A DNA stretch of 64,000 bases from Microvirga lotononidis (GTDB lineage Bacteria > Pseudomonadota > Alphaproteobacteria > Rhizobiales > Beijerinckiaceae), in NCBI RefSeq assembly GCF_034627025.1, contig NZ_CP141048.1:3050001-3114000 (forward strand), written 5' to 3'. The notes beneath the pieces were generated by a model that was given only the letters and a program-made list of their open reading frames with translations, ran no database searches and was not told the DNA's origin. Below are positions 1-64,000 of the stretch, piece by piece. Position 1 is the stretch's first letter. Each line of letters starts with the position of its first letter. Both the position numbers and the translations under genes were made by a program.

Positions 1-40
1 CTCGATTGGGAGTCCCGTTTTCGTCAGCGATAGTCCGGAA

Positions 41-985
41 ATGACCGACCCTCTCGCCCAAGTGATCAAACTTCTCCGGCCCCGCACCGTGTTCTCGAAA
101 GGGATCAGCGGCGCTGGTCGCTGGGGCGTCCACTACTCCGCGTTCGGCCAGCCGGGTTTCTGCGCGGTGATCGAGGGCAGCTGCCGACTAGCCGTCGACG
201 GGCAGGCTCCCGTCACGCTCGAGGAAGGCGACTTCGTTCTGCTGCCGGCGACGCCCGCCTTCACGATGTCCGGATTCGAGCCGGTGACGCCCAGGCGCAT
301 CGACCCCAGGACGGCACCCGCGCCCACGGAGGAAATCCGTCACGGCCGCGCCGATGGACCTCCAGACGTGCGCCTGCTCGGCGGCTACTTCGTCTTCGAG
401 GCTCCCGATGCCGCGCTGCTTGTGTCGTTGCTGCCGGCGATGATTCACGTGCGCGGCGTCGGACGGCTTTCGACGCTGGTGCGCCTCGTCGGCGAGGAGG
501 CGCGTGCGCAGGACATGGGCCGGGACCTCGTGCTGGCGCGTCTTGTAGAAGTCCTGCTGATCGAGGCGTTGCGGGCGGCACCGGGCAAGGGAGCGTCGCC
601 GGGGCTCCTTCGCGGGTTGTCCGATGCGCGGGTCGCGGGAGCGATCCGAAACATCCATCGTGATCCGGAGCGACCTTGGACGGCAGCGGAGCTCGCAAAC
701 GAGGCCGGGATGTCCCGCTCGGCCTTCTTCGACCGGTTCACACGCACGGTCGGGCTGCGGCCGATGGAGTATCTTCTGGCATGGCGCATGGCCCTTGCGA
801 AGGATCTGCTGCGGAGCCGGGATATCGCTCTCGACGAGATCGCCAGGCGCGTCGGCTACGGCTCGGCCAGCACCTTCAGCATGGCGTTCAGGCGCTATGC
901 GGGGCAACCTCCGGGGCGTTTCTCCCGCGGGTCGGCCGACGCGGACACGAACCCGGGCCCTGAGCTGGCGCACGTCCAGAAATGA
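41..985 (+). CDS. AraC family transcriptional regulator with N-terminal cupin
   Basis: A 314-residue regulator. Residues 25-130 look like the AraC-type cupin_6 ligand-binding domain (an EGSCRL strand and an EEGDFVLLP turn). Residues 205-297 are a two-helix-turn-helix HTH_18 domain, with AAELANEAGMSRSAFFDRF as the first HTH and IARRVGYGSASTFSMAFRR as the second, the usual family signature. Such proteins bind a small molecule and control a neighbouring operon. Here the nearest gene on the same strand is over 2 kb away, so the target and ligand are unknown. The ATG at 41 is the first start available; the true promoter lies at or beyond the window edge. Confidence 0.9.
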   Translation: MTDPLAQVIKLLRPRTVFSKGISGAGRWGVHYSAFGQPGFCAVIEGSCRLAVDGQAPVTLEEGDFVLLPATPAFTMSGFEPVTPRRIDPRTAPAPTEEIRHGRADGPPDVRLLGGYFVFEAPDAALLVSLLPAMIHVRGVGRLSTLVRLVGEEARAQDMGRDLVLARLVEVLLIEALRAAPGKGASPGLLRGLSDARVAGAIRNIHRDPERPWTAAELANEAGMSRSAFFDRFTRTVGLRPMEYLLAWRMALAKDLLRSRDIALDEIARRVGYGSASTFSMAFRRYAGQPPGRFSRGSADADTNPGPELAHVQK

Positions 986-1139
986 CCCCGCGGGGCACGG
1001 CGTTCCGGTCTGGGCCGCAAGGGGAGGCGAGGGCGCCTCCTTCGGATCTAATGCTGATGCGGAAAGCAGGTCATCAGGATTATAGACCTAGCCCGTTTGC
1101 TTCGTTGTGGCTCTCGCAGAACGCCGTAGCTTATTCGCC

Positions 1140-1208
1140 GTGACCTAGCCCCCCAAGGTCACGGGCGCCCTGGCTGAAGATCATGTCACGTTTTCTCACC
1201 AGGGCGCC
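1140..1208. repeat. Two adjacent inverted repeats
   Basis: GTGACCT and AAGGTCAC pair around a C-rich loop (1140-1162). GGCGCCCTGG at 1164-1173 pairs perfectly with CCAGGGCGCC at 1199-1208. They lie between the AraC gene and the convergent small membrane gene at 1218, where bidirectional termination would be expected, but no T-run follows either stem. The remaining sequence from 986 to 1139 shows nothing recognisable. Confidence 0.4.
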
Positions 1209-1217
1209 TTCCAACGA

Positions 1218-1385
1218 CTATGCCCAGCCCTGGAGGTGGCTGACCACCAGGGCGAGAAGGCCGAGAGCCAGGAGCGCGACCAGGAGCAGGGCGATCCGGG
1301 TCAGCCTTTCATGCCGAGCCAGTCGTGCCTGGGCCGTCTCGACCTTGCGGCGCTGCTCGTCCAAGCCGGGATTGTGGCGGGGCAC
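1218..1385 (-). CDS. Small single-span membrane protein (55 aa)
   Basis: Read directly from the minus strand: GTG at 1385, TAG at 1218-1220. The product has a charged N-terminal half (LDEQRRKVETAQARLARHER, residues 8-27) predicted as an amphipathic helix. One strongly hydrophobic segment follows (IALLLVALLALGLLALVV, residues 31-48), then a short tail SHLQGWA. An in-frame stop just upstream leaves GTG as the only sensible start, with GGTGG before it. The coiled helix plus one membrane span suggests a small anchored protein, but no family is recognised. It could be chance coding in GC-rich DNA, although the hydrophobic block is very regular. Confidence 0.45.
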   Translation of the reverse strand: MPRHNPGLDEQRRKVETAQARLARHERLTRIALLLVALLALGLLALVVSHLQGWA

Positions 1386-1506
1386 GGTCCACCATGAAAT
1401 CGTTTACATCGCCGCCCCTATAACAGCCTCGCCCGGGCGTGGGAAGATAGTCCGCGCCCGCCGCGGACCCTCGTCGATGGCGTTGGATCCGCTTCTCGGT
1501 GCCGGA

Positions 1507-1980
1507 TCAGCCGCGGCGCGCGGCCTCGATGGCGGCAACGTCGATCTTCTGCATGGTCATCATCGCGTCGAATGCGCGCTTGGCCTCGGTGCCGCCCGCC
1601 GCCAGCGCTTCCATCAGGACGCGCGGCGTGATCTGCCAGGACACGCCCCATTTGTCCTTGCACCAGCCGCATTCGCTCTCCTGGCCGCCATTGCCCACGA
1701 TGGCGTTCCAGTAGCGGTCGGTCTCCTCCTGATCGTCCGTGGCGATCTGGAACGAGAAGGCTTCGCTGTGCTTGAACGCCGGCCCGCCGTTGAGGCCGAG
1801 ACAGGCCACGCCCGCCACGGTGAACTCGACCGTCAGCACGTCGCCCTCCTGACCCGACGGGTAGTCGCCGGGCGCACGGTGCACGGCATGGACCACGCTG
1901 TCCGGAAAGACCTCGGCGTAGAAGCGGGCGGCCGCCTCCGCATCCTTGTCGTACCAGAGGCAGATCGTGTTCTTCGCCAT
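1507..1980 (-). CDS. VOC family protein (PhnB/glyoxalase-like)
   Basis: A 157-residue vicinal-oxygen-chelate protein of the PhnB / '3-demethylubiquinone-9 3-methyltransferase' subgroup. Visible hallmarks are NTICLWYDKDAEAAARFYAE at the start, LTVEFTVAGVACLGLNGGP in the middle, and WGVSWQITPRVL near the end. These make the paired beta-alpha-beta-beta-beta modules. Despite the historical name the family is not a methyltransferase. The substrate is unknown, and metal binding may be degenerate in this subgroup. The ATG at 1980 has an AAGGAA sequence just upstream. It stands alone, with no operon partner. Confidence 0.85.
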   Translation of the reverse strand: MAKNTICLWYDKDAEAAARFYAEVFPDSVVHAVHRAPGDYPSGQEGDVLTVEFTVAGVACLGLNGGPAFKHSEAFSFQIATDDQEETDRYWNAIVGNGGQESECGWCKDKWGVSWQITPRVLMEALAAGGTEAKRAFDAMMTMQKIDVAAIEAARRG

Positions 1981-2139
1981 GGCATGTTCCTTCCCTCGGA
2001 CGCCGGAATTCCGGCCTCGTTCCCTTGTTCCGTCTTGAGAGGCAATCCCAGTTATTCAACGGACTGATGACGACCAGAGCATCGGGCGTGCAATCGAACG
2101 CACGTCCGGTGCTCTAAGGTTTTGTTGTGTCGTGTCTTT

Positions 2140-2175
2140 CCACGCAAGCCCGGTTCCCACTTTTGCGGTCGGCGC
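2140..2175. repeat. Copy of the AAAAGTGGGAACCGG dispersed repeat
   Basis: CCCGGTTCCCACTTTTGCG lies here in inverse orientation to the copies near 40120, 40176 and 49240. It is a short extragenic element common in this group of bacteria and sits just past the stop codon of the methyltransferase gene. Confidence 0.6.
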
Positions 2176-2176
2176 T

Positions 2177-2944
2177 TCAACTTTCTGCCGGCCGTGATTC
2201 CAGCGCCATGAGATCGAAGGCCAGGAACTCTCCGCTCAGCAGCAAACCGAGCAGAACCAGATTTCTGCTGATGATTCCCATGTAGTGAGATCGAAGAGCA
2301 GGCACTTTTCTGATCAATGGATACAGCCATTGTGTGTGGCGGCCCAGCCGCTCGGCTATGGGAGGAAGAAGGGTCGTTGACTTGAGATCGAGAGCGAAAT
2401 CGGGAAACAGACGGCGGATCTGGGCTTTCGTCATGGCCCTCACGTGAGGGTTCCTGGGGTTCGGATATCGAAGGTCATACCAAACGATGGCGCCGTCCGG
2501 CTTGAGCAGCCGCGTAATCGTCCCGGCAATCTTGCTCGACATACGATCGTCCAGCACGGAGGAGAAAACCGTAAAGACTGAGATCAGGTCGAAGCTCTTA
2601 TCTGGGAAGTTCAGGGTTTCCGCATTCGCCTGTTCAAAGGTGAATTCGGGATATCGGCGGCGCGCGGCGTCGATCCGGTCGGGAACAAGGTCAATTCCAT
2701 AGAGGTTCCGGGCTTGAGCGCCATGCTCATGAAACCAGCCGAGGAGGTTTCCGCTGCCGCATCCGATATCGAGGATCCTGCAATCGGGGAGGGAATAGAC
2801 GGACGCGTCGTTGAAGATGGTCTCGAGGTCCCGATGCCCCTCCGAGATCATATATTCCCGGCCGGGATTGGGATCATTCCACTTCCCGTGTCTCCTATAG
2901 TGCTCATAGGCTCGGCGTATTCGTTCAACCTCGGGGCCATCCAT
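2177..2944 (-). CDS. Class I SAM-dependent methyltransferase
   Basis: A 255-residue protein with the Rossmann methyltransferase core. Motif I is ILDIGCGSGNLLGWF, motif II falls around NLYGIDLVPDRIDAARRRYP, motif IV around FDLISVFTVFSSVLDD, and motif VI is LLKPDGAIVWYDLRYPNP. The C-terminal part has a hydrophobic stretch (GIISRNLVLLGLLLSGEFL) that may touch membrane. The frame stays open to 3217, but I choose the ATG at 2944 because TGAGG sits six bases before it and similarity to the fold begins there (MDGPEVERIRRAYEHYRRHG). ATG 2956 is an alternative. The substrate is unknown; the family includes sugar, lipid and quinone methylases. Confidence 0.8.
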   Translation of the reverse strand: MDGPEVERIRRAYEHYRRHGKWNDPNPGREYMISEGHRDLETIFNDASVYSLPDCRILDIGCGSGNLLGWFHEHGAQARNLYGIDLVPDRIDAARRRYPEFTFEQANAETLNFPDKSFDLISVFTVFSSVLDDRMSSKIAGTITRLLKPDGAIVWYDLRYPNPRNPHVRAMTKAQIRRLFPDFALDLKSTTLLPPIAERLGRHTQWLYPLIRKVPALRSHYMGIISRNLVLLGLLLSGEFLAFDLMALESRPAES

Positions 2945-3197
2945 CCGGTACCTCATTCGTTTGAACGCGAGCGTGATCACTCCGTCACATGGAGTTTGAC
3001 GATAATTCGTGCCATGCCAAGCTCCCGAGGCGAGGAAATCCGGATGCCTCACGGCCATGTGTGCGGCATGGACAGTTTCATCGGGCATGTGAAGGTTCGG
3101 GCCGGCAAGGCAGGTCGCTTCGGCGCGCGGTCTTGCCCATGACACTGACGGCCTCTCAGGCTCGCCGAAACCCCGGCATGGAAAGGAGCGTGGAACC

Positions 3198-3224
3198 ATG
3201 GCCAAGTGGAAAGTCATCGGTTAG
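3198..3224 (+). CDS. Possible 8-residue leader peptide MAKWKVIG
   Basis: A perfect AAAGGAG ribosome site (3182-3188) leads to ATG at 3198, but this frame stops after eight codons at TAG 3222-3224. The next gene starts at ATG 3233 in another frame with no good site of its own. This may be a translational-coupling leader or the relic of a frameshifted start. Confidence 0.3.
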   Translation: MAKWKVIG

Positions 3225-3232
3225 TTGGCGCG

Positions 3233-3472
3233 ATGGCAAAGAGACCGAAATCCGAGAAGAGGTGGAACGTCTATCTCTCTGCACTGACAGGGGCGATCGT
3301 CGCCGTTCTCATCGCGCCGCTCGTTCATCTTCTCCACGACCATTCGGATCTTACCCCCGACGAGGCGCTCTGGAGCCATTTCCTGCCGCGGATGTTCGCT
3401 TTCATGGTGGGGGGCGCGATCCTGTTCGGCGGAGTGGCCGCCATCCGAAACCGGCTTAGACGACGCTCCTGA
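3233..3472 (+). CDS. Small two-span membrane protein
   Basis: A 79-residue product starting MAKRPKSEKRWN, with a basic N-terminus, then hydrophobic segments YLSALTGAIVAVLIAPLVHL and FAFMVGGAILFGGVAAI, and a basic C-terminus RNRLRRRS. This is the pattern of a small inner-membrane hairpin. Starting from GTG at 3206 would add nine residues, but the Shine-Dalgarno at 3182-3188 is too far from both GTG 3206 and ATG 3233 and fits the short upstream leader better. No family is recognised. It lies divergent from the methyltransferase and convergent with the next small gene. Confidence 0.55.
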   Translation: MAKRPKSEKRWNVYLSALTGAIVAVLIAPLVHLLHDHSDLTPDEALWSHFLPRMFAFMVGGAILFGGVAAIRNRLRRRS

Positions 3473-3509
3473 ATCGCATGATGTCCGTGCCGCACAGATC
3501 TCCGCCGGG

Positions 3510-3737
3510 CTACTCGCCCAGCCAGAAGCGCGATCCCTTTGGATGCCAGTTGAGCCCTCCGGGCGTCCAGTTCAGGTCGAAAAGATACAGAACCACCCAG
3601 GCGAGAGCCGCCGCCCCGAAGATGACGATGGCGAGCAAGGTGGTCCGTAGAATCCTGTCTTCCTGCGGAGCGAAATGAGCATCGGAGGTTTCTGGCCTCC
3701 GCTCCCGCTTATTCTGATTGCGATCTTTGAGTTTCAT
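3510..3737 (-). CDS. Small single-span membrane protein (75 aa)
   Basis: The N-terminal 30 residues are hydrophilic and rich in Arg, Lys, Asn and Gln. A single span follows (TTLLAIVIFGAAALAWVVLY, about residues 32-51), then a tryptophan-rich periplasmic tail (WTPGGLNWHPKGSRFW). The topology looks like a one-pass inner-membrane protein with the tail outside. No domain is recognised. It is convergent with the two-span protein, with 37 bases between the stops, and is probably transcribed alone. Confidence 0.5.
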   Translation of the reverse strand: MKLKDRNQNKRERRPETSDAHFAPQEDRILRTTLLAIVIFGAAALAWVVLYLFDLNWTPGGLNWHPKGSRFWLGE

Positions 3738-3845
3738 GGCCCCTGGTCGAGAGGTCTATCATCCTCAGGCGTGCGCGCAAACCGAAGCGCGTCTTCTGAC
3801 GAGCGCCGATAGGAAACTGAATATCGTGCTCACAAGCGGTCGCGA

Positions 3846-5510
3846 TTACGCTCCATCGAGCATGCGACGCACCTTGGCGGCGAGTTCCGCATAGGTGAAG
3901 GGCTTGCCGATCAGATGCATTCCCGGATCGAGCCGTCCGTGGTGGACGATGGCATTGGCCGTATAGCCTGTGGTGTAGAGCACGGGCAGGCCGGGTCTGT
4001 GGCGCGTGATTGCGTCCGCGAGCGCGCGTCCGTTCATGCCGCCGGTCAGCACCACGTCGGTGAACAGCAATGCGATCTCGGAATGCTGCTCCGCGACCGA
4101 CAGAGCCTCCCGCCCATCGGCCGCTTCGAGCACGCGGTATCCGAGGTCGTGCAGGGCCTCGACCGCATAGGCGCGCAGCGCGGGCTCATCCTCCACGACC
4201 AGAATGGTCTCGCCCGATCCCCGCGTCATCGCCGCACGCTTCACGGGCGCCTCGGCCGCCTCGTCCTCCGCGCCGACGAGGCGGGGCAGATAGATCTTGA
4301 TCGTCGTGCCCTGGCCGAGTTCGCTGTAGATCCTGACGTGCCCGTTGGACTGGCGCACGAAGCCGTAGACCTGGCTCAAGCCCAGTCCGGTGCCCTTGCC
4401 GGCCGCCTTGGTGGTGAAGAACGGCTCGAACACCTTGTCCATCGTGGCTTTGTCCATGCCCGTGCCCGTGTCGGAGACCGACACCTGCACGTATTGTCCG
4501 GGCGGCACGGTTTCGGACAGAGCCTCCACATAGGCCTCGTCCAGCCGGGTGTTCGCCGTCTCGATGGTGAGCTTGCCGCCACCCGGCATGGCATCGCGGG
4601 CGTTCACCGCCAGGTTGACGATGGCGTTCTCCAGCTGGTTCGGATCGGCCTGTGTCCGCCACAGGCCCCCCGCGAGCACGGTTTCGAGCACCACCGTCTC
4701 GCCCAATGTGCGCCGCAGCAGCTCGGACATGCTGGCCACCAGCTTGTTGGCGTCGATGGGCTTGGGTTCGAGCGGCTGGCGCCGGGAGAAGGCCAGGAGC
4801 CGCTGGGTCAGGGTGGCGGCCCGGCTTGTCGCCTCCATGGCGTGATCGGCCGCTCTCGCGAGCCGCTCGTTGCCCTCGGGCAGGCGGCGCTGCATCAGCT
4901 CGATGTTGCCGACGATGATGGTGAGCAGGTTGTTGAAGTCGTGCGCGATGCCGCCCGTGAGCTGGCCCACGGCCTCCATCTTCTGGGCCTGCCGCAGGGC
5001 CTCCTCGGCCTTCATGCGCTCCGCGACCTCCTGCGTGACCCGCTCCTCCAGGGTCTCGTTCAGGCGCCTGAGCTCCTCGGTTGCCTGCTCCGCCTTCTGG
5101 CGGGCCAGCAGCAGTTCCCGCTCGTACTTGCGCCGGTCGGTGGCGTTGAACAGGGTGATGCGATGGACGAGAGGCTTTCCGGCCGCATCCAGCTTCTGGA
5201 CCGTGTTGGCGAGGACGGGCAGCTGCCGGCCGTCCGCGCTGGTCAGGTCGAACGCGATCTCGTTGACGAAGCCCTGCATCCGCAGGAGCGGAGCGAAGTG
5301 CGTATCGTAGAAGATCTTGCCGCCGATGTTCAGCAGATCCTGGAAGCACCTGTGCCCGACGATCTCCTTCCGGTCCAGGCCGATCCAGGTGAGGAAGGTC
5401 TGGTTGGCCTTGACGATGGTGCCGTTCGGCAGGGTCGAGAGGTAGCCGCAAGGGGCGTTCTCGTAGAGTTCCTCGGCTGTTTCGAGCAGCGCTCCCTGAT
5501 CGATGGTCAC
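3846..5510 (-). CDS. PAS-domain hybrid sensor histidine kinase
   Basis: A 554-residue cytoplasmic hybrid kinase without membrane segments. A PAS domain covers about residues 10-125 and a coiled linker 125-178. The HisKA box [11 protein letters not shown] carries the phosphorylated His190. The ATPase domain has the N-box around [17 protein letters not shown], the G1 box DTGTGMD and FEPFFTTK. A receiver follows at 435-550 with Asp485 (LLFTD) as acceptor and Lys536. I start it at GTG 5510, whose TGA overlaps the stop of the upstream hydrolase (GTGA), so the two are translationally coupled. An output response regulator is not present nearby. The PAS signal is unknown; coupling suggests the hydrolase makes or senses it. 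Confidence 0.9.
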
Positions 5511-6331
5511 TCCGCGGCCGCCTTGACGGACGTCGGGCCGCCCAAAAAGCCTTCGATGGCGGCGATCGTTTCCTCGGGGGCGCTCAGGTTCGGGCAATGG
5601 CCGGTCGCGTTCATCAGGACGAGCTCGCTGTCGGGCAGGTTCTGGTGCATGTAGCGCCCGACCGCTTCGGGGGCAATGACGTCCTGCGAGCACTGGAGGA
5701 TGAGCGCCTTCGTCGCGACCTTGCTCAGGTCGGCCCGATTGTCCGACAGGAAGGTCACGCGGGCAAAGTGCTTGGCGATCTCGGGATTGGTGCGGCAGAA
5801 GCTGTTGGTGAGTTCCTCGCCGAGCTGCGGCCGGTCGGGATTGCCCATGATGACCGGGGCCATGGTGCTCGACCAGCCCAGATGGTTGCTGTCGAGGAAG
5901 TCGAGCAAGCCCTCGATGTCCTCCGGCCTGAACCCGCCGACATAGTCCCCGTCGTTGATGTAGCGGGGCGACGGGCCGATCAGCACGAGCCGGTCGAACC
6001 GCTCCGGCTCCTGGATGGCGGCCAGCGCCCCGATCATGGCGCTGACCGAGTGGCCCACGAAGACGACGTTCGTCAGGTCCAGCTCGCGGCAGATCGCCAG
6101 CACGTCGTCGGCGTAGCCCTGGAGCGTGCCGTGCCGCGCGGCGTCGAAGGCGGCCGCATCCGACTGGCCATGCCCGACATGGTCGAAGAGAACGACCCTG
6201 TAGCGATCCTCGAAGGCGGGCGTGATGAAGCGCCACATGTTCTGGTCGCAGCCATAGCCATGGGCAAACAGCATGGGCTGCCGACTTTGGCCGATGACCT
6301 TGACGTTGTGTCGTTGAAGAACGGCGGACAT
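5507..6331 (-). CDS. RsbQ-like alpha/beta hydrolase
   Basis: A 274-residue alpha/beta hydrolase closest in pattern to Bacillus RsbQ and the plant D14/KAI2 receptors. The oxyanion region is MLFAHGYGCDQNMWRF. The catalytic triad reads as Ser95 (VGHSVS), Asp217 (CSQDVI) and His245 (ATGHCP), and the VLFDHVGHGQSD strand is also typical. In Bacillus, RsbQ is required for the PAS phosphatase RsbP to respond to energy stress. Here the stop overlaps the start of a PAS hybrid kinase, which suggests an analogous hydrolase-PAS pair feeding a phosphorelay rather than a PP2C phosphatase. The ligand is unknown. Confidence 0.88.
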   Translation of the reverse strand: MSAVLQRHNVKVIGQSRQPMLFAHGYGCDQNMWRFITPAFEDRYRVVLFDHVGHGQSDAAAFDAARHGTLQGYADDVLAICRELDLTNVVFVGHSVSAMIGALAAIQEPERFDRLVLIGPSPRYINDGDYVGGFRPEDIEGLLDFLDSNHLGWSSTMAPVIMGNPDRPQLGEELTNSFCRTNPEIAKHFARVTFLSDNRADLSKVATKALILQCSQDVIAPEAVGRYMHQNLPDSELVLMNATGHCPNLSAPEETIAAIEGFLGGPTSVKAAAE

Positions 6332-6502
6332 GGGCGCTCCGTGCCATCCAAAGATCGAGAGGAGGGGGCTTGCGTCCCGCGACGGTGCGAGCTTTGCAGG
6401 TCTGGGCCCAATCTAGGGATCCGGGCTCCCGTGTCAACGCTGCGGAAATCCCTCGCCGCTCCGGCGCCCCGGACGACGGCGAGGGACGCGTCCCCGAGTG
6501 GT

Positions 6503-6712
6503 TCAGCCGTAGGGGAAGGGGCGCTGGCCGAACACTCTCTTGGGCGGCATCGGGAGTTCCTTGAAGGTCTCGCCCACGACGGCGCTCTTGATGGTCTCGC
6601 GGCTCACGCCGTAATCCCTGGAGAGCTTGCCCCATTCCCGCTCGCCCGATGCGAATCTCAGGCGAGCCTCGAGAACCTGCTCGGTGGTCAGCTTCCGCTT
6701 TCGGCTCTGCAC
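6503..6712 (-). CDS. Small helix-turn-helix protein
   Basis: A 69-residue basic protein. Residues 5-45 read as a resolvase/HNH-style HTH (KLTTEQVLEARLRF, then KLSRDYGVSRETIKSAV with the GVSRETI recognition helix). A proline-rich tail follows. GTG at 6712 is chosen because GGGAG lies seven bases before it; ATG 6733 would add seven residues but lacks a ribosome site. It could be an orphan regulator or a remnant of a mobile-element protein. The 170 bases between it and the hydrolase hold no clear gene. Confidence 0.5.
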   Translation of the reverse strand: MQSRKRKLTTEQVLEARLRFASGEREWGKLSRDYGVSRETIKSAVVGETFKELPMPPKRVFGQRPFPYG

Positions 6713-6720
6713 GGCGAATC

Positions 6721-6740
6721 TCCCTAAGAACATATAGGGA
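6721..6740. repeat. TCCCTA-N8-TAGGGA palindrome at the start of the HTH gene
   Basis: Six-base arms TCCCTA (6721-6726) and TAGGGA (6735-6740) enclose eight bases and cover the ribosome-binding region of the small HTH protein. It could be an autoregulatory operator; six-base arms are also possible by chance. Confidence 0.25.
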
Positions 6741-6862
6741 ACGTCTCATGAGGCCTCGGGGTCCGTCGAGAGGCCGAAGGGGAGCCTGTGGAGAGCGTGG
6801 ATAAGCACCGTCCGCAGGGCGTTTCCAGATGAGTCCGAACCGAGCTTCCCCCGCCGGGCGCC

Positions 6863-7111
6863 TCAATGGGATTTCGGGGTGAACTGAAGCGCCTCGAGAA
6901 ACGGAAATTCCAGGATGATCTCGTCCAGGTCGTCCTTCACCTCGATGTGGGATGACGCCCAGTTCACCGGCTTGTCGAACTGCGTGTCCATCAGGTTCCG
7001 CGCCATGGCGCTCGCGACTTCCCAGGCCTGGTCGGGATCGCGCAGCGACTGCCCCTCCGGGTCGCTGAGAACGTCCTCACCGATGTGGATGTTGAAGAAG
7101 TACTTTGGCAT
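6863..7111 (-). CDS. DUF6894 family small protein
   Basis: An 82-residue protein beginning MPKYFFNIHIGEDVLSDPEG, the signature of the DUF6894 family that is very common in Methylobacteriaceae and Bradyrhizobiaceae: a Y/F-rich strand, then a conserved D-P-E/D-G turn and a helix (DPDQAWEVASAMARNL). Function is unknown; the family often occurs in many copies per genome. ATG 7111 is preceded by AGAGAAG. The longer frame to 7294 is not supported. A damaged relative lies at 10130-10212, and similarity between the two loci extends about 60 bases upstream of the start. Confidence 0.75.
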   Translation of the reverse strand: MPKYFFNIHIGEDVLSDPEGQSLRDPDQAWEVASAMARNLMDTQFDKPVNWASSHIEVKDDLDEIILEFPFLEALQFTPKSH

Positions 7112-7342
7112 GGCTTCTCTCTGCACGGATGCCCCGTGAGAGCCAAGTGCCCTTAGGGATGAGAGTTCCATGGGGAGAACCGAGGCCCCTCCTCGGGTTC
7201 TCTTCCGACGCTTACGTTCGGTCGACTTCAGCTCCATGCCGATGGCGGACGTCGCGAGGGTGCATGGCGGGTGAAGACACAGGCGCCCACTCACGGAGTG
7301 GTCGCGGCTCGGGGCGGGCTATTCGCCCGCCCCTTGCTTCGT

Positions 7343-9034
7343 TCAGTTGCCCGGCTTGTTGCGGATGGCCTGCTCGACCTGCCGCTTGACGGCCTCCAGG
7401 TTGAAGGACGCCGGGTCCTGCATCGGCGGGTAGTCGATCGCCGTGGCCGCCAGCTTCGCGACCTCCTGCTGGACGGAGACGAAGCGCCAGAACTCGCGAG
7501 CGTAGAAGTCGTTCATGTAGCCGCCGCCGAGATCGTTCAGGCTCTGGCCGCCGATCGACGGCGTCCGCTCGAACGGGTCCTGCCGGATGTTCACCATGAC
7601 CGGCATGTCCGTCGTCACCTTCGGCCCGGGCCAGCCCTGCGGCTGCTGGAAGAACTGGAACTTGAAGTCGCCGATGCGCACTGCGCCGAGCTGCGGGCCG
7701 CCGAAGTAGAAGAACTCGTTTCGGGCCGACGGGCCGTTGCCTTGCAGGAGCGCGAGCTGGTTGTAGCCGTCGAGATGGTTCTTGTAGCTGCGGTCGCCGA
7801 GCTGCACGCCCTTGAGGAGTTGGTCGGTGATGCTCGGATTGCCGGCCGCGGCGAGCAGCGTCGGGAACCAGTCGAGCGCCGAGAAGACGCCGTTCTCGAC
7901 CGCACCGGGCTTGACCTTCCCCGGCCAGCGGATGATCGCGGGGACGCGGAAGCCGCCCTCGTTGACCGTTCCCTTCGTTGCCTTGAACGGCGTCATGCCG
8001 CCGTCGGGCCACGTGAACACCTCGGCGCCGTTATCGGTGGTGAAGATGACGATCGTGTTGTCGGCCTGGCCTGAATCCTCCACGCATTTGAGCAGGGAGC
8101 CGACGCTGTCGTCGAGCTGCGCCATGCCGGCCTCTTCGAGACCGTAATTGCTCGTGCTGTTCATCAGCGCCTGATACTTCGGCGACAGGAACGTCCAGAC
8201 ATGCATGCGGGTGGTGTTGTGCCAGACGAAGTACGGCTTTCGGTCGGTCTTGGCCTTGTCCATGAAGTCGCACGATGCCTTGACCAGCACCTCGTCGAAG
8301 GTGGTCATGTCGTACTTCGCCTTCGGGGTGATGTCGTGCATGTTCGGCACGTTGGTCATGTTGGGATAGGGCGCGAGCGGTCCTTCGTCGACGATCCGCT
8401 GCTTGCCGATCCGGCCCCAACGCGGCTGCTCGGTCTGATCGTCCGTGTCGGTCGCATAGGTGTGCAGCAGATTGCGCGGGCCGACCTTGTCGCGATAGGA
8501 CTGGTCGTCCGGGAACGAGTACCAGTACGGGTCGGACATCGCGTCGAGATGGTACAGGTAGCCGAAGAACTCGTCGAAGCCGTGCAGCGTCGGCAGGTAC
8601 TTGTTCAGGTCGCCGAGATGGTTCTTGCCGAACTGGCCGGTCGAATAGCCCTGCGCCTTGAGGGCGGAGGCGATCGTCGCGGCCTTGTCCGGCATGCCGA
8701 CATCGGCGCCCGCCTGGCCGACGGTGGTGAGTCCCGTGCGCAACGGGATCTCGCCGGTGATGAAGCTCGCCCGGCCCGCCGTGCAGCTCGCCTCGGCGTA
8801 GTAATCGGTGAACATCATGCCCTGCGACGCCAACCGGTCGAGGTTGGGCGTCTTGCCCGACATGATGCCCCGATGATAGGCGCCGATGTTGAACCAGCCG
8901 ACATCGTCGCCCATGATGACGAGGATGTTCGGCCTCTGCTGCGTGCCGGAGGGTGGTGCCTGCGCCAGAGCGGGCGCGATGGCCCACGCGCCGCAGAGCA
9001 TGGACGCTCCGCAGATCAGTGTTTTCAGTTTCAT
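7343..9034 (-). CDS. Secreted arylsulfatase
   Basis: A 563-residue type I sulfatase. Residues 1-25 form a signal peptide (hydrophobic core then PALAQA), so the enzyme is periplasmic. The metal-site Asp pair is in MGDDVGW (residues 43-44). The formylglycine motif CTAGR starts at Cys84, the C-x-A/P-x-R form modified by formylglycine-generating enzyme. Lys137 and His139 (FGKNHLGD) and Asp334/Asn335 (TTDNGAE) complete the usual calcium and sulfate ligands. It hydrolyses sulfate esters; the large size and HGFDEFFGYLYHL stretch fit the arylsulfatase group. GGAGAGGAAG precedes ATG 9034. No sulfatase-maturing gene is adjacent. Confidence 0.92.
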   Translation of the reverse strand: MKLKTLICGASMLCGAWAIAPALAQAPPSGTQQRPNILVIMGDDVGWFNIGAYHRGIMSGKTPNLDRLASQGMMFTDYYAEASCTAGRASFITGEIPLRTGLTTVGQAGADVGMPDKAATIASALKAQGYSTGQFGKNHLGDLNKYLPTLHGFDEFFGYLYHLDAMSDPYWYSFPDDQSYRDKVGPRNLLHTYATDTDDQTEQPRWGRIGKQRIVDEGPLAPYPNMTNVPNMHDITPKAKYDMTTFDEVLVKASCDFMDKAKTDRKPYFVWHNTTRMHVWTFLSPKYQALMNSTSNYGLEEAGMAQLDDSVGSLLKCVEDSGQADNTIVIFTTDNGAEVFTWPDGGMTPFKATKGTVNEGGFRVPAIIRWPGKVKPGAVENGVFSALDWFPTLLAAAGNPSITDQLLKGVQLGDRSYKNHLDGYNQLALLQGNGPSARNEFFYFGGPQLGAVRIGDFKFQFFQQPQGWPGPKVTTDMPVMVNIRQDPFERTPSIGGQSLNDLGGGYMNDFYAREFWRFVSVQQEVAKLAATAIDYPPMQDPASFNLEAVKRQVEQAIRNKPGN

Positions 9035-9334
9035 CGCTCTTCCTCTCCATTCCGCCCCTGGCCGAAGAAGGTTTTGTCATTCGTCGTTGCTGGTGTTCCG
9101 GATCGAGGCGGGACGCGCGCTCCCTCGCGTGTCTCCGGCGGTCGGTGTGATGTCGACGACGGTCATGGCCGTCCCTCGATCCTGGCGCGCCGCCAGTGTC
9201 GCACGGCGGCCGGTCGGCGGGATATCGGGGTCTGCCCTGAACCCGCTGGAGGAAAACCCTGATTTTCACCCTGGCACTTCGGATCGGCGCCGGGGCGATC
9301 AGCAGTGACGGGCGCGTTCCTCGAGGCCGGGCCC
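9035..9334. other. 300-base gap upstream of the sulfatase
   Basis: It must contain the sulfatase promoter. I see no convincing repeat or hairpin, and only a 29-codon minus-strand frame (starting MTVVDITPTAGD) that I cannot support as a gene. Confidence 0.4.
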
Positions 9335-9718
9335 TCACGCCTCCGGCCGGCGGAACGCGCCCTGGACCACCGATCCGCGCCCGATCAGCTCCGGCGGCAG
9401 GTTTTCCCAATCCACCGCCTCGGGTTCGCGGCCGTGCCGATAGACCATCCAGCGGCCCTGCGGGTCCTGGTACACGCCGTAGATCAGGGGGCCGCGCCAC
9501 TCGCCGTGGCCGAGCGACCCGCCGTGGCCGCGCCACTCGCTGCGGCCGTGCCGCTCGCTGGGCGAGGGGCGGACGAGATCGCGCAGGCCCCGCATCACCA
9601 GCCACGCGAGGCCGAGCAACGTCACCGGCCCGGCGACGAGCCACAGGGCTTGGATGAATTCGGGCCAGGTGTGGAATTTCGAGAGCCAATCGGCCCACAG
9701 GCTGTACGGCTGGTCCAT
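9335..9718 (-). CDS. Small membrane-anchored hypothetical protein
   Basis: A 127-residue protein with ATG at 9718 and GAGGGAG upstream. Residues 20-46 hold one hydrophobic segment (FIQALWLVAGPVTLLGLAWL). A basic, glycine-rich linker follows (residues 52-74), then a soluble tail with GVYQDPQGRWMVYRHGREPE. The tail looks like a small beta-sheet module. No family is recognised. It runs in the same direction as the sulfatase, 300 bases upstream of it, and is probably independent. Confidence 0.55.
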   Translation of the reverse strand: MDQPYSLWADWLSKFHTWPEFIQALWLVAGPVTLLGLAWLVMRGLRDLVRPSPSERHGRSEWRGHGGSLGHGEWRGPLIYGVYQDPQGRWMVYRHGREPEAVDWENLPPELIGRGSVVQGAFRRPEA

Positions 9719-10129
9719 CGCGGCAACTCCCTCGAGCGAGACGACCACCAGCGGAAGCTGGTGGCCGGGGAGTTCAGAAGCCGTACGCAGACGACCGCGC
9801 TGCCCTTTCGGCCTTCGCCTTGAACATGCGACAGCGCCTCCCCGGCCATAGGGCTGGGAAGGCATCGTTAGCGGCTGATGCTTGCCGCTGCGTAAGGGGT
9901 TCTGACGCCCCAGAACCGGGTGCGCCCGGTTCCGGTGACGAGATAACACGTAACAGTGGCGAGGGGTCAATGGGGCGCTACCAGGCGGGCCGCACCTCCG
10001 TCATCCCGGGCCGCGCAGCGGAACCCGGTACCCATAACCGGCGACGGTGCATGAAGAGGCGCAACGCCGGGCGTTCTTTTCCTCCAGGTCGTGCTTATGG
10101 GTTTCCACGCCTTCGACGCGCCTCTTCGG
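9719..10129. other. Gene-free stretch with hairpins
   Basis: A perfect hairpin GAACCGGG-TGCG-CCCGGTTC sits at 9913-9932. From about 9999 a sequence starting GTCATCCCGGGCCGCGCAGC resembles one arm of the palindromic elements near 13372 and 47186, suggesting a partial copy. I see no gene on either strand; reading frames here have no plausible start or domain. Confidence 0.45.
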
Positions 10130-10212
10130 GTCGGGATCGCGCAGGGACTGCCTATCAGGGGGGGGCTGAGAACGTCCGCGCCGATATGGATGTTGAAGAA
10201 GTATTCTGGAGC
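10130..10212 (-). pseudogene. Decayed DUF6894 copy
   Basis: Reading from 10212 gives APEYFFNIHIGADVLS, the start of a DUF6894 protein nearly identical to the gene at 6863-7111. The ATG of the intact gene (CAT at 7109-7111 on the plus strand) is replaced by AGC at 10210-10212. A run of eight G residues (10158-10165) adds two bases relative to the intact copy and breaks the frame before the conserved QSLRDPD segment. Beyond that, similarity is lost, so the 3' half is missing. Similarity continues upstream to about 10275, matching 7112-7175, so this is a duplicated locus. Confidence 0.7.
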
Positions 10213-10662
10213 GGCTTGTCTCTGCATGGACGGCGCTTGAGAGCCAAGTTCTCTTGGCGATGAGAGTTCAATGAGAAACGACGCCTGTCCTCTTGGACGC
10301 AGGCGTTTGTCTGAAAGGTGCTAGCAAAAGGTGCTGTCGCGTCTGGTGCCCAGGAGAGGACTGGTTCCCTTTGCCGCTAAGTACGCATAATCAAAGGATA
10401 TTTCTAGCTGGTCGACTGTAATTGTTGAACAGTTGTGTTGTAGTACGAGAACTGCTGCTCTGTAAACCTCGAAGGCGACCCACCTCGTCAGCGGCCTCAC
10501 TGATAATGTGCTTTGTTACGTGTGAGTTTGATAGGTTGGTTAATCGGGCTTGTATGTCTCTCGAAACCCGCCTCATGCAATGCGTAATTAGTACCAGCTT
10601 GCAGGCAGAACCGGTTTCATAGTAACGTTTGATTTCCTCGTACGCTTTACCTTTTAGGGCTA
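10213..10662. other. Gene-poor junction of the AT-richer region
   Basis: It holds the duplicated upstream segment of the DUF6894 locus (to about 10275), a stem ACGCCTG/CAGGCGT near 10284-10309 followed by TTTG, the tRNA-like fragment at 10344-10362, and then AT-richer DNA. A 95-codon minus-strand frame (10391-10678) overlaps the next gene and is not supported. Confidence 0.4.
10344..10362 (-). other. Fragment matching the 3' end of a tRNA-Leu
   Basis: On the minus strand the 19 bases read AGTCCTCTCCTGGGCACCA. From memory this equals the T-arm/acceptor 3' end, including CCA, of a common bacterial tRNA-Leu whose acceptor begins GCCCAGG. The rest of the tRNA is absent. Such orphan 3' ends mark attachment sites of integrative elements; no integrase or complete tRNA-Leu is in the window. 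Confidence 0.5.
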
Positions 10663-11319
10663 ATGGCTTTCTCATCAAAAATCGAAACCCAAGTCTCCGA
10701 AATTCCGGCAGGCGCGTTGAAAGCTGTCCGTCGGGGTTTTGCTATAGCTTCCTCACTGAGCCCCCAGCAGCGAGAGCAATTCTACAGTGACCTTTTCGAG
10801 GCGCTGGAGTCTGGCGTCTCATTTGTTGACCTGAAAGTGGTTGCGGAAGCAGCGGACCTGACCAGATCACAAGCAGCTGATCTTGTTAGTGCCGTATCCA
10901 GTGTAATTGGGCTTATCTCGGAAACTGAGGTCACTGCGGAGGAGTTCGTCGAGGTTGCCCGCGGCCGCCTTTTCGATGAAGAGCAGACTGATCTTGTTAC
11001 AGCTCTTGCCAGGGCCGTCACAGACCGGCGAAGCCCATTGAGCAGTTCTTTAGAGAGGAATTCGCTGGCAAATGAAACACTTCCCTCGCTCCGAGCGTTC
11101 GACGTAACCGTAGATTTGAGACCGCGTTTCGCAGGAGACCAAATCGTCGATGCTGTCGCAGTGGGCCTGCTTCACGTGGATACCGACAGTGAGCCTGAGA
11201 TTTGGCTTCAAGTCTCCCGCGGAGACATCGAACGTATGCGTAATGCTTTGGACAGAGCCCAGAAGCAGATGGCATCGGCCGAAGAGCTATTTCGGAAAGA
11301 CTCCTCAGGCGCGAAATAA
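10663..11319 (+). CDS. Soluble protein of unknown function, COMM-domain-like C-terminus (first gene of AT-rich cassette)
   Basis: A 218-residue soluble protein with no signal peptide or membrane span. Residues 15-135 are predicted nearly all helical (SPQQREQFYSDLFEALESG, then LKVVAEAADLTRSQAADLV). Residues 140-205 look like beta strands and a final helix: LRAFDVTVDLRPRF, VAVGLLHVD, IWLQVSRGDIERMRNALDRA. That order and size recall eukaryotic COMMD proteins (helical N-domain plus COMM domain), but this is a by-eye resemblance, not a search result. The stop TAA shares its last A with the ATG of the next gene (TAATG), so translation is coupled. Codon use is AT-richer than its neighbours, suggesting transfer. 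Confidence 0.65.
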   Translation: MAFSSKIETQVSEIPAGALKAVRRGFAIASSLSPQQREQFYSDLFEALESGVSFVDLKVVAEAADLTRSQAADLVSAVSSVIGLISETEVTAEEFVEVARGRLFDEEQTDLVTALARAVTDRRSPLSSSLERNSLANETLPSLRAFDVTVDLRPRFAGDQIVDAVAVGLLHVDTDSEPEIWLQVSRGDIERMRNALDRAQKQMASAEELFRKDSSGAK

Positions 11320-11588
11320 TGAACAACTTCGAGGTACCGCTAATCGTCTATGTCGCGGTCGGAACTGCTGTGTGTTTTTGCAAGCTCCGGGACGACGGAC
11401 GGAAAATCTATGGCCTCTCGCCGATTTTAACTCGATACATCGGAAACGAGAACCTGAGGCTTGCCGTCGAGGTATTAGTATTCATGTTAATTGGGTGCTT
11501 ATTATCTCATGGCTTAGTTCAGCCTACCACCGCACCGCAGGCATTTGCGGCCGGGCTGGCGTGGACTGGCTTGGCATCAGGAAAATGA
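11319..11588 (+). CDS. Small membrane protein, second gene of AT-rich cassette
   Basis: An 89-residue protein. An N-terminal hydrophobic segment (VPLIVYVAVGTAVCFCKL, residues 6-23) is followed by a short charged loop (RDDGRKIYG), a second span (AVEVLVFMLIGCLLSHGLV, about residues 49-67) and an alanine-rich third hydrophobic stretch near the end. It has TTA codons, which are rare in the high-GC neighbours. Its start overlaps the stop of the preceding gene, and the next gene begins 13 bases after its stop, so the three form one operon. No family is recognised; size and topology resemble small effector or holin-like membrane proteins, which is only a suggestion. Confidence 0.55.
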   Translation: MNNFEVPLIVYVAVGTAVCFCKLRDDGRKIYGLSPILTRYIGNENLRLAVEVLVFMLIGCLLSHGLVQPTTAPQAFAAGLAWTGLASGK

Positions 11589-11601
11589 GTCGGAGTAGCT
11601 T

Positions 11602-12195
11602 ATGAAAACGCTTCGAGACCGTAACCTGCGCCGCTACATTTTTAATGCCTGCATAGTGTCAGCAGGGCTAGCTTGCCTACTTGCTCAGTATGTCCCAGGG
11701 AGCGACTGGGTCGCAGGCTCTGTGGCAGTTCTAAGCGCCGTTATCGCGATTGGAGTCCTAGTAACACGTTCGAGTGAACAGCACGTTCAGGCAGAAGGTT
11801 CAGTAGAGGCGACAGACTATACTGACGCGCAGGGTTTAGTTAGACAACGTTGGGCAAGTTTAATTGCTGAACGGTACTGGTCTGACACGTATAATGCTTT
11901 TTTAGATCACCCGAAGAAGCCTGATTTAGTTTGGGGCGAAAGACTTATTACGCGCCTAGATCAAGGTAGGCGGTCCAACATGGTAGTGCTCAAGAAAGAA
12001 ATTCTACGTCGCAAAGACCCCTTGAAGCATAAAGGTGATGATACCTCCAATCAACTCAACTTCGGGTCAATGACTGTTGAGATTATTGGAGATGAGTTAA
12101 AGGTACGCATGCGTGGTACTCGGAAAATCAGCACTCCTCTTGTTGAGGCAGGAGAGGCGGAAGCCTCTTATCAAAACGCTCGGGTACTACACTGA
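11602..12195 (+). CDS. Two-span membrane protein with cytoplasmic domain, third gene of AT-rich cassette
   Basis: A 197-residue protein with GGAG seven bases before ATG 11602. A basic N-terminus (KTLRDRNLRR) precedes two hydrophobic spans (about residues 12-29 and 36-55: VAGSVAVLSAVIAIGVLVTR). The remaining 140 residues are hydrophilic and mostly helical. The layout, a two-span hairpin followed by a helical cytoplasmic domain, is like SLATT-type membrane effectors of bacterial conflict systems, but no diagnostic motif confirms this. It contains several TTA leucine codons. The last 30 residues may be affected by a frame change, because another open frame continues past the stop to 12328. Confidence 0.6.
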   Translation: MKTLRDRNLRRYIFNACIVSAGLACLLAQYVPGSDWVAGSVAVLSAVIAIGVLVTRSSEQHVQAEGSVEATDYTDAQGLVRQRWASLIAERYWSDTYNAFLDHPKKPDLVWGERLITRLDQGRRSNMVVLKKEILRRKDPLKHKGDDTSNQLNFGSMTVEIIGDELKVRMRGTRKISTPLVEAGEAEASYQNARVLH

Positions 12196-12633
12196 ATATA
12201 ACTACATGAACCGGACTAGCGAGGGGATACTAGCGATAGGGCCCCTTATTTTTTGGCCAAAAATTGTGAAGTGGGTTGTCTACTCGGGAGCGAAGTGGAG
12301 TTCCCCCGTACCCCGTCCTAGCGTCTGAACGCAGAAGCATCAATTTATCCGGCCCGCACGCTAATCCTGTCTTTTTACATTCACAACGAACCCTGTTGAT
12401 TGGAAAGTAACCATCGCCAGGACGGATACCGCTTCTCTTCAAAACTTACTCGCCGCACTCAAATCACTATTAGAGCGCGTCCCAGCCAAAACGGTCTCTC
12501 CCCGCCATGCCCTCGCTTATCGCAAGTATTCACGTCTTTCTCCCGGCATTGGTGCAAGGACCTGGATGGCCGGAACAAGTCCGGCCATGACGGAAATCGT
12601 GCCGGGGCGGCTGACGACATGCGCGATCCTCCC
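12196..12633. other. Trailing edge of the AT-richer region
   Basis: AT-richer DNA continues to about 12480. There are short open frames on both strands, including VDWKVTIARTDTASLQNLLA near 12390-12450, which may be the tail of a broken gene; none has a supported start. A copy of the GGCCGG-type palindrome lies at 12564-12593. No complete gene is seen. Confidence 0.35.
12564..12593. repeat. Dispersed palindrome, GGCCGG family
   Basis: ATGGCCGG-AACAAGT-CCGGCCAT is a perfect eight-base stem with a seven-base loop, followed by GACGG. Close copies occur at 20780, 23304, 47085, 58152 and 63281, always between genes. Confidence 0.65.
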
Positions 12634-13293
12634 TCAAATCCCCTCGCCATTCATGAACCACCATTCCCGGATCTCCCAGCCGTCGCCTTCCTCGCGGTTG
12701 ATGCGCTCCAGATGGGCGGCGAGTTCGTCGCGCAGTTCGTGGAGGCTGCGGCGGGGCTTGGGGGCGTCGATCTCGTATTCGTAGACGGGGGCGTCGGCGG
12801 CGGGCGGGGACGGGCGGGCGTGCCGGTCGATCTCGCCGAGGGTGCGGGTGAGGCGGGCGAGGGTCTGGAGGGAGCGTTCGGCGCGCTCGATGGGCTGGGT
12901 CTCCAGGATTTCGGCATGGCGATCCGCGAGGCTCCAGAGCCGCTCGACGATGTTCTCGCGCGGATGGGCAGAGGCGGCCGAGCGGCGGGGCGGGCGCGGG
13001 GGCTCGGAGGGCGGGGCGTCGTTGGGCCGGCGCGCCGGCGCCGAGCTGCGTCGGGCGATAGCGGGCGGGGGAGGGGCCGCGCCATCGGGGCGCTTCCAGC
13101 CGCCTTCCTTGGCGTAGCGCGAGATGGTCGCGGGCGAGATGCCGAGTTCCTGGCCGATCTTCTTGAACGGGCGGGTGGTGCATTCCACCCATTCGCGCAG
13201 CAGGGCGACCCGCTCCGGCGGGAGCTTCACCCGGAACCCCGAGGGGCTCGCGTGATCCCGGGCGGGCGGGACAGGGGAGGATGGGGAGGTCAT
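12634..13293 (-). CDS. HTH-domain hypothetical protein
   Basis: A 219-residue protein. Residues 22-68 hold a helix-turn-helix (LPPERVALLREWVE, then KKIGQELGISPATISRYAKE) resembling the N-terminal domain of phage terminase small subunits or Hin-type recombinases. A long proline/arginine-rich linker (70-110) leads to a helical region (about 110-145) and an acidic C-terminus with EIREWWFMNGEG. The family appears in Methylobacteriaceae-like genomes as an uncharacterised protein. It is probably DNA-binding. ATG 13293 is the first in-frame start, with weak GAAG upstream. Confidence 0.65.
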   Translation of the reverse strand: MTSPSSPVPPARDHASPSGFRVKLPPERVALLREWVECTTRPFKKIGQELGISPATISRYAKEGGWKRPDGAAPPPPAIARRSSAPARRPNDAPPSEPPRPPRRSAASAHPRENIVERLWSLADRHAEILETQPIERAERSLQTLARLTRTLGEIDRHARPSPPAADAPVYEYEIDAPKPRRSLHELRDELAAHLERINREEGDGWEIREWWFMNGEGI

Positions 13294-13371
13294 GGCAATC
13301 GGTCTTCACAATGCAGGAACAGAACAAGAACATTATAATGTGAGGCGGGGCGCGGTCAAGGTTGGTGCAAC

Positions 13372-13514
13372 CGTCATTCCGGGGCGAGCGTGAGCGAGAA
13401 CCCGGAACCCATAGTCAGGACGTCTCAAGAAGGAGCGAGCGGCGTTTCGCCTTCTGCACTGTCAGCGGTTATGGTTCCGGGTTCGCGCCGAAGGCGCGCC
13501 CCGGAATGACGGGG
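13372..13514. repeat. 140-base imperfect palindromic element
   Basis: The left arm begins GTCATTCCGGGGCG and continues to GAACCCGGAACCCATA. The right arm reads, in inverse orientation, GTCATTCCGGGGCG to GAACCCGGAACCATAA. The arms enclose about 60 bases. It is MITE-like in form but carries no transposase. It lies between the HTH gene and the GIY-YIG gene. Confidence 0.6.
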
Positions 13515-13558
13515 AGCGCGCGCCGTGGGACGCCAGCGATGAACAGAGCGGCCGTGGT

Positions 13559-13846
13559 TCACCGGTTCAAGGTCGGGTACAGATCCGACCAGTCGGGGTT
13601 CATCTCCTCGATCAGGGTGATCTTCCAGTCGCGGCGCCACTTCTTCAGGCTCTTCTCGCGGGCGATGGCCTCGCCGATCCGGTCGTGGACCTCGTACCAG
13701 ACGAGACGGCAGACATCGTAGCGGGCCGAGAAGCCGGGAACGACTTTGCGTTTGTGCCGGTCGACTCGCCGCGCAAGATCGTTCGTCACACCCAGGTAGA
13801 GCGTGCCGTGGCGGCGGCTCGCGAGGAGATGGACAGAGTAGGGCAT
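13559..13846 (-). CDS. GIY-YIG nuclease family protein
   Basis: A 95-residue UvrC/URI-type GIY-YIG protein of the single-domain YhbQ-like group. The first strand is YSVHLLASR, where GIY is replaced, and GTLYLGVTNDLARRV carries the YIG-equivalent YLG plus the conserved Arg. RRVDRHKRK and the C-terminal AIAREKSLKKWRRDWKITLI are typical; Glu in AREKSLK is the expected metal-binding residue. The start is placed at ATG 13846. Function in the cell is unclear for this family, which is often multicopy in rhizobia and may be inactive on DNA. Confidence 0.8.
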   Translation of the reverse strand: MPYSVHLLASRRHGTLYLGVTNDLARRVDRHKRKVVPGFSARYDVCRLVWYEVHDRIGEAIAREKSLKKWRRDWKITLIEEMNPDWSDLYPTLNR

Positions 13847-13944
13847 GGGCTTCTCGCAGTGCGACACCGCTATGATACATTGTGGCATCGTCACCGCAAC
13901 GTTGAGCCTTCCCGCCCGGCCATCCTTCCCGTGGAGACCCTCCC

Positions 13945-14052
13945 GTTGGAACGCCCGTTCCAGCCGTTCCAACCGTTCCAGCGCCGTTCCAGCGGGGCGT
14001 TCCAGGGATTGCCGTTGGGGAAGACCCTGGAACGTTTCATCACCGTTCCAAG
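13945..14052. repeat. Cluster of GTTCCA/TGGAAC hexamers, copy 1
   Basis: Eight occurrences of GTTCCA or its complement lie within about 105 bases (13947, 13957, 13966, 13975, 13986, 13999, 14028, 14045). CGTTCCAGGG (13998-14007) and CCCTGGAACG (14025-14034) form a ten-base hairpin. It lies just upstream of the DMT transporter. A matching cluster is at 16117-16251. Confidence 0.75.
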
Positions 14053-14130
14053 GGTGATCGATCAGTTATCATCATTTGTGCTGATGCATGGCTGAGCGTA
14101 TTCGAGGAGGGTCGAAAGGGACGGAATGCC

Positions 14131-15060
14131 ATGAGCCACGCTAGCGCCGCCATGCCGGGTCAAAGCCTGAAAGGGATCGACGGGACGACGCTGGGGCTCT
14201 ACGCCGCCACGGTGTTCCTGTGGGGCGTGAGCTGGATCGGGATCCGGGCGCAGCTCGGCGTGGTGGCGCCGGAGATGTCGGTGCTGTGGCGGTTCCTGCT
14301 CGCGGCCGCGCTCATGTGGGCCTGGGTGCTCGCCACCGGGCACCGGGTGCGCTTTCCGGCGGCCGATCACCTGCGCTTCGCCGCGGTGGGGTGCTGCCTG
14401 TTCTCGTTCAACTTCATCTCGTTCTATTACGGCGGTTTGAGCGTGCCGTCCGGGCTGCTCTCGGTGGTGTTCTCGCTCGCCTCCGTGTTCAACCTCGTGC
14501 TCGGCTTCCTCGTGTTCCGGCAGAAGGTCGAGCCGCGGGTGGCGCTCGGCGGCGTGATCGGGGTGGCGGGAATCGCGTTCCTGTTTTGGCCGGAAATCAC
14601 CGGCGCGGGCTTCAACGCGGCGGCCCTCAAGGGGCTGGCGCTCTGCGTGATGGGCACGCTGTTCTTCTGCTCGGGCAACATGATCTCGACAGTGGTGCAA
14701 CGCCGGGGCGTGCCGCTTCTCTCGGCCACCGCCTGGGGCATGACCTATGGCTGCGCGGTGCTGCTGGCGCTGAACCTGTTGCGCGGCAACGCCTTCATCA
14801 TCGAGCCGACCGTGAAGTACGTCGGCTCGCTCGTCTATCTCTCCATCGGCGCGTCGGTGCTGGCCTTCATGTCGTATCTCACCCTGCTGCGGCGGCTCGG
14901 GGCCGCGCGGGCGGGCTATGCCACGGTGCTGTTTCCCATCGTGGCGCTCACGGTCTCGACCCTGATCGAGGGCTATGTGTGGACGCCGCTCGCCATGATC
15001 GGCGTCGTGCTGGCGCTCGCCGGCAACGTGCTCGTGCTGCGCCGGCCCGCGACGAAGTGA
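14131..15060 (+). CDS. EamA/DMT family transporter
   Basis: A 309-residue inner-membrane protein with about ten hydrophobic spans in two repeated EamA halves. The first begins LGLYAATVFLWGVSWIGIRA with MSVLWRFLLAAALMWAWVL; the second has LSATAWGMTYGCAVLLALN and ends LAMIGVVLALAGNVLVLRRP. Members export metabolites such as amino acids or purines, or import sugars; the substrate cannot be told. It converges with a LysR regulator whose stop lies seven bases beyond this stop. The upstream region carries the GTTCCA cluster. Confidence 0.88.
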   Translation: MSHASAAMPGQSLKGIDGTTLGLYAATVFLWGVSWIGIRAQLGVVAPEMSVLWRFLLAAALMWAWVLATGHRVRFPAADHLRFAAVGCCLFSFNFISFYYGGLSVPSGLLSVVFSLASVFNLVLGFLVFRQKVEPRVALGGVIGVAGIAFLFWPEITGAGFNAAALKGLALCVMGTLFFCSGNMISTVVQRRGVPLLSATAWGMTYGCAVLLALNLLRGNAFIIEPTVKYVGSLVYLSIGASVLAFMSYLTLLRRLGAARAGYATVLFPIVALTVSTLIEGYVWTPLAMIGVVLALAGNVLVLRRPATK

Positions 15061-15066
15061 GCGGGA

Positions 15067-15957
15067 TCACTCGGCGGCGAGCGGCGCCATCGGGCGGGTC
15101 GAGCCGAGATTGTCGAGCGACTGCTTGATGTGGAAGCCGAGCGCGTCCGCGAGCGGGTTCTCCTCGCCGCGCGCGCGGATCAGGCCGATCTTGCACGAGG
15201 GCAGGGCCGGGAAGCCATCGGACGGCCCGAGGATCCGCATGCCGGGCCGCACGGCGCTCTCCGGGAGAACCGAGACCGCGAGGCCCGCCAGGACGGCCGC
15301 GCCCACGGCGGTCGAGTGATAGCTCACATAGGCGACGCGGAAGGCGCGGTCCGCGCTCTCCAGGGCTTCCGTGGCCGAGTGGCGCCAGTCGCAGTTCGGG
15401 CGGCCGAGCGCCAGGGGGACGGGGCTTTCCTCGTGCACCCCGTGACGGGCCGAGGTCACCCAGAGCAGCTGCTCGATGCGCACGATCTCGGACGGGCCGC
15501 GCCGGTCCACATGGGTGATGATCGCGAGGTCGAGGTCCCCGTGCTGCACCCGCTCGATCAGGTTGTGGCTCGGCTCGCACACCACCGTCACCTCGGCCTT
15601 CGGGTTGGAGCGCGAGAAGCGCGCCAGGATCTCCGGCAGGTAGCGGTCGGCGTAATCGTCGGGGAGCCCCAAGCGCACCCGGCCGGTGAGCTCGTGCTCG
15701 TTGAAGGAGGCCATGCATTCCGCGTTCAGCCGCACGATCCGGCGCGCATAGTCGAGCAGGCGCTCGCCCTCGTCGGTGAGCTTCGACAGGCGCCCGTCGC
15801 GCTCGAAGATCGCCCGGCCGACCCGGTCCTCCAGCCGCTTCATCTGCATGGACACCGCGCTCTGCGTCTTGTGCACGATCTCCGCCGCGCGGGTGAACGA
15901 CCCCGTATCGGCGATGGCCACGAAGGTCCGGAGCTGGTCGATATCAAGCAGATGCAT
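15067..15957 (-). CDS. LysR family transcriptional regulator
   Basis: A 296-residue LysR protein. The N-terminal winged HTH covers residues 1-62 (LDIDQLRTFVAIADTGSFTR, AAEIVHKTQSAVSMQMKRLE, then IFERDGR). The LysR substrate domain follows from about residue 88 (GRVRLGLPDDYADRYLPEIL). ATG 15957 is chosen because GAGGG lies eight bases upstream and the domain begins there; the frame runs to 16014. It is tail-to-tail with the DMT transporter, so it is not its classic divergent regulator. The promoter area before it leads directly to the second TGGAAC cluster. Confidence 0.88.
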   Translation of the reverse strand: MHLLDIDQLRTFVAIADTGSFTRAAEIVHKTQSAVSMQMKRLEDRVGRAIFERDGRLSKLTDEGERLLDYARRIVRLNAECMASFNEHELTGRVRLGLPDDYADRYLPEILARFSRSNPKAEVTVVCEPSHNLIERVQHGDLDLAIITHVDRRGPSEIVRIEQLLWVTSARHGVHEESPVPLALGRPNCDWRHSATEALESADRAFRVAYVSYHSTAVGAAVLAGLAVSVLPESAVRPGMRILGPSDGFPALPSCKIGLIRARGEENPLADALGFHIKQSLDNLGSTRPMAPLAAE

Positions 15958-16116
15958 GGCAACACCCTCATCATCAATCAAGTTGATGATACATATCTCA
16001 AACAATCGTTTCAAGTGATGATAATCATCTGGTACACATCTCCCAGCCCTTGGAAATTCATAATGATTTTCAAGGAGTTAAATGGAAGCTCAGTAGCATG
16101 AGCTTCCATGCGAATT

Positions 16117-16251
16117 TGGAATGCCGTGGAATATCCTCTTGGAACGGAGGGGTGAAACGCCCTGGAACGTTCCAGGGGATTCTCCTGGAACGCCCTGGAA
16201 CAGGTGCTGGAACACCTGGAACGCAGGAAAAACCCGTTCCACGGCATTCCA
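16117..16251. repeat. Cluster of TGGAAC/GTTCCA hexamers, copy 2, inside a 15-base inverted repeat
   Basis: TGGAATGCCGTGGAA (16117-16131) is repeated inverted at 16237-16251. Between and at the arms lie eight TGGAAC/GTTCCA hexamers (16140, 16163, 16169, 16186, 16196, 16208, 16217, 16236), including the perfect 16-base palindrome CCTGGAACGTTCCAGG at 16161-16176. It sits upstream of the DUF1127 gene. Confidence 0.8.
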
Positions 16252-16289
16252 GAGCCAGCGCATTGAACGTGAGAGCAAGGAGACCTCCG

Positions 16290-16616
16290 ATGAACCGGTC
16301 TGCATTTTCGTCCATGACCTTCTCAGGAACGACCACTCTGGGGCTGCTGGCCCGCGCCCTCACGAATCTCGTCGTCGCGCTGAAGCACCGCCGAGAGGTC
16401 AAACATCTCGCCGAGTTCGACGACCGGATGCTCGCGGATATCGGCCTCACCCGCAGCGACGTGACGAGCGCGCTGGACGAGCCTCTCATCCGCAACCCGT
16501 CATGGGTGTTGGTTCGAAGTGCGGAGCGACACTCCCGTGCCGAGAGGCCCCATTATGCAGCGAAGCCGGTCCGACCCGTGGTTCCGATGGTGAGGCCGAT
16601 CAAGCGCTGCGCCTAG
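16290..16616 (+). CDS. DUF1127 family protein
   Basis: A 108-residue protein. Residues 38-60 carry the DUF1127 signature (REVKHLAEFDDRMLADIGLT, then RSDV). It is preceded by a leader with hydrophobic character (TTLGLLARALTNLVVAL) and followed by a basic tail longer than usual for the family (most members are 45-70 residues). Alphaproteobacterial DUF1127 proteins are implicated in RNA-based phosphate and carbon regulation. AAGGAG precedes ATG 16290. The dense TGGAAC cluster lies 40 bases upstream and may be its control region. Confidence 0.78.
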   Translation: MNRSAFSSMTFSGTTTLGLLARALTNLVVALKHRREVKHLAEFDDRMLADIGLTRSDVTSALDEPLIRNPSWVLVRSAERHSRAERPHYAAKPVRPVVPMVRPIKRCA

Positions 16617-17335
16617 TCCTTCTTGCCCTGGCTCTGCCAGGCATCGGTGAAGATCGACTGGAGGGACGCGAGATATTGCAACTGCATCTCGCGTCCTTTT
16701 TCCATCATCTCGTCGAAGGACGGGGAGGAGGGCGGCTCCTCCTGCGGGGCTTCCGGCGGGGGCGCCTTGAGAACGCTCGCCATCATGTCCTCGAACGGGT
16801 TGGCATGCTCCTTCTCAGGTGTCGCCGCCGTCATCCATCCGGCCCAGAGATCGGCCCAAGGGTTCGCGCTGCCGGGCTTGTCATTCGAGGATGCGAATGA
16901 TTGCAGGGCCTGTGCGTGGGCGGCCATCCAGTGCGACATGCCCCCGGCCATGATGCCGGCCAGGAGCGGCAGCAATTGCTGCATGGTCTCGGTGCTGATC
17001 CCCGCGTAATCGGCGGCCTGATGCGCCACGCGGCGGCTGACCTCGTCGGAGCCGAAAAGCTGGTCCAGCAGTCGTCTGCCCTCCTGCTGCGCCTGCGGCG
17101 TGAAGGGACTGCCGGCCGCCTGCCAGAAATTCTGGTAGGCTCCGCTCATCATCGGTTGGAAGAAGCGGGCCGGGTTGCTGGACGCGGTGGCGTGCTGCAG
17201 CGCCATGGCGAAGGCGGGCATGAAAGCCGCCATGGTTTTCTGGGTCTGATCGCCCGACAGGTTGAACTGCTGTGCGAGGGAGGCCAGGGCTGCACTGGTC
17301 TGCGCTTGGCGCATCAGGTCGAACCAGTTGAACAT
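16613..17335 (-). CDS. DUF937-like hypothetical protein
   Basis: A 240-residue soluble protein rich in Ala, Gln and Met. It begins MFNWFDLMRQAQTSAALASL and contains a helical repeat region (LAQQFNLSGDQTQKTMAAFM; RVAHQAADYAGISTETMQQL; LLPLLAGIMAGGMSHWMAAH) typical of DUF937 (YidB-like) proteins. The C-terminal quarter is proline and glutamate rich. Function is unknown; some relatives associate with polyhydroxyalkanoate granules, but nothing here shows that. Its 3' end overlaps the end of the DUF1127 gene by four bases, tail to tail. It may be transcribed with the MATE gene upstream. Confidence 0.75.
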   Translation of the reverse strand: MFNWFDLMRQAQTSAALASLAQQFNLSGDQTQKTMAAFMPAFAMALQHATASSNPARFFQPMMSGAYQNFWQAAGSPFTPQAQQEGRRLLDQLFGSDEVSRRVAHQAADYAGISTETMQQLLPLLAGIMAGGMSHWMAAHAQALQSFASSNDKPGSANPWADLWAGWMTAATPEKEHANPFEDMMASVLKAPPPEAPQEEPPSSPSFDEMMEKGREMQLQYLASLQSIFTDAWQSQGKKD

Positions 17336-17372
17336 GACAGCCTCCTCCGGGTGAAACGCTGCGGTTGATGTC

Positions 17373-18752
17373 TCACACCGCCGGGATAGCTTGCCTCTCC
17401 AAACGCCGGATTGTCCAGAACGCAGTGATGATGGCCGCGATCCCGAACACCACGGACCCTGCTCCGATCCCCACGAGAGCCCCCTTGGGCCCGCCGATCT
17501 CGGCGCCGAAATAGGCGAAGGGGATCATCCCCAGGGTGGCCCGGCCCCAGTTGAAGAAGGTGGAAAGCAGGGGATAGCCAAGGTTGTTGAACGAGGCATT
17601 CGCCACGAAGACGAGGCTGACGAAGAACCAGATGAAGCCGCTGAGCTGGCAGAAGACCTGGACGATCTCGGCAGTCGCCGGAGGGGCATTGAAGGCTCGC
17701 GTAATCGGAACCTGCACGAGGACGAGCATCAGCCACACGCTGCCCACATAGACGATGGTGAAGGTCAGCGCGTCCCTGAGGGTCTGCTTCATGCGGTCGT
17801 AGCGCTGCGCGCCCCAGTTCTGCCCGAGCACCGGTCCGATGGCGCCGGCCAGCGCGAAGACACCCGCGAAGGCCACGGGGGTGACGCGGTCGATGATCGC
17901 GGAGGCGGCAATCGCCTGATCGCCGAACCGCGCCATCACGCCCGTGAAGAACGCGTTGGCCGCGGGAGCCGCGATGTTGGTGAGAATGGCCGGGATGGCG
18001 ATGGCGAAGAACGGTCGCGCGTCGGTGAAGAGCGCAGCCCAGTCGGGGCGCCTCAGCAGGTCGTGAGCGCGGGTGAGATAGAGAAAGCTCACATAGACAT
18101 AGGCGACGCGTGCGATGTTGATGGTGACCGCCGCGCCGTTGGTCTTGAGGCCCAGTCCGAAGATGAGGATGGGGTCGAGGACGACCGTGACGGCGGCCAC
18201 CGACAAGGTGGCATACATGCTGCGCTTGGCGTCGCCCGCCGCGCGAAGGACGGTGGAGAACGCCATGCCGATGGCCATGAGAACGTTGGTCGGCAGCGCG
18301 ATCCAGAGGAAGTTCCTTGCCACCTCGTAGGTCTGCTCGCTGGCGCCGATCATGGTCAGGATCGTGGGCAGCAGGGGCAGGATGATCAGGCTGACGACGG
18401 CCGCGACGGCCGCCATGAGGATGCTGCACGATGTCGCCAACCGGCGAGCATCGTCCGGCCTGCGCGCTCCGAGAGACCGGGACACGAGCGCTCCGATGGG
18501 AATCATCAGGCCCACATTGATGGAGATCGTGAAGAACATCACGACGGTGGCGAGCCCGACGCCGGCCGTCAGGCTCGGGTCGTTCAGCCACGATATGTAG
18601 AGAAGCGACACGAGATCGACGATGAAGATCGCCACGAGGCCGGCCGCTCCCGTTCCCGTCATGACGAGAACATGGCGCATGGTCGAGCCGACGACGAAGC
18701 GCGGAGGCTCGTTCGGAGCCTCGGCCGTTTTCACGGAAGGATTGGAATCCAT
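17373..18752 (-). CDS. MATE family efflux transporter
   Basis: A 459-residue protein with about twelve hydrophobic spans in two MATE halves. VSLLYISWLNDPSLTAGVGL, IGALVSRSLGARRPDDARRL and LGQNWGAQRYDRM match the conserved MatE positions, the last two being the paired GA-R motifs. It exports cationic or organic compounds using Na+ or H+. The ATG (18750-18752) shares a base with the TAA stop of the upstream antiporter (TAATG), so the two are translationally coupled. A 12-residue hydrophilic N-terminus precedes the first span. The substrate is unknown. Confidence 0.9.
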   Translation of the reverse strand: MDSNPSVKTAEAPNEPPRFVVGSTMRHVLVMTGTGAAGLVAIFIVDLVSLLYISWLNDPSLTAGVGLATVVMFFTISINVGLMIPIGALVSRSLGARRPDDARRLATSCSILMAAVAAVVSLIILPLLPTILTMIGASEQTYEVARNFLWIALPTNVLMAIGMAFSTVLRAAGDAKRSMYATLSVAAVTVVLDPILIFGLGLKTNGAAVTINIARVAYVYVSFLYLTRAHDLLRRPDWAALFTDARPFFAIAIPAILTNIAAPAANAFFTGVMARFGDQAIAASAIIDRVTPVAFAGVFALAGAIGPVLGQNWGAQRYDRMKQTLRDALTFTIVYVGSVWLMLVLVQVPITRAFNAPPATAEIVQVFCQLSGFIWFFVSLVFVANASFNNLGYPLLSTFFNWGRATLGMIPFAYFGAEIGGPKGALVGIGAGSVVFGIAAIITAFWTIRRLERQAIPAV

Positions 18753-20608
18753 TACAGCACGCCTTCGCCGAGAATGTCCCGCGTCTCGGGACTGAGAGCC
18801 CTGGCCCGGCTCGTGGGAACGGTGAGCGGCTCGGGAGTGATCTTGGAGCCCACCACGAGCTCCGCGCCGCCCATGGAGCCGACTTCCTTCTGCAGCACAA
18901 GGCGCGCGATGTCGCGCTTGCGCACGTCGTTGGCCGCGGCTGCGGCGGCCTCGGGCTCGGTCCCGAGTTCTTCGAGCGCCGCACGCCCGAACACGATGGC
19001 GGATTCGAACACCTCGCGGATCTGATAATCCACGTCCCGGTTCATGAGTTCGATGGCGTGGATGCGGTCGAAGGCGCGCACGAAGCTGCGGGCGTTCTGG
19101 AAGTTCTCGTGAATGATCTCGATGATCTTCAGGATCGCATCGTGATCGTCGATGCAGATGCAGATCATCTCGGCCTTTTCGGCGCCGGCCGCGCGCAGCA
19201 CGTCGAGACGGGTTCCGTCGCCGTAATAGACCTGAAGCCCGAAGCGTCCCGCATCGCGAATGCGTTCCACATCCTTGTCGATCACGGTCGCTTCTATGCC
19301 TTGCGCCAGCAGAACCTGGTTCACGATCTGGCCGAAGCGGCCGAAGCCGATCACGAGAACGCGGCTTTCGAGTTCGCCTTCCTGGCCGAGAAGACCTGAT
19401 TCATCAGGCTGTTCCTCGCTCTCTCCCCTCTTGGCGAGCATTCTCTCGACGAGGGTCGACAGGAGCGGGCCGAGCAACATGGTGATGGCGGCAAGGGCCG
19501 TGACGGGCTGCGCCTCGGCCGTGGACATGAGGCCGAGACCTGTCGCGACGGGGAGCAGGACGAAGGCGAACTCGCCCGCCGTGCAAAGCAAGGCTCCGGA
19601 GCGCAGCCCGTCGCGCCAGCTCGCGCCGAACAATCTCGACAGGAGAGCGATGAGAAGGCTCTTGCCGACGATCACGACGGGCGTCGCGATGGTGAGCAGA
19701 AGCCATTGCTCGCGGACGAGAGCGAGATCGATCGACATGCCCACGCTCATGAAGAACAGGCCGAGCAGCATGCCGCGGAAGGGTTCGATATCGGCCTCGA
19801 GCTGATGCCGGAAGTTCGATTCGGCGAGCAGCAGCCCCGCGAGGAAAGCGCCCATCGCCATGGAGAGGCCGACTTCCTGCATGAGCAGCGCGGCACCGAG
19901 CACGACCAGCAGGGCAGATGCGGTCATGACCTCGCGGGCGCCGCTGCGGGCGAGAATGCGAAAGAAGGGGTTGAGGCCATAGCGGCCGATCAGCACGACC
20001 GCGCCGATGCCGACCAGCGCCTCGCCGACAGCCAGAAGGCGGTCCATGAGCGAGCCGTGTTCCGCGGCCGCCCCGGACGCGAGAAGCGGCAGAACGGCCA
20101 GGAGAGGAACGACCGACAGGTCCTGGAACAGCAGGATCGCGAATGATCGCTGGCCGTAGGGGGTCTGAAGGTCGTTCCGCTCGCCCAGCATCTGCAGGGC
20201 GATGGCCGTCGCCGAGAGCGCGACGGCCGCGCCGGTGACGAACGAGGCCTTGGGAGTGAAGCCGACGAGATAGGCCGCGCCGCCGAGGCAGAGGGTGGTC
20301 ACGGCCAATTGGGCGAAGCCGAGGCCGAAGATGTCCCGCTTCATCTCCCAGAGATGGGACAGCTTCAGCTCCAGACCGATGATGAACAGGAGCAGCACCA
20401 CCCCCAGCTCCGCCACCGTGGCAATGGTCTGGGGATCCTCCACCAGGCTCAGGCCCGACGGGCCGATGGCCACGCCGGCGGCGAGGTAGCCCAGAACGGC
20501 GCTCAAGCCCAGGAGCCGGAACACGGGTACGGCCACGACCGCTGCCGCACAGAAGGTCAGGACGGGCGGTAGGAAACTGACATGCGAAGCGGTGGAGGCC
20601 ATGGGCAA
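18752..20608 (-). CDS. KefB/KefC-type cation:proton antiporter (CPA2) with TrkA-N domain
   Basis: A 618-residue protein. Residues 1-390 hold about twelve spans of the Na/H exchanger fold (FRLLGLSAVLGYLAAGVAIG; VVLLLFIIGLELKLS; ALSATAIALQML). Residues 410-530 form a Rossmann TrkA-N domain with the glycine motif VLVIGFGRFGQIVNQVLL and the VIDKDVERI strand. E. coli KefB and KefC release potassium during electrophile stress under glutathione control; this homologue may do the same. No KefG/KefF partner is adjacent, but a MATE exporter is coupled downstream, which suggests a detoxification operon. Confidence 0.9.
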   Translation of the reverse strand: MPMASTASHVSFLPPVLTFCAAAVVAVPVFRLLGLSAVLGYLAAGVAIGPSGLSLVEDPQTIATVAELGVVLLLFIIGLELKLSHLWEMKRDIFGLGFAQLAVTTLCLGGAAYLVGFTPKASFVTGAAVALSATAIALQMLGERNDLQTPYGQRSFAILLFQDLSVVPLLAVLPLLASGAAAEHGSLMDRLLAVGEALVGIGAVVLIGRYGLNPFFRILARSGAREVMTASALLVVLGAALLMQEVGLSMAMGAFLAGLLLAESNFRHQLEADIEPFRGMLLGLFFMSVGMSIDLALVREQWLLLTIATPVVIVGKSLLIALLSRLFGASWRDGLRSGALLCTAGEFAFVLLPVATGLGLMSTAEAQPVTALAAITMLLGPLLSTLVERMLAKRGESEEQPDESGLLGQEGELESRVLVIGFGRFGQIVNQVLLAQGIEATVIDKDVERIRDAGRFGLQVYYGDGTRLDVLRAAGAEKAEMICICIDDHDAILKIIEIIHENFQNARSFVRAFDRIHAIELMNRDVDYQIREVFESAIVFGRAALEELGTEPEAAAAAANDVRKRDIARLVLQKEVGSMGGAELVVGSKITPEPLTVPTSRARALSPETRDILGEGVL

Positions 20609-20703
20609 TCGGCGAGGTGAGGGGTTGTTTCACCTTTCTAGGGACTCTGACGGGCGAGGGCGAGCGTTTCTTGCCGAAGGAGGTTCCGTTTCGTGACCTG
20701 TCG

Positions 20704-20756
20704 CACAGGATCAGGATCAGGATCCCCGATACGAGGCCGGTGATCCTGATCCTGTG
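20704..20756. repeat. 16-base perfect inverted repeat
   Basis: CACAGGATCAGGATCA (20704-20719) pairs exactly with TGATCCTGATCCTGTG (20741-20756), with a 21-base loop. It lies in the divergent control region between the antiporter and ispH. The loop includes GAGGCCGG, reminiscent of the GGCCGG palindrome family. Confidence 0.75.
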
Positions 20757-20779
20757 AGGTGTAGTGCCTTTCCGCAGCG

Positions 20780-20809
20780 GGATGGCTGGGACAGGCCCGG
20801 CCATGACGT
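20780..20809. repeat. Dispersed palindrome, GGCCGG family (degenerate)
   Basis: GATGGCTGGGACAGGCCCGG then CCATGACGTC is an imperfect copy of the family. It lies 80 bases before ispH, close to its expected promoter. Confidence 0.5.
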
Positions 20810-20887
20810 CAGAGGGTGTCACCCCACCGCGAATAAGCGTCGCTCCCGCTTGACAGGAGGGGCCTCGTCTCGCCACATCGCCGGATC

Positions 20888-21847
20888 ATGACGAAGCCCT
20901 CTCTCGACATTCTGCTCTGTGCCCCGCGCGGCTTCTGCGCCGGGGTCGTCCGTGCCATCGATGCGGTCGAGAAGGCGCTCGCGATCCATGGAGCGCCGGT
21001 CTATGTGCGCCATGAGATCGTGCACAACAAATATGTCGTGGAAAACCTGAGGCGGAAGGGCGCGGTCTTCGTCCGGGAACTCGACGAGGTGCCCGACACG
21101 AAGGCTCCGGTGATCTTCTCGGCTCATGGCGTTCCCAAATCGGTGCCGGAGGCAGCCCGGGCCCGCAACCTTTTCGGGATCGATGCCACCTGTCCGCTGG
21201 TGACGAAGGTGCACCGGGAGGCGCAGGTCCATCACAAGCGGGGCCGCCATATCATCCTGATCGGCCATGCGGGCCACCCGGAGGTGGTCGGCACCATGGG
21301 CCAGTTGCCCGAAGGCGCCGCCACTCTGGTGGAGACCGTGGACGACATCGCCCGGCTCCGGCCTGTGGACCCGGACAATCTAGCCTTCGTCACCCAGACG
21401 ACCCTCTCGGTCGACGACACCCAGGACATGGTGGACGCCCTGAGGGCCCGGTTCCCGACGATCGTCGGTCCGCACAAGGAAGACATCTGCTACGCCACCA
21501 CGAACCGCCAGGGCGCGGTGAAGCGCGTGGCACCCCAGGTCGATGCCATGATCGTCGTGGGCTCGCCCAATTCCTCCAATTCCCAGCGCCTCCGTGAGGT
21601 CGCCGAGCGCGAGGGGTGTCCCCTGGTCCGGCTGATCCTGCGGGCCGACGACATCGACTGGAACCTGTTCGGCAATATTCGTAAGCTGGGAATCACGGCC
21701 GGGGCCTCCGCGCCCGAGATCCTCGTCGAGGAGATCATCGACGCCTTCGCCGAACGTTTCGAGGTCTCGGTCGAAAGCGTGTCGACGGCGGATGAGAGCG
21801 TGTTCTTTCCTTTGCCTCGCGAGCTTCGTGAGCAGGCGGCGGAGTAA
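20888..21847 (+). CDS. ispH: 4-hydroxy-3-methylbut-2-enyl diphosphate reductase
   Basis: A 319-residue IspH. It makes isopentenyl and dimethylallyl diphosphate in the last step of the MEP isoprenoid pathway. The iron-sulfur ligands are Cys17 in [14 protein letters not shown], the Cys in [11 protein letters not shown] and the Cys in [32 protein letters not shown] and [14 protein letters not shown] are the conserved substrate-binding segments. The full family length is present. It begins an operon with thrB, whose GTG follows the stop by three bases, and rnhA, an arrangement common in rhizobia. Confidence 0.96.
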
Positions 21848-21850
21848 GCG

Positions 21851-22816
21851 GTGGCGGTCTATACGGAAGTCAGCGACGAGGAGCTCTCGGCGTTCCTCGA
21901 AACCTACGACATCGGCACGGTGCTGTCCTACAAGGGCATCGCCGAAGGCGTGGAGAACACGAACTATTTCCTCCACACCACGAAGGGCTCCTACATCCTC
22001 ACACTCTACGAGAAGCGGGTGCGGGAGAGCGACCTGCCCTTCTTCCTCAGCCTGATGCAGCATCTGGCGCTCAAGGGGCTCAACTGTCCGTTGCCGGTGA
22101 ACAACCGCCGGGGCGAGGCCCTCGGGCGGGTTGCCGGCCGTCCGGCGGTCATCATCACCTTCCTCGATGGCATCGCGGTCCGTCGCCCCACGGCGCAGCA
22201 TTGCGGTGCCCTCGGCGCGGCCCTGGCGAGGCTGCATCTGGCCGGGCAGGATTTTGCCATGGAGCGGCCCAACGCCCTGTCTCTCGACGCCTGGGCGCCT
22301 CTCTTCGCGCAAGCCGAGGCTCAGGCCGATACCGTGTCGCCGGGCCTTGCGGAGCGGACGCGGCGGGAGCTCGCGAGCCTGGCGGAGGCTTGGCCCCGCA
22401 GCCTGCCGTCCGGCATCATCCATGCGGATCTGTTCACCGACAACGTGTTCTTCATCGGCTCCGAGGTTTCAGGGCTGATCGACTTCTATTTCGCCTGCAC
22501 GGATTCCTTCGCCTACGACGTCGCGATCTGCCTCAACGCCTGGTGCTTCGAGATCGATGCCTCGTTCAACCTCACCAAGGGCCGGGCGATGCTGGCGGGC
22601 TACCAGAGCGTCCGCAGGCTCGATGCGGACGAGGTCGAGGCCCTGCCGGTCCTCTGCCGCGGCTCGGCCATGCGCTTCATGCTGACCCGCCTGGTGGACT
22701 GGCTCAACGTTCCGCCGGGGGCGCTGGTGAAGCCGAAGGACCCGCTGGAATACGACCGGAAACTGAACTTCCATCGCCATGTGAAGCATGCGCGCGAATA
22801 CGGACTTGAAGCATGA
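21851..22816 (+). CDS. thrB: Homoserine kinase (type II, APH fold)
   Basis: A 321-residue homoserine kinase of the aminoglycoside-phosphotransferase fold, not the GHMP type of E. coli. [20 protein letters not shown] is the nucleotide-binding strand with the catalytic-site Lys replaced by the family pattern. [13 protein letters not shown] is the Brenner loop (Asp and Asn catalytic), and [18 protein letters not shown] carries the metal-binding Asp. It makes O-phosphohomoserine for threonine; thrC is at 29895-31310. It starts at GTG 21851, and its stop overlaps the rnhA ATG (ATGA). Confidence 0.94.
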
Positions 22817-23280
22817 GCGCCCCGGAACGCATAACGATCTACACGGACGGCGCCTGCTCGGGAAATCCCGGGCCGGGGGGATGGGGTGCGATCCTGCTCT
22901 TCAAGGGCAGCGAGAAGGAGATCTCCGGCGGGGAGGCTTACACCACCAACAACCGCATGGAAATCCGCGCCGCCATCGAGGGGCTGAACGCCCTCAAGCG
23001 GCCCTGCGCGGTCGACCTGTTCACGGATTCGCAATATGTCCGCCAGGGCATCACGCAGTGGATGCACAACTGGAAGCGGCGCGGCTGGCGCACCGCCGAC
23101 AACAAGCCGGTGAAGAACGAGGATCTCTGGCGCGCGCTCGACGAGGCCGCCTCTCGGCACGACGTCGCTTGGCATTGGGTGAAGGGGCACGCGGACGATC
23201 CGACCAATATCCGCGTCGACGAACTGGCCGTCGCCGCCATGAAGCCGTTCAAGAAGGCTGGCCGGAGAGTGGGGGCCTGA
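22813..23280 (+). CDS. rnhA: Ribonuclease HI
   Basis: A 155-residue RNase HI that cuts RNA in RNA-DNA hybrids. The catalytic residues are visible: Asp in [17 protein letters not shown], Glu in [13 protein letters not shown], Asp in [11 protein letters not shown], and the His/Asp at [20 protein letters not shown]. The basic handle [19 protein letters not shown] is present. It is the last gene of ispH-thrB-rnhA, translationally coupled to thrB. Downstream is repeat-rich DNA, with convergent transcription of the peroxiredoxin. Confidence 0.95.
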
Positions 23281-23303
23281 CTTTTAGGGTCTCTTTTGCC
23301 TTT

Positions 23304-23338
23304 ACGTCATGGCCGGCCTCTCGCGCCGGCCATCTCGA
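23304..23338. repeat. Dispersed palindrome, GGCCGG family
   Basis: CGTCATGGCCGGCCTCTCGC continuing to GCCGGCCATC is a copy with a nine-base stem (ATGGCCGGC/GCCGGCCAT). It sits in the convergent gap between rnhA and the peroxiredoxin gene and may help terminate both. Confidence 0.65.
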
Positions 23339-23354
23339 TGATGAAAAGGGCTCC

Positions 23355-23462
23355 AGTGTCGTCCCCGGCGGGCCGAAGGCTCGGGAAGGGGATCCAGGGC
23401 GCGGAGCGTGCAATTGGATTCCCTTCCCCTCCGCTGCGCGTCCTTCCAGGAATGACACCGGG
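23355..23462. repeat. GGGAAGGGGATCCA inverted element, copy 1
   Basis: The left arm GTGTCGTCCCCGGC through GGGAAGGGGATCCA is mirrored by TTGGATTCCCTTCCCCTCCG through GGAATGACACC. A second copy is at 47186-47284. These long imperfect palindromes carry no coding capacity. Confidence 0.65.
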
Positions 23463-23472
23463 CGTTTAAGGC

Positions 23473-23955
23473 TCAGAGATCCTTCATGATGTTCTCGGCG
23501 CCGGAATGCTGCGCCTTGGAGGGGGCGTCCTCCACGTTGATCGCCTTCACGACGCCGTCGTCGACGACCATGGAATAGCGCTGGGAGCGCGTGCCGAGAC
23601 CGAAGCCCGTCCCGTCCATGGACAGGCCGATGGCCTTGGCGAAGTCGGCATTGCCGTCCGACAGGAACTCGATGCCTTCGGCACCGGAGGCTTTGCTCCA
23701 GGCTTCGAGAACGAAGACGTCGTTGACCGAGGTCACCAGAATGGCGTCGACACCCTTGGCCCTGATCTCGTCCTTCTTCTGCACGTAGCCGGGCAGGTGG
23801 TTGCGGTGGCAGGTCGGCGTGAAGGCGCCGGGCACGGCGACGAGAACCACCTTGCGGCCCTTGAACAGGTCGTCCGTCGTCTTTGCCACGGGCCCGTCGG
23901 GCGTCATGATGCGGAAGGTGACTTGGGGAAGGCGTTCTCCAACCTGGATGGGCAT
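23473..23955 (-). CDS. Peroxiredoxin (Prx5/AhpC-TSA redoxin group)
   Basis: A 160-residue peroxiredoxin of the Prx5 type. PGAFTPTCHRNHLPGY contains the peroxidatic Cys49 with the conserved P-x3-T-x2-C signature, and the later Arg (GTRSQRYSMVV) completes the site. VFVLEAWSKASGA lacks a second Cys, suggesting a 1-Cys or glutaredoxin/thiol-dependent enzyme. It reduces hydrogen peroxide or alkyl peroxides in the cytoplasm. GGAG precedes ATG 23955. Downstream is the next minus-strand repeat region. Confidence 0.92.
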   Translation of the reverse strand: MPIQVGERLPQVTFRIMTPDGPVAKTTDDLFKGRKVVLVAVPGAFTPTCHRNHLPGYVQKKDEIRAKGVDAILVTSVNDVFVLEAWSKASGAEGIEFLSDGNADFAKAIGLSMDGTGFGLGTRSQRYSMVVDDGVVKAINVEDAPSKAQHSGAENIMKDL

Positions 23956-23992
23956 GGGCTGATCTCCGAACTGAACCGATAGGTCATCTTCC

Positions 23993-24820
23993 CTAGCGCG
24001 GCTGCCCGTTGCCGTCGAGGCTGACTTCCGTCTCGATGGCTTTGTCCCCGGCCACCAGGGTCAGGCGCAGGGGAGCCGGGCCAGAAGCGTCCTTGGGCTT
24101 TTCCTCCACCGTCACGGTGAAGCGGTTGGCGTCGTCGGGCGGGGAAGTCGAGAAATACCAGTTCTCCGGCCCTTCGGCGAAGAGGGTCGGTTTAGCTCCA
24201 TCCGGGGTACGGACTGTGACGGAGAGGGCGGGCTTGTCCTGGGGGGCAGGCTCGATGGCAAGGACGGACAGCTCCGACTGCGCTCCCAGGGCCTGCGGGC
24301 GCGGCACCTTGGTCAGGGCGGCCTCGATGGCGCTGCGGTCCGGGCCGTCCGCCGTCAGATCCACGCTCATGTCGGCTCGGGCCGGGATGCAGATGTCCTT
24401 GCACACTCCGTATTCGGCCGACATGACGAGCCTGACCGGTTTGGCTCTGTCCTTCGCCTTGACGAGAACCGGCAGCACGACCTTCTTGCCGTAGACATAG
24501 GCCACGCCCGCCGCGTCCTCGTGGCGGTACGGGGCGGGATAGCGGATCTCGACATCGGCGACGTTCTCGGAACCCGACCAGTCGAACCGGGGCGGCAGAC
24601 CGGAATCGCCCGGATTGCGCCAATAGGTCTTGAAGCCCGGATCAAGAGCGATCTCGATTCCGGCAAGCCAGGCATCGCCCTGCCGCCCGCCCGAAATCAG
24701 GCGGGCGCGGGAGTGAAAGCCCTGGGCCGAGGCCGATGGCTTGGCGGGTTGCGCAACGACCATCGTTACGGACAAAATCGAAAAAATCGCAATCGATGCG
24801 ACCCGGAGCACGAATGCCAT
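23993..24820 (-). CDS. Secreted protein with DsbD-type N-terminal (alpha) domain
   Basis: A 275-residue exported protein. Residues 1-23 are a signal peptide ending VVAQPA. The rest resembles the DsbD alpha/ScsB N-terminal domain: GFKTYWRNPGDSGLPPRFDW, YVYGKKVVLPVLVKAKD, and EYGVCKDICIPARADMS with the redox Cys pair spaced C-x3-C. Full DsbD has eight membrane helices and a thioredoxin domain; these are absent, so this stand-alone periplasmic domain must get electrons from another protein or act differently. Start ATG 24820 follows GGGAGG. It is divergent from yqgE. Confidence 0.85.
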   Translation of the reverse strand: MAFVLRVASIAIFSILSVTMVVAQPAKPSASAQGFHSRARLISGGRQGDAWLAGIEIALDPGFKTYWRNPGDSGLPPRFDWSGSENVADVEIRYPAPYRHEDAAGVAYVYGKKVVLPVLVKAKDRAKPVRLVMSAEYGVCKDICIPARADMSVDLTADGPDRSAIEAALTKVPRPQALGAQSELSVLAIEPAPQDKPALSVTVRTPDGAKPTLFAEGPENWYFSTSPPDDANRFTVTVEEKPKDASGPAPLRLTLVAGDKAIETEVSLDGNGQPR

Positions 24821-24922
24821 GGAACTGACACCTCCCTGACGCGCTTCCCTTATGCGTTTATCATCGGGCTTGCCATCCACGATCCTGTGATCCGGCCAAG
24901 TCCGGCAAGGCAGATTTAGGAT

Positions 24923-25534
24923 ATGGGCTCGCAGATTCCTTTGTACGATATCGAATCCCCCTACCTGGACGGTCAGATCCTCGTGGCCATGCCAGGCATG
25001 ATGGATGAGCGCTTCGCGCGGTCCGTGATCTATATCTGCGCCCATTCGGCCGAGGGGGCGATGGGGATCGTCCTCAATCGGCCCGCCGCCCATTTGAACA
25101 TGCCGGATCTGCTGGTCCAGCTCGAAATCCTTCCCGAGCCCGAGCGGATCCGCCTGCCGCAGAAAGTCGGCAGCATGCAGGTGCTGATAGGCGGACCCGT
25201 GGAGACGAGCAGGGGCTTCGTCCTCCACTCACCGGATTTTCATCTCGCTCAATCGACCCTGCCCATCGACGACAGCATCTGCCTGACCGCGACCATCGAC
25301 ATTCTGCGCGCCATCGCTCGCGGCGACGGACCGGAAAATGCGGTTCTGGCGCTCGGCTATGCCGGCTGGGGCGCGGGACAGCTCGAACTGGAACTCCAGG
25401 CCAATGGCTGGCTCAACTGCCCGGCCGATGCGGAGCTGATCTTCAACACCGCCGCCGATCTTCGCTACGAAATGGCCCTGCGCCGGATCGGGATCGAACC
25501 GGCCATGCTGTCGATGGAAACCGGTCACGCCTGA
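24923..25534 (+). CDS. YqgE/AlgH family protein (UPF0301)
   Basis: A 203-residue protein. [53 protein letters not shown] and [20 protein letters not shown] are the conserved stretches of YqgE. The family is widespread and its molecular role is unknown; in Pseudomonas the AlgH name reflects a regulatory phenotype. Full length. ATG 24923 is 102 bases from the divergent DsbD-like gene. It converges with the GGDEF-EAL gene with no gap between stops. Confidence 0.92.
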
Positions 25535-28414
25535 TCAGGCGGCGGCAGGCGCGGCCCCCACGAGCTGGCGGGCCTGCAGCGTCGACATCGGTTCTCCGAA
25601 GACGGGACCCTGCGCGTATTCGCAGCCGAGCTGGTAGAGCTCGATGGCCTCCGACTCGCTCTCCGCCCCTTCCGCGACGATCTCCATGCCGAGCTCGTGC
25701 GCCATCTTGACGATGGAGCGCAGGATGACCGGCTTGCCGGACGCCATCAGGCGCACGAAGGATTCGTCCACCTTGATCGTGTCGAACGGGAACCGCTGCA
25801 GATAGGAGAGGGCGGAATAGCCCGTCCCGAAATCGTCGAGCGAGAGGCCGGCGCCGAGATCGCGCAGGCGCGCGAGCATCTGGGCCGAGTATTCCGGGTT
25901 CTCCATCACGAGGCTTTCGGTCATCTCGATCTTGAGCGTCCCGGGAATGACGCCCGCGCGGGTGATGACCGACTTCACGTCCTGCAGGAGGTCGTGGCGC
26001 AGCAGGTGATGGCTCGACATGTTGACGCTGGCGAAGATCGGCGGCTCGACTTCGAGGGCGTTCTGCCAGGCGGCGAGTTCATAGCCCGTCTGCTCCAACA
26101 GGAAGACGCTGAGCTTAATGATGAGGCCGGTTTCCTCGGCGATCGACATGAAATCCTCGGGACCGATGCGGCCGAGGCGCGGGTGATCCCAGCGCAGCAT
26201 GGATTCGAAGCCGGCGATGGTCCGGTCTTCCAGGCGCACGATGGGCTTGAACAGAACCTTCATCTCGTTGCGCTCGAGCGCGTGGCGAAGGTCGGTCTCC
26301 ATGGTGAAATGATCGCTGCGGTCCGAGCGCATGGTCGGCCGGAAAACCTCGATCCGGTCGCCTCCATGGCGCCGGGCATGGGCCATGGCGATCTCGGCGT
26401 TGCGCAGCACTTCCTCGCGCCGCGCGGCGATCTGCGGATCGTGCAGGGCGATGCCGATGGAGGCGGTCAGGAAGATCTCGCGGTCGGCATAGGTGAACGG
26501 GGTCGTCACGACCCGGCGGACCATGTCGGCGAAGGAGATGATGCGGTCCGGCTCGCGCTCGGAGAGCAGGATGATGGCGAATTCGTCGCCCGAGATGCGC
26601 GCCAACGTATCCTGCGGCTTGAGCAGGCGGCTCAGGCGGCGGGACAGGGTGAGCAGAACAGAATCCCCGGCCGCGTAGCCTGCCGTGGCATTCGCGTCCT
26701 TCAGCTTGTCGATGTCGATGACGAGCACGGTGGGACGCAAGGAATCGTCCTGGCTCGCAAAGGTGAGGGCGGCTTCGAGGCGGTCGTAGAAGAGCTGCCG
26801 GTTCGGCAGGCTCGTCAGGTTGTCGTGCACGGCATCGTACAGCAGCCGCTCCTCGGCGGTCTTGCTGTCCATGACGTCCGAGAGCGTGCCGACGATGCGC
26901 AGCACCTCGCCGTCCGAGCCGATGACCGGCCGGGCCTTGAGGCGGAACCAATGGTGGGCGCCGGAGGACGAGCGCAGGCGGAAATCCTGGGTCAGGCGGC
27001 CGCGGCGCTGCTCGATCACCGCGTCGAGGGCGAGGCGGTAGCGGTCCTTGTCGAAGGGGTGGATCAGGTCGAGCCAGGCGGAAGCCGGGCCTTCGAGCGA
27101 GCCGCGCTTGAGCCCGAGCTGGTGCTCGACCTCCGGGCTGACGAAGATATTGTCGGACACCACGTCCCAGTCGAACACGATGTCGCCGGCACCGGTCAGA
27201 GCCAGGGCCCGGCGCTCCGTGTCGTTCACGAACCCCCGCGTGAAGGCGCCGCCGGCGAAGGCGTGCTGCATGACCGTGAAGCCGATGAGCATGACCACCA
27301 GAACGAGGCCGCCGACGAGGGCAGGGGGCACGAGATCGGACGAGAGCTGCCCCACCACCGTGAAGCTCGCAGCCGCCACCCAGGCCACCAGAAGAAGCCA
27401 GGTGGGAACGAGCATCACCGCACGGTCGTAGCCGTGCGTCGCCAGATGGATCACGAGCACGAAGCCGATGCCGGCTACGGCCGCGATGGACATGCGCGCC
27501 ACGCCCGAGGCCACCGGCGGGTCCACGATGGCGAGCGCCACCATGGCACCGAGGAACAGTAACCAGAAGGCGGTCACATGGCTGTAGCGGACGTGCCAGC
27601 GGTTGAGATTGAGATAGGCGAAGAGGAAGACGAGGAGCGTCGCGGAGAGCACCGCCTCGGCGCCGGCGCGATAGATCTGCTCCGTCGCCTCGCTGATCGG
27701 GAAGACGCGCTGGAAGAAACCGAAATCGATGCAGGCATAGGCCAGGACCGCCCAGGCGAGCGCTGCGGCCGCCGGGAAGATCAGGGCTCCCTTGACCACG
27801 AAGACGATGGTGAGGAACAGGGCCAGGAGGCCCGCGATGCCGATGATGATGCCCTTGTAGAGGGTCAGTCCGTTGACCCGGTCCTTGTAGGCATTCGCAT
27901 CCCACAGATGGAGCTGGGGCAGGTTGTTGGAGCGCAGCTCCGCCACGAAGGTGACGGTCGTGCCCGGATCGAGGGTGATGAGGAAGATGTCCGCATCCTC
28001 GCTGTCGTCGCGGTCGGGCCGGATGCCCTGGCTGGCGGTGATGGCCGCGATGCGGGTCGCTCCCAAATCGGGCCAGAGAACGCCGGAACCGGTGAGACGG
28101 AAATGCGGAGCGACCAGCAGGCGGTCCACCTGCTCGTCGGTGTCGTTGGTGAGCGCGAAGACGATCCAGTCGGGCCGGGTGCCGGCCTCGCGCGCCTTCA
28201 CGGCAATGCGGCGGACGATGCCGTCGCGTCCCGGCGCGGTCGAGATCCTGATTTCGTCGCCGTCCGAGTTGTAGCGCTCGATGGCCGGGGTGAGGTCGAT
28301 GGCCTTCATCTTGGGGTCGACGCGGACGGATTCGACCGCCCAGCCGGTGGACGGCAAAGCCAGCCCCAGGAAAATCGCCAAGAGAAGGGTTATGGCGAAA
28401 GATACGATCCGCAA
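25535..28414 (-). CDS. Membrane GGDEF-EAL protein with PAS domain
   Basis: A 959-residue cyclic-di-GMP protein. Residues 1-27 are a signal peptide. An extracytoplasmic beta domain (about 30-180) is followed by around seven spans (185-395) in a 7TMR-DISM-like layout. PAS spans 400-520, GGDEF 525-690 and EAL 705-945. The GGDEF loop reads SGDEF (about residue 609), a tolerated variant. The EAL triad reads ESM at Glu737 in GFESMLRWDHP, while other catalytic positions (NMSSHHL, MTESLVM, LDDFGTGYSAL, IKVDESFV, VAEGAES) look kept. So phosphodiesterase activity is plausible. The periplasmic domain probably senses a signal. It is convergent with yqgE. Confidence 0.93.
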   Translation of the reverse strand: MRIVSFAITLLLAIFLGLALPSTGWAVESVRVDPKMKAIDLTPAIERYNSDGDEIRISTAPGRDGIVRRIAVKAREAGTRPDWIVFALTNDTDEQVDRLLVAPHFRLTGSGVLWPDLGATRIAAITASQGIRPDRDDSEDADIFLITLDPGTTVTFVAELRSNNLPQLHLWDANAYKDRVNGLTLYKGIIIGIAGLLALFLTIVFVVKGALIFPAAAALAWAVLAYACIDFGFFQRVFPISEATEQIYRAGAEAVLSATLLVFLFAYLNLNRWHVRYSHVTAFWLLFLGAMVALAIVDPPVASGVARMSIAAVAGIGFVLVIHLATHGYDRAVMLVPTWLLLVAWVAAASFTVVGQLSSDLVPPALVGGLVLVVMLIGFTVMQHAFAGGAFTRGFVNDTERRALALTGAGDIVFDWDVVSDNIFVSPEVEHQLGLKRGSLEGPASAWLDLIHPFDKDRYRLALDAVIEQRRGRLTQDFRLRSSSGAHHWFRLKARPVIGSDGEVLRIVGTLSDVMDSKTAEERLLYDAVHDNLTSLPNRQLFYDRLEAALTFASQDDSLRPTVLVIDIDKLKDANATAGYAAGDSVLLTLSRRLSRLLKPQDTLARISGDEFAIILLSEREPDRIISFADMVRRVVTTPFTYADREIFLTASIGIALHDPQIAARREEVLRNAEIAMAHARRHGGDRIEVFRPTMRSDRSDHFTMETDLRHALERNEMKVLFKPIVRLEDRTIAGFESMLRWDHPRLGRIGPEDFMSIAEETGLIIKLSVFLLEQTGYELAAWQNALEVEPPIFASVNMSSHHLLRHDLLQDVKSVITRAGVIPGTLKIEMTESLVMENPEYSAQMLARLRDLGAGLSLDDFGTGYSALSYLQRFPFDTIKVDESFVRLMASGKPVILRSIVKMAHELGMEIVAEGAESESEAIELYQLGCEYAQGPVFGEPMSTLQARQLVGAAPAAA

Positions 28415-28614
28415 TGCTTCGGTCTTTCGTCCGGTACTAAAACAATGGAACAGGATTGGTACCGGTCAGGAGGCTTGAGGGCAAGGTGGGGCCGGAGACG
28501 CTCCCCACTTGTCCGCAGGACTCATTGGTTATTGTTACCAGTGGCGATGAGGTCACTTTGCGGCGGGATTGAGGAGAAACAGACGTGACCTTGGGGAAGG
28601 AGAGGCAGAAAAAA

Positions 28615-29898
28615 TCAGCCCCTCAGACCCGAGGCAATATCGTCCAGGGAGGGTAATCCCTTGATCGGCCCGATGGCCGCAAGCGTCGGAGCGCCTTGCA
28701 GAAGCTGCCGCCCCGCCTCGCGGACGTGCTCCACGTCCAGGGCATCGACCTTCCTGACGATCTCCTCGCTCGCCACGACCCGGCCCCAGGACAGGAGCTG
28801 GCGCGCGACCCGCTCGATCCGGCCGCCGGGCGTCTCCAGGGCGGTGAGGAGGGCGACCTTCATCTGGGCCTTGGCACGCACCAGCTCGATCTCGCTGATG
28901 TCGCGGGTCGCCTGGGTCATGCAGGCGAGCGTCACGTCCATCAGCTCCCGCACATCCGAGCCGGATGTTCCGGCACCGATGCCGAACAGGCCGCAATCGG
29001 AGAAGGGCCAGTGGAAGGAATCGATGGAATAGGCGAGGCCGCGGGTTTCGCGGACCTCGTGCCAGAGCCGTGAGGTCAACCCGCCGCCGAGCATGTGGGC
29101 GAAGAGATGGACGGCGTAATAGCCCGGGTCCTTGAACGAGAGGCCCGGCAAACCGAGCACCAGATTGGCCTGTTCGAGCTTGCGCGAAATCCGCCTCTCG
29201 CCGCCTGTGTAGCGCCCCGGTTCCGGTGCCTGTGCGGCGACGCTCGGCATCCCGCCGAAGAGCCGTTCCGCCATGTCGACGATCCGGGCATGGTCCACGT
29301 CGCCTGCGGCGGCGAGCACCATCTTGCCCGGCGTGTATTCCCGCGCCAGGAAAGCGCGGATCGTCGCCTCGTCGAAGCTCTTGATCGTTTCCGGGGTTCC
29401 GAGGATCGGTCGTCCGACCGCCTGGCGCGAGAACGCCGTTTCCATGAAGGCGTCGTAGATCAGGTCGTCGGGCGTGTCCTCGACGGCGGCGTATTCCTGC
29501 AGGATCACGCCCTTCTCGCGGGCGAGCTCGTTCGCATCGAACGCCGAATGGATCAGGATGTCGCCCAGCACGTCGAGAGCCACATCCACGTTCTCGCCGA
29601 GCACGCGGGCCGTGTAGCTCGTATATTCGACGCTGGTGGCGGCGTTGATGTCGCCGCCCACATTCTCGATGTCCTCGGCGATCTGGCGCGCCGAGCGGCG
29701 GGCCGTGCCCTTGAAGGCCATGTGCTCGATGAGATGCGACAGGCCGTGCTCGTGCGCCCGCTCGTGCCGGGAGCCGGTGCCCACCCAGACGCCGAGCGTC
29801 GCCGTGGCGATCGCCGGCATCCGTTCCGTGGCGACCATCAGGCCGTTGGACAGGGTCGTGATCTCGATCCGCTTCTCGTGGACGAAGTGCTGGTTCAT
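28615..29898 (-). CDS. M16 family zinc peptidase (processing-peptidase-like)
   Basis: A 427-residue single-gene M16B peptidase, close in length to rickettsial and mitochondrial processing peptidase beta. The inverted zinc motif is HLIEHMAFKGT (His55, Glu58, His59), and a distal Glu ligand is expected in the EYAAVEDTPDDLIYDAFM stretch. VARQLLSWGRVV and LFGIGAGTSG are family segments. It degrades or processes peptides. The start ATGA overlaps the stop of thrC, so the two are translationally coupled; this thrC-M16 pair is conserved in rhizobia. Confidence 0.93.
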   Translation of the reverse strand: MNQHFVHEKRIEITTLSNGLMVATERMPAIATATLGVWVGTGSRHERAHEHGLSHLIEHMAFKGTARRSARQIAEDIENVGGDINAATSVEYTSYTARVLGENVDVALDVLGDILIHSAFDANELAREKGVILQEYAAVEDTPDDLIYDAFMETAFSRQAVGRPILGTPETIKSFDEATIRAFLAREYTPGKMVLAAAGDVDHARIVDMAERLFGGMPSVAAQAPEPGRYTGGERRISRKLEQANLVLGLPGLSFKDPGYYAVHLFAHMLGGGLTSRLWHEVRETRGLAYSIDSFHWPFSDCGLFGIGAGTSGSDVRELMDVTLACMTQATRDISEIELVRAKAQMKVALLTALETPGGRIERVARQLLSWGRVVASEEIVRKVDALDVEHVREAGRQLLQGAPTLAAIGPIKGLPSLDDIASGLRG

Positions 29899-31310
29899 GC
29901 GGCCGCGCCTTTGACCGCCCGCGCGCGCTCGCGGATGAAGCGCTCGACCGCAGCCTGGTCGTTGGGGAGAACCGTGAAGCTCTCCTTCCGCTCCATCAGA
30001 TCAGCCATGTGCGGCGGAAGTGCGGGGCGCAGGCCCGTCGCGCGTTCGACCGCATCGGGGAACTTGGCCGGATGGGCGGTGGACAGGGCGACCACGGGCG
30101 TTTCGGGCCGCTGCTTGAGCAGGGCCCGCCCGGCGCGGGTGCCGACGGCGCTGTGCGGGTCGAGCACGTAGCCGGTCGTGCGGTAGGTCTCGGCCATCTC
30201 GGCGAGCACGTTGTCCTCGTTCACGGCCTCGGCCGAGAACTCCTGGCGGATGCGGGCGAGGGGGCCCGCCTCGATCGTGAAGGCGCGGGACTGACCGAGA
30301 TTGGCCATGAGGCGGCGGATCGCCTCGCCGTCGCGGCCGTAAGCTTCGAACAGCAGGCGTTCGAAATTGGACGAGATCTGGATGTCCATGGACGGGGAGG
30401 TCGTGGGCTGCACGCCCTTGATCTCATACGAACCGGAGCCGAGCGTGCGGGCCAGGATGTCGTTGGCATTGGTGCCGATCATCAGCCGCTCGATCGGAAG
30501 CCCCATGCGCTTGGCGACGTAAGCCGCGAGGATGTCGCCGAAATTGCCGGTCGGCACGGAGAACGAGATGGGGCGATTGGGCGCGCCCAGGGCCACGGCG
30601 GCGGTGAAGTAATAGACCGCCTGGGCTGCGACGCGGGCCCAGTTGATGGAGTTCACGCCCGACAGCTGCAGCTCGTCCCGGAAGCGGGCATGGTTGAACA
30701 TGCCCTTCACCATGGACTGGCAATCGTCGAAGGTGCCCTCGACGGCGAGCGCATGGACGTTGGGCGAGGCCACGGTGGTCATCTGCCGCCGCTGCACGTC
30801 CGAGACGCGGCCATGCGGGTAGAGGATGAAGATATCGACCTGATCCAGGCCCTTGAACGCCTCGACGGCGGCGCTGCCCGTATCGCCCGAGGTCGCGCCC
30901 ACGATGGTCGCGCGGGCGCCGCGGGCTTTGAGTACGTGATCCATGAGACGGCCGAGCAGCTGCATCGCCACGTCCTTGAAGGCGAGCGTGGGGCCGTGGA
31001 AGAGCTCGAGCACGAAGAGATTGTCGCCGATCTGCGTCAGCGGGCAGACGGCCGCGTGGCGGAAGGAAGCGTAGGACGCGTCGATCATCCGGCCGAGCGC
31101 GGCATCCGGGATATCGCCGTCGACCAGCGGACCGAGCACCGCCTTCGCGACCTCCGCATAGGGCTTACCGGCAAAGCTCCGGATCGTGTCCTGGGACAGG
31201 CTTGGCCAGCTTTCCGGCAGGTAGAGGCCGCCGTCCCGGGCAAGGCCGGTCAGCAGGGCATCGGCGAAACCGAGCGCGGGGGCTTCCCCCCGGGTCGAGA
31301 CATGGAGCAC
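29895..31310 (-). CDS. thrC: Threonine synthase
   Basis: A 471-residue PLP enzyme converting O-phosphohomoserine to threonine, the last step after ThrB. GFADALLTGLARDGGLYLPE is the family N-terminus. HGPTLAFKDVAMQL holds the PLP lysine, and GATSGDTGSAAVEAF plus FSVPTGNFGDILAAY bind the phosphate. I place the start at GTG 31310 because AGGAG lies seven bases before it; the frame also allows 31340. It heads the operon with the M16 peptidase. Confidence 0.94.
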   Translation of the reverse strand: MLHVSTRGEAPALGFADALLTGLARDGGLYLPESWPSLSQDTIRSFAGKPYAEVAKAVLGPLVDGDIPDAALGRMIDASYASFRHAAVCPLTQIGDNLFVLELFHGPTLAFKDVAMQLLGRLMDHVLKARGARATIVGATSGDTGSAAVEAFKGLDQVDIFILYPHGRVSDVQRRQMTTVASPNVHALAVEGTFDDCQSMVKGMFNHARFRDELQLSGVNSINWARVAAQAVYYFTAAVALGAPNRPISFSVPTGNFGDILAAYVAKRMGLPIERLMIGTNANDILARTLGSGSYEIKGVQPTTSPSMDIQISSNFERLLFEAYGRDGEAIRRLMANLGQSRAFTIEAGPLARIRQEFSAEAVNEDNVLAEMAETYRTTGYVLDPHSAVGTRAGRALLKQRPETPVVALSTAHPAKFPDAVERATGLRPALPPHMADLMERKESFTVLPNDQAAVERFIRERARAVKGAAA

Positions 31311-31385
31311 GGTGGATCTCCTGGAAATTCGGCCGGACATTAGGAGGCATGACCGGACACGGCAAGCCGCATCCGGTCGCAGATT

Positions 31386-31913
31386 TCATGGTTTTATCCG
31401 GGCCATCGCATAGGCATCAACGAAGGCGCCACTTCGGAAGGCAAATTCCTTGTGCGTGCCTTCGATCTCGAAACCGTGACGCTTGTAGAGCGCGATGGCC
31501 GGTGTGTTGTCCACATAGACTGTGAGCTCGATCCGGCGCAGGTTCATCCAGTCGTCGGCGACCATGATGAGTTCGCGCAGCAATCGGGTGCCGATGCCCT
31601 GACCATGAAAATCGTCGTGTAGGCCCATGCCGAGATAGGCTACGTGTGAGCGTCGGCCTTGATGGCGTTCGAAACCTCCGCTGCCGATGATCCGGCCGCT
31701 CTTCTCGACGACTAAGCTGACATTCCCCGGCCCCATATTTTCAATCCATTTTCGGGTCGCTTCGGGGGTCTGATGAGGCAAGCGCAATGTGCCCCAGCGA
31801 TAGCCGGGCATGTTCCCCAACGCAGCGATTCCCTCATAATCGTTTGGGCGCGTCGCTCGAATGACGACGTCATCTGCGGGACTAGGTGGATGAAGGGATG
31901 GTTCTGCGTTCAT
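31386..31913 (-). CDS. GNAT family N-acetyltransferase
   Basis: A 175-residue acetyltransferase. VVIRATRPNDYEGIAALGNM is the first strand and helix, and MGLHDDFHGQGIGTRLLREL carries the acetyl-CoA loop (Q-G-I-G-T). RRIELTVYVDNTPAIALYKR and HGFEIEGTHKEFAFRSG complete the fold. The pattern fits PhnO/YhhY-like amino-group acetyltransferases, but the substrate is unknown. The ATG follows GGAGGAG by six bases. It is separate from the thrC operon, with about 75 bases between them. Confidence 0.92.
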   Translation of the reverse strand: MNAEPSLHPPSPADDVVIRATRPNDYEGIAALGNMPGYRWGTLRLPHQTPEATRKWIENMGPGNVSLVVEKSGRIIGSGGFERHQGRRSHVAYLGMGLHDDFHGQGIGTRLLRELIMVADDWMNLRRIELTVYVDNTPAIALYKRHGFEIEGTHKEFAFRSGAFVDAYAMARIKP

Positions 31914-32136
31914 GTCGCTCTCCTCCGGGTGAAGCGGAGGCGAACCGAACCTTTGGAGAAGCCCTGCTCGTCTCCGCAGGGCTTGTCTGGAATGCTCGAC
32001 GCTCTTAACCGCGCAAAGCCTCTCCCGTGCGCCCTGCAAGGCACATCGTGAGATGGGTTACGGTCGTCATGAGCGTGAACATGAGAGCAGGATAACCTCG
32101 GTTCGGCAAAATGCCAAACTTTTCCTGCCGATATTC

Positions 32137-32901
32137 CTATTCCTGCTCGGCCGATGCCGGCTCCTTCACCCGCCGCCACGCGAAGGCGACGAACACGCCG
32201 ATCAACGTGAGGGCGATGCCGAACCAGGTGACCGCGTATTGCAGGTGATTGTTCGGCAGGGTGAGCGGGGTCTGGCCGCCCCTGGGCCAGCCGCCCGGAT
32301 TGAACGTGGCGTCCGCGTCGATCAGGAAGGGCGCGACGCGCTCGAGCTTGTGGGCGGCGGCGATGGCCTGTGGGTCGCGGGCGAACCACTGATTCTTGGC
32401 TGGATCGTCGTTCGGCGTGAAGAGGTTGCGGACCTCGGGCGCCCGCACGAGGCCGGTAACCGTCACCTCGCCCTGCGGCTGGCTCTCGGGCCGCTTGGCG
32501 GGATCGCGCAGCTCCATGGGCACGAAGCCCCGGTTGATCATCACGATGGCGCCGCTCGCGAGCTTCAGGGGCGTGATCAGGTAATAGCCCTGGATCGGCG
32601 CGCCCTGCCGCTCGCCGGGGAGGAGGCCGTAGACGGGAGCTTCGAAGGCGTTGAGGAAGGTGCCGGTCACCCGCACCTTGCGGAATTCGTCCTGATCGGC
32701 TCGCCATGAGGCCCAATCGGCTTCCGGGACGATGGCCCCGGGCTCGCCGTAGGCCCGCGCCTCGATCTGCGCGATGAGGTCTTCCTTCCAGGCCTTGCGC
32801 TGGAGTTGCCAAGTGCCGAGCCCGATCAGGATCGCGAGTGTGACGAGTGCCGCGAGGCCTGGAACGATCAGCGAGCGGATTTTGCGGGAGGGTACGGACA
32901 C
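32137..32901 (-). CDS. SURF1 family cytochrome oxidase assembly protein
   Basis: A 254-residue SURF1 (Shy1) homologue that helps insert heme a into oxidase subunit I. Membrane spans flank the domain (LIVPGLAALVTLAILIGLGT near the N-terminus and WFGIALTLIGVFVAFAWRRV near the C-terminus). WQLQRKAWKEDLI, YLITPLKLASGAIVMINRGF and GGWPRGGQTPLTLPNNHLQY are SURF1 hallmarks. It starts at GTG 32901, sharing a base with the TAG stop of the DUF983 gene. It is the downstream end of the cox cluster on this strand. Confidence 0.93.
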   Translation of the reverse strand: MSVPSRKIRSLIVPGLAALVTLAILIGLGTWQLQRKAWKEDLIAQIEARAYGEPGAIVPEADWASWRADQDEFRKVRVTGTFLNAFEAPVYGLLPGERQGAPIQGYYLITPLKLASGAIVMINRGFVPMELRDPAKRPESQPQGEVTVTGLVRAPEVRNLFTPNDDPAKNQWFARDPQAIAAAHKLERVAPFLIDADATFNPGGWPRGGQTPLTLPNNHLQYAVTWFGIALTLIGVFVAFAWRRVKEPASAEQE

Positions 32902-33269
32902 TACCGGAAGCGTCCTTCCTCGGCCTTGTGATGATATTGCAGGTTCACCAGGACGCCTTTAAGGGGCCGCACGAGGGCGAGGCTCATGCCGATGCTCAAG
33001 GCTGTCCACATGACGAGGTGAAGCCAGATCGGCGGGGAAAAGGCGAACTCGGCCCAGAGGGCGAGGGCGACCACCACGATGCCCACGATGGACATGACGA
33101 AGAAGGCTGGGCCGTCGCCCGTATCGGCGAAGGCGAGATCGAGGCCGCAGACCTCGCATGTCGGCCGAACCTTCAGATAGCCCTGGAAGAGGTGGCCCTT
33201 GCCGCAGCGGGGGCACAGGCCCCTGAGGCCCGTGGTGATGGGGGAGGGTGCGGAAGGGTCATGGGCCAC
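32901..33269 (-). CDS. DUF983 protein (zinc-ribbon membrane protein)
   Basis: A 122-residue protein with a four-cysteine zinc ribbon (LCPRCGKGHLFQGYL and TCEVCGLD), then two hydrophobic spans (AFFVMSIVGIVVVALALWAE; WLHLVMWTALSIGMSLALVR). GTG 33269 is chosen because GGAGA lies seven bases upstream and the DUF983 region starts here; the frame continues to 33413 without support. DUF983 genes sit in cytochrome oxidase clusters across alphaproteobacteria, so a role in oxidase assembly is inferred. It is coupled to the SURF1 gene. Confidence 0.88.
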   Translation of the reverse strand: MAHDPSAPSPITTGLRGLCPRCGKGHLFQGYLKVRPTCEVCGLDLAFADTGDGPAFFVMSIVGIVVVALALWAEFAFSPPIWLHLVMWTALSIGMSLALVRPLKGVLVNLQYHHKAEEGRFR

Positions 33270-33330
33270 GGCTGTTCTCCAAATGGGTTGCCGGTCAACG
33301 AACGCCAGGCCGGATGGTGCCGGGCGCTTA

Positions 33331-33360
33331 AAAGCGAAGGGCGGCTTTGAAGCCGCCCTT
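33331..33360 (-). terminator. Terminator-like hairpin after coxC
   Basis: AAGGGCGGCTT (33337-33347) and AAGCCGCCCTT (33350-33360) form an 11-base stem with a very small loop. On the minus strand, CGCTTTTAAG follows. It lies just after the coxC stop and before the DUF983 gene, so it may reduce read-through from the oxidase genes. Confidence 0.65.
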
Positions 33361-33384
33361 GCTGAATGTGATGTCGCTAGCGGC

Positions 33385-34245
33385 TTAGTGCCCGGCGGCG
33401 GCGTGTCCGCCATAGCCCCAGACGTAGATGGCGGCGAAGAGGAAGAGCCACACCACGTCGACGAAGTGCCAGTACCAGGCGGCGAACTCGAAGCCGAGGT
33501 GCTGCTTGGGCGTGAAGTCGCCGCGATAGGCGCGCAGGAGGCAGACGGCCAGGAAGATCGTGCCGATGATCACGTGCGCGCCGTGGAAGCCCGTCGCCAT
33601 GAAGAAGGTGGCGCCGTAGATGTTGCCCGAGAAGCCGAAGGTGGCGTGGCTGTATTCGTAGGCCTGCACGCAGGAGAAGATCAGGCCGAGGATCACCGTG
33701 AGCCACAGGCCCGCCTTGAGGCCCTGGCGGTCGTTCTCCAGGAGCGCATGGTGCGCCCAGGTGACCGTGGTGCCGGAGGTGAGCAGGATCAGGGTGTTGA
33801 GCAGCGGCAGGTGCCAGGGATCGAAGGTCTCGATGCCCTTGGGCGGCCACACGCCGCCGAGAACGTCCACGCGGGAATAGAGCTGCGGATCGCCGGCGTA
33901 CAGGGCGGCATCGAAATAGGCCCAGAACCAGGCGGCGAAGAACATCACCTCGGAGGCGATGAACATCATCATGCCGTAGCGGTGGTGAAGCTGCACCACG
34001 CGGGTGTGGTAGCCGGTATTGGCTTCCTTCACCACGTCGGTCCACCAGCTGAGCATGGTGTAGAGCACCCCGATGATGCCGGCGCCGAACACGAAGGGGC
34101 CCAGGTGCATGCCCGCGATGGCGATGTCCTTCCACCAGGTCACGAACCCGGATGCCATCAGGAAGGCACTGACCGCGCCGATGAGCGGCCACGGGCTCGG
34201 TTCAAGGATGTGGTAGTCGTGGTTCTTGGCGTGGGCCTCGGCCAT
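33385..34245 (-). CDS. coxC: Cytochrome c oxidase subunit III
   Basis: A 286-residue subunit III with about seven spans. [20 protein letters not shown] and [20 protein letters not shown] are near the start. [19 protein letters not shown] holds the conserved Glu. [20 protein letters not shown] and [20 protein letters not shown] with [18 protein letters not shown] are typical. It belongs to the aa3 heme-copper oxidase. Order on the minus strand is coxB-coxA-ctaB-coxF-ctaG-coxC, and the protein ends AAAGH. Confidence 0.95.
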
Positions 34246-34313
34246 TTCGTGTCGTCTCCGTGCCTCGAATGTGAACTCGCTTTAAGACGTTTCCGCCTAG
34301 CTTGTCACGTCCC

Positions 34314-34904
34314 TTATTGAGCAATGGGTTTGGTGGATGATGTCACCTCCGCCACCGGCTTGCCCCCCTTGGAGGGGAAGTAGGTGTAGGAGAGGGTGAG
34401 AGAGGTCAGGTCCTTCACGTCGCTGTCCTGCACGAGGCGGGGATCGACGTAGAAGACAACGGCTGATTCCAGGGATTCTCCCGGCTGCAGGGTCTGCTCG
34501 GTGAAGCAGAAGCATTCGAGCTTGGAGAAATAGGTGCCCGCCAGGTCCGGCTGCACGTTGTAGGTGGCGATGCCCGTGCTCGGCCTGTCGCCCGTATTGG
34601 TGACCTTGTAATAGACCGTCGTGGTCTCGCCGAGCTTCACCTTGATCTCGGGCTTCTCCGGGGCGAAGCGCCAGTTCAGGCCGGGGGCCACGTTGGAATC
34701 GAAGCGGACGGCGATCGTCCGGTCCATCACCTCGGAGCCGTTGGCGTCGCGGATGATCGGGGTGCCGCCGAAGCCGGTGACCTTGCAGAAGAGGTCGTAG
34801 AGCGGCACGGACGCATAAGCCAAGCCGACCATGCCCACGACGACGCCCACGCAGGCGAAGGCCGTGCGATTCATCTTGCGTTCGGTGTGGGATGTTTCAG
34901 CCAT
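34314..34904 (-). CDS. ctaG: Cytochrome c oxidase assembly protein CtaG (Cox11 family)
   Basis: A 196-residue Cox11/CtaG protein that delivers copper to the CuB site of subunit I. One N-terminal span (FACVGVVVGMVGLAYASVPL) precedes the periplasmic beta domain. YDLFCKVTGFGGT holds the conserved Cys near the membrane. YFSKLECFCFTEQTL carries the copper-binding C-F-C-F pair, and VVFYVDPRLVQDSD follows. Start ATG 34904 is preceded by TGAGG; seven bases separate it from the coxF stop. Confidence 0.94.
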   Translation of the reverse strand: MAETSHTERKMNRTAFACVGVVVGMVGLAYASVPLYDLFCKVTGFGGTPIIRDANGSEVMDRTIAVRFDSNVAPGLNWRFAPEKPEIKVKLGETTTVYYKVTNTGDRPSTGIATYNVQPDLAGTYFSKLECFCFTEQTLQPGESLESAVVFYVDPRLVQDSDVKDLTSLTLSYTYFPSKGGKPVAEVTSSTKPIAQ

Positions 34905-34911
34905 TTGAGCC

Positions 34912-35073
34912 TCACAGGGGACGCTGAAGAACGCCCGGTCCAAGCTTCACAAGGGTGATCGCGAAGAGCAGGATGCAGAAGGCCGCAAGAGTCAGGGCCA
35001 GGGCCAGCGAGCGCCTGCGGCGGCGTTTCTGCTCCTCGGGCGTCAGACGAACGTATTCAGTGCGGTCTGCCAT
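34912..35073 (-). CDS. coxF: Small cox-cluster membrane protein CoxF
   Basis: A 53-residue protein read directly from the minus strand: ATG at 35073, TGA at 34912-34914. It has a basic cytoplasmic N-terminus (VRLTPEEQKRRRRRSLALAL, residues 8-27) and one span (LTLAAFCILLFAITLVKLG). This is the size, topology and position of the poorly known CoxF between ctaB and ctaG in rhizobial cox operons. ctaB stops at 35078, four bases before its ATG, so it is part of the operon. Its function is not established. Confidence 0.75.
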   Translation of the reverse strand: MADRTEYVRLTPEEQKRRRRRSLALALTLAAFCILLFAITLVKLGPGVLQRPL

Positions 35074-35077
35074 TCGA

Positions 35078-36034
35078 TCACCCGAAAACCGGCCGGAAGA
35101 AGCCGAAGCCGTGCTCCGCGAGAAGTGTCGCGAAGAGCAGGAAGAGGTAGAGAATCGAGAAGCCGAACAGATGCTGGGCCACGCGCATGGCGGGCTCGCC
35201 CTGGCGCAGGCGGTAGACTTGCACGGCGAGCGCCAGCATGCCGAGGCCGCCGATCAGCGCGATGATGGCATAGGCCAGTCCGCCGAAGCCCATCGCCACC
35301 GGAGCCAGGCCGAGCGGAGCCAGGATGACCGTATAGGCCAGGATCTGGAAGCGTGTGGAATCGGGGCCGGCGACGTTCGGCATCATGGGAATGCCGGCGC
35401 GCTCGTAATCGCCTGACTTCACCAGGGCCAGGGCCCAGAAGTGCGGGGGCGTCCACATGAAGATGATGGCGAACAGCACGACGCTGTCCCACGCCACGTG
35501 ACCGGTGACGGCGGCCTGCGCGACGATCGGGGGGAGGGCGCCCGCCGCGCCGCCGATGACGATGTTCTGCGGCGTCGATCGCTTCAGCCACATGGAATAC
35601 ACGACCACGTAGAAGAAGATGGTGAAGGCCAGAAGGCCGGCGGCCAGCCAGTTGCTGGCAAGGCCCAGGATGATCACGGAACCGGCGGAGAGCGTCACGC
35701 CGAAGGCGAGGGCTTCGCCCGGCTGGATCTTGCCGGCCGGAATCGGACGCTTGCGGGTACGGGTCATGACGGCGTCGATATCCGCATCCCACCACATGTT
35801 CAGGCAGCCGGACGCGCCGCCGCCGATGGCGATCATCAGGAGCGACACGAAAGCCACCACGGGATGAACGTCGGAATGGCTCACCACCATGCCGACGAGC
35901 GCCGTGAACACGACGAGAAACATCACGCGCGGCTTGAGAAGGGCGAAGAAGTCGGACACGTCACCCTGCGAGACGCCTGCCGTGGCAAGGGGCTCTACGC
36001 GGTTATCGGCCAAACTGTTCGACATGGTGCTCAT
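35078..36034 (-). CDS. ctaB: Protoheme IX farnesyltransferase
   Basis: A 318-residue heme O synthase (CtaB/CyoE), a UbiA-type prenyltransferase with about nine spans. The first Asp-rich motif is in [20 protein letters not shown], and [20 protein letters not shown] is the family N-terminal segment. [20 protein letters not shown] is the second conserved loop. It adds farnesyl to heme B for heme O, the precursor of heme A. ATG 36034 is chosen; ATG 36025 is also possible. It lies 132 bases after the coxA stop. Confidence 0.93.
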
Positions 36035-36166
36035 AACTGATTGATCTTCCGAAATGCCGTGACGAGGCCGAAAAGGCCTCCTGAAAGTCGGCTCCTCGCC
36101 GGAAGGCTTGTCAGCGCAAGCCCTCTGGGGAGGAGCGGGCGGCGTGTGGCCGCCCACTCGGTCGAT

Positions 36167-38669
<2,503 letters not shown>

Positions 38670-38770
38670 CGGCGTTCCTAAGCTCCTAAAGATGTGATGG
38701 CCCAGGGCCATGAAAGCATCGGGGAAGGCGCGGGCGTGCGGAAAGCGGCGCCCGGCTTGCGCCATCACCT

Positions 38771-38784
38771 TTGATCTGCGTCAA
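38771..38784. promoter_or_regulatory. FNR/FixK-type box upstream of coxB
   Basis: TTGATCTGCGTCAA matches the TTGA-N6-TCAA consensus of FNR, FixK and FnrN sites and is a near-perfect dyad. It sits about 102 bases before the coxB start codon on the minus strand, and about 198 bases before the IalB-like gene on the other side. Confidence 0.5.
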
Positions 38785-38981
38785 AGATCACAGGACGCGC
38801 TCAAGCGCAACGGTAGAAGCGTTCCAAACTGTGCGTCATAACCGCCAAAAATCATTTCGGTCCCTCAAACAGCCTCTCTCGCTTGACATCGCGCCCTCTG
38901 CCATGGTCCCAACGGCCAAAGATGGACCTGAAGCGGCGGCAGGCCGCGACCCTCGATCAGGGTTAATGAATGGAGAATCCG

Positions 38982-39494
38982 ATGGGCGCATCGCGATGGG
39001 CTCGCCATGGTGCGGCGGCAATCCTGGGGCTGTCGGCCCTGTTCGGCGCCAGCGGCGCCGGCGCTCAGGGCATGGTCAAGAACACCTACGGCGAGTGGCA
39101 GATGCGCTGCGAGACTCCGGCGGGCGCCACGGCCGAGCAATGCGCCCTCGTGCAGAACGTCGTCGCAGAGGACCGCCCCAACGTCACCCTCGTCATTATT
39201 GTGTTGAAAACCGCCGACGGCAAAAGTCGCCTCCTGCGCGTGGTCGCGCCTCTTGGTATTCTGTTGCCGTCGGGCCTGGGCCTCAAGATCGACCAGACGG
39301 ATATCGGGCGTGCCGGCTTCGTGCGCTGCCTCGCCACCGGCTGCGTGGCGGAGGTCGTGATGGAGGACAACCTGGTCAACCAGATGAAGACCGGTCAGGC
39401 GGCCACCTTCATCGTGTTCCAGACGCCTGAGGAAGGGATCGGGATTCCCGTGTCCCTGAACGGATTTGCGGCCGGGTTCGACGCTCTTCCGTAA
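38982..39494 (+). CDS. Invasion-associated locus B (IalB) family protein
   Basis: A 170-residue exported protein. The signal peptide has an AAAILGLSALFGASGAGAQG core ending AQG. The IalB/YcgL-like domain follows with TYGEWQMRCETPAGATAEQC, VVLKTADGK-type strands (LVIIVLKTADGKSRLLRVV) and GFVRCLATGCVAEVVMEDNL, including four cysteines that can pair. ATG 38982 is chosen because GGAG lies six bases before it. Bartonella IalB is linked to erythrocyte invasion, but homologues in free-living rhizobia are general periplasmic proteins of unknown role. Confidence 0.87.
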   Translation: MGASRWARHGAAAILGLSALFGASGAGAQGMVKNTYGEWQMRCETPAGATAEQCALVQNVVAEDRPNVTLVIIVLKTADGKSRLLRVVAPLGILLPSGLGLKIDQTDIGRAGFVRCLATGCVAEVVMEDNLVNQMKTGQAATFIVFQTPEEGIGIPVSLNGFAAGFDALP

Positions 39495-39523
39495 GACTTG
39501 ACCATAATAAGGTGGGGGCAATC

Positions 39524-40111
39524 ATGAGAGACGGATTGAGCCGGAAGGCCGGATGGACGCTCGCGGCACTCGGCCTGACGGCCCTGACGGGCTGCGGCCC
39601 GTCGGGAGGCGGAGGTGGCTTCGGCATGGGCGACATGCTCCTGACGGCCGGAACGAGGCAGGCCCCAGCCCAGTCGGCCGAGATCCGGGACGTGTATTGC
39701 CCGACCATTGACGTGGTCGACGGCGGCGCTGCCCTCCAGGTTCGCGGTGGCCGCGAGGAAGGCTCGATCCGGAGCCAGGTGACCCTGGGCGAGATCGCCC
39801 GCGAATGCGTCGGGCAGCCGGACGGCTCGACCCTGGTCAAGGTCGGTGTCGAGGCGCGCGCGCTCCTGGGCGTCGGCGGCTCCTCCGGCCGCTACGATGT
39901 GCCGGTTCATATCGTGGTCAAGGACGGCTCGACGGTCTTCGCCGACCGGTCCCGCCGGGTGGCGGCAGCCATCCCGGCCGGTCAGACCCAGACGACCGTG
40001 TCGGTGATCGAGGAGGGCATCGTGGTGCCCCCGTCCTACGCCAACAGCTTCGAAATCCAGGTGGGCCTCGGCGGCGGCGGCCGTGCCGCTCCGGGACGGC
40101 GCAGGGGATAG
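39524..40111 (+). CDS. Hypothetical lipoprotein
   Basis: A 195-residue protein. ALGLTALTGCGPSGGGGG is a lipobox (LTGC) after a hydrophobic leader, so the product is probably a lipid-anchored periplasmic protein. Glycine-rich segments border a beta-rich domain (DVYCPTIDVVDGGAALQVRG; LVKVGVEARALLGVGGSSGR; VPVHIVVKDGSTVFADRS). No specific family is named with confidence. ATG 39524 has GGTGGGGG upstream. It lies 29 bases after the IalB-like gene in the same direction, so they may share a transcript. Confidence 0.75.
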   Translation: MRDGLSRKAGWTLAALGLTALTGCGPSGGGGGFGMGDMLLTAGTRQAPAQSAEIRDVYCPTIDVVDGGAALQVRGGREEGSIRSQVTLGEIARECVGQPDGSTLVKVGVEARALLGVGGSSGRYDVPVHIVVKDGSTVFADRSRRVAAAIPAGQTQTTVSVIEEGIVVPPSYANSFEIQVGLGGGGRAAPGRRRG

Positions 40112-40112
40112 A

Positions 40113-40216
40113 GCCTCGAACGCAAAAGTGGGAACCGGTTTTGCGTGGAAAGATGCGTCGGACCACCAGCCTCGAACGCAAAAGTGGGAACCGGTTTGGC
40201 GTGAGAAGATGCGTTA
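40113..40216. repeat. 56-base tandem direct repeat of the AAAAGTGGGAACCGG element
   Basis: GCCTCGAACGCAAAAGTGGG begins at 40113 and again at 40169. The units are almost identical apart from a few bases near their ends, and each contains a copy of the dispersed element seen at 2140 and 49240. It starts immediately after the lipoprotein stop codon. Confidence 0.8.
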
Positions 40217-40282
40217 AATCAGAAAGTTAGAGCACCGAACGTGAAATCGCATTCCCGTCCGGTGCTTCACGGTTGAGACGAT

Positions 40283-41653
40283 TCAGTAGAGAACGGCGGC
40301 GCCTGCTCTCTGGTTGAGGGGAGCGGCCAGGACCTTGTCGATCCGGCGCTCGTCCAGGTCGATCACTTCGAAGCGCCAGCCCAGGGTGTCTACGTGCTCG
40401 CCTGTATTGGGCAGGTGCTGCAGCTCGCTGATCACCAGGCCGCCGACCGTGTGATAGCTGCGGGTCTCGGGCAGGGTGACGCCCAGCACCTCGGCCATCT
40501 CGTCGACCGGCATGGAGCCGGCGAGCAGCCAGGAGCCGTCCTCGCGCCGGATGGCGTCGGGTTCCGGAGCCTCGCCGTCGGACCGGAAGGCGCCGACGAT
40601 GGCCTCCAGGGCATCGGCCGGGGTCACGACCCCTTCGAAATGCCCGTATTCGTCGTGGACGATCGCCATCGGCACCTCCGCGTCGCGCAAGGTGGCCAGC
40701 GCATCGAGCGCGTAAAGCGTGTCCGGAATGACCGGCGCCGGCTGAATATGCCCCCGGATGTCCAGGGACTGGCCCGAAAGCATGGCAGCGAGAAGCTCTC
40801 GCGACTGGACGACGCCGATCACGTTGTCGGGCGTTCCCTCGCTCACGGGCAGGCGGGAATGCGGGGTTTCGATCAGCAAGGCGCGGATCGTCGCCTCGTC
40901 GTCGTCCAGGTCGATCCAGTCCACGTCCGTGCGCGGGGTCATGAGGCCGCGCACGGTCCGGTCCCCGAGGCGCAGGACGCCTGAGATCATGCGGCGTTCC
41001 TCCTCCTCGATCACGCCGGCGCTCTCGGCCTCGCCGACGAGCATCTTGATTTCCTCTTCCGTGACCGTCGACGAATCGTCGGACTTGGCCCCCAGGAGGC
41101 GGAAGATCAGGCTGGTCGATGCGTTCAGAAGCCAGACGGCCGGGGCCGCGACCTTCGAGAGCACCAGCATCAGGGGCGCCATGGTGCAGGCGATGGCCTC
41201 CGGATTGCGCAGGGCCAGCTGCTTGGGCACCAGCTCGCCGATGACGATGGAGAGATACGTGATGATGCCGATCACGAGGCCGTAGCCCAGGGGCTGGGCC
41301 ACGCCTTCGGGCATGCCCTGGGCCAGGAAGATCTGGGTCAGCCGGTCGCCGAGCGCGGCACCCGAAAAGGCGCCGGCCAGAATGCCCACGAGAGTGATGC
41401 CGATCTGGACCGTGGACAGGAAGCGGCCCGAATCCTCCATGAGGGTCAGGGCCGTGGTGGCTCCGGAGCGGCCTTGCTCGGCCATCGCCTTGAGGCGGGC
41501 TCGGCGGGCGGAAACGATGGCGAGTTCGGAAAGAGCAAAGACGCCGTTGAGGGCGACGAGAGCGAGAGCGATGATCAGTTCGAGCAACGATGCGTGGAGC
41601 TGCTGACCGGACCAGGCCGCGCTTCTCCCCTTCTGTGACAGATGCCCTAACAT
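40283..41653 (-). CDS. HlyC/CorC family membrane protein (DUF21-CBS-CorC)
   Basis: A 456-residue protein. A DUF21/CNNM membrane domain covers about residues 25-210 (LIIALALVALNGVFALSELA; GGATTALTL-type loops; GYGLVIGIITYLSIVIGELV). Two CBS domains follow (MTPRTDVDWIDLDDDEATIR; RELLAAMLSGQSLDIRGHIQ), then the C-terminal CorC_HlyC domain (GGLVISELQHLPNTGEHVDT). Relatives function in magnesium/cobalt or sodium export. ATG 41653 is chosen; the first possible start is a TTG at 41677. It is divergent from the gcv operon. Confidence 0.88.
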   Translation of the reverse strand: MLGHLSQKGRSAAWSGQQLHASLLELIIALALVALNGVFALSELAIVSARRARLKAMAEQGRSGATTALTLMEDSGRFLSTVQIGITLVGILAGAFSGAALGDRLTQIFLAQGMPEGVAQPLGYGLVIGIITYLSIVIGELVPKQLALRNPEAIACTMAPLMLVLSKVAAPAVWLLNASTSLIFRLLGAKSDDSSTVTEEEIKMLVGEAESAGVIEEEERRMISGVLRLGDRTVRGLMTPRTDVDWIDLDDDEATIRALLIETPHSRLPVSEGTPDNVIGVVQSRELLAAMLSGQSLDIRGHIQPAPVIPDTLYALDALATLRDAEVPMAIVHDEYGHFEGVVTPADALEAIVGAFRSDGEAPEPDAIRREDGSWLLAGSMPVDEMAEVLGVTLPETRSYHTVGGLVISELQHLPNTGEHVDTLGWRFEVIDLDERRIDKVLAAPLNQRAGAAVLY

Positions 41654-41765
41654 GGAGTGTCGATGCCCTGCCGTCAATTAAGGCAGGGAGATATTCGCCG
41701 CGACGGCCTGCTTTGTTGACAGGACCGCATTTCCTCTTCAGAGCTAAATCCAGCCGATGATCCCC

Positions 41766-41960
41766 GCGGAAGAGACCGGACCTCTGAGGTCCGGCGCCGA
41801 AGGCGCAACCGCCCCGGAAACGCTCAGGCCAAAGGACCGCGCGGGAGCTGGCACTCTGGAAAGCGGCGACGCTCGAACGGGCGTCGCCCACCGACGGGCG
41901 TAACCTGCCGCGAAAGCGGTGAGGGAAATCTCTCAGGTCTCGGGACAGAGGGGGCGCACA
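41766..41960 (+). promoter_or_regulatory. Tandem glycine riboswitch
   Basis: Two glycine aptamers lie in tandem between the CorC-type gene and gcvT. The first begins around GGAAGAGACCGGACC and includes GGCGCCGAAGGCGCAACC, CCCCGGAAACGCTCAGGC and CAAAGGACCGCGCGGG ending CTCTGGAAAG (about 41766-41866). The second follows to about 41957 with CACCGACGGGCGTAACC, GCGAAAGCGG, GAGGGAAATCTCTCAGG and GGACAGAGGGG. Such pairs bind glycine and turn on the downstream cleavage genes. A TTGACA at 41716-41721 may be the -35 of the promoter; the -10 is unclear. Confidence 0.9.
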
Positions 41961-42008
41961 GCAACGGGCCGCAAGGCTCGATGGAACGCGCACCTTTGAG
42001 GAAACCCG

Positions 42009-43157
42009 ATGGCCGAGCATGCGCATAGCGACGAGCCGCTCCTGCAGACCCCGCTTCATGCCGAGCATGTGGCCCTTGGCGCCCGCATGGTGCCCTTCGC
42101 CGGCTACGACATGCCGGTGCAGTATCCCACCGGCATCCTGACCGAGCACAACTGGACCCGCGAGCACGCGGGCCTGTTCGACGTCTCGCATATGGGCCAG
42201 GCCTTCCTCGTCGCCGACGACAAGAGCCACGAGACCGTGGCCCGGGCGATCGAGGCGTTGATTCCCGCCGACGTGCTCAACCTCAAGCCCAACCAGCAGC
42301 GCTATTCGCAGCTGCTGGCGGAGGACGGCGGCATCCTCGACGACCTGATGGTCACCCGCGTCGGCGCCCCCGGCCACGAAGGCTGGCTCTATCTGGTGGT
42401 GAACGCCTCGATGAAGGAGCAGGACTACGCTCATATCGAGGCCCGCCTGCCGAAGGGCGTCGCGTTGCGGCGCAAGGACGATCTGGGCCTCATGGCGCTC
42501 CAGGGGCCGTCCGCCGAGGCCGTGCTCGCCAGGCTTGTGCCGGAGGCCGCAGGCCTCGCCTTCATGATGTCCGCCGACGTGCAGATCGACGCCATCTGGT
42601 GCCACGTCTCCCGCTCCGGCTATACCGGCGAGGACGGGTTCGAGATCTCCTGCCAAGGCAAGGATGCCCCCGCTCTCTGGAACAAGCTGCTCGCGGATCC
42701 CGAGGTGAAGGCCATCGGTCTCGGCGCGCGCGATTCGCTGCGGCTCGAAGCGGGCCTGTGCCTCTACGGTCACGACATCGATCCCACGACCTCGCCCATC
42801 GAGGCCGGCCTGATCTGGTCGATCCAGAAGCGCCGCCGCGAGGAGGGGGGCTTCCCCGGCGCCGAGCGCGTCCAGCGCGAGATCAAGGACGGCGCGGCGC
42901 GCGTGCGCGTCGGCATCAGGCCCGAGGGTCGCGCTCCGGCGCGCGAGGGCACGATCATCACCACGCCCGACGGCCATGAGGTCGGCATCGTGACCTCCGG
43001 CGGCTTCGGCCCCACGGTCAACGGCCCGGTCGCCATGGGCTATGTCGCGAAGGAGGTGTCGGCCGTCGGCACGGACCTTCATCTCATCGTTCGCGGCAAG
43101 CCGCTGCCGGCCAAGGTCGCGGCCATGCCGTTCGCCCCCCATCGCTACAAGCGCTGA
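42009..43157 (+). CDS. gcvT: Glycine cleavage system T protein (aminomethyltransferase)
   Basis: A 382-residue T protein. It transfers the methylene group from the aminomethyl lipoyl arm of GcvH to tetrahydrofolate and releases ammonia. MVPFAGYDMPVQYPTGILTE and HAGLFDVSHMGQAFLVADD are the N-terminal folate and catalytic regions (Asp of FDVSHMG). SRSGYTGEDGFEISCQGKD is the central conserved segment, and GLGARDSLRLEAGLCLYGHD follows. Full length. GAGGA precedes ATG 42009, about 50 bases after the riboswitch. Confidence 0.96.
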   Translation: MAEHAHSDEPLLQTPLHAEHVALGARMVPFAGYDMPVQYPTGILTEHNWTREHAGLFDVSHMGQAFLVADDKSHETVARAIEALIPADVLNLKPNQQRYSQLLAEDGGILDDLMVTRVGAPGHEGWLYLVVNASMKEQDYAHIEARLPKGVALRRKDDLGLMALQGPSAEAVLARLVPEAAGLAFMMSADVQIDAIWCHVSRSGYTGEDGFEISCQGKDAPALWNKLLADPEVKAIGLGARDSLRLEAGLCLYGHDIDPTTSPIEAGLIWSIQKRRREEGGFPGAERVQREIKDGAARVRVGIRPEGRAPAREGTIITTPDGHEVGIVTSGGFGPTVNGPVAMGYVAKEVSAVGTDLHLIVRGKPLPAKVAAMPFAPHRYKR

Positions 43158-43178
43158 CACTCAAAGAGGGAAATCAAC

Positions 43179-43553
43179 ATGACCACGCGCTACACCAAGG
43201 ATCACGAATACATCCGCATCGAGGGCGATGCCGGCATCGTCGGCATCTCCGACTATGCGCAGAGCCAGCTCGGAGACGTGGTCTTCGTCGAGCTTCCGAG
43301 CGTCGGCAAGACCCTGGCGAAGGGCGATGAGGCTGCCGTCGTCGAGAGCGTGAAGGCCGCAAGCGAAGTCTATGCGCCGGTCTCCGGCGAAGTGGTCGAG
43401 GTCAACAGCGATCTCGAAGCCTCGCCCGGCACCGTCAACGAGGATCCGGCCGGCCGCGGCTGGTTCATGAAGCTTCGTCTCACCAACCAGAGCGAGCTCG
43501 ACGGCCTCATGACCGAGGAGCAGTACCAGGAATTCGTGAAGTCGATTTCCTAA
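43179..43553 (+). CDS. gcvH: Glycine cleavage system H protein
   Basis: A 124-residue H protein. It carries the lipoyl group on Lys in AAVVESVKAASEVYAPVSGE, the canonical ESVK lipoylation site. YTKDHEYIRIEGDAGIVGIS is the N-terminal hammerhead start, and GDVVFVELPSVGKTLAKGDE leads to the lipoyl loop. It shuttles the aminomethyl intermediate between GcvP and GcvT. GAGGG precedes ATG 43179. It is 21 bases after gcvT. Confidence 0.97.
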   Translation: MTTRYTKDHEYIRIEGDAGIVGISDYAQSQLGDVVFVELPSVGKTLAKGDEAAVVESVKAASEVYAPVSGEVVEVNSDLEASPGTVNEDPAGRGWFMKLRLTNQSELDGLMTEEQYQEFVKSIS

Positions 43554-43569
43554 CACGGGCGGCTTGGCA

Positions 43570-44046
43570 ATGGCGCACGAGTACAAGGCAACGATCCGCT
43601 GGGCCCGGGGAGACGACGAGGTCTTTTCCGACAACCGCTACAGCCGGGGCCATCTCTGGAGCTTCGATGGCGGCATCGAGGTGCCGGGCTCCTCGTCGCC
43701 TTCCGTCGTGCCGTTGCCTCTCTCCCGGGAGGACGCCATCGACCCGGAGGAGGCGTATGTCGCAGCCATTTCCAGCTGCCACATGCTGACCTTCCTGTCG
43801 ATCGCCGCCAAGAAGCGCTTCGTCGTCGACCGTTACGAGGACGAAGCGCTCGGGATCATGACCAAGAACGAGAACGGCAAGCTCTTCGTGTCCAAGGTCA
43901 CCCTGGACCCGACAATCGAATTTTCAGGCGACAAGGTTCCGACGCCGGAGCAGATCGCCGCCATGCACCACCTCGCCCACAAGGAATGCTTCATCGCCAA
44001 CTCCGTGCTCACGGAGATCGTGGTGGCAGGCATTCCCTCGCACTAA
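43570..44046 (+). CDS. OsmC family protein inside the gcv operon
   Basis: A 158-residue OsmC/Ohr-fold protein. [19 protein letters not shown] and [16 protein letters not shown] hold the two conserved cysteines (peroxidatic and resolving), and [14 protein letters not shown] is the usual helix start. Such proteins reduce organic hydroperoxides through dihydrolipoyl carriers. Placement between gcvH (lipoyl carrier) and gcvPA, in the same direction, suggests use of the lipoylated H protein as reductant, an inference. ATG 43570 is chosen; a TTG at 43564 is possible. Confidence 0.88.
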
Positions 44047-44066
44047 CGCCTCAAGGTTTTTTGCCG

Positions 44067-45407
44067 ATGCGCTATTTGCCTTTGTCCGACTCCGACCGCG
44101 GCGAGATGCTCGCCCGGATCGGCGTCAACCACGTCGATGAGCTGTTCGCCGACGTGCCGAAGAACCTGCTCCTCAAGGAGCCCGTGGACCTGCCGCGCCG
44201 CAAGGGCGAGCTGGAGGTGGAGCGCATCCTCTCCCGCATGTCCGCGAAGAACATGTCCGCCTCGTCCGTGCCGTTCTTCGTGGGCGCCGGCGCCTACAAG
44301 CACCACGTGCCGGCGACCGTCGATCACCTGATCCAGCGCTCCGAGTTCCTGACCAGCTACACGCCGTATCAGCCGGAAATCGCGCAGGGCACGCTGCAAT
44401 ACCTCTTCGAGTTCCAGACGCAGGTCGCGGCCCTCACCGGCATGGATGTGGCGAATGCCTCCATGTATGACGGCTCCACCGGAACGGGCGAGGCGGTGCT
44501 CATGGCGCACCGCGTCACCAAGCGCCGCAAGGCGGTACTCTCCGGCGGCCTGCACCCGCATTACACGGATGTGGTGAAGACGCTCTCCGACATGGCGAGC
44601 GACGAAACAATCATCCTAGCGCCGGATGTGAGCGGAACCGAGGACATCCTCTCGCAGATCGACGATACGACCTCCTGCGTCGTCGTGCAGTCGCCGGACG
44701 TGTTCGGCCATGTGCGCGACCTGAAGCCCATCGCCGACAAGGCGCACAAGCATGGCGCCCTGCTGATCGCCGTGTTCACCGAAGTGGTGTCGCTCGGACT
44801 TTTGAAGTCGCCGGGCAGTCAGGGCGCGGACATCGTCGTCGGCGAAGGCCAGTCCATCGGCAACGCGCTGAACTTCGGTGGTCCCTATGTGGGCCTCTTC
44901 GCCACGCAATCGAAATACATCCGCCAGATGCCGGGCCGTCTGTGCGGCGAGACCGTGGACGCGGACGGCAATCGTGGCTTCGTGCTGACGCTCTCGACCC
45001 GCGAGCAGCACATCCGCCGCGACAAGGCCACGTCGAATATCTGCACGAATTCAGGTCTTTGTTCGCTCGCCTTCACCATTCACATGACCCTGCTCGGCGA
45101 GAAGGGATTGACGCGTCTCGCCCGCATCAATCACGCGAATGCCGTGAAGCTGGCCGACCAGCTCGGCACCGTGAAGGGCGTCGAGGTTCTCAACGAGACC
45201 TTCTTCAACGAGTTCACCGTGAAGCTCGCGAAGCCCGCGGCCGAAATCGTCGAGCGCCTCGCCGGGAAGGGCGTGCTGGCGGGTGTGCCCGTGTCGCGCC
45301 TCATGCCGGGTGCCGGCCTCGACAACCTGCTGCTCGTCGCTTCCACCGAAGTGAACACCGATGATGACCGCGCGGCCCTCTGCGCCGCCTTGAAGGAGGT
45401 TCTGTGA
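44067..45407 (+). CDS. gcvPA: Glycine dehydrogenase (decarboxylating) subunit 1
   Basis: A 446-residue P-protein alpha subunit. It and GcvPB together decarboxylate glycine using [23 protein letters not shown] and [20 protein letters not shown] are the start segments; [40 protein letters not shown] and [17 protein letters not shown] follow. This subunit has no PLP lysine; that is on GcvPB. ATG 44067 is chosen as the family start. Its TGA overlaps the gcvPB ATG. Confidence 0.95.
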
Positions 45408-46978
45408 TGTTGAACCGCCAGGGACGTCCCTCTTCCGCCGGAGAAGCCGGCACCACCACGCATCCGACCTTCACCGGCAACAAGGCGCTGGCGCAGATCG
45501 AGCCGCTGCTCTTCGAGATCGGCCGATATGGCACGACCGGCGTCGATCTCGACGAGCCGGATGACTTCCAGCCGCGCCTCGGCGGCCTGGAGCGCAAGGA
45601 AGCGATCGGTCTGCCGGGTCTCTCCGAGCCCGAGACCATGCGCCACTACGTGCGCCTCAGCCAGCAGAACTACGGCATCGACACGGGTCTCTTCCCGCTC
45701 GGCTCCTGCACGATGAAGCACAATGCGCGCCTCAACGAGCGCATGGCTCGCCTTCCGGGCTTCGCCGACGTGCATCCGCTGCAGCCTGTCTCGACCGTGC
45801 AGGGCGCTCTGGAGCTCATGAGCGAGCTCGGACGCTACCTGGTCACGCTCACCAACATGACGGCCGTCGCGCTGTCGCCGAAGGCCGGCGCCCATGGCGA
45901 GCTCTGCGGCATGATGGCGATCAAGGCCGCCATCGAGGCGAAGGGCGAGGGGGCGACCCGCAACGTGGTGCTCGTGCCGGATTCGGCTCATGGCACGAAC
46001 CCGGCCACCGCCGCTCTCATCGGCTTCAAGGTGAAGCCGGTGCCGGCGCGCGAGGACGGCTCCGTGCATGTCGAGGACGTGAAGAAGCTGCTCGGCCCCG
46101 ACGTGGCGGCGATCATGCTCACGAACCCCAACACCTGCGGCCTCTTCGAGCCGCAGGTGGCCGAGATCGCCAAGGCGATCCACGATGCGGGGGCGTATTT
46201 CTACTGCGACGGCGCGAACTTCAACGCCATCGTGGGCAAGGCGAAGCCGGGCGATCTCGGCGTCGACGCCATGCACATCAACCTGCACAAGACCTTCTCG
46301 ACGCCTCACGGCGGCGGCGGCCCGGGCTCCGGGCCGGTGGTGCTCTCCGCGCGCCTCGCGCCCTTCGCGCCGGTGCCGTTCGTGCGCGCCGGCAAGGACG
46401 GTGGCTTCGAGCTGGTGGAACAGGAAAGCGATGCCGCGGAAAAGCCCTTCGGCCGCATGACCGCGTTCCACGGCCAGATGGGCATGTATGTGCGCGCCCT
46501 GTCCTACATGCTCTCGCATGGGGCCGACGGCATGAAGCAGGCTTCCGAGGACGCCGTGCTCAACGCCAACTACATCCGCGCCGGGCTGGCGGATCTCCTG
46601 TCGCTTCCCTTCGGCAACAAGCCGTGCATGCACGAGGTGCTGTTCGACGATGCGTGGCTCAAGGACACGGGCGTGACCACGCTCGACGTGGCCAAGGCCA
46701 TGATCGACGAGGGCTATCACCCGATGACCATGTACTTCCCGCTGGTGGTGCATGGCGCGATGCTGATCGAGCCGACGGAATCCGAATCGAAGGCGTCCCT
46801 CGACCTCTTCATCGCGACGCTCCGCGACCTCGCCATGGCCGCGAAGAACGGCGACAAGGAGCGCTTCACCGGCGCCCCGTACCATGCCCCGCGCCGCCGT
46901 CTGGATGAAACCCGCGCCGCGCGCAATCCGGTGCTGAAATGGACGCCGCCGGAGCCCGTGGCTGAGGCTGCGGAGTAA
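45407..46978 (+). CDS. gcvPB: Glycine dehydrogenase (decarboxylating) subunit 2
   Basis: A 523-residue P-protein beta subunit. NLHKTFSTPHGGGGPGSGPV carries the PLP lysine (HKTFS) and the glycine loop. LVPDSAHGTNPATAALIGFK and GLFEPQVAEIAKAIHDAGAY are conserved. ATG 45407 overlaps the gcvPA TGA (TGATG), with GGAGG eight bases before. Split PA/PB subunits replace the single fused GcvP found in E. coli. A strong terminator follows the gene. Confidence 0.95.
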   Translation: MLNRQGRPSSAGEAGTTTHPTFTGNKALAQIEPLLFEIGRYGTTGVDLDEPDDFQPRLGGLERKEAIGLPGLSEPETMRHYVRLSQQNYGIDTGLFPLGSCTMKHNARLNERMARLPGFADVHPLQPVSTVQGALELMSELGRYLVTLTNMTAVALSPKAGAHGELCGMMAIKAAIEAKGEGATRNVVLVPDSAHGTNPATAALIGFKVKPVPAREDGSVHVEDVKKLLGPDVAAIMLTNPNTCGLFEPQVAEIAKAIHDAGAYFYCDGANFNAIVGKAKPGDLGVDAMHINLHKTFSTPHGGGGPGSGPVVLSARLAPFAPVPFVRAGKDGGFELVEQESDAAEKPFGRMTAFHGQMGMYVRALSYMLSHGADGMKQASEDAVLNANYIRAGLADLLSLPFGNKPCMHEVLFDDAWLKDTGVTTLDVAKAMIDEGYHPMTMYFPLVVHGAMLIEPTESESKASLDLFIATLRDLAMAAKNGDKERFTGAPYHAPRRRLDETRAARNPVLKWTPPEPVAEAAE

Positions 46979-46995
46979 GCCTCTCGGAAAACGCA

Positions 46996-47026
46996 AATGC
47001 CCGGCACCAGGCCGGGCATTTTCTTT
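46996..47026 (+). terminator. Rho-independent terminator of the gcv operon
   Basis: AATGCCCGG (46996-47004) pairs with CCGGGCATT (47012-47020) around a seven-base loop, followed by TTTCTTTT. It lies 18 bases after the gcvPB stop. Confidence 0.9.
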
Positions 47027-47084
47027 TGCACTCTTCGCTTCTTATCCTGAGACAACAGAGCAGAAACCTGCCGCATGTCTCTCA

Positions 47085-47117
47085 CGTCGTGGCCGGCCTT
47101 GTGCCGGCCATCCCGAT
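47085..47117. repeat. Dispersed palindrome, GGCCGG family
   Basis: CGTCGTGGCCGGCCTTGTGC continuing GCCGGCCATCCCGATC is a full copy in the reverse orientation to those at 58152 and 63281. Confidence 0.65.
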
Positions 47118-47185
47118 CCGGTGAGGCTCAGCGTTTCATGGTATCGGGATCACCGGCACGAGGCCGGTGATGACGTTCTGGGTGT

Positions 47186-47284
47186 CATCCCCGGCGGTCC
47201 GCAGGACCGGGAAGGGGATCCATGATCGAGCGTCGAGCGATGGATTTCCTTCCCCTCCGCTGCGCTTCGGCCGGGAATGACACC
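47186..47284. repeat. GGGAAGGGGATCCA inverted element, copy 2
   Basis: The left arm GTGTCATCCCCGGC through GGGAAGGGGATCCAT is mirrored by ATGGATTTCCTTCCCCTCCG through GGGAATGACAC. It is highly similar to 23355-23462 and contains no gene. Confidence 0.65.
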
Positions 47285-47370
47285 GCAGAGTGACAAACCA
47301 TCGGATCACCGGCACGAGACTCGCTATGACGTGTGGAGGATGGCAGCCTCTCCCGCAGAGTGGAGAGGGA

Positions 47371-48027
47371 TCAGGCGCGCCACATGTCCTGCGCGACCGC
47401 CCGCAACTCGGCCATCCGCCCGATCACCGCCGGCGCTCCCGCCTGCCGGAGCTTGTCTCCGTGCTCCGGCCCGCAATGGCCGCCACCCGTGAAGCCGATG
47501 ACGCGCATGCCGGCGGCAACCGCCGCCTGAACGCCGGCGATGGAATCCTCGACGACCAGGCAATCGTCCGGGCGGGCGTTCATCTGCTTTGCGGCATGCA
47601 GGAACAGGTCCGGCGCGGGCTTCCCGCGTGCGACCTGGGTCGAGCTGAAGATGTTGTCGAACAGGTCTGCGAGCCCCGTGACGCGCAGCGAGAGGGCGAT
47701 CCGTTCCGGGACGGACGACGAGGCGACGCAGCGGGGGAAGGGGAGGGAGAGGATCGCATCGCGAACGCCCGCGATCGGCTTCAGGTCCGTCTCGAAACGG
47801 GCGAACAGGGTCCTGTTGAGCCGTTCGGTGAAATCCTCGGGCAGCCGGATTCCGCGCTCCGATTCGATCCGGGCGATCTGGTCCTTGACGCTGACGCCGG
47901 TGAACTCGCGGGCCACGGCTTCGGCCGTGTAGGGCACGCCGCATTCCGTCAGCACCTCCGCGTCGATCCGGCAGCTCAACGGCTCCGAATCGACCAGCAC
48001 GCCGTCGCAGTCGAAGATCATCAGCAT
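47371..48027 (-). CDS. HAD family hydrolase (phosphatase-like)
   Basis: A 218-residue HAD subfamily IA protein. MIFDCDGVLVDSEPLSCRID carries the nucleophile Asp (DCDGVLVDSE). VASSSVPERIALSLRVTGL contains the motif II Ser, ARGKPAPDLFLHAA the motif III Lys, and CLVVEDSIAGVQAAVAAG the motif IV acidic pair. Relatives are phosphoglycolate and beta-phosphoglucomutase-type phosphatases; the substrate is unknown. GGAG precedes ATG 48027 by six bases. A strong terminator lies immediately upstream, so it needs its own promoter or read-through. Confidence 0.9.
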   Translation of the reverse strand: MLMIFDCDGVLVDSEPLSCRIDAEVLTECGVPYTAEAVAREFTGVSVKDQIARIESERGIRLPEDFTERLNRTLFARFETDLKPIAGVRDAILSLPFPRCVASSSVPERIALSLRVTGLADLFDNIFSSTQVARGKPAPDLFLHAAKQMNARPDDCLVVEDSIAGVQAAVAAGMRVIGFTGGGHCGPEHGDKLRQAGAPAVIGRMAELRAVAQDMWRA

Positions 48028-48041
48028 CACGGTCTCCAAGC

Positions 48042-48068
48042 AAAAAGGCCGCCTCGGAGGGCGGCCTT
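48042..48068 (-). terminator. Rho-independent terminator of the atp operon
   Basis: AAGGCCGCC (48045-48053) pairs with GGCGGCCTT (48060-48068) around TCGGAG. On the minus strand TTTTT follows. It ends about 15 bases before the HAD start codon. Confidence 0.9.
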
Positions 48069-48094
48069 GAGTGGGTTCGTCCGGTACGAGGCCT

Positions 48095-48580
48095 TTACTG
48101 CAGCTTCGTCCGCACGTCGTTGAGGCTCGCCGTCATGAGCGAGGCGGCGGTGGCGCCGGTGATCTCGTCGCGCAGGACGCGCTCGGACGCCTTGATGGCG
48201 GCGTCGACGGCGGCGGCGCGCACCTCGGCGGAGGCCTGGGCCTCGGCCTGGGCGATCTTCGCCTCGGCGGTGGCCGTGCGGCGCTTCACGAAATCGGTCA
48301 TCTTCTCCTGGGCTTCGCGGGCGAGACGCTCGGCCTCGTCGCGGGCAGTGGAGACGATGTCGGCGGCTTCGCGCTCGGCGGCCGCGCGCTTGGCCTCGTA
48401 CTCCTTGAGGAGCCGTTCGGCGTCCTGGCGCAGGCGCTGGGCCTCGGCCAGTTCGTTGGCAATGCGCTTGCCGCGGGAATCGAGCTGGTTGAGCACGTTG
48501 CCCGGGACGCCCTTGTAGAACAGGATGCCCCAGAAGATGACGAAGGCGACCGCAACCCAGAATTCAGCGCTGTGCAACAT
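48095..48580 (-). CDS. atpF: F0 ATP synthase subunit B
   Basis: A 161-residue b subunit of the peripheral stalk. It has one N-terminal span (FWVAVAFVIFWGILFYKGVP), then a long coiled coil from LDSRGKRIANELAEAQRLRQ to the end. GTG/ATG spacing to the B' gene is short (about 13 bases), and together with B' it forms the heterodimer typical of alphaproteobacteria. It is the last gene of the atp operon, followed by the terminator at 48042. Confidence 0.95.
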   Translation of the reverse strand: MLHSAEFWVAVAFVIFWGILFYKGVPGNVLNQLDSRGKRIANELAEAQRLRQDAERLLKEYEAKRAAAEREAADIVSTARDEAERLAREAQEKMTDFVKRRTATAEAKIAQAEAQASAEVRAAAVDAAIKASERVLRDEITGATAASLMTASLNDVRTKLQ

Positions 48581-48593
48581 GGGGACCTCCCGA

Positions 48594-49142
48594 TCAGGCC
48601 TTGATCTGGTTGAGAGCGGCTTCGACCTTCTGCGGGGCCGGAGCCTTGCCGGTCAGGCGCTCGATGATGGCGGAAGCGGTATCGCGCGCGATGGCGTCCA
48701 CGTGGCTCATGGCCTCGGACTTCTTCGCGGAGATCGTCGCCTCCGCGTCGGCGAGACGCTGGTTGAGATCGGCCTCGAGAGCCTTGCGCTTCGCGTCGCT
48801 CTCGGCCGAGAGCTTGGCGCGTGTCTCCTGCGCGAGCGCCTGGGCGCGGCCCTTGGCTTCCGCGAGGGCTCTCTCGTAGGCGGCGCCGGCTTCTTCGGCG
48901 CGTGATTTCATGGCGGCCGCGTTGTCGAGATCGTTGGCGATCATCGCGCGGCGGTTCTCGATGATTCCGCCCAGACGCGGGAGAACCAGCCTGGAAAGCA
49001 GGGTGTAGAGCACCACGAAGGTGATCGCCAGCCAGAGGAGCTGACCGGCATAGGTTTCCGTCTCGAAGGGCGGAAAGCCGATATCCTCGTGAGCGCCGCC
49101 GGGGGCCTCTGTTGTGGCGTGGTTCGTCTGAGCCTGAGCCAT
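48594..49142 (-). CDS. F0 ATP synthase subunit B'
   Basis: A 182-residue b' subunit. A short soluble N-terminus (MAQAQTNHATTEAPGGAHED) precedes one span (LLWLAITFVVLYTLLSRLVL) and a long coiled coil (RRAMIANDLDNAAAMKSRAE and onwards). It pairs with the B subunit as the second stator chain, as in photosynthetic and rhizobial bacteria. ATG 49142 is chosen by the family start. The 230-base gap before it, after atpE, holds two large hairpins. Confidence 0.94.
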   Translation of the reverse strand: MAQAQTNHATTEAPGGAHEDIGFPPFETETYAGQLLWLAITFVVLYTLLSRLVLPRLGGIIENRRAMIANDLDNAAAMKSRAEEAGAAYERALAEAKGRAQALAQETRAKLSAESDAKRKALEADLNQRLADAEATISAKKSEAMSHVDAIARDTASAIIERLTGKAPAPQKVEAALNQIKA

Positions 49143-49167
49143 GGAGCAGATCCTAGTATACGGTCCT

Positions 49168-49315
49168 AGCATCGGACCCAAAAGTGGATTGCACTTTTGG
49201 GATTGATCCGATGCTCAATCCCTAGACTGGCGTATCGGTTGGCGCGGAAAACCGGTCCCCACTTTTCCGCACGATACGCCGGAAACATGAATGACGGCGG
49301 TTGAGCCCGCCGTCA
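49168..49315. repeat. Two large hairpins and a small stem between atpE and the B' gene
   Basis: AGCATCGGACCCAAAAGTG pairs with CACTTTTGGG-ATTGA-TCCGATGCT (49168-49215). GGCGTATCG and GCGGAAAA pair with TTTTCCGC and CGATACGCC (49229-49280). A third stem TGACGGCGG/CCGCCGTCA lies at 49292-49315, closest to the atpE stop. The second hairpin contains a variant of the dispersed AAAAGTGGGAACCGG element. Confidence 0.8.
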
Positions 49316-49372
49316 CCCCTGTCGAGGCGAAGCGCTCGAGCGCGCCTCGACCTCCCGATCACCGTCTTGAGA

Positions 49373-49597
49373 TTAGGTGAAGAGCAGAACGAGAGCGACG
49401 ACGAGACAGAAGATGCCGAGACCTTCTGCGAGCGCCGCACCGATGAACGCGCGGGCGAACTGACCGTCGGCAGCCGACGGGTTGCGCAGGGCGCCGGAGA
49501 GGAAGTTACCGAAGATGTTGCCAACGCCCATAGCGGCGAGACCCATGCCGATGCAGGCGAGGCCCGCGCCGAGGAACTTGAAAGCAACCGGATCCAT
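49373..49597 (-). CDS. atpE: F0 ATP synthase subunit C
   Basis: A 74-residue c subunit with two spans ([20 protein letters not shown] and [20 protein letters not shown]). The proton-carrying acidic residue is Glu in [11 protein letters not shown], and the [11 protein letters not shown] loop joins the helices. The c-ring drives rotation of the motor. AAGGAG precedes ATG 49597, the best ribosome site in the operon, which fits the many copies needed. Confidence 0.96.
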
Positions 49598-49652
49598 TGT
49601 GATCTCCTTGGGAATACTGTGATCGGGAGGGAAGGTGTAACTCAGCGCAGAC

Positions 49653-50381
49653 CTAGTGGCCCGGGTGCAGCGCGTCGTTGAGGTAGATGCAGGTCAACAC
49701 CGTGAAGACGTAGGCCTGCAGAGCGGCGACGAGGAACTCGAGCGCCATGAGGGCAACCGCCATGAGAAGCGGCAGCGGAGCGAGGATCGTCAGGGCACCG
49801 CCGGCCGCCAGGAGGCTGACCACGAAGCCTGCGAAAACTTTCAGCGCGATGTGTCCGGCGAGCATGTTCGCGAAGAGACGCAGGCTGAGCGAGATCGGGC
49901 GGGAGAGGAACGAGATGAGCTCGATCACCACGATGAAGGGCAGGAGCCATGCCGGCACGCCCGACGGCACGAAGAGGCCGAGGAAGTGGGTGCCGTGCTT
50001 CATGAAGCCGTAGACCACCACCGTGCCGATGACGAGCATGGCGAGGGCGAAGGTGACGATGATGTGGCTGGTGACCGTGAAGAAGCCCGGGATCATGCCG
50101 AGCAGGTTCGCGGTCAGCACGAACATGAAGAGGGAGAACACGAGGGGGAAGAACTTCATCCCCTCCTTGCCTGTCGCGTCGACCAGCGTGTTGGCGACGA
50201 AATCGTGCAGGACCTCCGCCACGGACTGGGCCCGGCCCGGAACGACGGCGCGCTTGCGGGTCGCCAGCAGGAGGCCGCCCACGATCACGGCGGCTGCGCC
50301 GATCATGAACAGGGATGAATTCGTGAAATTGATGACCGGAATGATGGGCTTGATCTGGAATTGTTCGATCGGGCTCGCCAT
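49653..50381 (-). CDS. atpB: F0 ATP synthase subunit A
   Basis: A 242-residue a subunit with about five spans, forming the proton channel at the c-ring. [20 protein letters not shown] holds the essential Arg (SLRLFANM), and [20 protein letters not shown] is the last span. GGGVTW-type N-terminus begins [18 protein letters not shown]. It lies after atpI and before atpE. Full family length. Confidence 0.95.
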
Positions 50382-50440
50382 GATCCGCTCTCAAGGTTCG
50401 ATGTTATCAAATGCCGTTCGGCGCTCGAAGTCTAAGTCCG

Positions 50441-50812
50441 TCACCGCTTGTCGTCATACCGGGCGGATTTGACCATCCCGGCTGCTCGCATCAGATTGAG
50501 CATCCCGGCGCAGAAGCCGAGTATCAGACAAACGATCAGACCCCAAGGGGAAGTCCCGAACAAACGGTCGACAATCCAACCCAGAATTCCGCCGGCGGCC
50601 ACTCCTGCAACGAATTCGGCCGAGAGCCTGAAGGCTTGGCCGAGAGCGCTGGAATCGGACGTCGGGCGGGGGCGAGGTTCCGCTTCGGCTCGCTGCGCGG
50701 ATGCTTGGGAGATCCGTGCGTCGAGCGATTGCAGTCTCGCTGACAGGTCGGCATCGTCGGCGCTGCCCGGTTTCCGCTCATTGTCGCCGTTCCGCTCGTT
50801 GGGGTCCGCCAT
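50441..50812 (-). CDS. atpI: AtpI/AtpZ-family ATP synthase accessory protein
   Basis: A 123-residue protein with a long hydrophilic N-terminus and two spans (LSAEFVAGVAAGGILGWIVD; GLIVCLILGFCAGMLNLMRA). The F-x-A-x2-G and G-W-I-D positions are those of the AtpZ/I family, which sits first in F0 operons and may help c-ring assembly or magnesium balance. It is the first gene of the minus-strand atp operon. The next gene upstream, smc, ends about 200 bases away. Confidence 0.88.
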   Translation of the reverse strand: MADPNERNGDNERKPGSADDADLSARLQSLDARISQASAQRAEAEPRPRPTSDSSALGQAFRLSAEFVAGVAAGGILGWIVDRLFGTSPWGLIVCLILGFCAGMLNLMRAAGMVKSARYDDKR

Positions 50813-51018
50813 TGCGATCTCCTTTGAAGCGTTGCGGGAAAATGCTTGGAAACCCAGCCCCGAAAGCCGGGCGCACCATATGAGCGGGGGTCCACCCTGT
50901 CAAGAACCGTCTGAAAAGATCTAAGTGGTTGAAATGGTTAAAATAACGGTGTTTTAAGGTGGCCTTGGGCCGAAAGCGCACATGTTTTTGAGGCCGAAGC
51001 AAGGCGGCCCTGAAAGCC

Positions 51019-54000
51019 TTAGGCTACCTCAAGAATGCGCTCTGCGCTCTGCAAGTCGACGGAGACGAGCTGCGACACGCCCCGTTCGGCCATGGTGACG
51101 CCGAACAGCCGGTCCATCCGGGCCATGGTGATCGGGTTGTGGGTGATGACCACGAACCGGGTCTCCGTCTGGCGGGCCATGTCCTCCAGAAGGGCGCAGT
51201 AGCGCTCCACGTTGGCGTCGTCGAGCGGCGCATCCACCTCGTCGAGCACGCAGATCGGCGAAGGATTCGTGAGGAACACCGCGAAGATCAGGGCGGTCGC
51301 CGTCAGGGCCTGCTCGCCGCCCGAGAGGAGCGTCATGCTCTGCGGCTTCTTGCCGGGCGGGCGGGCGAGGATTTCCAGGCCCGCTTCCAGCGGGTCGTCC
51401 GAATCGACCAGGGTCAGTTCCGCCGTGCCGCCGCCGAACAGGGTCGAGAAGAGCCGCTTGAAGTGATCGTTCACCACGTCGAAGGCGGCGAGCAGGCGCT
51501 CGCGGCCCTCGCGGTTGAGGCTGCCGATGGCTTGGCGCAGGCGCTTGATGGCCTCGACGAGGTCGTCCCGCTCGCCGGCGATGTTGTTGTATTTGGTCTC
51601 GAGCTCCGTCAGCTCCTCGTCGGCGCGCAGGTTCACGGCGCCGAGGCGCTCCCGGTCGTTCTTGAGGGAGTGCAGCTTGGATTCGATCTCGCCATGGGAC
51701 GGCAGCTCGAAGCCTTCCTTCAGGCCCGCGAGCTCGATGAGCCCGGCCGGCGTCGTCTCCAGATTTTCCGCGATGTTGCGGGTGATCTCGGCCAGACGCG
51801 CGATGGCGGCCTCGTGGCGGGCCTGCGAACCGGCACGCGCCTCGCGGGCGGCCGACAGAGCCTCCAGGGCGGCGCGGGCGGCGCGGTCCGATTCGGCAAG
51901 GCCCGTCTCCGCATCGGCGAGGCGGTCGGCCGCTTCCTTGCGCTTCGCCTCGGCCTCCTCGACCTCGGCCATAAGGGCGCGGCGGCGCTGAAGATAGGTA
52001 TCGGGGGCCTCCAGCAGGCGCTGGTGTTCGTCCTGGGCGCGCTCCAGGCGCTCGCCCAGATCCTCGAAGGCCTTGGCCGCGCGGGCGGCACGGTCGGTCC
52101 AGAGCCGGATGTCGGCGGCGATCGATTCCTGCCTGCGGCGGCGCAGTTCGCCCTCGTGCATGAGGGATTGGAGGGCGGCGCGGGCCTCGGAGGCGGCAGC
52201 CCGGCGTTCCGCCACGCGGGTGCGCTCTTCGAGCAGACGGCTTTCGAGATCGGGCGCGGGCGCGAGGTCCTGCAGGGCGCCTTCCGCATCCTGCACCCGC
52301 TCCAGGGCCTCGGCCTCGCTCTCGGACAGACGGGCGAGACCTTCCTGCAGGGCCGAGCGGCGCTGGCCGAGTTCGGCCTCCTTGCGTTCGGCGGCCGAGA
52401 GGCGCGTCCGAGCGGCATCGAGCGCCTGCCGGGTCTGGCGCGCAGCCTCGATGGCCTGCATCTCGTGGGAGGCGGCCTTGCGGACGGCCTCGAGGGCGGC
52501 TTCCGCCTCGTGGCGCAGATGCTCGGCCTGCTCGCGGGCCGAAGCGGCTTCGCGCTCCAGATCGCCCAGGCGATTCTTTTCCGCCAGACGGCGGGCGGCC
52601 GGGGAGGGAGCCTCGGCGGCGGCCGTAAAGCCGTCCCAGCGCCAGAGGTCGCCCTCTTCGGTGACGAGACGCTGACCGGGCTTCAGGAGGCCGCGCAGGC
52701 GCAGACCGTCGGCTTTGCTCACCACGCCGATCTGGCGCAGGCGACGCTGAAGCTGGGACGGGGCTTGAGAGAGATCCGCCAGGGATGTGACGCCTTCCGG
52801 CAGGGCGGGATCGTCCGCGCCCGCATGGGTCTCGGCCCAATGATGCGGCGCCGTCGGGTTGACCGAGGCTTCGAGATCGTCGCCGAGAGCCGCGCCCAAG
52901 GCCGTCTCGTAGCCCTTCCGAACCGTGATCTGGTCGACTGCCGGAGGCCAGAGGTCGCTGGTCGCGGAGGTGACCAGCTTGGCCAGGGTACGAGCCTCGG
53001 TTTCCAGGCGCTGGGCCGTGCGCTCGGCCTCGTTGAGGGGCTGGCGCAGGCGGTTCTCGGCCTCCCGGGCGGCCGACAGGGTCTCGCGCGCCTCGATCAC
53101 GGCCTCTTCGGCACCCTGAGCGGTCTCTTCGGCGATCGCCGCCTCCTCGCGCATATCGTCGAGAGAGGGGCCATCCTCCGGCGAGCCCGAGAGGGCGGCG
53201 ATCTCACGCTCGAGCCGCTCCTTCTCGGAGCGGAAGCGGGAGGCGCGCTCCATTTCCTCGCGCACGGCGCGTTCCAGGGCGGCGCGGCGGGCATTGAGGT
53301 CGGAGGTCTGGGCCTGAAGGGCGCTCAGGGCCGCTTCGGCCTCCGCCAGTTCGGCCTCGGCCGTCTGAAGGCGCTCCTCGGCCTCGGCGCGGACATCGTC
53401 CGCCCCGTCCGTGGTGAGCGCAATCTCGTCGGCCTCGGACTGAAGCCGCTCGATCGTGGCCTGGGCATCCGTGCGCTGCGCCGCCTCGCGGGCGATGTCC
53501 CGGTTGAGGTCGCCGATATGGCGCTCGAGCTCGACGACGCGCTCCTTGGAGCGGCGTTCTTCCGATTCGAGCTCGTTGCGGGCATGGGTCAGGCGCTGCA
53601 GGGCAGCGGCGGCGGCGGCTTCGGCCTGGCGCAGGGCCGGGAGCCCGTGGGCGGCGACGGCCTGGGCGGTGGCGGCCCGGGTCTGTTCCTCGGTGGCGTC
53701 GGCAACGGCCTTGAGGTCCTCGGCGACCTGCCGTTCGGCGGTGGCGGCCTGCTCGCGGGCCTCGGCGAAGCTGATGGCGTACATCAGGGCTTCGAGGCGG
53801 CGGATCTCGGCCGAGAGGTTCTTGTAGCGGGAGGCCTGGCGGCCCTGGCGCTTCAGGCTCTCGATCTGGCTCTCGAGTTCGCGGATCACATCCTCGACGC
53901 GGACAAGGTTGTCCTCGGCGGCCTTGAGGCGCAACTCCGCCTCGTGCCGGCGGGCGTGGAGGCCCGCGATGCCGGCGGCATCTTCCAGGATGCGGCGGCG

Positions 54001-54477
54001 GGCCTGGGGCTTGGCGGAAATGATCTCGCTGATCTGGCCCTGGCGGACGAGGGCGGGCGACCGGGCGCCGGTGGCGGCATCCGCGAACAGGATCTGCACG
54101 TCGCGGGCGCGCACTTCCTTGCCGTTGACCCGGTAGGTCGAGCCTTCCTCGCGCTCGATCTTGCGCGAGATTTCCAGCAGGTCCGTATCGTTGAAGGCGG
54201 CCGGGGCCGTGCGCTCGGCATTGTCGATGGTGAGCATCACCTCGGCCCAATTGCGGGCCGGGCGGTTGCCGGAGCCGGAGAAGATGACGTCGTCCATCCC
54301 CGTGGCGCGCATGTTCTTATGGGAGTTCTCCCCCATGACCCAGCGCAGGGCCTCGACGAGGTTGGACTTGCCGCAGCCGTTCGGGCCGACCACGCCGGTC
54401 AGGCCCGGCTCGATCAGGAAGTCCGTCGGCTCGACGAAGGTCTTGAAGCCTGCAATGCGAAGGCGCGTCAGCTTCAT
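51019..54477 (-). CDS. smc: Chromosome segregation protein SMC
   Basis: A 1152-residue SMC. The N-terminal ATPase lobe has Walker A (GPNGCGKSNLVEALRW, residues 31-46). Long coiled coils flank a hinge around residues 500-600. The C-terminal lobe has the signature MTLLSGGEQALTATAL and Walker B ICVLDEVDAPLDDANVERY. It compacts and segregates the chromosome with ScpA and ScpB. Full length. It lies between a DsbA-like gene upstream and atpI downstream, a rhizobial arrangement. Confidence 0.96.
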   Translation of the reverse strand: MKLTRLRIAGFKTFVEPTDFLIEPGLTGVVGPNGCGKSNLVEALRWVMGENSHKNMRATGMDDVIFSGSGNRPARNWAEVMLTIDNAERTAPAAFNDTDLLEISRKIEREEGSTYRVNGKEVRARDVQILFADAATGARSPALVRQGQISEIISAKPQARRRILEDAAGIAGLHARRHEAELRLKAAEDNLVRVEDVIRELESQIESLKRQGRQASRYKNLSAEIRRLEALMYAISFAEAREQAATAERQVAEDLKAVADATEEQTRAATAQAVAAHGLPALRQAEAAAAAALQRLTHARNELESEERRSKERVVELERHIGDLNRDIAREAAQRTDAQATIERLQSEADEIALTTDGADDVRAEAEERLQTAEAELAEAEAALSALQAQTSDLNARRAALERAVREEMERASRFRSEKERLEREIAALSGSPEDGPSLDDMREEAAIAEETAQGAEEAVIEARETLSAAREAENRLRQPLNEAERTAQRLETEARTLAKLVTSATSDLWPPAVDQITVRKGYETALGAALGDDLEASVNPTAPHHWAETHAGADDPALPEGVTSLADLSQAPSQLQRRLRQIGVVSKADGLRLRGLLKPGQRLVTEEGDLWRWDGFTAAAEAPSPAARRLAEKNRLGDLEREAASAREQAEHLRHEAEAALEAVRKAASHEMQAIEAARQTRQALDAARTRLSAAERKEAELGQRRSALQEGLARLSESEAEALERVQDAEGALQDLAPAPDLESRLLEERTRVAERRAAASEARAALQSLMHEGELRRRRQESIAADIRLWTDRAARAAKAFEDLGERLERAQDEHQRLLEAPDTYLQRRRALMAEVEEAEAKRKEAADRLADAETGLAESDRAARAALEALSAAREARAGSQARHEAAIARLAEITRNIAENLETTPAGLIELAGLKEGFELPSHGEIESKLHSLKNDRERLGAVNLRADEELTELETKYNNIAGERDDLVEAIKRLRQAIGSLNREGRERLLAAFDVVNDHFKRLFSTLFGGGTAELTLVDSDDPLEAGLEILARPPGKKPQSMTLLSGGEQALTATALIFAVFLTNPSPICVLDEVDAPLDDANVERYCALLEDMARQTETRFVVITHNPITMARMDRLFGVTMAERGVSQLVSVDLQSAERILEVA

Positions 54478-54489
54478 GGGCGCGCTCTA

Positions 54490-54600
54490 CGCTCTCCTCC
54501 CCCTTGCGGGGAGGAGTTGGAGGCGGGGGTGTCGGCGCCGCCCTGGTTCCAGTTCAGCGCTGGCACTCCCACCCTGACCCACCCCACAAGGGGGAGGGGA
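54490..54600. repeat. GC-rich inverted element between smc and the DsbA-like gene
   Basis: CTCCTCCCCCTTGCGGGGAG is a hairpin with arms CTCC(TCC)CC/GGGGAGGAG, and a related mirrored sequence ACCCCACAAGGGGGAGGGG ends the region. It resembles the CTCCCC-TTG-GGGGAG family common in rhizobia. It has no coding capacity. Confidence 0.6.
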
Positions 54601-54657
54601 AAATCGCGGTATGTCCGGTGAAGGCGCGCGCCATCGATCCCGCAACAGGGGATTTTG

Positions 54658-55296
54658 TTATTCGCCCAAGAGAGGCTTGATGATCTTTTCAAGCTCATCG
54701 ATCGATAGGGCTCCAGGATGGCGCTGACCATTGATGAAGAAAGTGGGCGTGGAGTCCACCTTGAACTGCTCCATCGCCCGGTTCTTCACCGCGTTGACTG
54801 CGTCATATAGTTTCTGGTCCTTGAGGCAAGCATCAAATTTTTCCTGTGAAAAACCTGCCTGCTTGAGCATGGCCCGGAGAGCATCGAGGGGTTTGTCGAC
54901 GAAAGCCCAATTCTTCTGCTGGTCGAAGAGCAGGTCCGTGATCGGGTAGTACTTGTCGTTGCCGTCGCAGCGGGCGAGCATGAATCCGGCTGTCGCCAGG
55001 GGGTCAAGCGGGAATTCGCGCAGGACGAAGCGGACCTTGCCCGTATCGATGTAGCGCTTCTTCAGCTCGGGCCAGGTCGTGGCATGGAAATGGGCGCAAT
55101 GGGAGCAGGTCATCGAGGCGTACTCGATGATCGTCACCTTGGCGTCGGCAGGGCCAAGGGCGATGTCGCCCAACGGCCCCTGGACCGCGAGGTCCTGAAC
55201 GGACACGTTCTGGGCGAGGGCCGGAAGGCTCATGCCGAAATAGACGGTCGCGGCTGCGGTTCCGAGAAGCTGAAGCGTCTGACGCCGGGTGATCAT
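54658..55296 (-). CDS. DsbA-family thioredoxin-like protein
   Basis: A 212-residue periplasmic protein. A twin-arginine-like leader (MITRRQTLQLLGTAAATVYF) leads to ALAQ. IEYASMTCSHCAHFHATTWP carries the CSHC active site, and VDSTPTFFINGQRHPGALS is the cis-Pro region. It acts in disulfide formation or redox exchange outside the cytoplasm; RRQ at the start suggests Tat export, though no cofactor is evident. ATG 55296 is chosen. It lies just upstream of smc and after the DciA-like gene. Confidence 0.9.
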   Translation of the reverse strand: MITRRQTLQLLGTAAATVYFGMSLPALAQNVSVQDLAVQGPLGDIALGPADAKVTIIEYASMTCSHCAHFHATTWPELKKRYIDTGKVRFVLREFPLDPLATAGFMLARCDGNDKYYPITDLLFDQQKNWAFVDKPLDALRAMLKQAGFSQEKFDACLKDQKLYDAVNAVKNRAMEQFKVDSTPTFFINGQRHPGALSIDELEKIIKPLLGE

Positions 55297-55368
55297 CGTG
55301 GGGAAGCTCCTGAAGAGATTTCGTCCTGCGGTAGAATGACTTGGCCTTGGAGGCAAGCGTCCAATATC

Positions 55369-55878
55369 TCACGCTTTCGTGCGTGAACCTGAGCTGACGA
55401 TGGCCTGGCCCAGCCGGTCGAGCGCCGCCTTCAAGGATTCCTCCTCGATCGGCCCGACGGCCCTGTCCACCTTGTCCCTCTCCGCGGGGGTGAGGGGGCG
55501 GGGAGCCGGGCGCTTCTTCTCAACCCGCCGCACGGGCCCTTGTTTCAGCACCAGCTTCCCGATGCAGCGCCAGCCGTAATAGGTGTTCACCCTGTCGATG
55601 ACGGTCGGAGCCAGGTGCTGGAGTTCGAGAGCGAAGGCGCTCTCGACCCGGATCACGAGGGTGGCCGGGTCGGGCCGCGCCTCCGGATCCGCATGGGGGC
55701 TCTTGCGCTTCCACTCGATCTTGAGCGGCTGCGTGAAGGCGGAGAGCCGTTCGCCGACGATGTCGGGCCAGGCCATGATGATGTCCGAGGTCGCAAAGCC
55801 TTGCGCCGCCAGGCTGGGAGACAGGCAGACGTCGAGAAACTCGGCAAGGGGGCGGGCAAGAGGCCTCGGTCGTCTCAT
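55369..55878 (-). CDS. DciA-like protein (DUF721)
   Basis: A 169-residue DUF721 protein. The domain begins around residue 15 (LAEFLDVCLSPSLAAQGFAT) and includes the W-P-x-I-V-G segment (AWPDIVGERLSAFTQPLKIE) and LVIRVESAFALELQHLAPTV. In most bacteria DciA loads the replicative helicase at the origin. The basic tail (KKRPAPRPLTPAERDKVD) is extended and possibly disordered. It is divergent from mutY, with only about 58 bases between them. Confidence 0.86.
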   Translation of the reverse strand: MRRPRPLARPLAEFLDVCLSPSLAAQGFATSDIIMAWPDIVGERLSAFTQPLKIEWKRKSPHADPEARPDPATLVIRVESAFALELQHLAPTVIDRVNTYYGWRCIGKLVLKQGPVRRVEKKRPAPRPLTPAERDKVDRAVGPIEEESLKAALDRLGQAIVSSGSRTKA

Positions 55879-55935
55879 GTTGAATGTCCAAAAGCCGCGT
55901 TGGAATATTCCGTGTAGAACGCTATTCCGAATCCC

Positions 55936-57039
55936 ATGTTAACGCCCGCCCCGAGCGCGACCAAGCCCGACCCGCAGGATCTCCTCGCCTGGTACGACCG
56001 TCACCGGCGGGACCTGCCTTGGCGCGCCAAGCCGGGCGTGACGGCCGATCCCTACCGGGTCTGGCTGTCCGAGATCATGCTGCAGCAGACGACCGTGACG
56101 GCGGTCAAACCCTATTACCTGAATTTCCTGGAACGCTTCCCGACCGTCGATGCCCTTGCGGAAGCGCCGTCCGAGGCCGTGATGCAGGCCTGGGCGGGGC
56201 TCGGCTATTATTCCCGTGCCCGCAACCTCCATGCCTGCGCCAAGGCCGTCGTGGAGAAGCACGGCGGGCGTTTCCCGGGCCGTGAGGCGGAGCTCCTGAA
56301 GCTCCCTGGCATCGGTGCCTACACGGCGGCGGCCGTGGCGGCGATCGCGTTCGACGAGAAGGCCGCCGCCGTGGACGGCAACGTGGAGCGGGTCATGTCC
56401 CGCATCTTCATGGTCGAGGAGCCGCTGCCCAAGGCCAAGCCCCTGATCCGGTCCCTGACCGAGGCCCTGGTGCCCGAGGACCGGCCGGGCGACTTCGCCC
56501 AGGCCGTGATGGATCTCGGCGCCACCATCTGCACACCCAAGCGTCCGGCCTGCGCGCTCTGCCCCTGGATGGTGCCCTGCCGGGCCCGGGCCGAGGGCTT
56601 GCAGGAGACCTTCCCGAAGAAGCAGAAGAAGGAGACGGGGCAACTGCGCAAAGGGGCGGCCTTCGTGGTCCTGCGTGCCGACGACACGATCCTGCTCCGC
56701 ACCCGTCCGCCGCAGGGACTTCTCGGGGGCATGGCCGAGCCGCCGACGAGCGCCTGGGAGCCGAATTACGAGCCCTCCCGCGCCGTGCTCGATGCCCCCA
56801 TCGAGGCCCGCTGGCAGCGCCTGCCGGGCACGGTGAAGCACGTCTTCACCCATTTCCCGCTGGAGCTCACGGTGCTGTTCGCGAAGGTCGCGAAGGGCAC
56901 GCCCGCGCCCGACGACATGCGCTGGACGCCGCGCCTTCAGCTGCACGAGGAGGCTTTGCCCGGCGCCATGAAGAAGGTGCTGGCGCACGCATTGGGAGAG
57001 ATCCCGGGCGGGAAGGCGAAGGCTCCCGCGAAAGACTGA
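55936..57039 (+). CDS. mutY: A/G-specific adenine glycosylase MutY
   Basis: A 367-residue MutY. It removes adenine opposite 8-oxoguanine. The catalytic Glu is in VWLSEIMLQQTTVTAVKPYY, and the helix-hairpin-helix is LPGIGAYTAAAVAAIAF with Asp in AAVDGNVERVMSR. The four-cysteine iron-sulfur loop is CTPKRPACALCPWMVPC (C-x6-C-x2-C-x5-C). The C-terminal NUDIX-like domain (AAFVVLRADDTILLRTRPPQ) reads the oxidised base. It converges with the LysR gene (57040), with no gap between stops. Confidence 0.95.
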   Translation: MLTPAPSATKPDPQDLLAWYDRHRRDLPWRAKPGVTADPYRVWLSEIMLQQTTVTAVKPYYLNFLERFPTVDALAEAPSEAVMQAWAGLGYYSRARNLHACAKAVVEKHGGRFPGREAELLKLPGIGAYTAAAVAAIAFDEKAAAVDGNVERVMSRIFMVEEPLPKAKPLIRSLTEALVPEDRPGDFAQAVMDLGATICTPKRPACALCPWMVPCRARAEGLQETFPKKQKKETGQLRKGAAFVVLRADDTILLRTRPPQGLLGGMAEPPTSAWEPNYEPSRAVLDAPIEARWQRLPGTVKHVFTHFPLELTVLFAKVAKGTPAPDDMRWTPRLQLHEEALPGAMKKVLAHALGEIPGGKAKAPAKD

Positions 57040-57936
57040 TCAGGCGCCCACGAGCGCCTTCTGGTTCTTCTTGAACAATGCCGCCAAGGCATTCGCCACC
57101 CGGGCCACGTTGGGGCGGTTCCGGCTGCGCCGGTGCATGACGAGGAAGACGTCTTCGATCAGGTCGCCCTCCGGCTTCGTGATCTGGACGAGGTCCGGAT
57201 CCGAATCGCCGAGCCAGCAGGGCAGGAAGGCGGCGCCGAGGCCTGCTTTGGCCGCCTGATAGCGGATCGGCATGTCGCCGATTCGCGCCGCGACAGTGCG
57301 GCCCTGGGCGAACTCGGCCACGTAGGCTGCCTGGCGGGACAGGGTCGGGTCCTCCGGCGGCGCGATGACCGCCGTGGGATTTTCCGTACGGGCATACATG
57401 GCGAAGGCGATCTGGCCGATCTTCCTCGCCACCAGGTCGTCGCTTCCTTCGGGCAGGTTGCGCATCCGCAGGCCGATATCCGCCTCGCCGGACGCGAGGT
57501 CGAGCCTGCGGCGAGTGGGGATGTAGGCGATTTCAACGGGTGCGGCCGTTTCGTGCAGCTCGGCCGCGTAGAGGGACAGGAACAGGGTCACCGAGGCGGT
57601 GGCGGTGATCCGCACCGGCGCGTCGGGATCGGGCCGGTAGGCCGCCGCTGTCCGCGACACCACGGCGGCCGCGTCGCCCATGGTGTTTGCCGCTTCGAAG
57701 ATGGCCTGTCCGGCTTCCGTCAGATCGAGGTTGTTGGGCCCTCGCTGAAAGAGGGAGAGACCCAGTGTTTCCTCCAGCACCTTGATCCGCCGCGCGACGG
57801 TCGGCTGGCTCTGGCCGAGCGCCTTCGCGGCGCTGTTCATCGATCCATGAGCCACCACGGCGAGAAAGATCCGCAGATCGTCCCAGGACGGTTCGGAGAA
57901 GGCGAGGCGGAAGGGATCGAGAGACGAAGAAGCCAT
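57040..57936 (-). CDS. LysR family transcriptional regulator
   Basis: A 298-residue LysR protein. The HTH lies at residues 18-77 (WDDLRIFLAVVAHGSMNSAA, then KALGQSQPTVARRIKVLEET, LSLFQRGPNNLDLTEAG). The substrate domain follows from about residue 92. It is most like the GcvA/ArgP-type orphan regulators that often control a neighbouring transporter. The ABC importer genes lie upstream on the same strand, 295 bases from this gene; regulation of them is a guess. Full length. Confidence 0.88.
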   Translation of the reverse strand: MASSSLDPFRLAFSEPSWDDLRIFLAVVAHGSMNSAAKALGQSQPTVARRIKVLEETLGLSLFQRGPNNLDLTEAGQAIFEAANTMGDAAAVVSRTAAAYRPDPDAPVRITATASVTLFLSLYAAELHETAAPVEIAYIPTRRRLDLASGEADIGLRMRNLPEGSDDLVARKIGQIAFAMYARTENPTAVIAPPEDPTLSRQAAYVAEFAQGRTVAARIGDMPIRYQAAKAGLGAAFLPCWLGDSDPDLVQITKPEGDLIEDVFLVMHRRSRNRPNVARVANALAALFKKNQKALVGA

Positions 57937-58097
57937 GACAGGATGCTAAAGCGTTGGACCGGGTTCGGCATAGGGGGGATGTTCCGGCTAAGGGGACAAG
58001 CCGCACCATGGCTCAAGGGCCGTTGTCCCACAGCCTGTCAGGAGAGGGGGAGACCTGTTCAGTTCTGATGAGGGCAATTCCCCCGAACACCCCGCAT

Positions 58098-58188
58098 GTC
58101 ATCACGGGGCTCGTCCCGGTGATCCCGATCGGAAAGGTGAGGCGCTTCACACGATCGGGATGGCCGGCACAAGGCCGGCCATGACGTG
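58098..58188. repeat. Two adjacent dispersed palindromes, GGCCGG family
   Basis: TCATCACGGGGCTCGTCCCG then GTGATCCCGATC (58098-58131) is a variant, and GATGGCCGGCACAAGGCCGG then CCATGACG (58152-58188) is a typical copy. They fill the gap between the LysR gene and the permease gene; nothing else is seen there. Confidence 0.65.
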
Positions 58189-58230
58189 GCGAGTGTCAGC
58201 CTGAGCAGCCGAATGCCGTGAAAGAAACCT

Positions 58231-60039
58231 TCAGCTCAAAGCGGCCTTGGGTTCGAGCCGGCTGACCGCCGGAGAACGAGCAGGCGCATGAAATGCGTTC
58301 ATCCGCGCCTGGTCTTCGGCATGCGGCTCGCATTGCCAGGGCAGGGCTCCCTCGGGGAGGTACTTGCCCAACGCATCGAGGACGAGCATGGCGACGGTCA
58401 CCACGGCGACGATGACGATGGCCACCGCTGAGGCCTGGCTCGCAAGGCCCGCTTCCTCGAGATTGTAGAGCACGACGCCGATGGTCTCCGTCCCGGCCGA
58501 CCAGAGAAGGGCCGAGACCGTGAGTTCGCTGAAGGCGAGCAGGAACGCCATCAATCCGCCCGCGACGGCGGCGGGAAGCAGGGATGGAAGCACGATGCCG
58601 AAGAGGCGCTGCGCCAGGCGTGCCCCGTCGATGGCGGCCGCTTCCTCCTGGGCGACATCGGCCTGCGCCATTCCCGCGAGCACGGGCTTCAACGCCACCG
58701 AAAGAAAGCGGGCGAGATAGGCGAAGACGATGATCCACGGCGTCGCGTAGAGCGAGACGCGCACGAGCGGCAGCGGCTTCAGGAAGAGCAGAATGCACGC
58801 GATGGCCAGCACGATCCCGGGCAGCACATAGGAGATTTCGACGAGAGAGATCGCGAGGATTCGCCATCGTCCCATCAGGCGGATCAATCCATAGGCAACG
58901 GGCACGACCGTCAAGGACAGGAGCAGTGCCGCTCCGCCCGCATAAAGCAGCGAGTTCGCGAAGGCGCGGATCGTGACGTCCTGGCGCACCAGCACTTCGA
59001 CGAAATTGTCGAGCGTGATCGTCGCGATCGACAGCGGCATGCCGTAGGACGGAACGAGGGCCGATGCCATGAGCGACAGGATCGGCAGGAGAAGTGTCGT
59101 GGCCAGAACGGCGCCGACGAAGATTTCGGCCGTGATGCGAGCACGGCCGAGAGTCCAGAACGGCTTCAGGGGCGTATCGTCCTCCAGATGCACGCCGCCC
59201 CTGCGGGTCAGGACCTGGCTTGCCGCAACGCACACGATGGCGATAGCCGCGACGAGAAGGCCGAGGGCCGACACATCGCCGATCATGCCTGTGCCGAAAC
59301 TCGACAGGCGCCGGTAGATGAGAACCGGAAGCGTCAGGTAGTTCACAGGAGCGCCGAGAAGCGCCGGGATGCCGAAATTGCCGATCCCGGCCACGAAGGC
59401 GAGCAGGGCCGCGCCGACGAGATGCGGGCGCAGCAACGGCAGCAGGTGGTCGGTCAGGATTCCGATGGGCCGCGCGCCGTCGATGCGGGCCGCTTCGACG
59501 ACGGCAAGCGGAATACGCTTCAGACCCGCGCTCATCACCACATAGACGAGCGGCGCATGATGCAGGCCGAGCACCAGGATGATGCCGCCGCGCCCGAGCA
59601 TCGGGTTTGCGCTCCCGGCGCCGGGTGCAAGGCCGAGCGCGTTCAGGATCGGGGAGGCGGGACCGGTCAGGTGCAGAAAGGCGAGCGCTATCACCTGGGG
59701 CGAGATCATCACCGACAGGACGAAAAGGAACGACGCGATGCGGCGGCCGCGCAGATCGGTGATGCCGAGGATCAGCGCCATGACCGTGCCGAGGGGCAGG
59801 GCCAGGAAAGTGGACCAGAGCGCCGTCTCGAATGTCGCGCGGGCCGCGCTTGACGCCGAGCGGCTGGAGAGCGTCGAGAGCATGGCGTCGGGATTGAAGG
59901 TGCCGCCGGGAAAGAGGGCGGCGATCAGCAATCGCAGGGCGGGCAGGACGTCGAAGGCGAAGACGAGCAAAGCGACAAGAGCGAGGAGGCCGAAACCTCC
60001 CCGCTCCAGGAATGACTTGGTCTGAAAGCGATCTCTCAC
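58231..60039 (-). CDS. Iron(III)-type ABC transporter permease (fused double domain)
   Basis: A 602-residue permease with about twelve spans in two similar halves, as in FbpB. The first half has FETALWSTFLALPLGTVMAL and the EAA-type loop VVEAARIDGARPIGILTDHL. The second half has AFANSLLYAGGAALLLSLTV and the EAA-type loop EEAAAIDGARLAQRLFGIVL. It starts at GTG 60039; its TGA overlaps the binding-protein stop (GTGA). No ATPase gene is adjacent on either side. The substrate is inferred as iron or a similar small anion complex. Confidence 0.88.
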   Translation of the reverse strand: MRDRFQTKSFLERGGFGLLALVALLVFAFDVLPALRLLIAALFPGGTFNPDAMLSTLSSRSASSAARATFETALWSTFLALPLGTVMALILGITDLRGRRIASFLFVLSVMISPQVIALAFLHLTGPASPILNALGLAPGAGSANPMLGRGGIILVLGLHHAPLVYVVMSAGLKRIPLAVVEAARIDGARPIGILTDHLLPLLRPHLVGAALLAFVAGIGNFGIPALLGAPVNYLTLPVLIYRRLSSFGTGMIGDVSALGLLVAAIAIVCVAASQVLTRRGGVHLEDDTPLKPFWTLGRARITAEIFVGAVLATTLLLPILSLMASALVPSYGMPLSIATITLDNFVEVLVRQDVTIRAFANSLLYAGGAALLLSLTVVPVAYGLIRLMGRWRILAISLVEISYVLPGIVLAIACILLFLKPLPLVRVSLYATPWIIVFAYLARFLSVALKPVLAGMAQADVAQEEAAAIDGARLAQRLFGIVLPSLLPAAVAGGLMAFLLAFSELTVSALLWSAGTETIGVVLYNLEEAGLASQASAVAIVIVAVVTVAMLVLDALGKYLPEGALPWQCEPHAEDQARMNAFHAPARSPAVSRLEPKAALS

Positions 60040-61013
60040 TGGCCGAAGATGTCGGCGAAGGCCGCCTTGTTCTTGGTCTCGTCCGCGAGCGCCTTGGCCG
60101 CGTCGAAGCTCATGACCTTGATCTGCTCGCGCGCCGGATAGCCTTCGGGCAGGGCGACGGCCGGATGGGCCGCGATGTAGCCCTGCTTCAGCGCCAGTTC
60201 CTGGCCTTCCTTCGAGAGCAGGAAATCGACGAAGGCGCGGGCGGCATCCGGGTTCTTCGTGCTCTTGAGAATGGCGACGGGTTCCGTCACCGCCGAGACG
60301 CCTTCCTTCGGGAACACGAACTCGACAGGAGCGCCCTTGGCTTTCTCGCGGATCGGCATGTAGTCGACGATGACGCCGTAGAGCTTCTGGCCGCCGGCCA
60401 CCTGCTTGAGCACGTCGCCGTTGCCGCCGCCGGCGACGGCATCGTTGTCCTTGAGCGCCTCGTAGTATTTCCAGCCGCCTTGCATGGTGCCGGTGAGGGT
60501 CGCCGCATGGATGAGCGCTGCGCCCGAGGTGAGCGGGCTCGGCATCACGAGCTGACCCTTGACCTCCGGCTTGGTGAGATCCTGCCACGAGGTCGGCTTG
60601 AAGGTCGCCTTCGTGTTGTAGGCGATGCCCGTGGTGATCAGCTTGGTGGCGAACCAGAATTTCTGCGGATCATGTGTGCCGGCGGGATAGGCCGACACGT
60701 CGGCCTTCTCGTGTGCCAGCAGGCGACCTTCCTTCTTCAGGCCCTCCATGGTGACGCTGTCGGCGATCAGCAGCACGTCGGCCTGGGGCTGGCCCGCCTC
60801 GAACTCGGCGCTCAGCTTGGCGAGGATCTTCGGCGTTCCGTCGCGCACGAAGGTGACGTTGACGCCAGGATTCCTGGCCTTGAAGGCGTCGATGGTCTGC
60901 TGGGCGTCGGTGTTGGGCTGGCTCGTATAGAGAACGAGGTTGCCGGAGACGCCTTCAGCTTGCGCAAAGGCGGGCATGAGGGCAACGAGCATGGGAAGGA
61001 GAATCCGCTTCAT
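60036..61013 (-). CDS. ABC transporter substrate-binding protein (Fe3+/FbpA-type)
   Basis: A 325-residue periplasmic binding protein. The signal peptide is ILLPMLVALMPAFAQAEG. NLVLYTSQPNTDAQQTIDAF is the usual first strand of the extracellular solute-binding family 1/8. Segments KFWFATKLITTGIAYNTKAT, WKYYEALKDNDAVAGGGNGD and IVDYMPIREKAKGAPVEFVF match FbpA/FutA-like proteins, including the tyrosine-rich iron site (VDYMP). Phosphonate or other anion binding is also possible. ATG 61013 is chosen over GTG 61019. Confidence 0.88.
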   Translation of the reverse strand: MKRILLPMLVALMPAFAQAEGVSGNLVLYTSQPNTDAQQTIDAFKARNPGVNVTFVRDGTPKILAKLSAEFEAGQPQADVLLIADSVTMEGLKKEGRLLAHEKADVSAYPAGTHDPQKFWFATKLITTGIAYNTKATFKPTSWQDLTKPEVKGQLVMPSPLTSGAALIHAATLTGTMQGGWKYYEALKDNDAVAGGGNGDVLKQVAGGQKLYGVIVDYMPIREKAKGAPVEFVFPKEGVSAVTEPVAILKSTKNPDAARAFVDFLLSKEGQELALKQGYIAAHPAVALPEGYPAREQIKVMSFDAAKALADETKNKAAFADIFGQ

Positions 61014-61100
61014 GGGCACGGGGCAGTTCCTCGCGATTGGTTCGGCTGTCCCGCGCTAGCGGTCTTGGATGACGCCTCTGTGACGATAGGTTAGTGCGGC

Positions 61101-61131
61101 AAACGAAAAGGGCCAGCTTTCGGCTGGCCCT
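61101..61131 (-). terminator. Rho-independent terminator of ccrM
   Basis: On the minus strand AGGGCCAGC (61131-61123) pairs with GCTGGCCCT (61117-61109) with a five-base loop, followed by TTTTCGTTT. It lies about 25 bases after the ccrM stop and before the binding-protein gene. Confidence 0.85.
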
Positions 61132-61157
61132 CTCGAAAATCCAATTTGTTGCAAAGG

Positions 61158-62360
<1,203 letters not shown>

Positions 62361-62492
62361 TCACCGGTTACGCAACTGACACTCAGGATCATGATCGGAT
62401 AGGGTAAAGAGGAGGTTTCCAAATGCGAGAAAGTCCAAATATTTTGGATCGGCAAAACTTGCCTACGCATTGAAAATATTGGGATTTTTCGT

Positions 62493-62506
62493 TAATCAGC
62501 GTTAAG
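62493..62506. promoter_or_regulatory. CtrA-like TTAA-N6-TTAA site upstream of ccrM
   Basis: TTAATCAGCGTTAA (62493-62506) resembles the CtrA consensus TTAA-N7-TTAA but has six spacer bases. It lies about 140 bases upstream of the ccrM start, where CtrA controls ccrM in Caulobacter. Confidence 0.35.
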
Positions 62507-62511
62507 GGAGG

Positions 62512-63153
62512 TTACAGGTCCAGTAACCCTTGGCGCAGGGGTGAGAAACTCAAGCGATGGAACGGGCAAGGGCCCTCGCTGGCGATCACCGTGAGGTGCG
62601 CCCTGGTGCTGTAGCCCGCGTTGCTGGCGAAACCATAGGCCGGATAGGCGTTCCCGAGGCGCGCCATCATGCGGTCGCGGACCACCTTCGCCACGATGGA
62701 CGCCGCCGCGATCGACGCGATGGACGAATCACCCTTGATGACCGCTTCCGTCGCACAGGGCAGGGCGGGCGGATCGTTGCCGTCCACGAAGGCCATGTCG
62801 GGCGTGCAGGGCAGGGCGGCGAGGGCCCTGCACATGGCAAGCAGGGAGGCCTGCCGGATGTTGATGGTGTCGATGTCCCGATGCGACACCGACGCGATGC
62901 CGACATGCGACGTTGCAAGGATTTCCGCAAACAGCGCCTCGCGCCTGGCGGCCGTCAGGGCCTTCGAATCGGCCAGGCCCTTCGGCACGTTGTCGAGATC
63001 GAGCACGACCGCCGCCGACACGACCGGCCCCGCCAGCGGTCCTCGTCCGACCTCGTCGAGGCCGGCGATGCAGGTGAAGCCCTGCGCACGGGCTGAAAGC
63101 TCGCGGGCGAGGCCGAGGCCGGTTTTCTGCTTCGGGCGAATCGCTTCTGTCAT
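62512..63153 (-). CDS. rnhB: Ribonuclease HII
   Basis: A 213-residue RNase HII. CIAGLDEVGRGPLAGPVVSA holds the first Asp-Glu pair, LADSKALTAARREALFAEI the conserved Ser-Lys, and AFVDGNDPPALPC the third Asp. The C-terminal KGDSSIASIAAASIVAKVVR carries the final Asp. It removes ribonucleotides from DNA and primer hybrids. Start ATG 63153 is chosen as the family start; ATG 63189 is the alternative. The rnhB-ccrM order is conserved in alphaproteobacteria. Confidence 0.95.
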   Translation of the reverse strand: MTEAIRPKQKTGLGLARELSARAQGFTCIAGLDEVGRGPLAGPVVSAAVVLDLDNVPKGLADSKALTAARREALFAEILATSHVGIASVSHRDIDTINIRQASLLAMCRALAALPCTPDMAFVDGNDPPALPCATEAVIKGDSSIASIAAASIVAKVVRDRMMARLGNAYPAYGFASNAGYSTRAHLTVIASEGPCPFHRLSFSPLRQGLLDL

Positions 63154-63280
63154 GCGCGGGATGAAAGCGGGAACACCGGGCGCTGTCATCCCTCATGCGT
63201 GAACAGGAGAGTCGCAGGGTTCATCCATCGCGGTCTTGTCACGGTGATCACGATTGTTGAAGCGCAGCGCTTTCCAGAAG

Positions 63281-63313
63281 CGGGATGGCCGGCACAAGGC
63301 CGGCCATGACGTG
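63281..63313. repeat. Dispersed palindrome, GGCCGG family
   Basis: GCGGGATGGCCGGCACAAGG then CCGGCCATGACGTGGCG is nearly identical to the copy at 58152. A partial variant lies just upstream near 63229-63256. Confidence 0.65.
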
Positions 63314-63325
63314 GCGGGAATGAAA

Positions 63326-64000
63326 CTAGAAAAGACTCAGCTGCCCCGTCTCCTTCGGCGGCACCTGGAACAGGTCCTTGCGCAATCTCAGGTTCCGCTT
63401 GTTCAGCCCGAGCCGTTCGGCCGCGGTCTCGAATCGGCGGCCGAGCATCCAGGCATAGGGTCCGATCCCGGATTGGCGGGTGCTCCACTCGGCATCGTAG
63501 TCCTTGCCGCCGCGCGCTTCCTGCAGGAGCGTGAAGACGTGCTTGAGCTTGTCCGGATAATGCTCGGCGAGCCAGTCGCGCATCAGGTCCTTGAGATCGT
63601 GGGGCAGGCGCAGGAGCACGTAGCCCGCCTCCTCGGCGCCGGCCTCCGTGCAGGCCTTCAGGATCGCCTCGATCTCGTGATCGTTGATCGCCGGGATGAT
63701 GGGAGCGACGAGGACCGATACCGGGATCCCGGCCTCGGACAGCCTGCGGATCGTGTCCAGGCGCTTCGAGGGAGTCGCCGCGCGCGGCTCCATCCGCCGG
63801 GCGAGCTTCGGGTCGAGGGTCGTGACCGAGATCGCCACCTTGGCGAGCTGCCTCGCGGCCATCTGGCTCAGGATGTCGATGTCGCGGGTCACGAGGGCCG
63901 ATTTCGTCACGATGCCGACCGGATGGTTCATCCGGTTGAGCACTTCCAGGATGGACCGGGTGATGCGGAAGCGCCGCTCGACCGGCTGGTAGGGATCGGT
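63326..64000 (-). CDS. Radical SAM protein, PA0069 family (partial, cut by window end)
   Basis: The 225-residue C-terminal part of a radical SAM protein; the frame stays open to the window end, with TDPYQPVERRFRITRSILEV just inside it. This sequence with GIVTKSALVTRDIDIL and VSVTTLD-type strands fits the PA0069/Rv2578c family related to spore photoproduct lyase. VLVAPIIPAINDHEIEAILK and LPHDLKDLMRDWLAEHYP are typical. The Cys-x3-Cys-x2-Cys iron-sulfur motif must lie upstream, beyond the window. Activity is unknown. Confidence 0.88.
   Translation of the reverse strand, partial: TDPYQPVERRFRITRSILEVLNRMNHPVGIVTKSALVTRDIDILSQMAARQLAKVAISVTTLDPKLARRMEPRAATPSKRLDTIRRLSEAGIPVSVLVAPIIPAINDHEIEAILKACTEAGAEEAGYVLLRLPHDLKDLMRDWLAEHYPDKLKHVFTLLQEARGGKDYDAEWSTRQSGIGPYAWMLGRRFETAAERLGLNKRNLRLRKDLFQVPPKETGQLSLF

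Follow-up and report, generated by a model that had tools for sequence, protein, structure and literature searches.

A likely mobile three-gene cassette of Microvirga lotononidis coding for a COMMD-like protein and two predicted membrane proteins, plausibly acting against phages

The window analyzed here, a 64,000-nucleotide stretch of the Microvirga lotononidis genome, contains three tightly ordered genes (Table 1), with a TAATG overlap at the ORF1/ORF2 junction and a 13-base gap between ORF2 and ORF3. Re-reading of the ORFs confirms these junctions and the lengths of 218, 89, and 197 residues given by an initial annotation made from the sequence alone, but ORF2, which had been described as multi-span, has two clear spans by hydropathy. 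The AT-richness remarked on earlier also holds, both in its hand counts (23 of 60 bases G or C at 11461-11520 and 44 of 60 at 14221-14280) and over the region as a whole; positions 10302-12502 are the lowest-G+C 2.2-kb stretch of the window in 100-base steps, at 50.7% compared with 64.9% for the entire window. TTA codons are indeed used repeatedly, accounting for 12 of 504 codons in the trio (one in ORF1, six in ORF2, and five in ORF3) versus 7 of 12,802 in the large GC3-rich ORFs of the window. The three ORFs behave as real genes by length, codon-position G+C, and overlap: among 500 versions of 10302-12502 generated by a first-order Markov model, none has a 218-codon ORF or a second 197-codon ORF, and the G+C at codon positions 1/2 (0.65/0.44 in ORF1, 0.54/0.43 in ORF2, and 0.60/0.43 in ORF3) is like that of known neighboring genes. 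A search for a sigma-70-like promoter of the trio was negative, although such a result carries little weight in this organism. None of the three genes has a significant match in Pfam, NCBIfam, or PADLOC; the best PADLOC score in the trio is that of ORF3 residues 20-82 with PDLC00710 (2TM), which at an E value of 0.019 is below significance. The structure model of ORF3 has a pLDDT of 42 and was left out of comparisons.

Table 1. Features of the three-gene cassette and its borders (window coordinates)
Feature	Position	Strand	Description
Left flank gene (QPYSLWADWL... protein)	9335-9970	-	Multi-copy in genus; outside trio
Decayed copy of part of DUF6894 gene	10129-10292	-	80% identity to 7030-7194
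tRNA-Leu(CAG) 3' fragment	10344-10362	-	19 identical bases
95-codon ORF of doubtful status	10391-10678	-	Divergent from ORF1; 16-base overlap with ORF1 start
ORF1	10663-11319	+	218 aa, soluble, COMMD-like
ORF1 residues 5-135	10675-11067	+	Helical domain matching COMMD HN domain
ORF1 residues 143-205	11089-11277	+	COMM-like region; sheet not resolved in model; long helix 186-214
ORF2	11319-11588	+	89 aa, small membrane protein, two predicted spans
ORF3	11602-12195	+	197 aa; predicted two-span hairpin at the N terminus (residues 13-55) and predicted cytoplasmic domain
Dispersed repeat, right border	12503-12592	.	Also adjoins two other left-flank-gene copies
Right flank gene	12634-13293	-	Weak HTH matches; edge of conserved synteny

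The left border carries the decayed gene copy and tRNA 3'-end fragment reported previously; the copy derives from the DUF6894 gene at 6863-7294, and the fragment corresponds to the last 19 bases of the genome's intact tRNA-Leu(CAG), starting exactly at the 3' end, and is a possible remnant of an attachment site. The 95-codon ORF beside it is without a coding-like G+C pattern. With respect to carriage by a provirus, this copy shows only the AT-rich insert with the tRNA-Leu fragment, and visual inspection of the ORFs between 6000 and 18000 revealed no integrase or other phage gene. We note that another contig of the same genome has a tRNA-Leu 3'-end near-copy (19 of 20 bases) without a tRNA at G000:C2:492171-492190 (L090, near 8172), possibly also a remnant of an integrated element. 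Separately, an sRNA-Xcc1-like match at 9756-9846 on the reverse strand (34.9 bits, short of the gathering score of 53) is located 5' of the left flank gene, within sequence conserved alongside many copies of that gene.

A search of 117 family genomes with ORF2 identified a second copy of the cassette in a genome of another genus (G365; E value of 1.4e-5); the remaining matches were self and one in G369 (E value of 0.009), which lies inside a urease locus and was rejected. The G365 ORF1 counterpart shares 35% identity over 200 aa (E value of 4e-36), the best-kept part being the COMM-like stretch (LPSL-AFD--VD-R-R, LHVDTD, and SRGDIE), and the ORF2 counterpart is 27 to 28% identical. The third gene codes by hydropathy for a predicted two-span hairpin placed as in ORF3 and a long remainder, but its product has no sequence signal with ORF3, as 679 of 1,000 shuffles score as high. 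The gene order is the same, with ATGA and TGATG overlaps, and the G365 cassette is 51% G+C, whereas the remainder of the 15-kb stretch has 61.5%. None of the G365 copies tested has a significant Pfam, PHROGs, or PADLOC match, the best PADLOC E value for ORF1 (0.024) being below significance. The searches support the trio as an undescribed unit, its gene order being shared by two genera and the third gene matched by architecture only; co-occurrence extends to one other genus, near a known defense gene, but not to sequence similarity in the third gene.

The G365 copy lies among phage genes. It falls in a 10,329-base segment with 100% identity to part of an IMG/VR viral contig of 30 kb. A head-protease-like gene lies 4 kb downstream of it, and 5 kb upstream, slightly beyond the end of the contig, there is a terminase gene. 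A Fic gene matching PADLOC SoFic at 1.6e-42 starts 0.3 kb past the cassette, a single small ORF intervening; Sofic has been described as a toxin of abortive infection, acting by AMPylation of its targets (PMC12249575). The trio is likely carried by mobile DNA. Two genes that look alike by eye (MMDIRQLLAGL.../MIDIRQIIAGL...) flank the G365 cassette, at 5838-6266 and 13470-14234 of L105.

Further relatives are scarce. Word-limited phmmer searches of 5.8 billion proteins return only self for ORF1, ORF1 region 126-211, and ORF3. ORF1 was detected in only one of 48 genus genomes, and a profile built from COMMDs and ORF1 (A3) gives self and one weak partial match (G338; E value of 0.0082) in the same 48. 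Wider ORF1 searches yield self and three weak partial matches in 297 order genomes, self and 21 weak partial matches in 385 class genomes at an E value of 0.05, and self only in 398 phylum genomes at 0.005; seven of the 21 class matches were inspected, are other genes or on the wrong strand, and were taken as chance. ORF3 gives self and one weak match within another gene in 199 family genomes. Among plasmids and phages, tblastn finds no match to ORF1, ORF3, or the G365 ORF1 (nor, in plasmids, to the G365 third gene) and only weak matches to ORF2, and blastn of the insert against plasmids finds none. The 50,697 phage records yielded no convincing relative, and contig scans with ORF1 alone, with ORF2 and ORF3 in viral contigs, and with the ORF2 pair found nothing. 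Two DNA-pattern scans returned 74 viral stretches; apart from the G365 provirus, none of them codes for a clear relative. We found neither single homologues in housekeeping places nor a metabolic family for the soluble protein, the two outcomes that the initial annotation had set against its own proposal.

What was not expected in the cassette is its COMMD-like component, which had been overlooked. In a PDB search with a single-sequence AlphaFold model of ORF1, COMMD proteins rank first, including human members and a bacterial COMMD-like octamer, and score far above the other matches listed. A COMMD profile aligns to ORF1 residues 30-207 with an E value of 4e-6, a score reached by none of 200 shuffles and none of 332 other proteins. 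ORF1 has the N-terminal helical (HN) domain of the family, and its HN and COMM pieces score separately against the profile; the COMM piece alone scores 23.6, the best of 100 shuffles reaching 18.2, although the model does not resolve the three-stranded sheet and PF07258 is silent. That Pfam model has no match to ORF1, nor any above cut-off in 119 family genomes (three weak) or 385 class genomes (one weak). The conserved Trp of the dWRvD motif is also missing, with Val at position 148 of ORF1 and in the G365 copy (AFDVTVD and AFDIVVD). Because the Trp is absent and PF07258 is silent, we refer to ORF1 as COMMD-like rather than filing it as a COMMD member.

An alternative is that ORF1 is unrelated to COMMD proteins and that the helical match reflects a common arrangement. 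The missing Trp and Pfam match, the use of a single-sequence model, and the failure of Sorangium-based COMM profiles to detect ORF1 favor this. However, the gap between COMMD structures and the other PDB matches listed, together with a profile score far beyond the shuffles and the 332 other proteins and the separate scoring of both pieces, makes it quite improbable. Profile A3 finds COMMD chains in the PDB but misses the bacterial 9q6a, and sequence searches can therefore overlook such proteins. With a profile of both ORF1 proteins, no COMMD match is obtained in the PDB. Model and profile together support ORF1 as likely related to COMMD scaffold proteins.

Relatives within the genus provide some context for function. 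We checked 26 genus loci for both flanking genes, some of the stretches ending at contig ends, and in five (G332, G305, G337, G342, and G341) the flanks are no more than 8 kb apart, with different content, by eye, in each. The G332 slot codes for a protein matching NsnA (1.2e-61) and PD-T4-2_A (1.7e-32) together with a RiboL-PSP HEPN protein, and PD-T4-2 is reported to protect its native strain against T4 (PMC9519451); none of nine tested products of the other four matches PADLOC. A general defense hotspot beside the right flank gene is not borne out, however: among 25 loci downstream of its homologues, 14 products picked by eye from seven loci were run in PADLOC, and matches are confined to L019 (one of two products) and to L060, which has the right flank only and whose MTase and Vsr products match. 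L060, in a different genome of this genus, has its cytosine methyltransferase and Vsr genes at 2841-4655, downstream of a right-flank-gene homologue, and elsewhere in the genus a lower-G+C YaaC-like gene follows such a homologue (L065, 623-1816).

We propose that the trio is a mobile unit in which a COMMD-like scaffold assembles on an ORF2/ORF3 membrane complex, probably as a phage defense device, a reading to which we give about an even chance. ORF1 would use its COMM-like region to dimerize and form a ring, by analogy with the bacterial COMMD-like octamer in the PDB, and the ring may bind the predicted cytoplasmic domain of ORF3, the inner membrane, or both, with ORF2 completing the membrane part. 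Phage infection might then change the ORF1 assembly, such that the membrane part could disturb the membrane or block the phage. With a COMMD-like soluble protein, the unit looks less like the generic sensor with a small membrane effector suggested initially than like a scaffold docked on a membrane complex. The third gene, with its architecture kept and sequence similarity undetectable, would fit pressure from changing phage targets. A phage-related role is our best guess because of the mobility, sporadic presence, diverged third gene, and defense neighbors. The phage defense reading of the initial annotation gains only circumstantial context from the viral contig, the SoFic gene 0.3 kb away, and the NsnA/PD-T4-2-like gene in the slot of one of five relatives, but no PADLOC model matched; it is plausible, from this context, that the trio acts against phages.

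The cassette could alternatively be a lysogenic conversion function of a provirus, in which ORF2 and ORF3 block DNA entry or lysis by rival phages with the COMMD-like protein as organizer, such that superinfection exclusion benefits the provirus rather than the cell. The small membrane proteins and the G365 location, with terminase and head-protease-like genes within 4 to 5 kb, are consistent with this, but we consider it unlikely given the lack of recognizable phage genes beside the window copy and of a convincing relative among the phage records. Nor do we favor, and also regard as unlikely, an accessory trait unrelated to phages in which ORF1 regulates or assembles an ORF2/ORF3 complex, perhaps part of a channel or transporter, by controlling its amount, sorting, or activity; COMMD proteins are reported to bind membranes and to serve transmembrane-cargo traffic (PMC6089597), whereas the restriction of ORF1 to one of 48 genus genomes, the low G+C, the viral-contig location, and the SoFic neighbor argue otherwise. 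Oligomeric scaffolds of 218 residues are rare among antitoxins, and in spite of the tight coupling, gene overlap, small membrane proteins, and mobile setting, the size and scaffold type of ORF1 and the lack of NCBIfam or PADLOC matches make a toxin-antitoxin-like addiction module, with ORF2 or ORF3 as a membrane toxin checked by cytosolic ORF1, very unlikely.

Two- and three-gene defense cassettes with small membrane effectors exist, such as RexAB and those with 2TM CBASS effectors; the trio is similar in having a soluble partner with small membrane proteins, a mobile setting, and a defense neighbor, but differs in that no PADLOC model is significant. If it is such a system, it is a candidate defense family invisible to PADLOC models. 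COMM domains are reported to dimerize and to bind partner proteins, and several COMMDs to associate with negatively charged membranes (PMC6089597), and the CCC complex contains a ring of ten COMMDs (PMC10187114). Relative to eukaryotic COMMD1-10 of CCC/Commander, ORF1 differs in lacking the COMM Trp and a PF07258 match and in being encoded with two membrane proteins. We suggest, more tentatively and at somewhat under even confidence, that bacterial proviruses and islands carry an antiphage system in which a COMMD-like ring is docked at the membrane and has two membrane proteins as dedicated partners. If so, the fold central to the eukaryotic Commander complex would also function in prokaryotic conflict systems, a surprising role for a family whose origin the 2023 Commander study places on the eukaryotic stem, having found no homologues by sequence in either Archaea or Bacteria (PMC10187114). 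A COMMD-like gene coupled by overlap to membrane partners would also offer a small, testable model of COMMD assemblies at membranes.

Bacterial COMM proteins are now among PDB entries, but the matches listed from open-licence PMC include no publication that describes them. The bacterial COMMD-like octamer MBK5214510 (PDB 9q6a/9q6c) is 13 to 17% identical to ORF1 in aligned parts. The Sorangium cellulosum COMM-domain proteins (PDB 9za1/9za2, eight chains per entry) are bacterial and similar in size to ORF1, but their profile misses it and no small membrane partner is present at five loci viewed. At one Sorangium locus (L093), the COMM-domain gene (4824-5504) follows a VgrG-like gene, with one ORF and then a DUF2169/pentapeptide gene downstream, neighbors suggesting that some bacterial COMM proteins are linked to type VI secretion loci.
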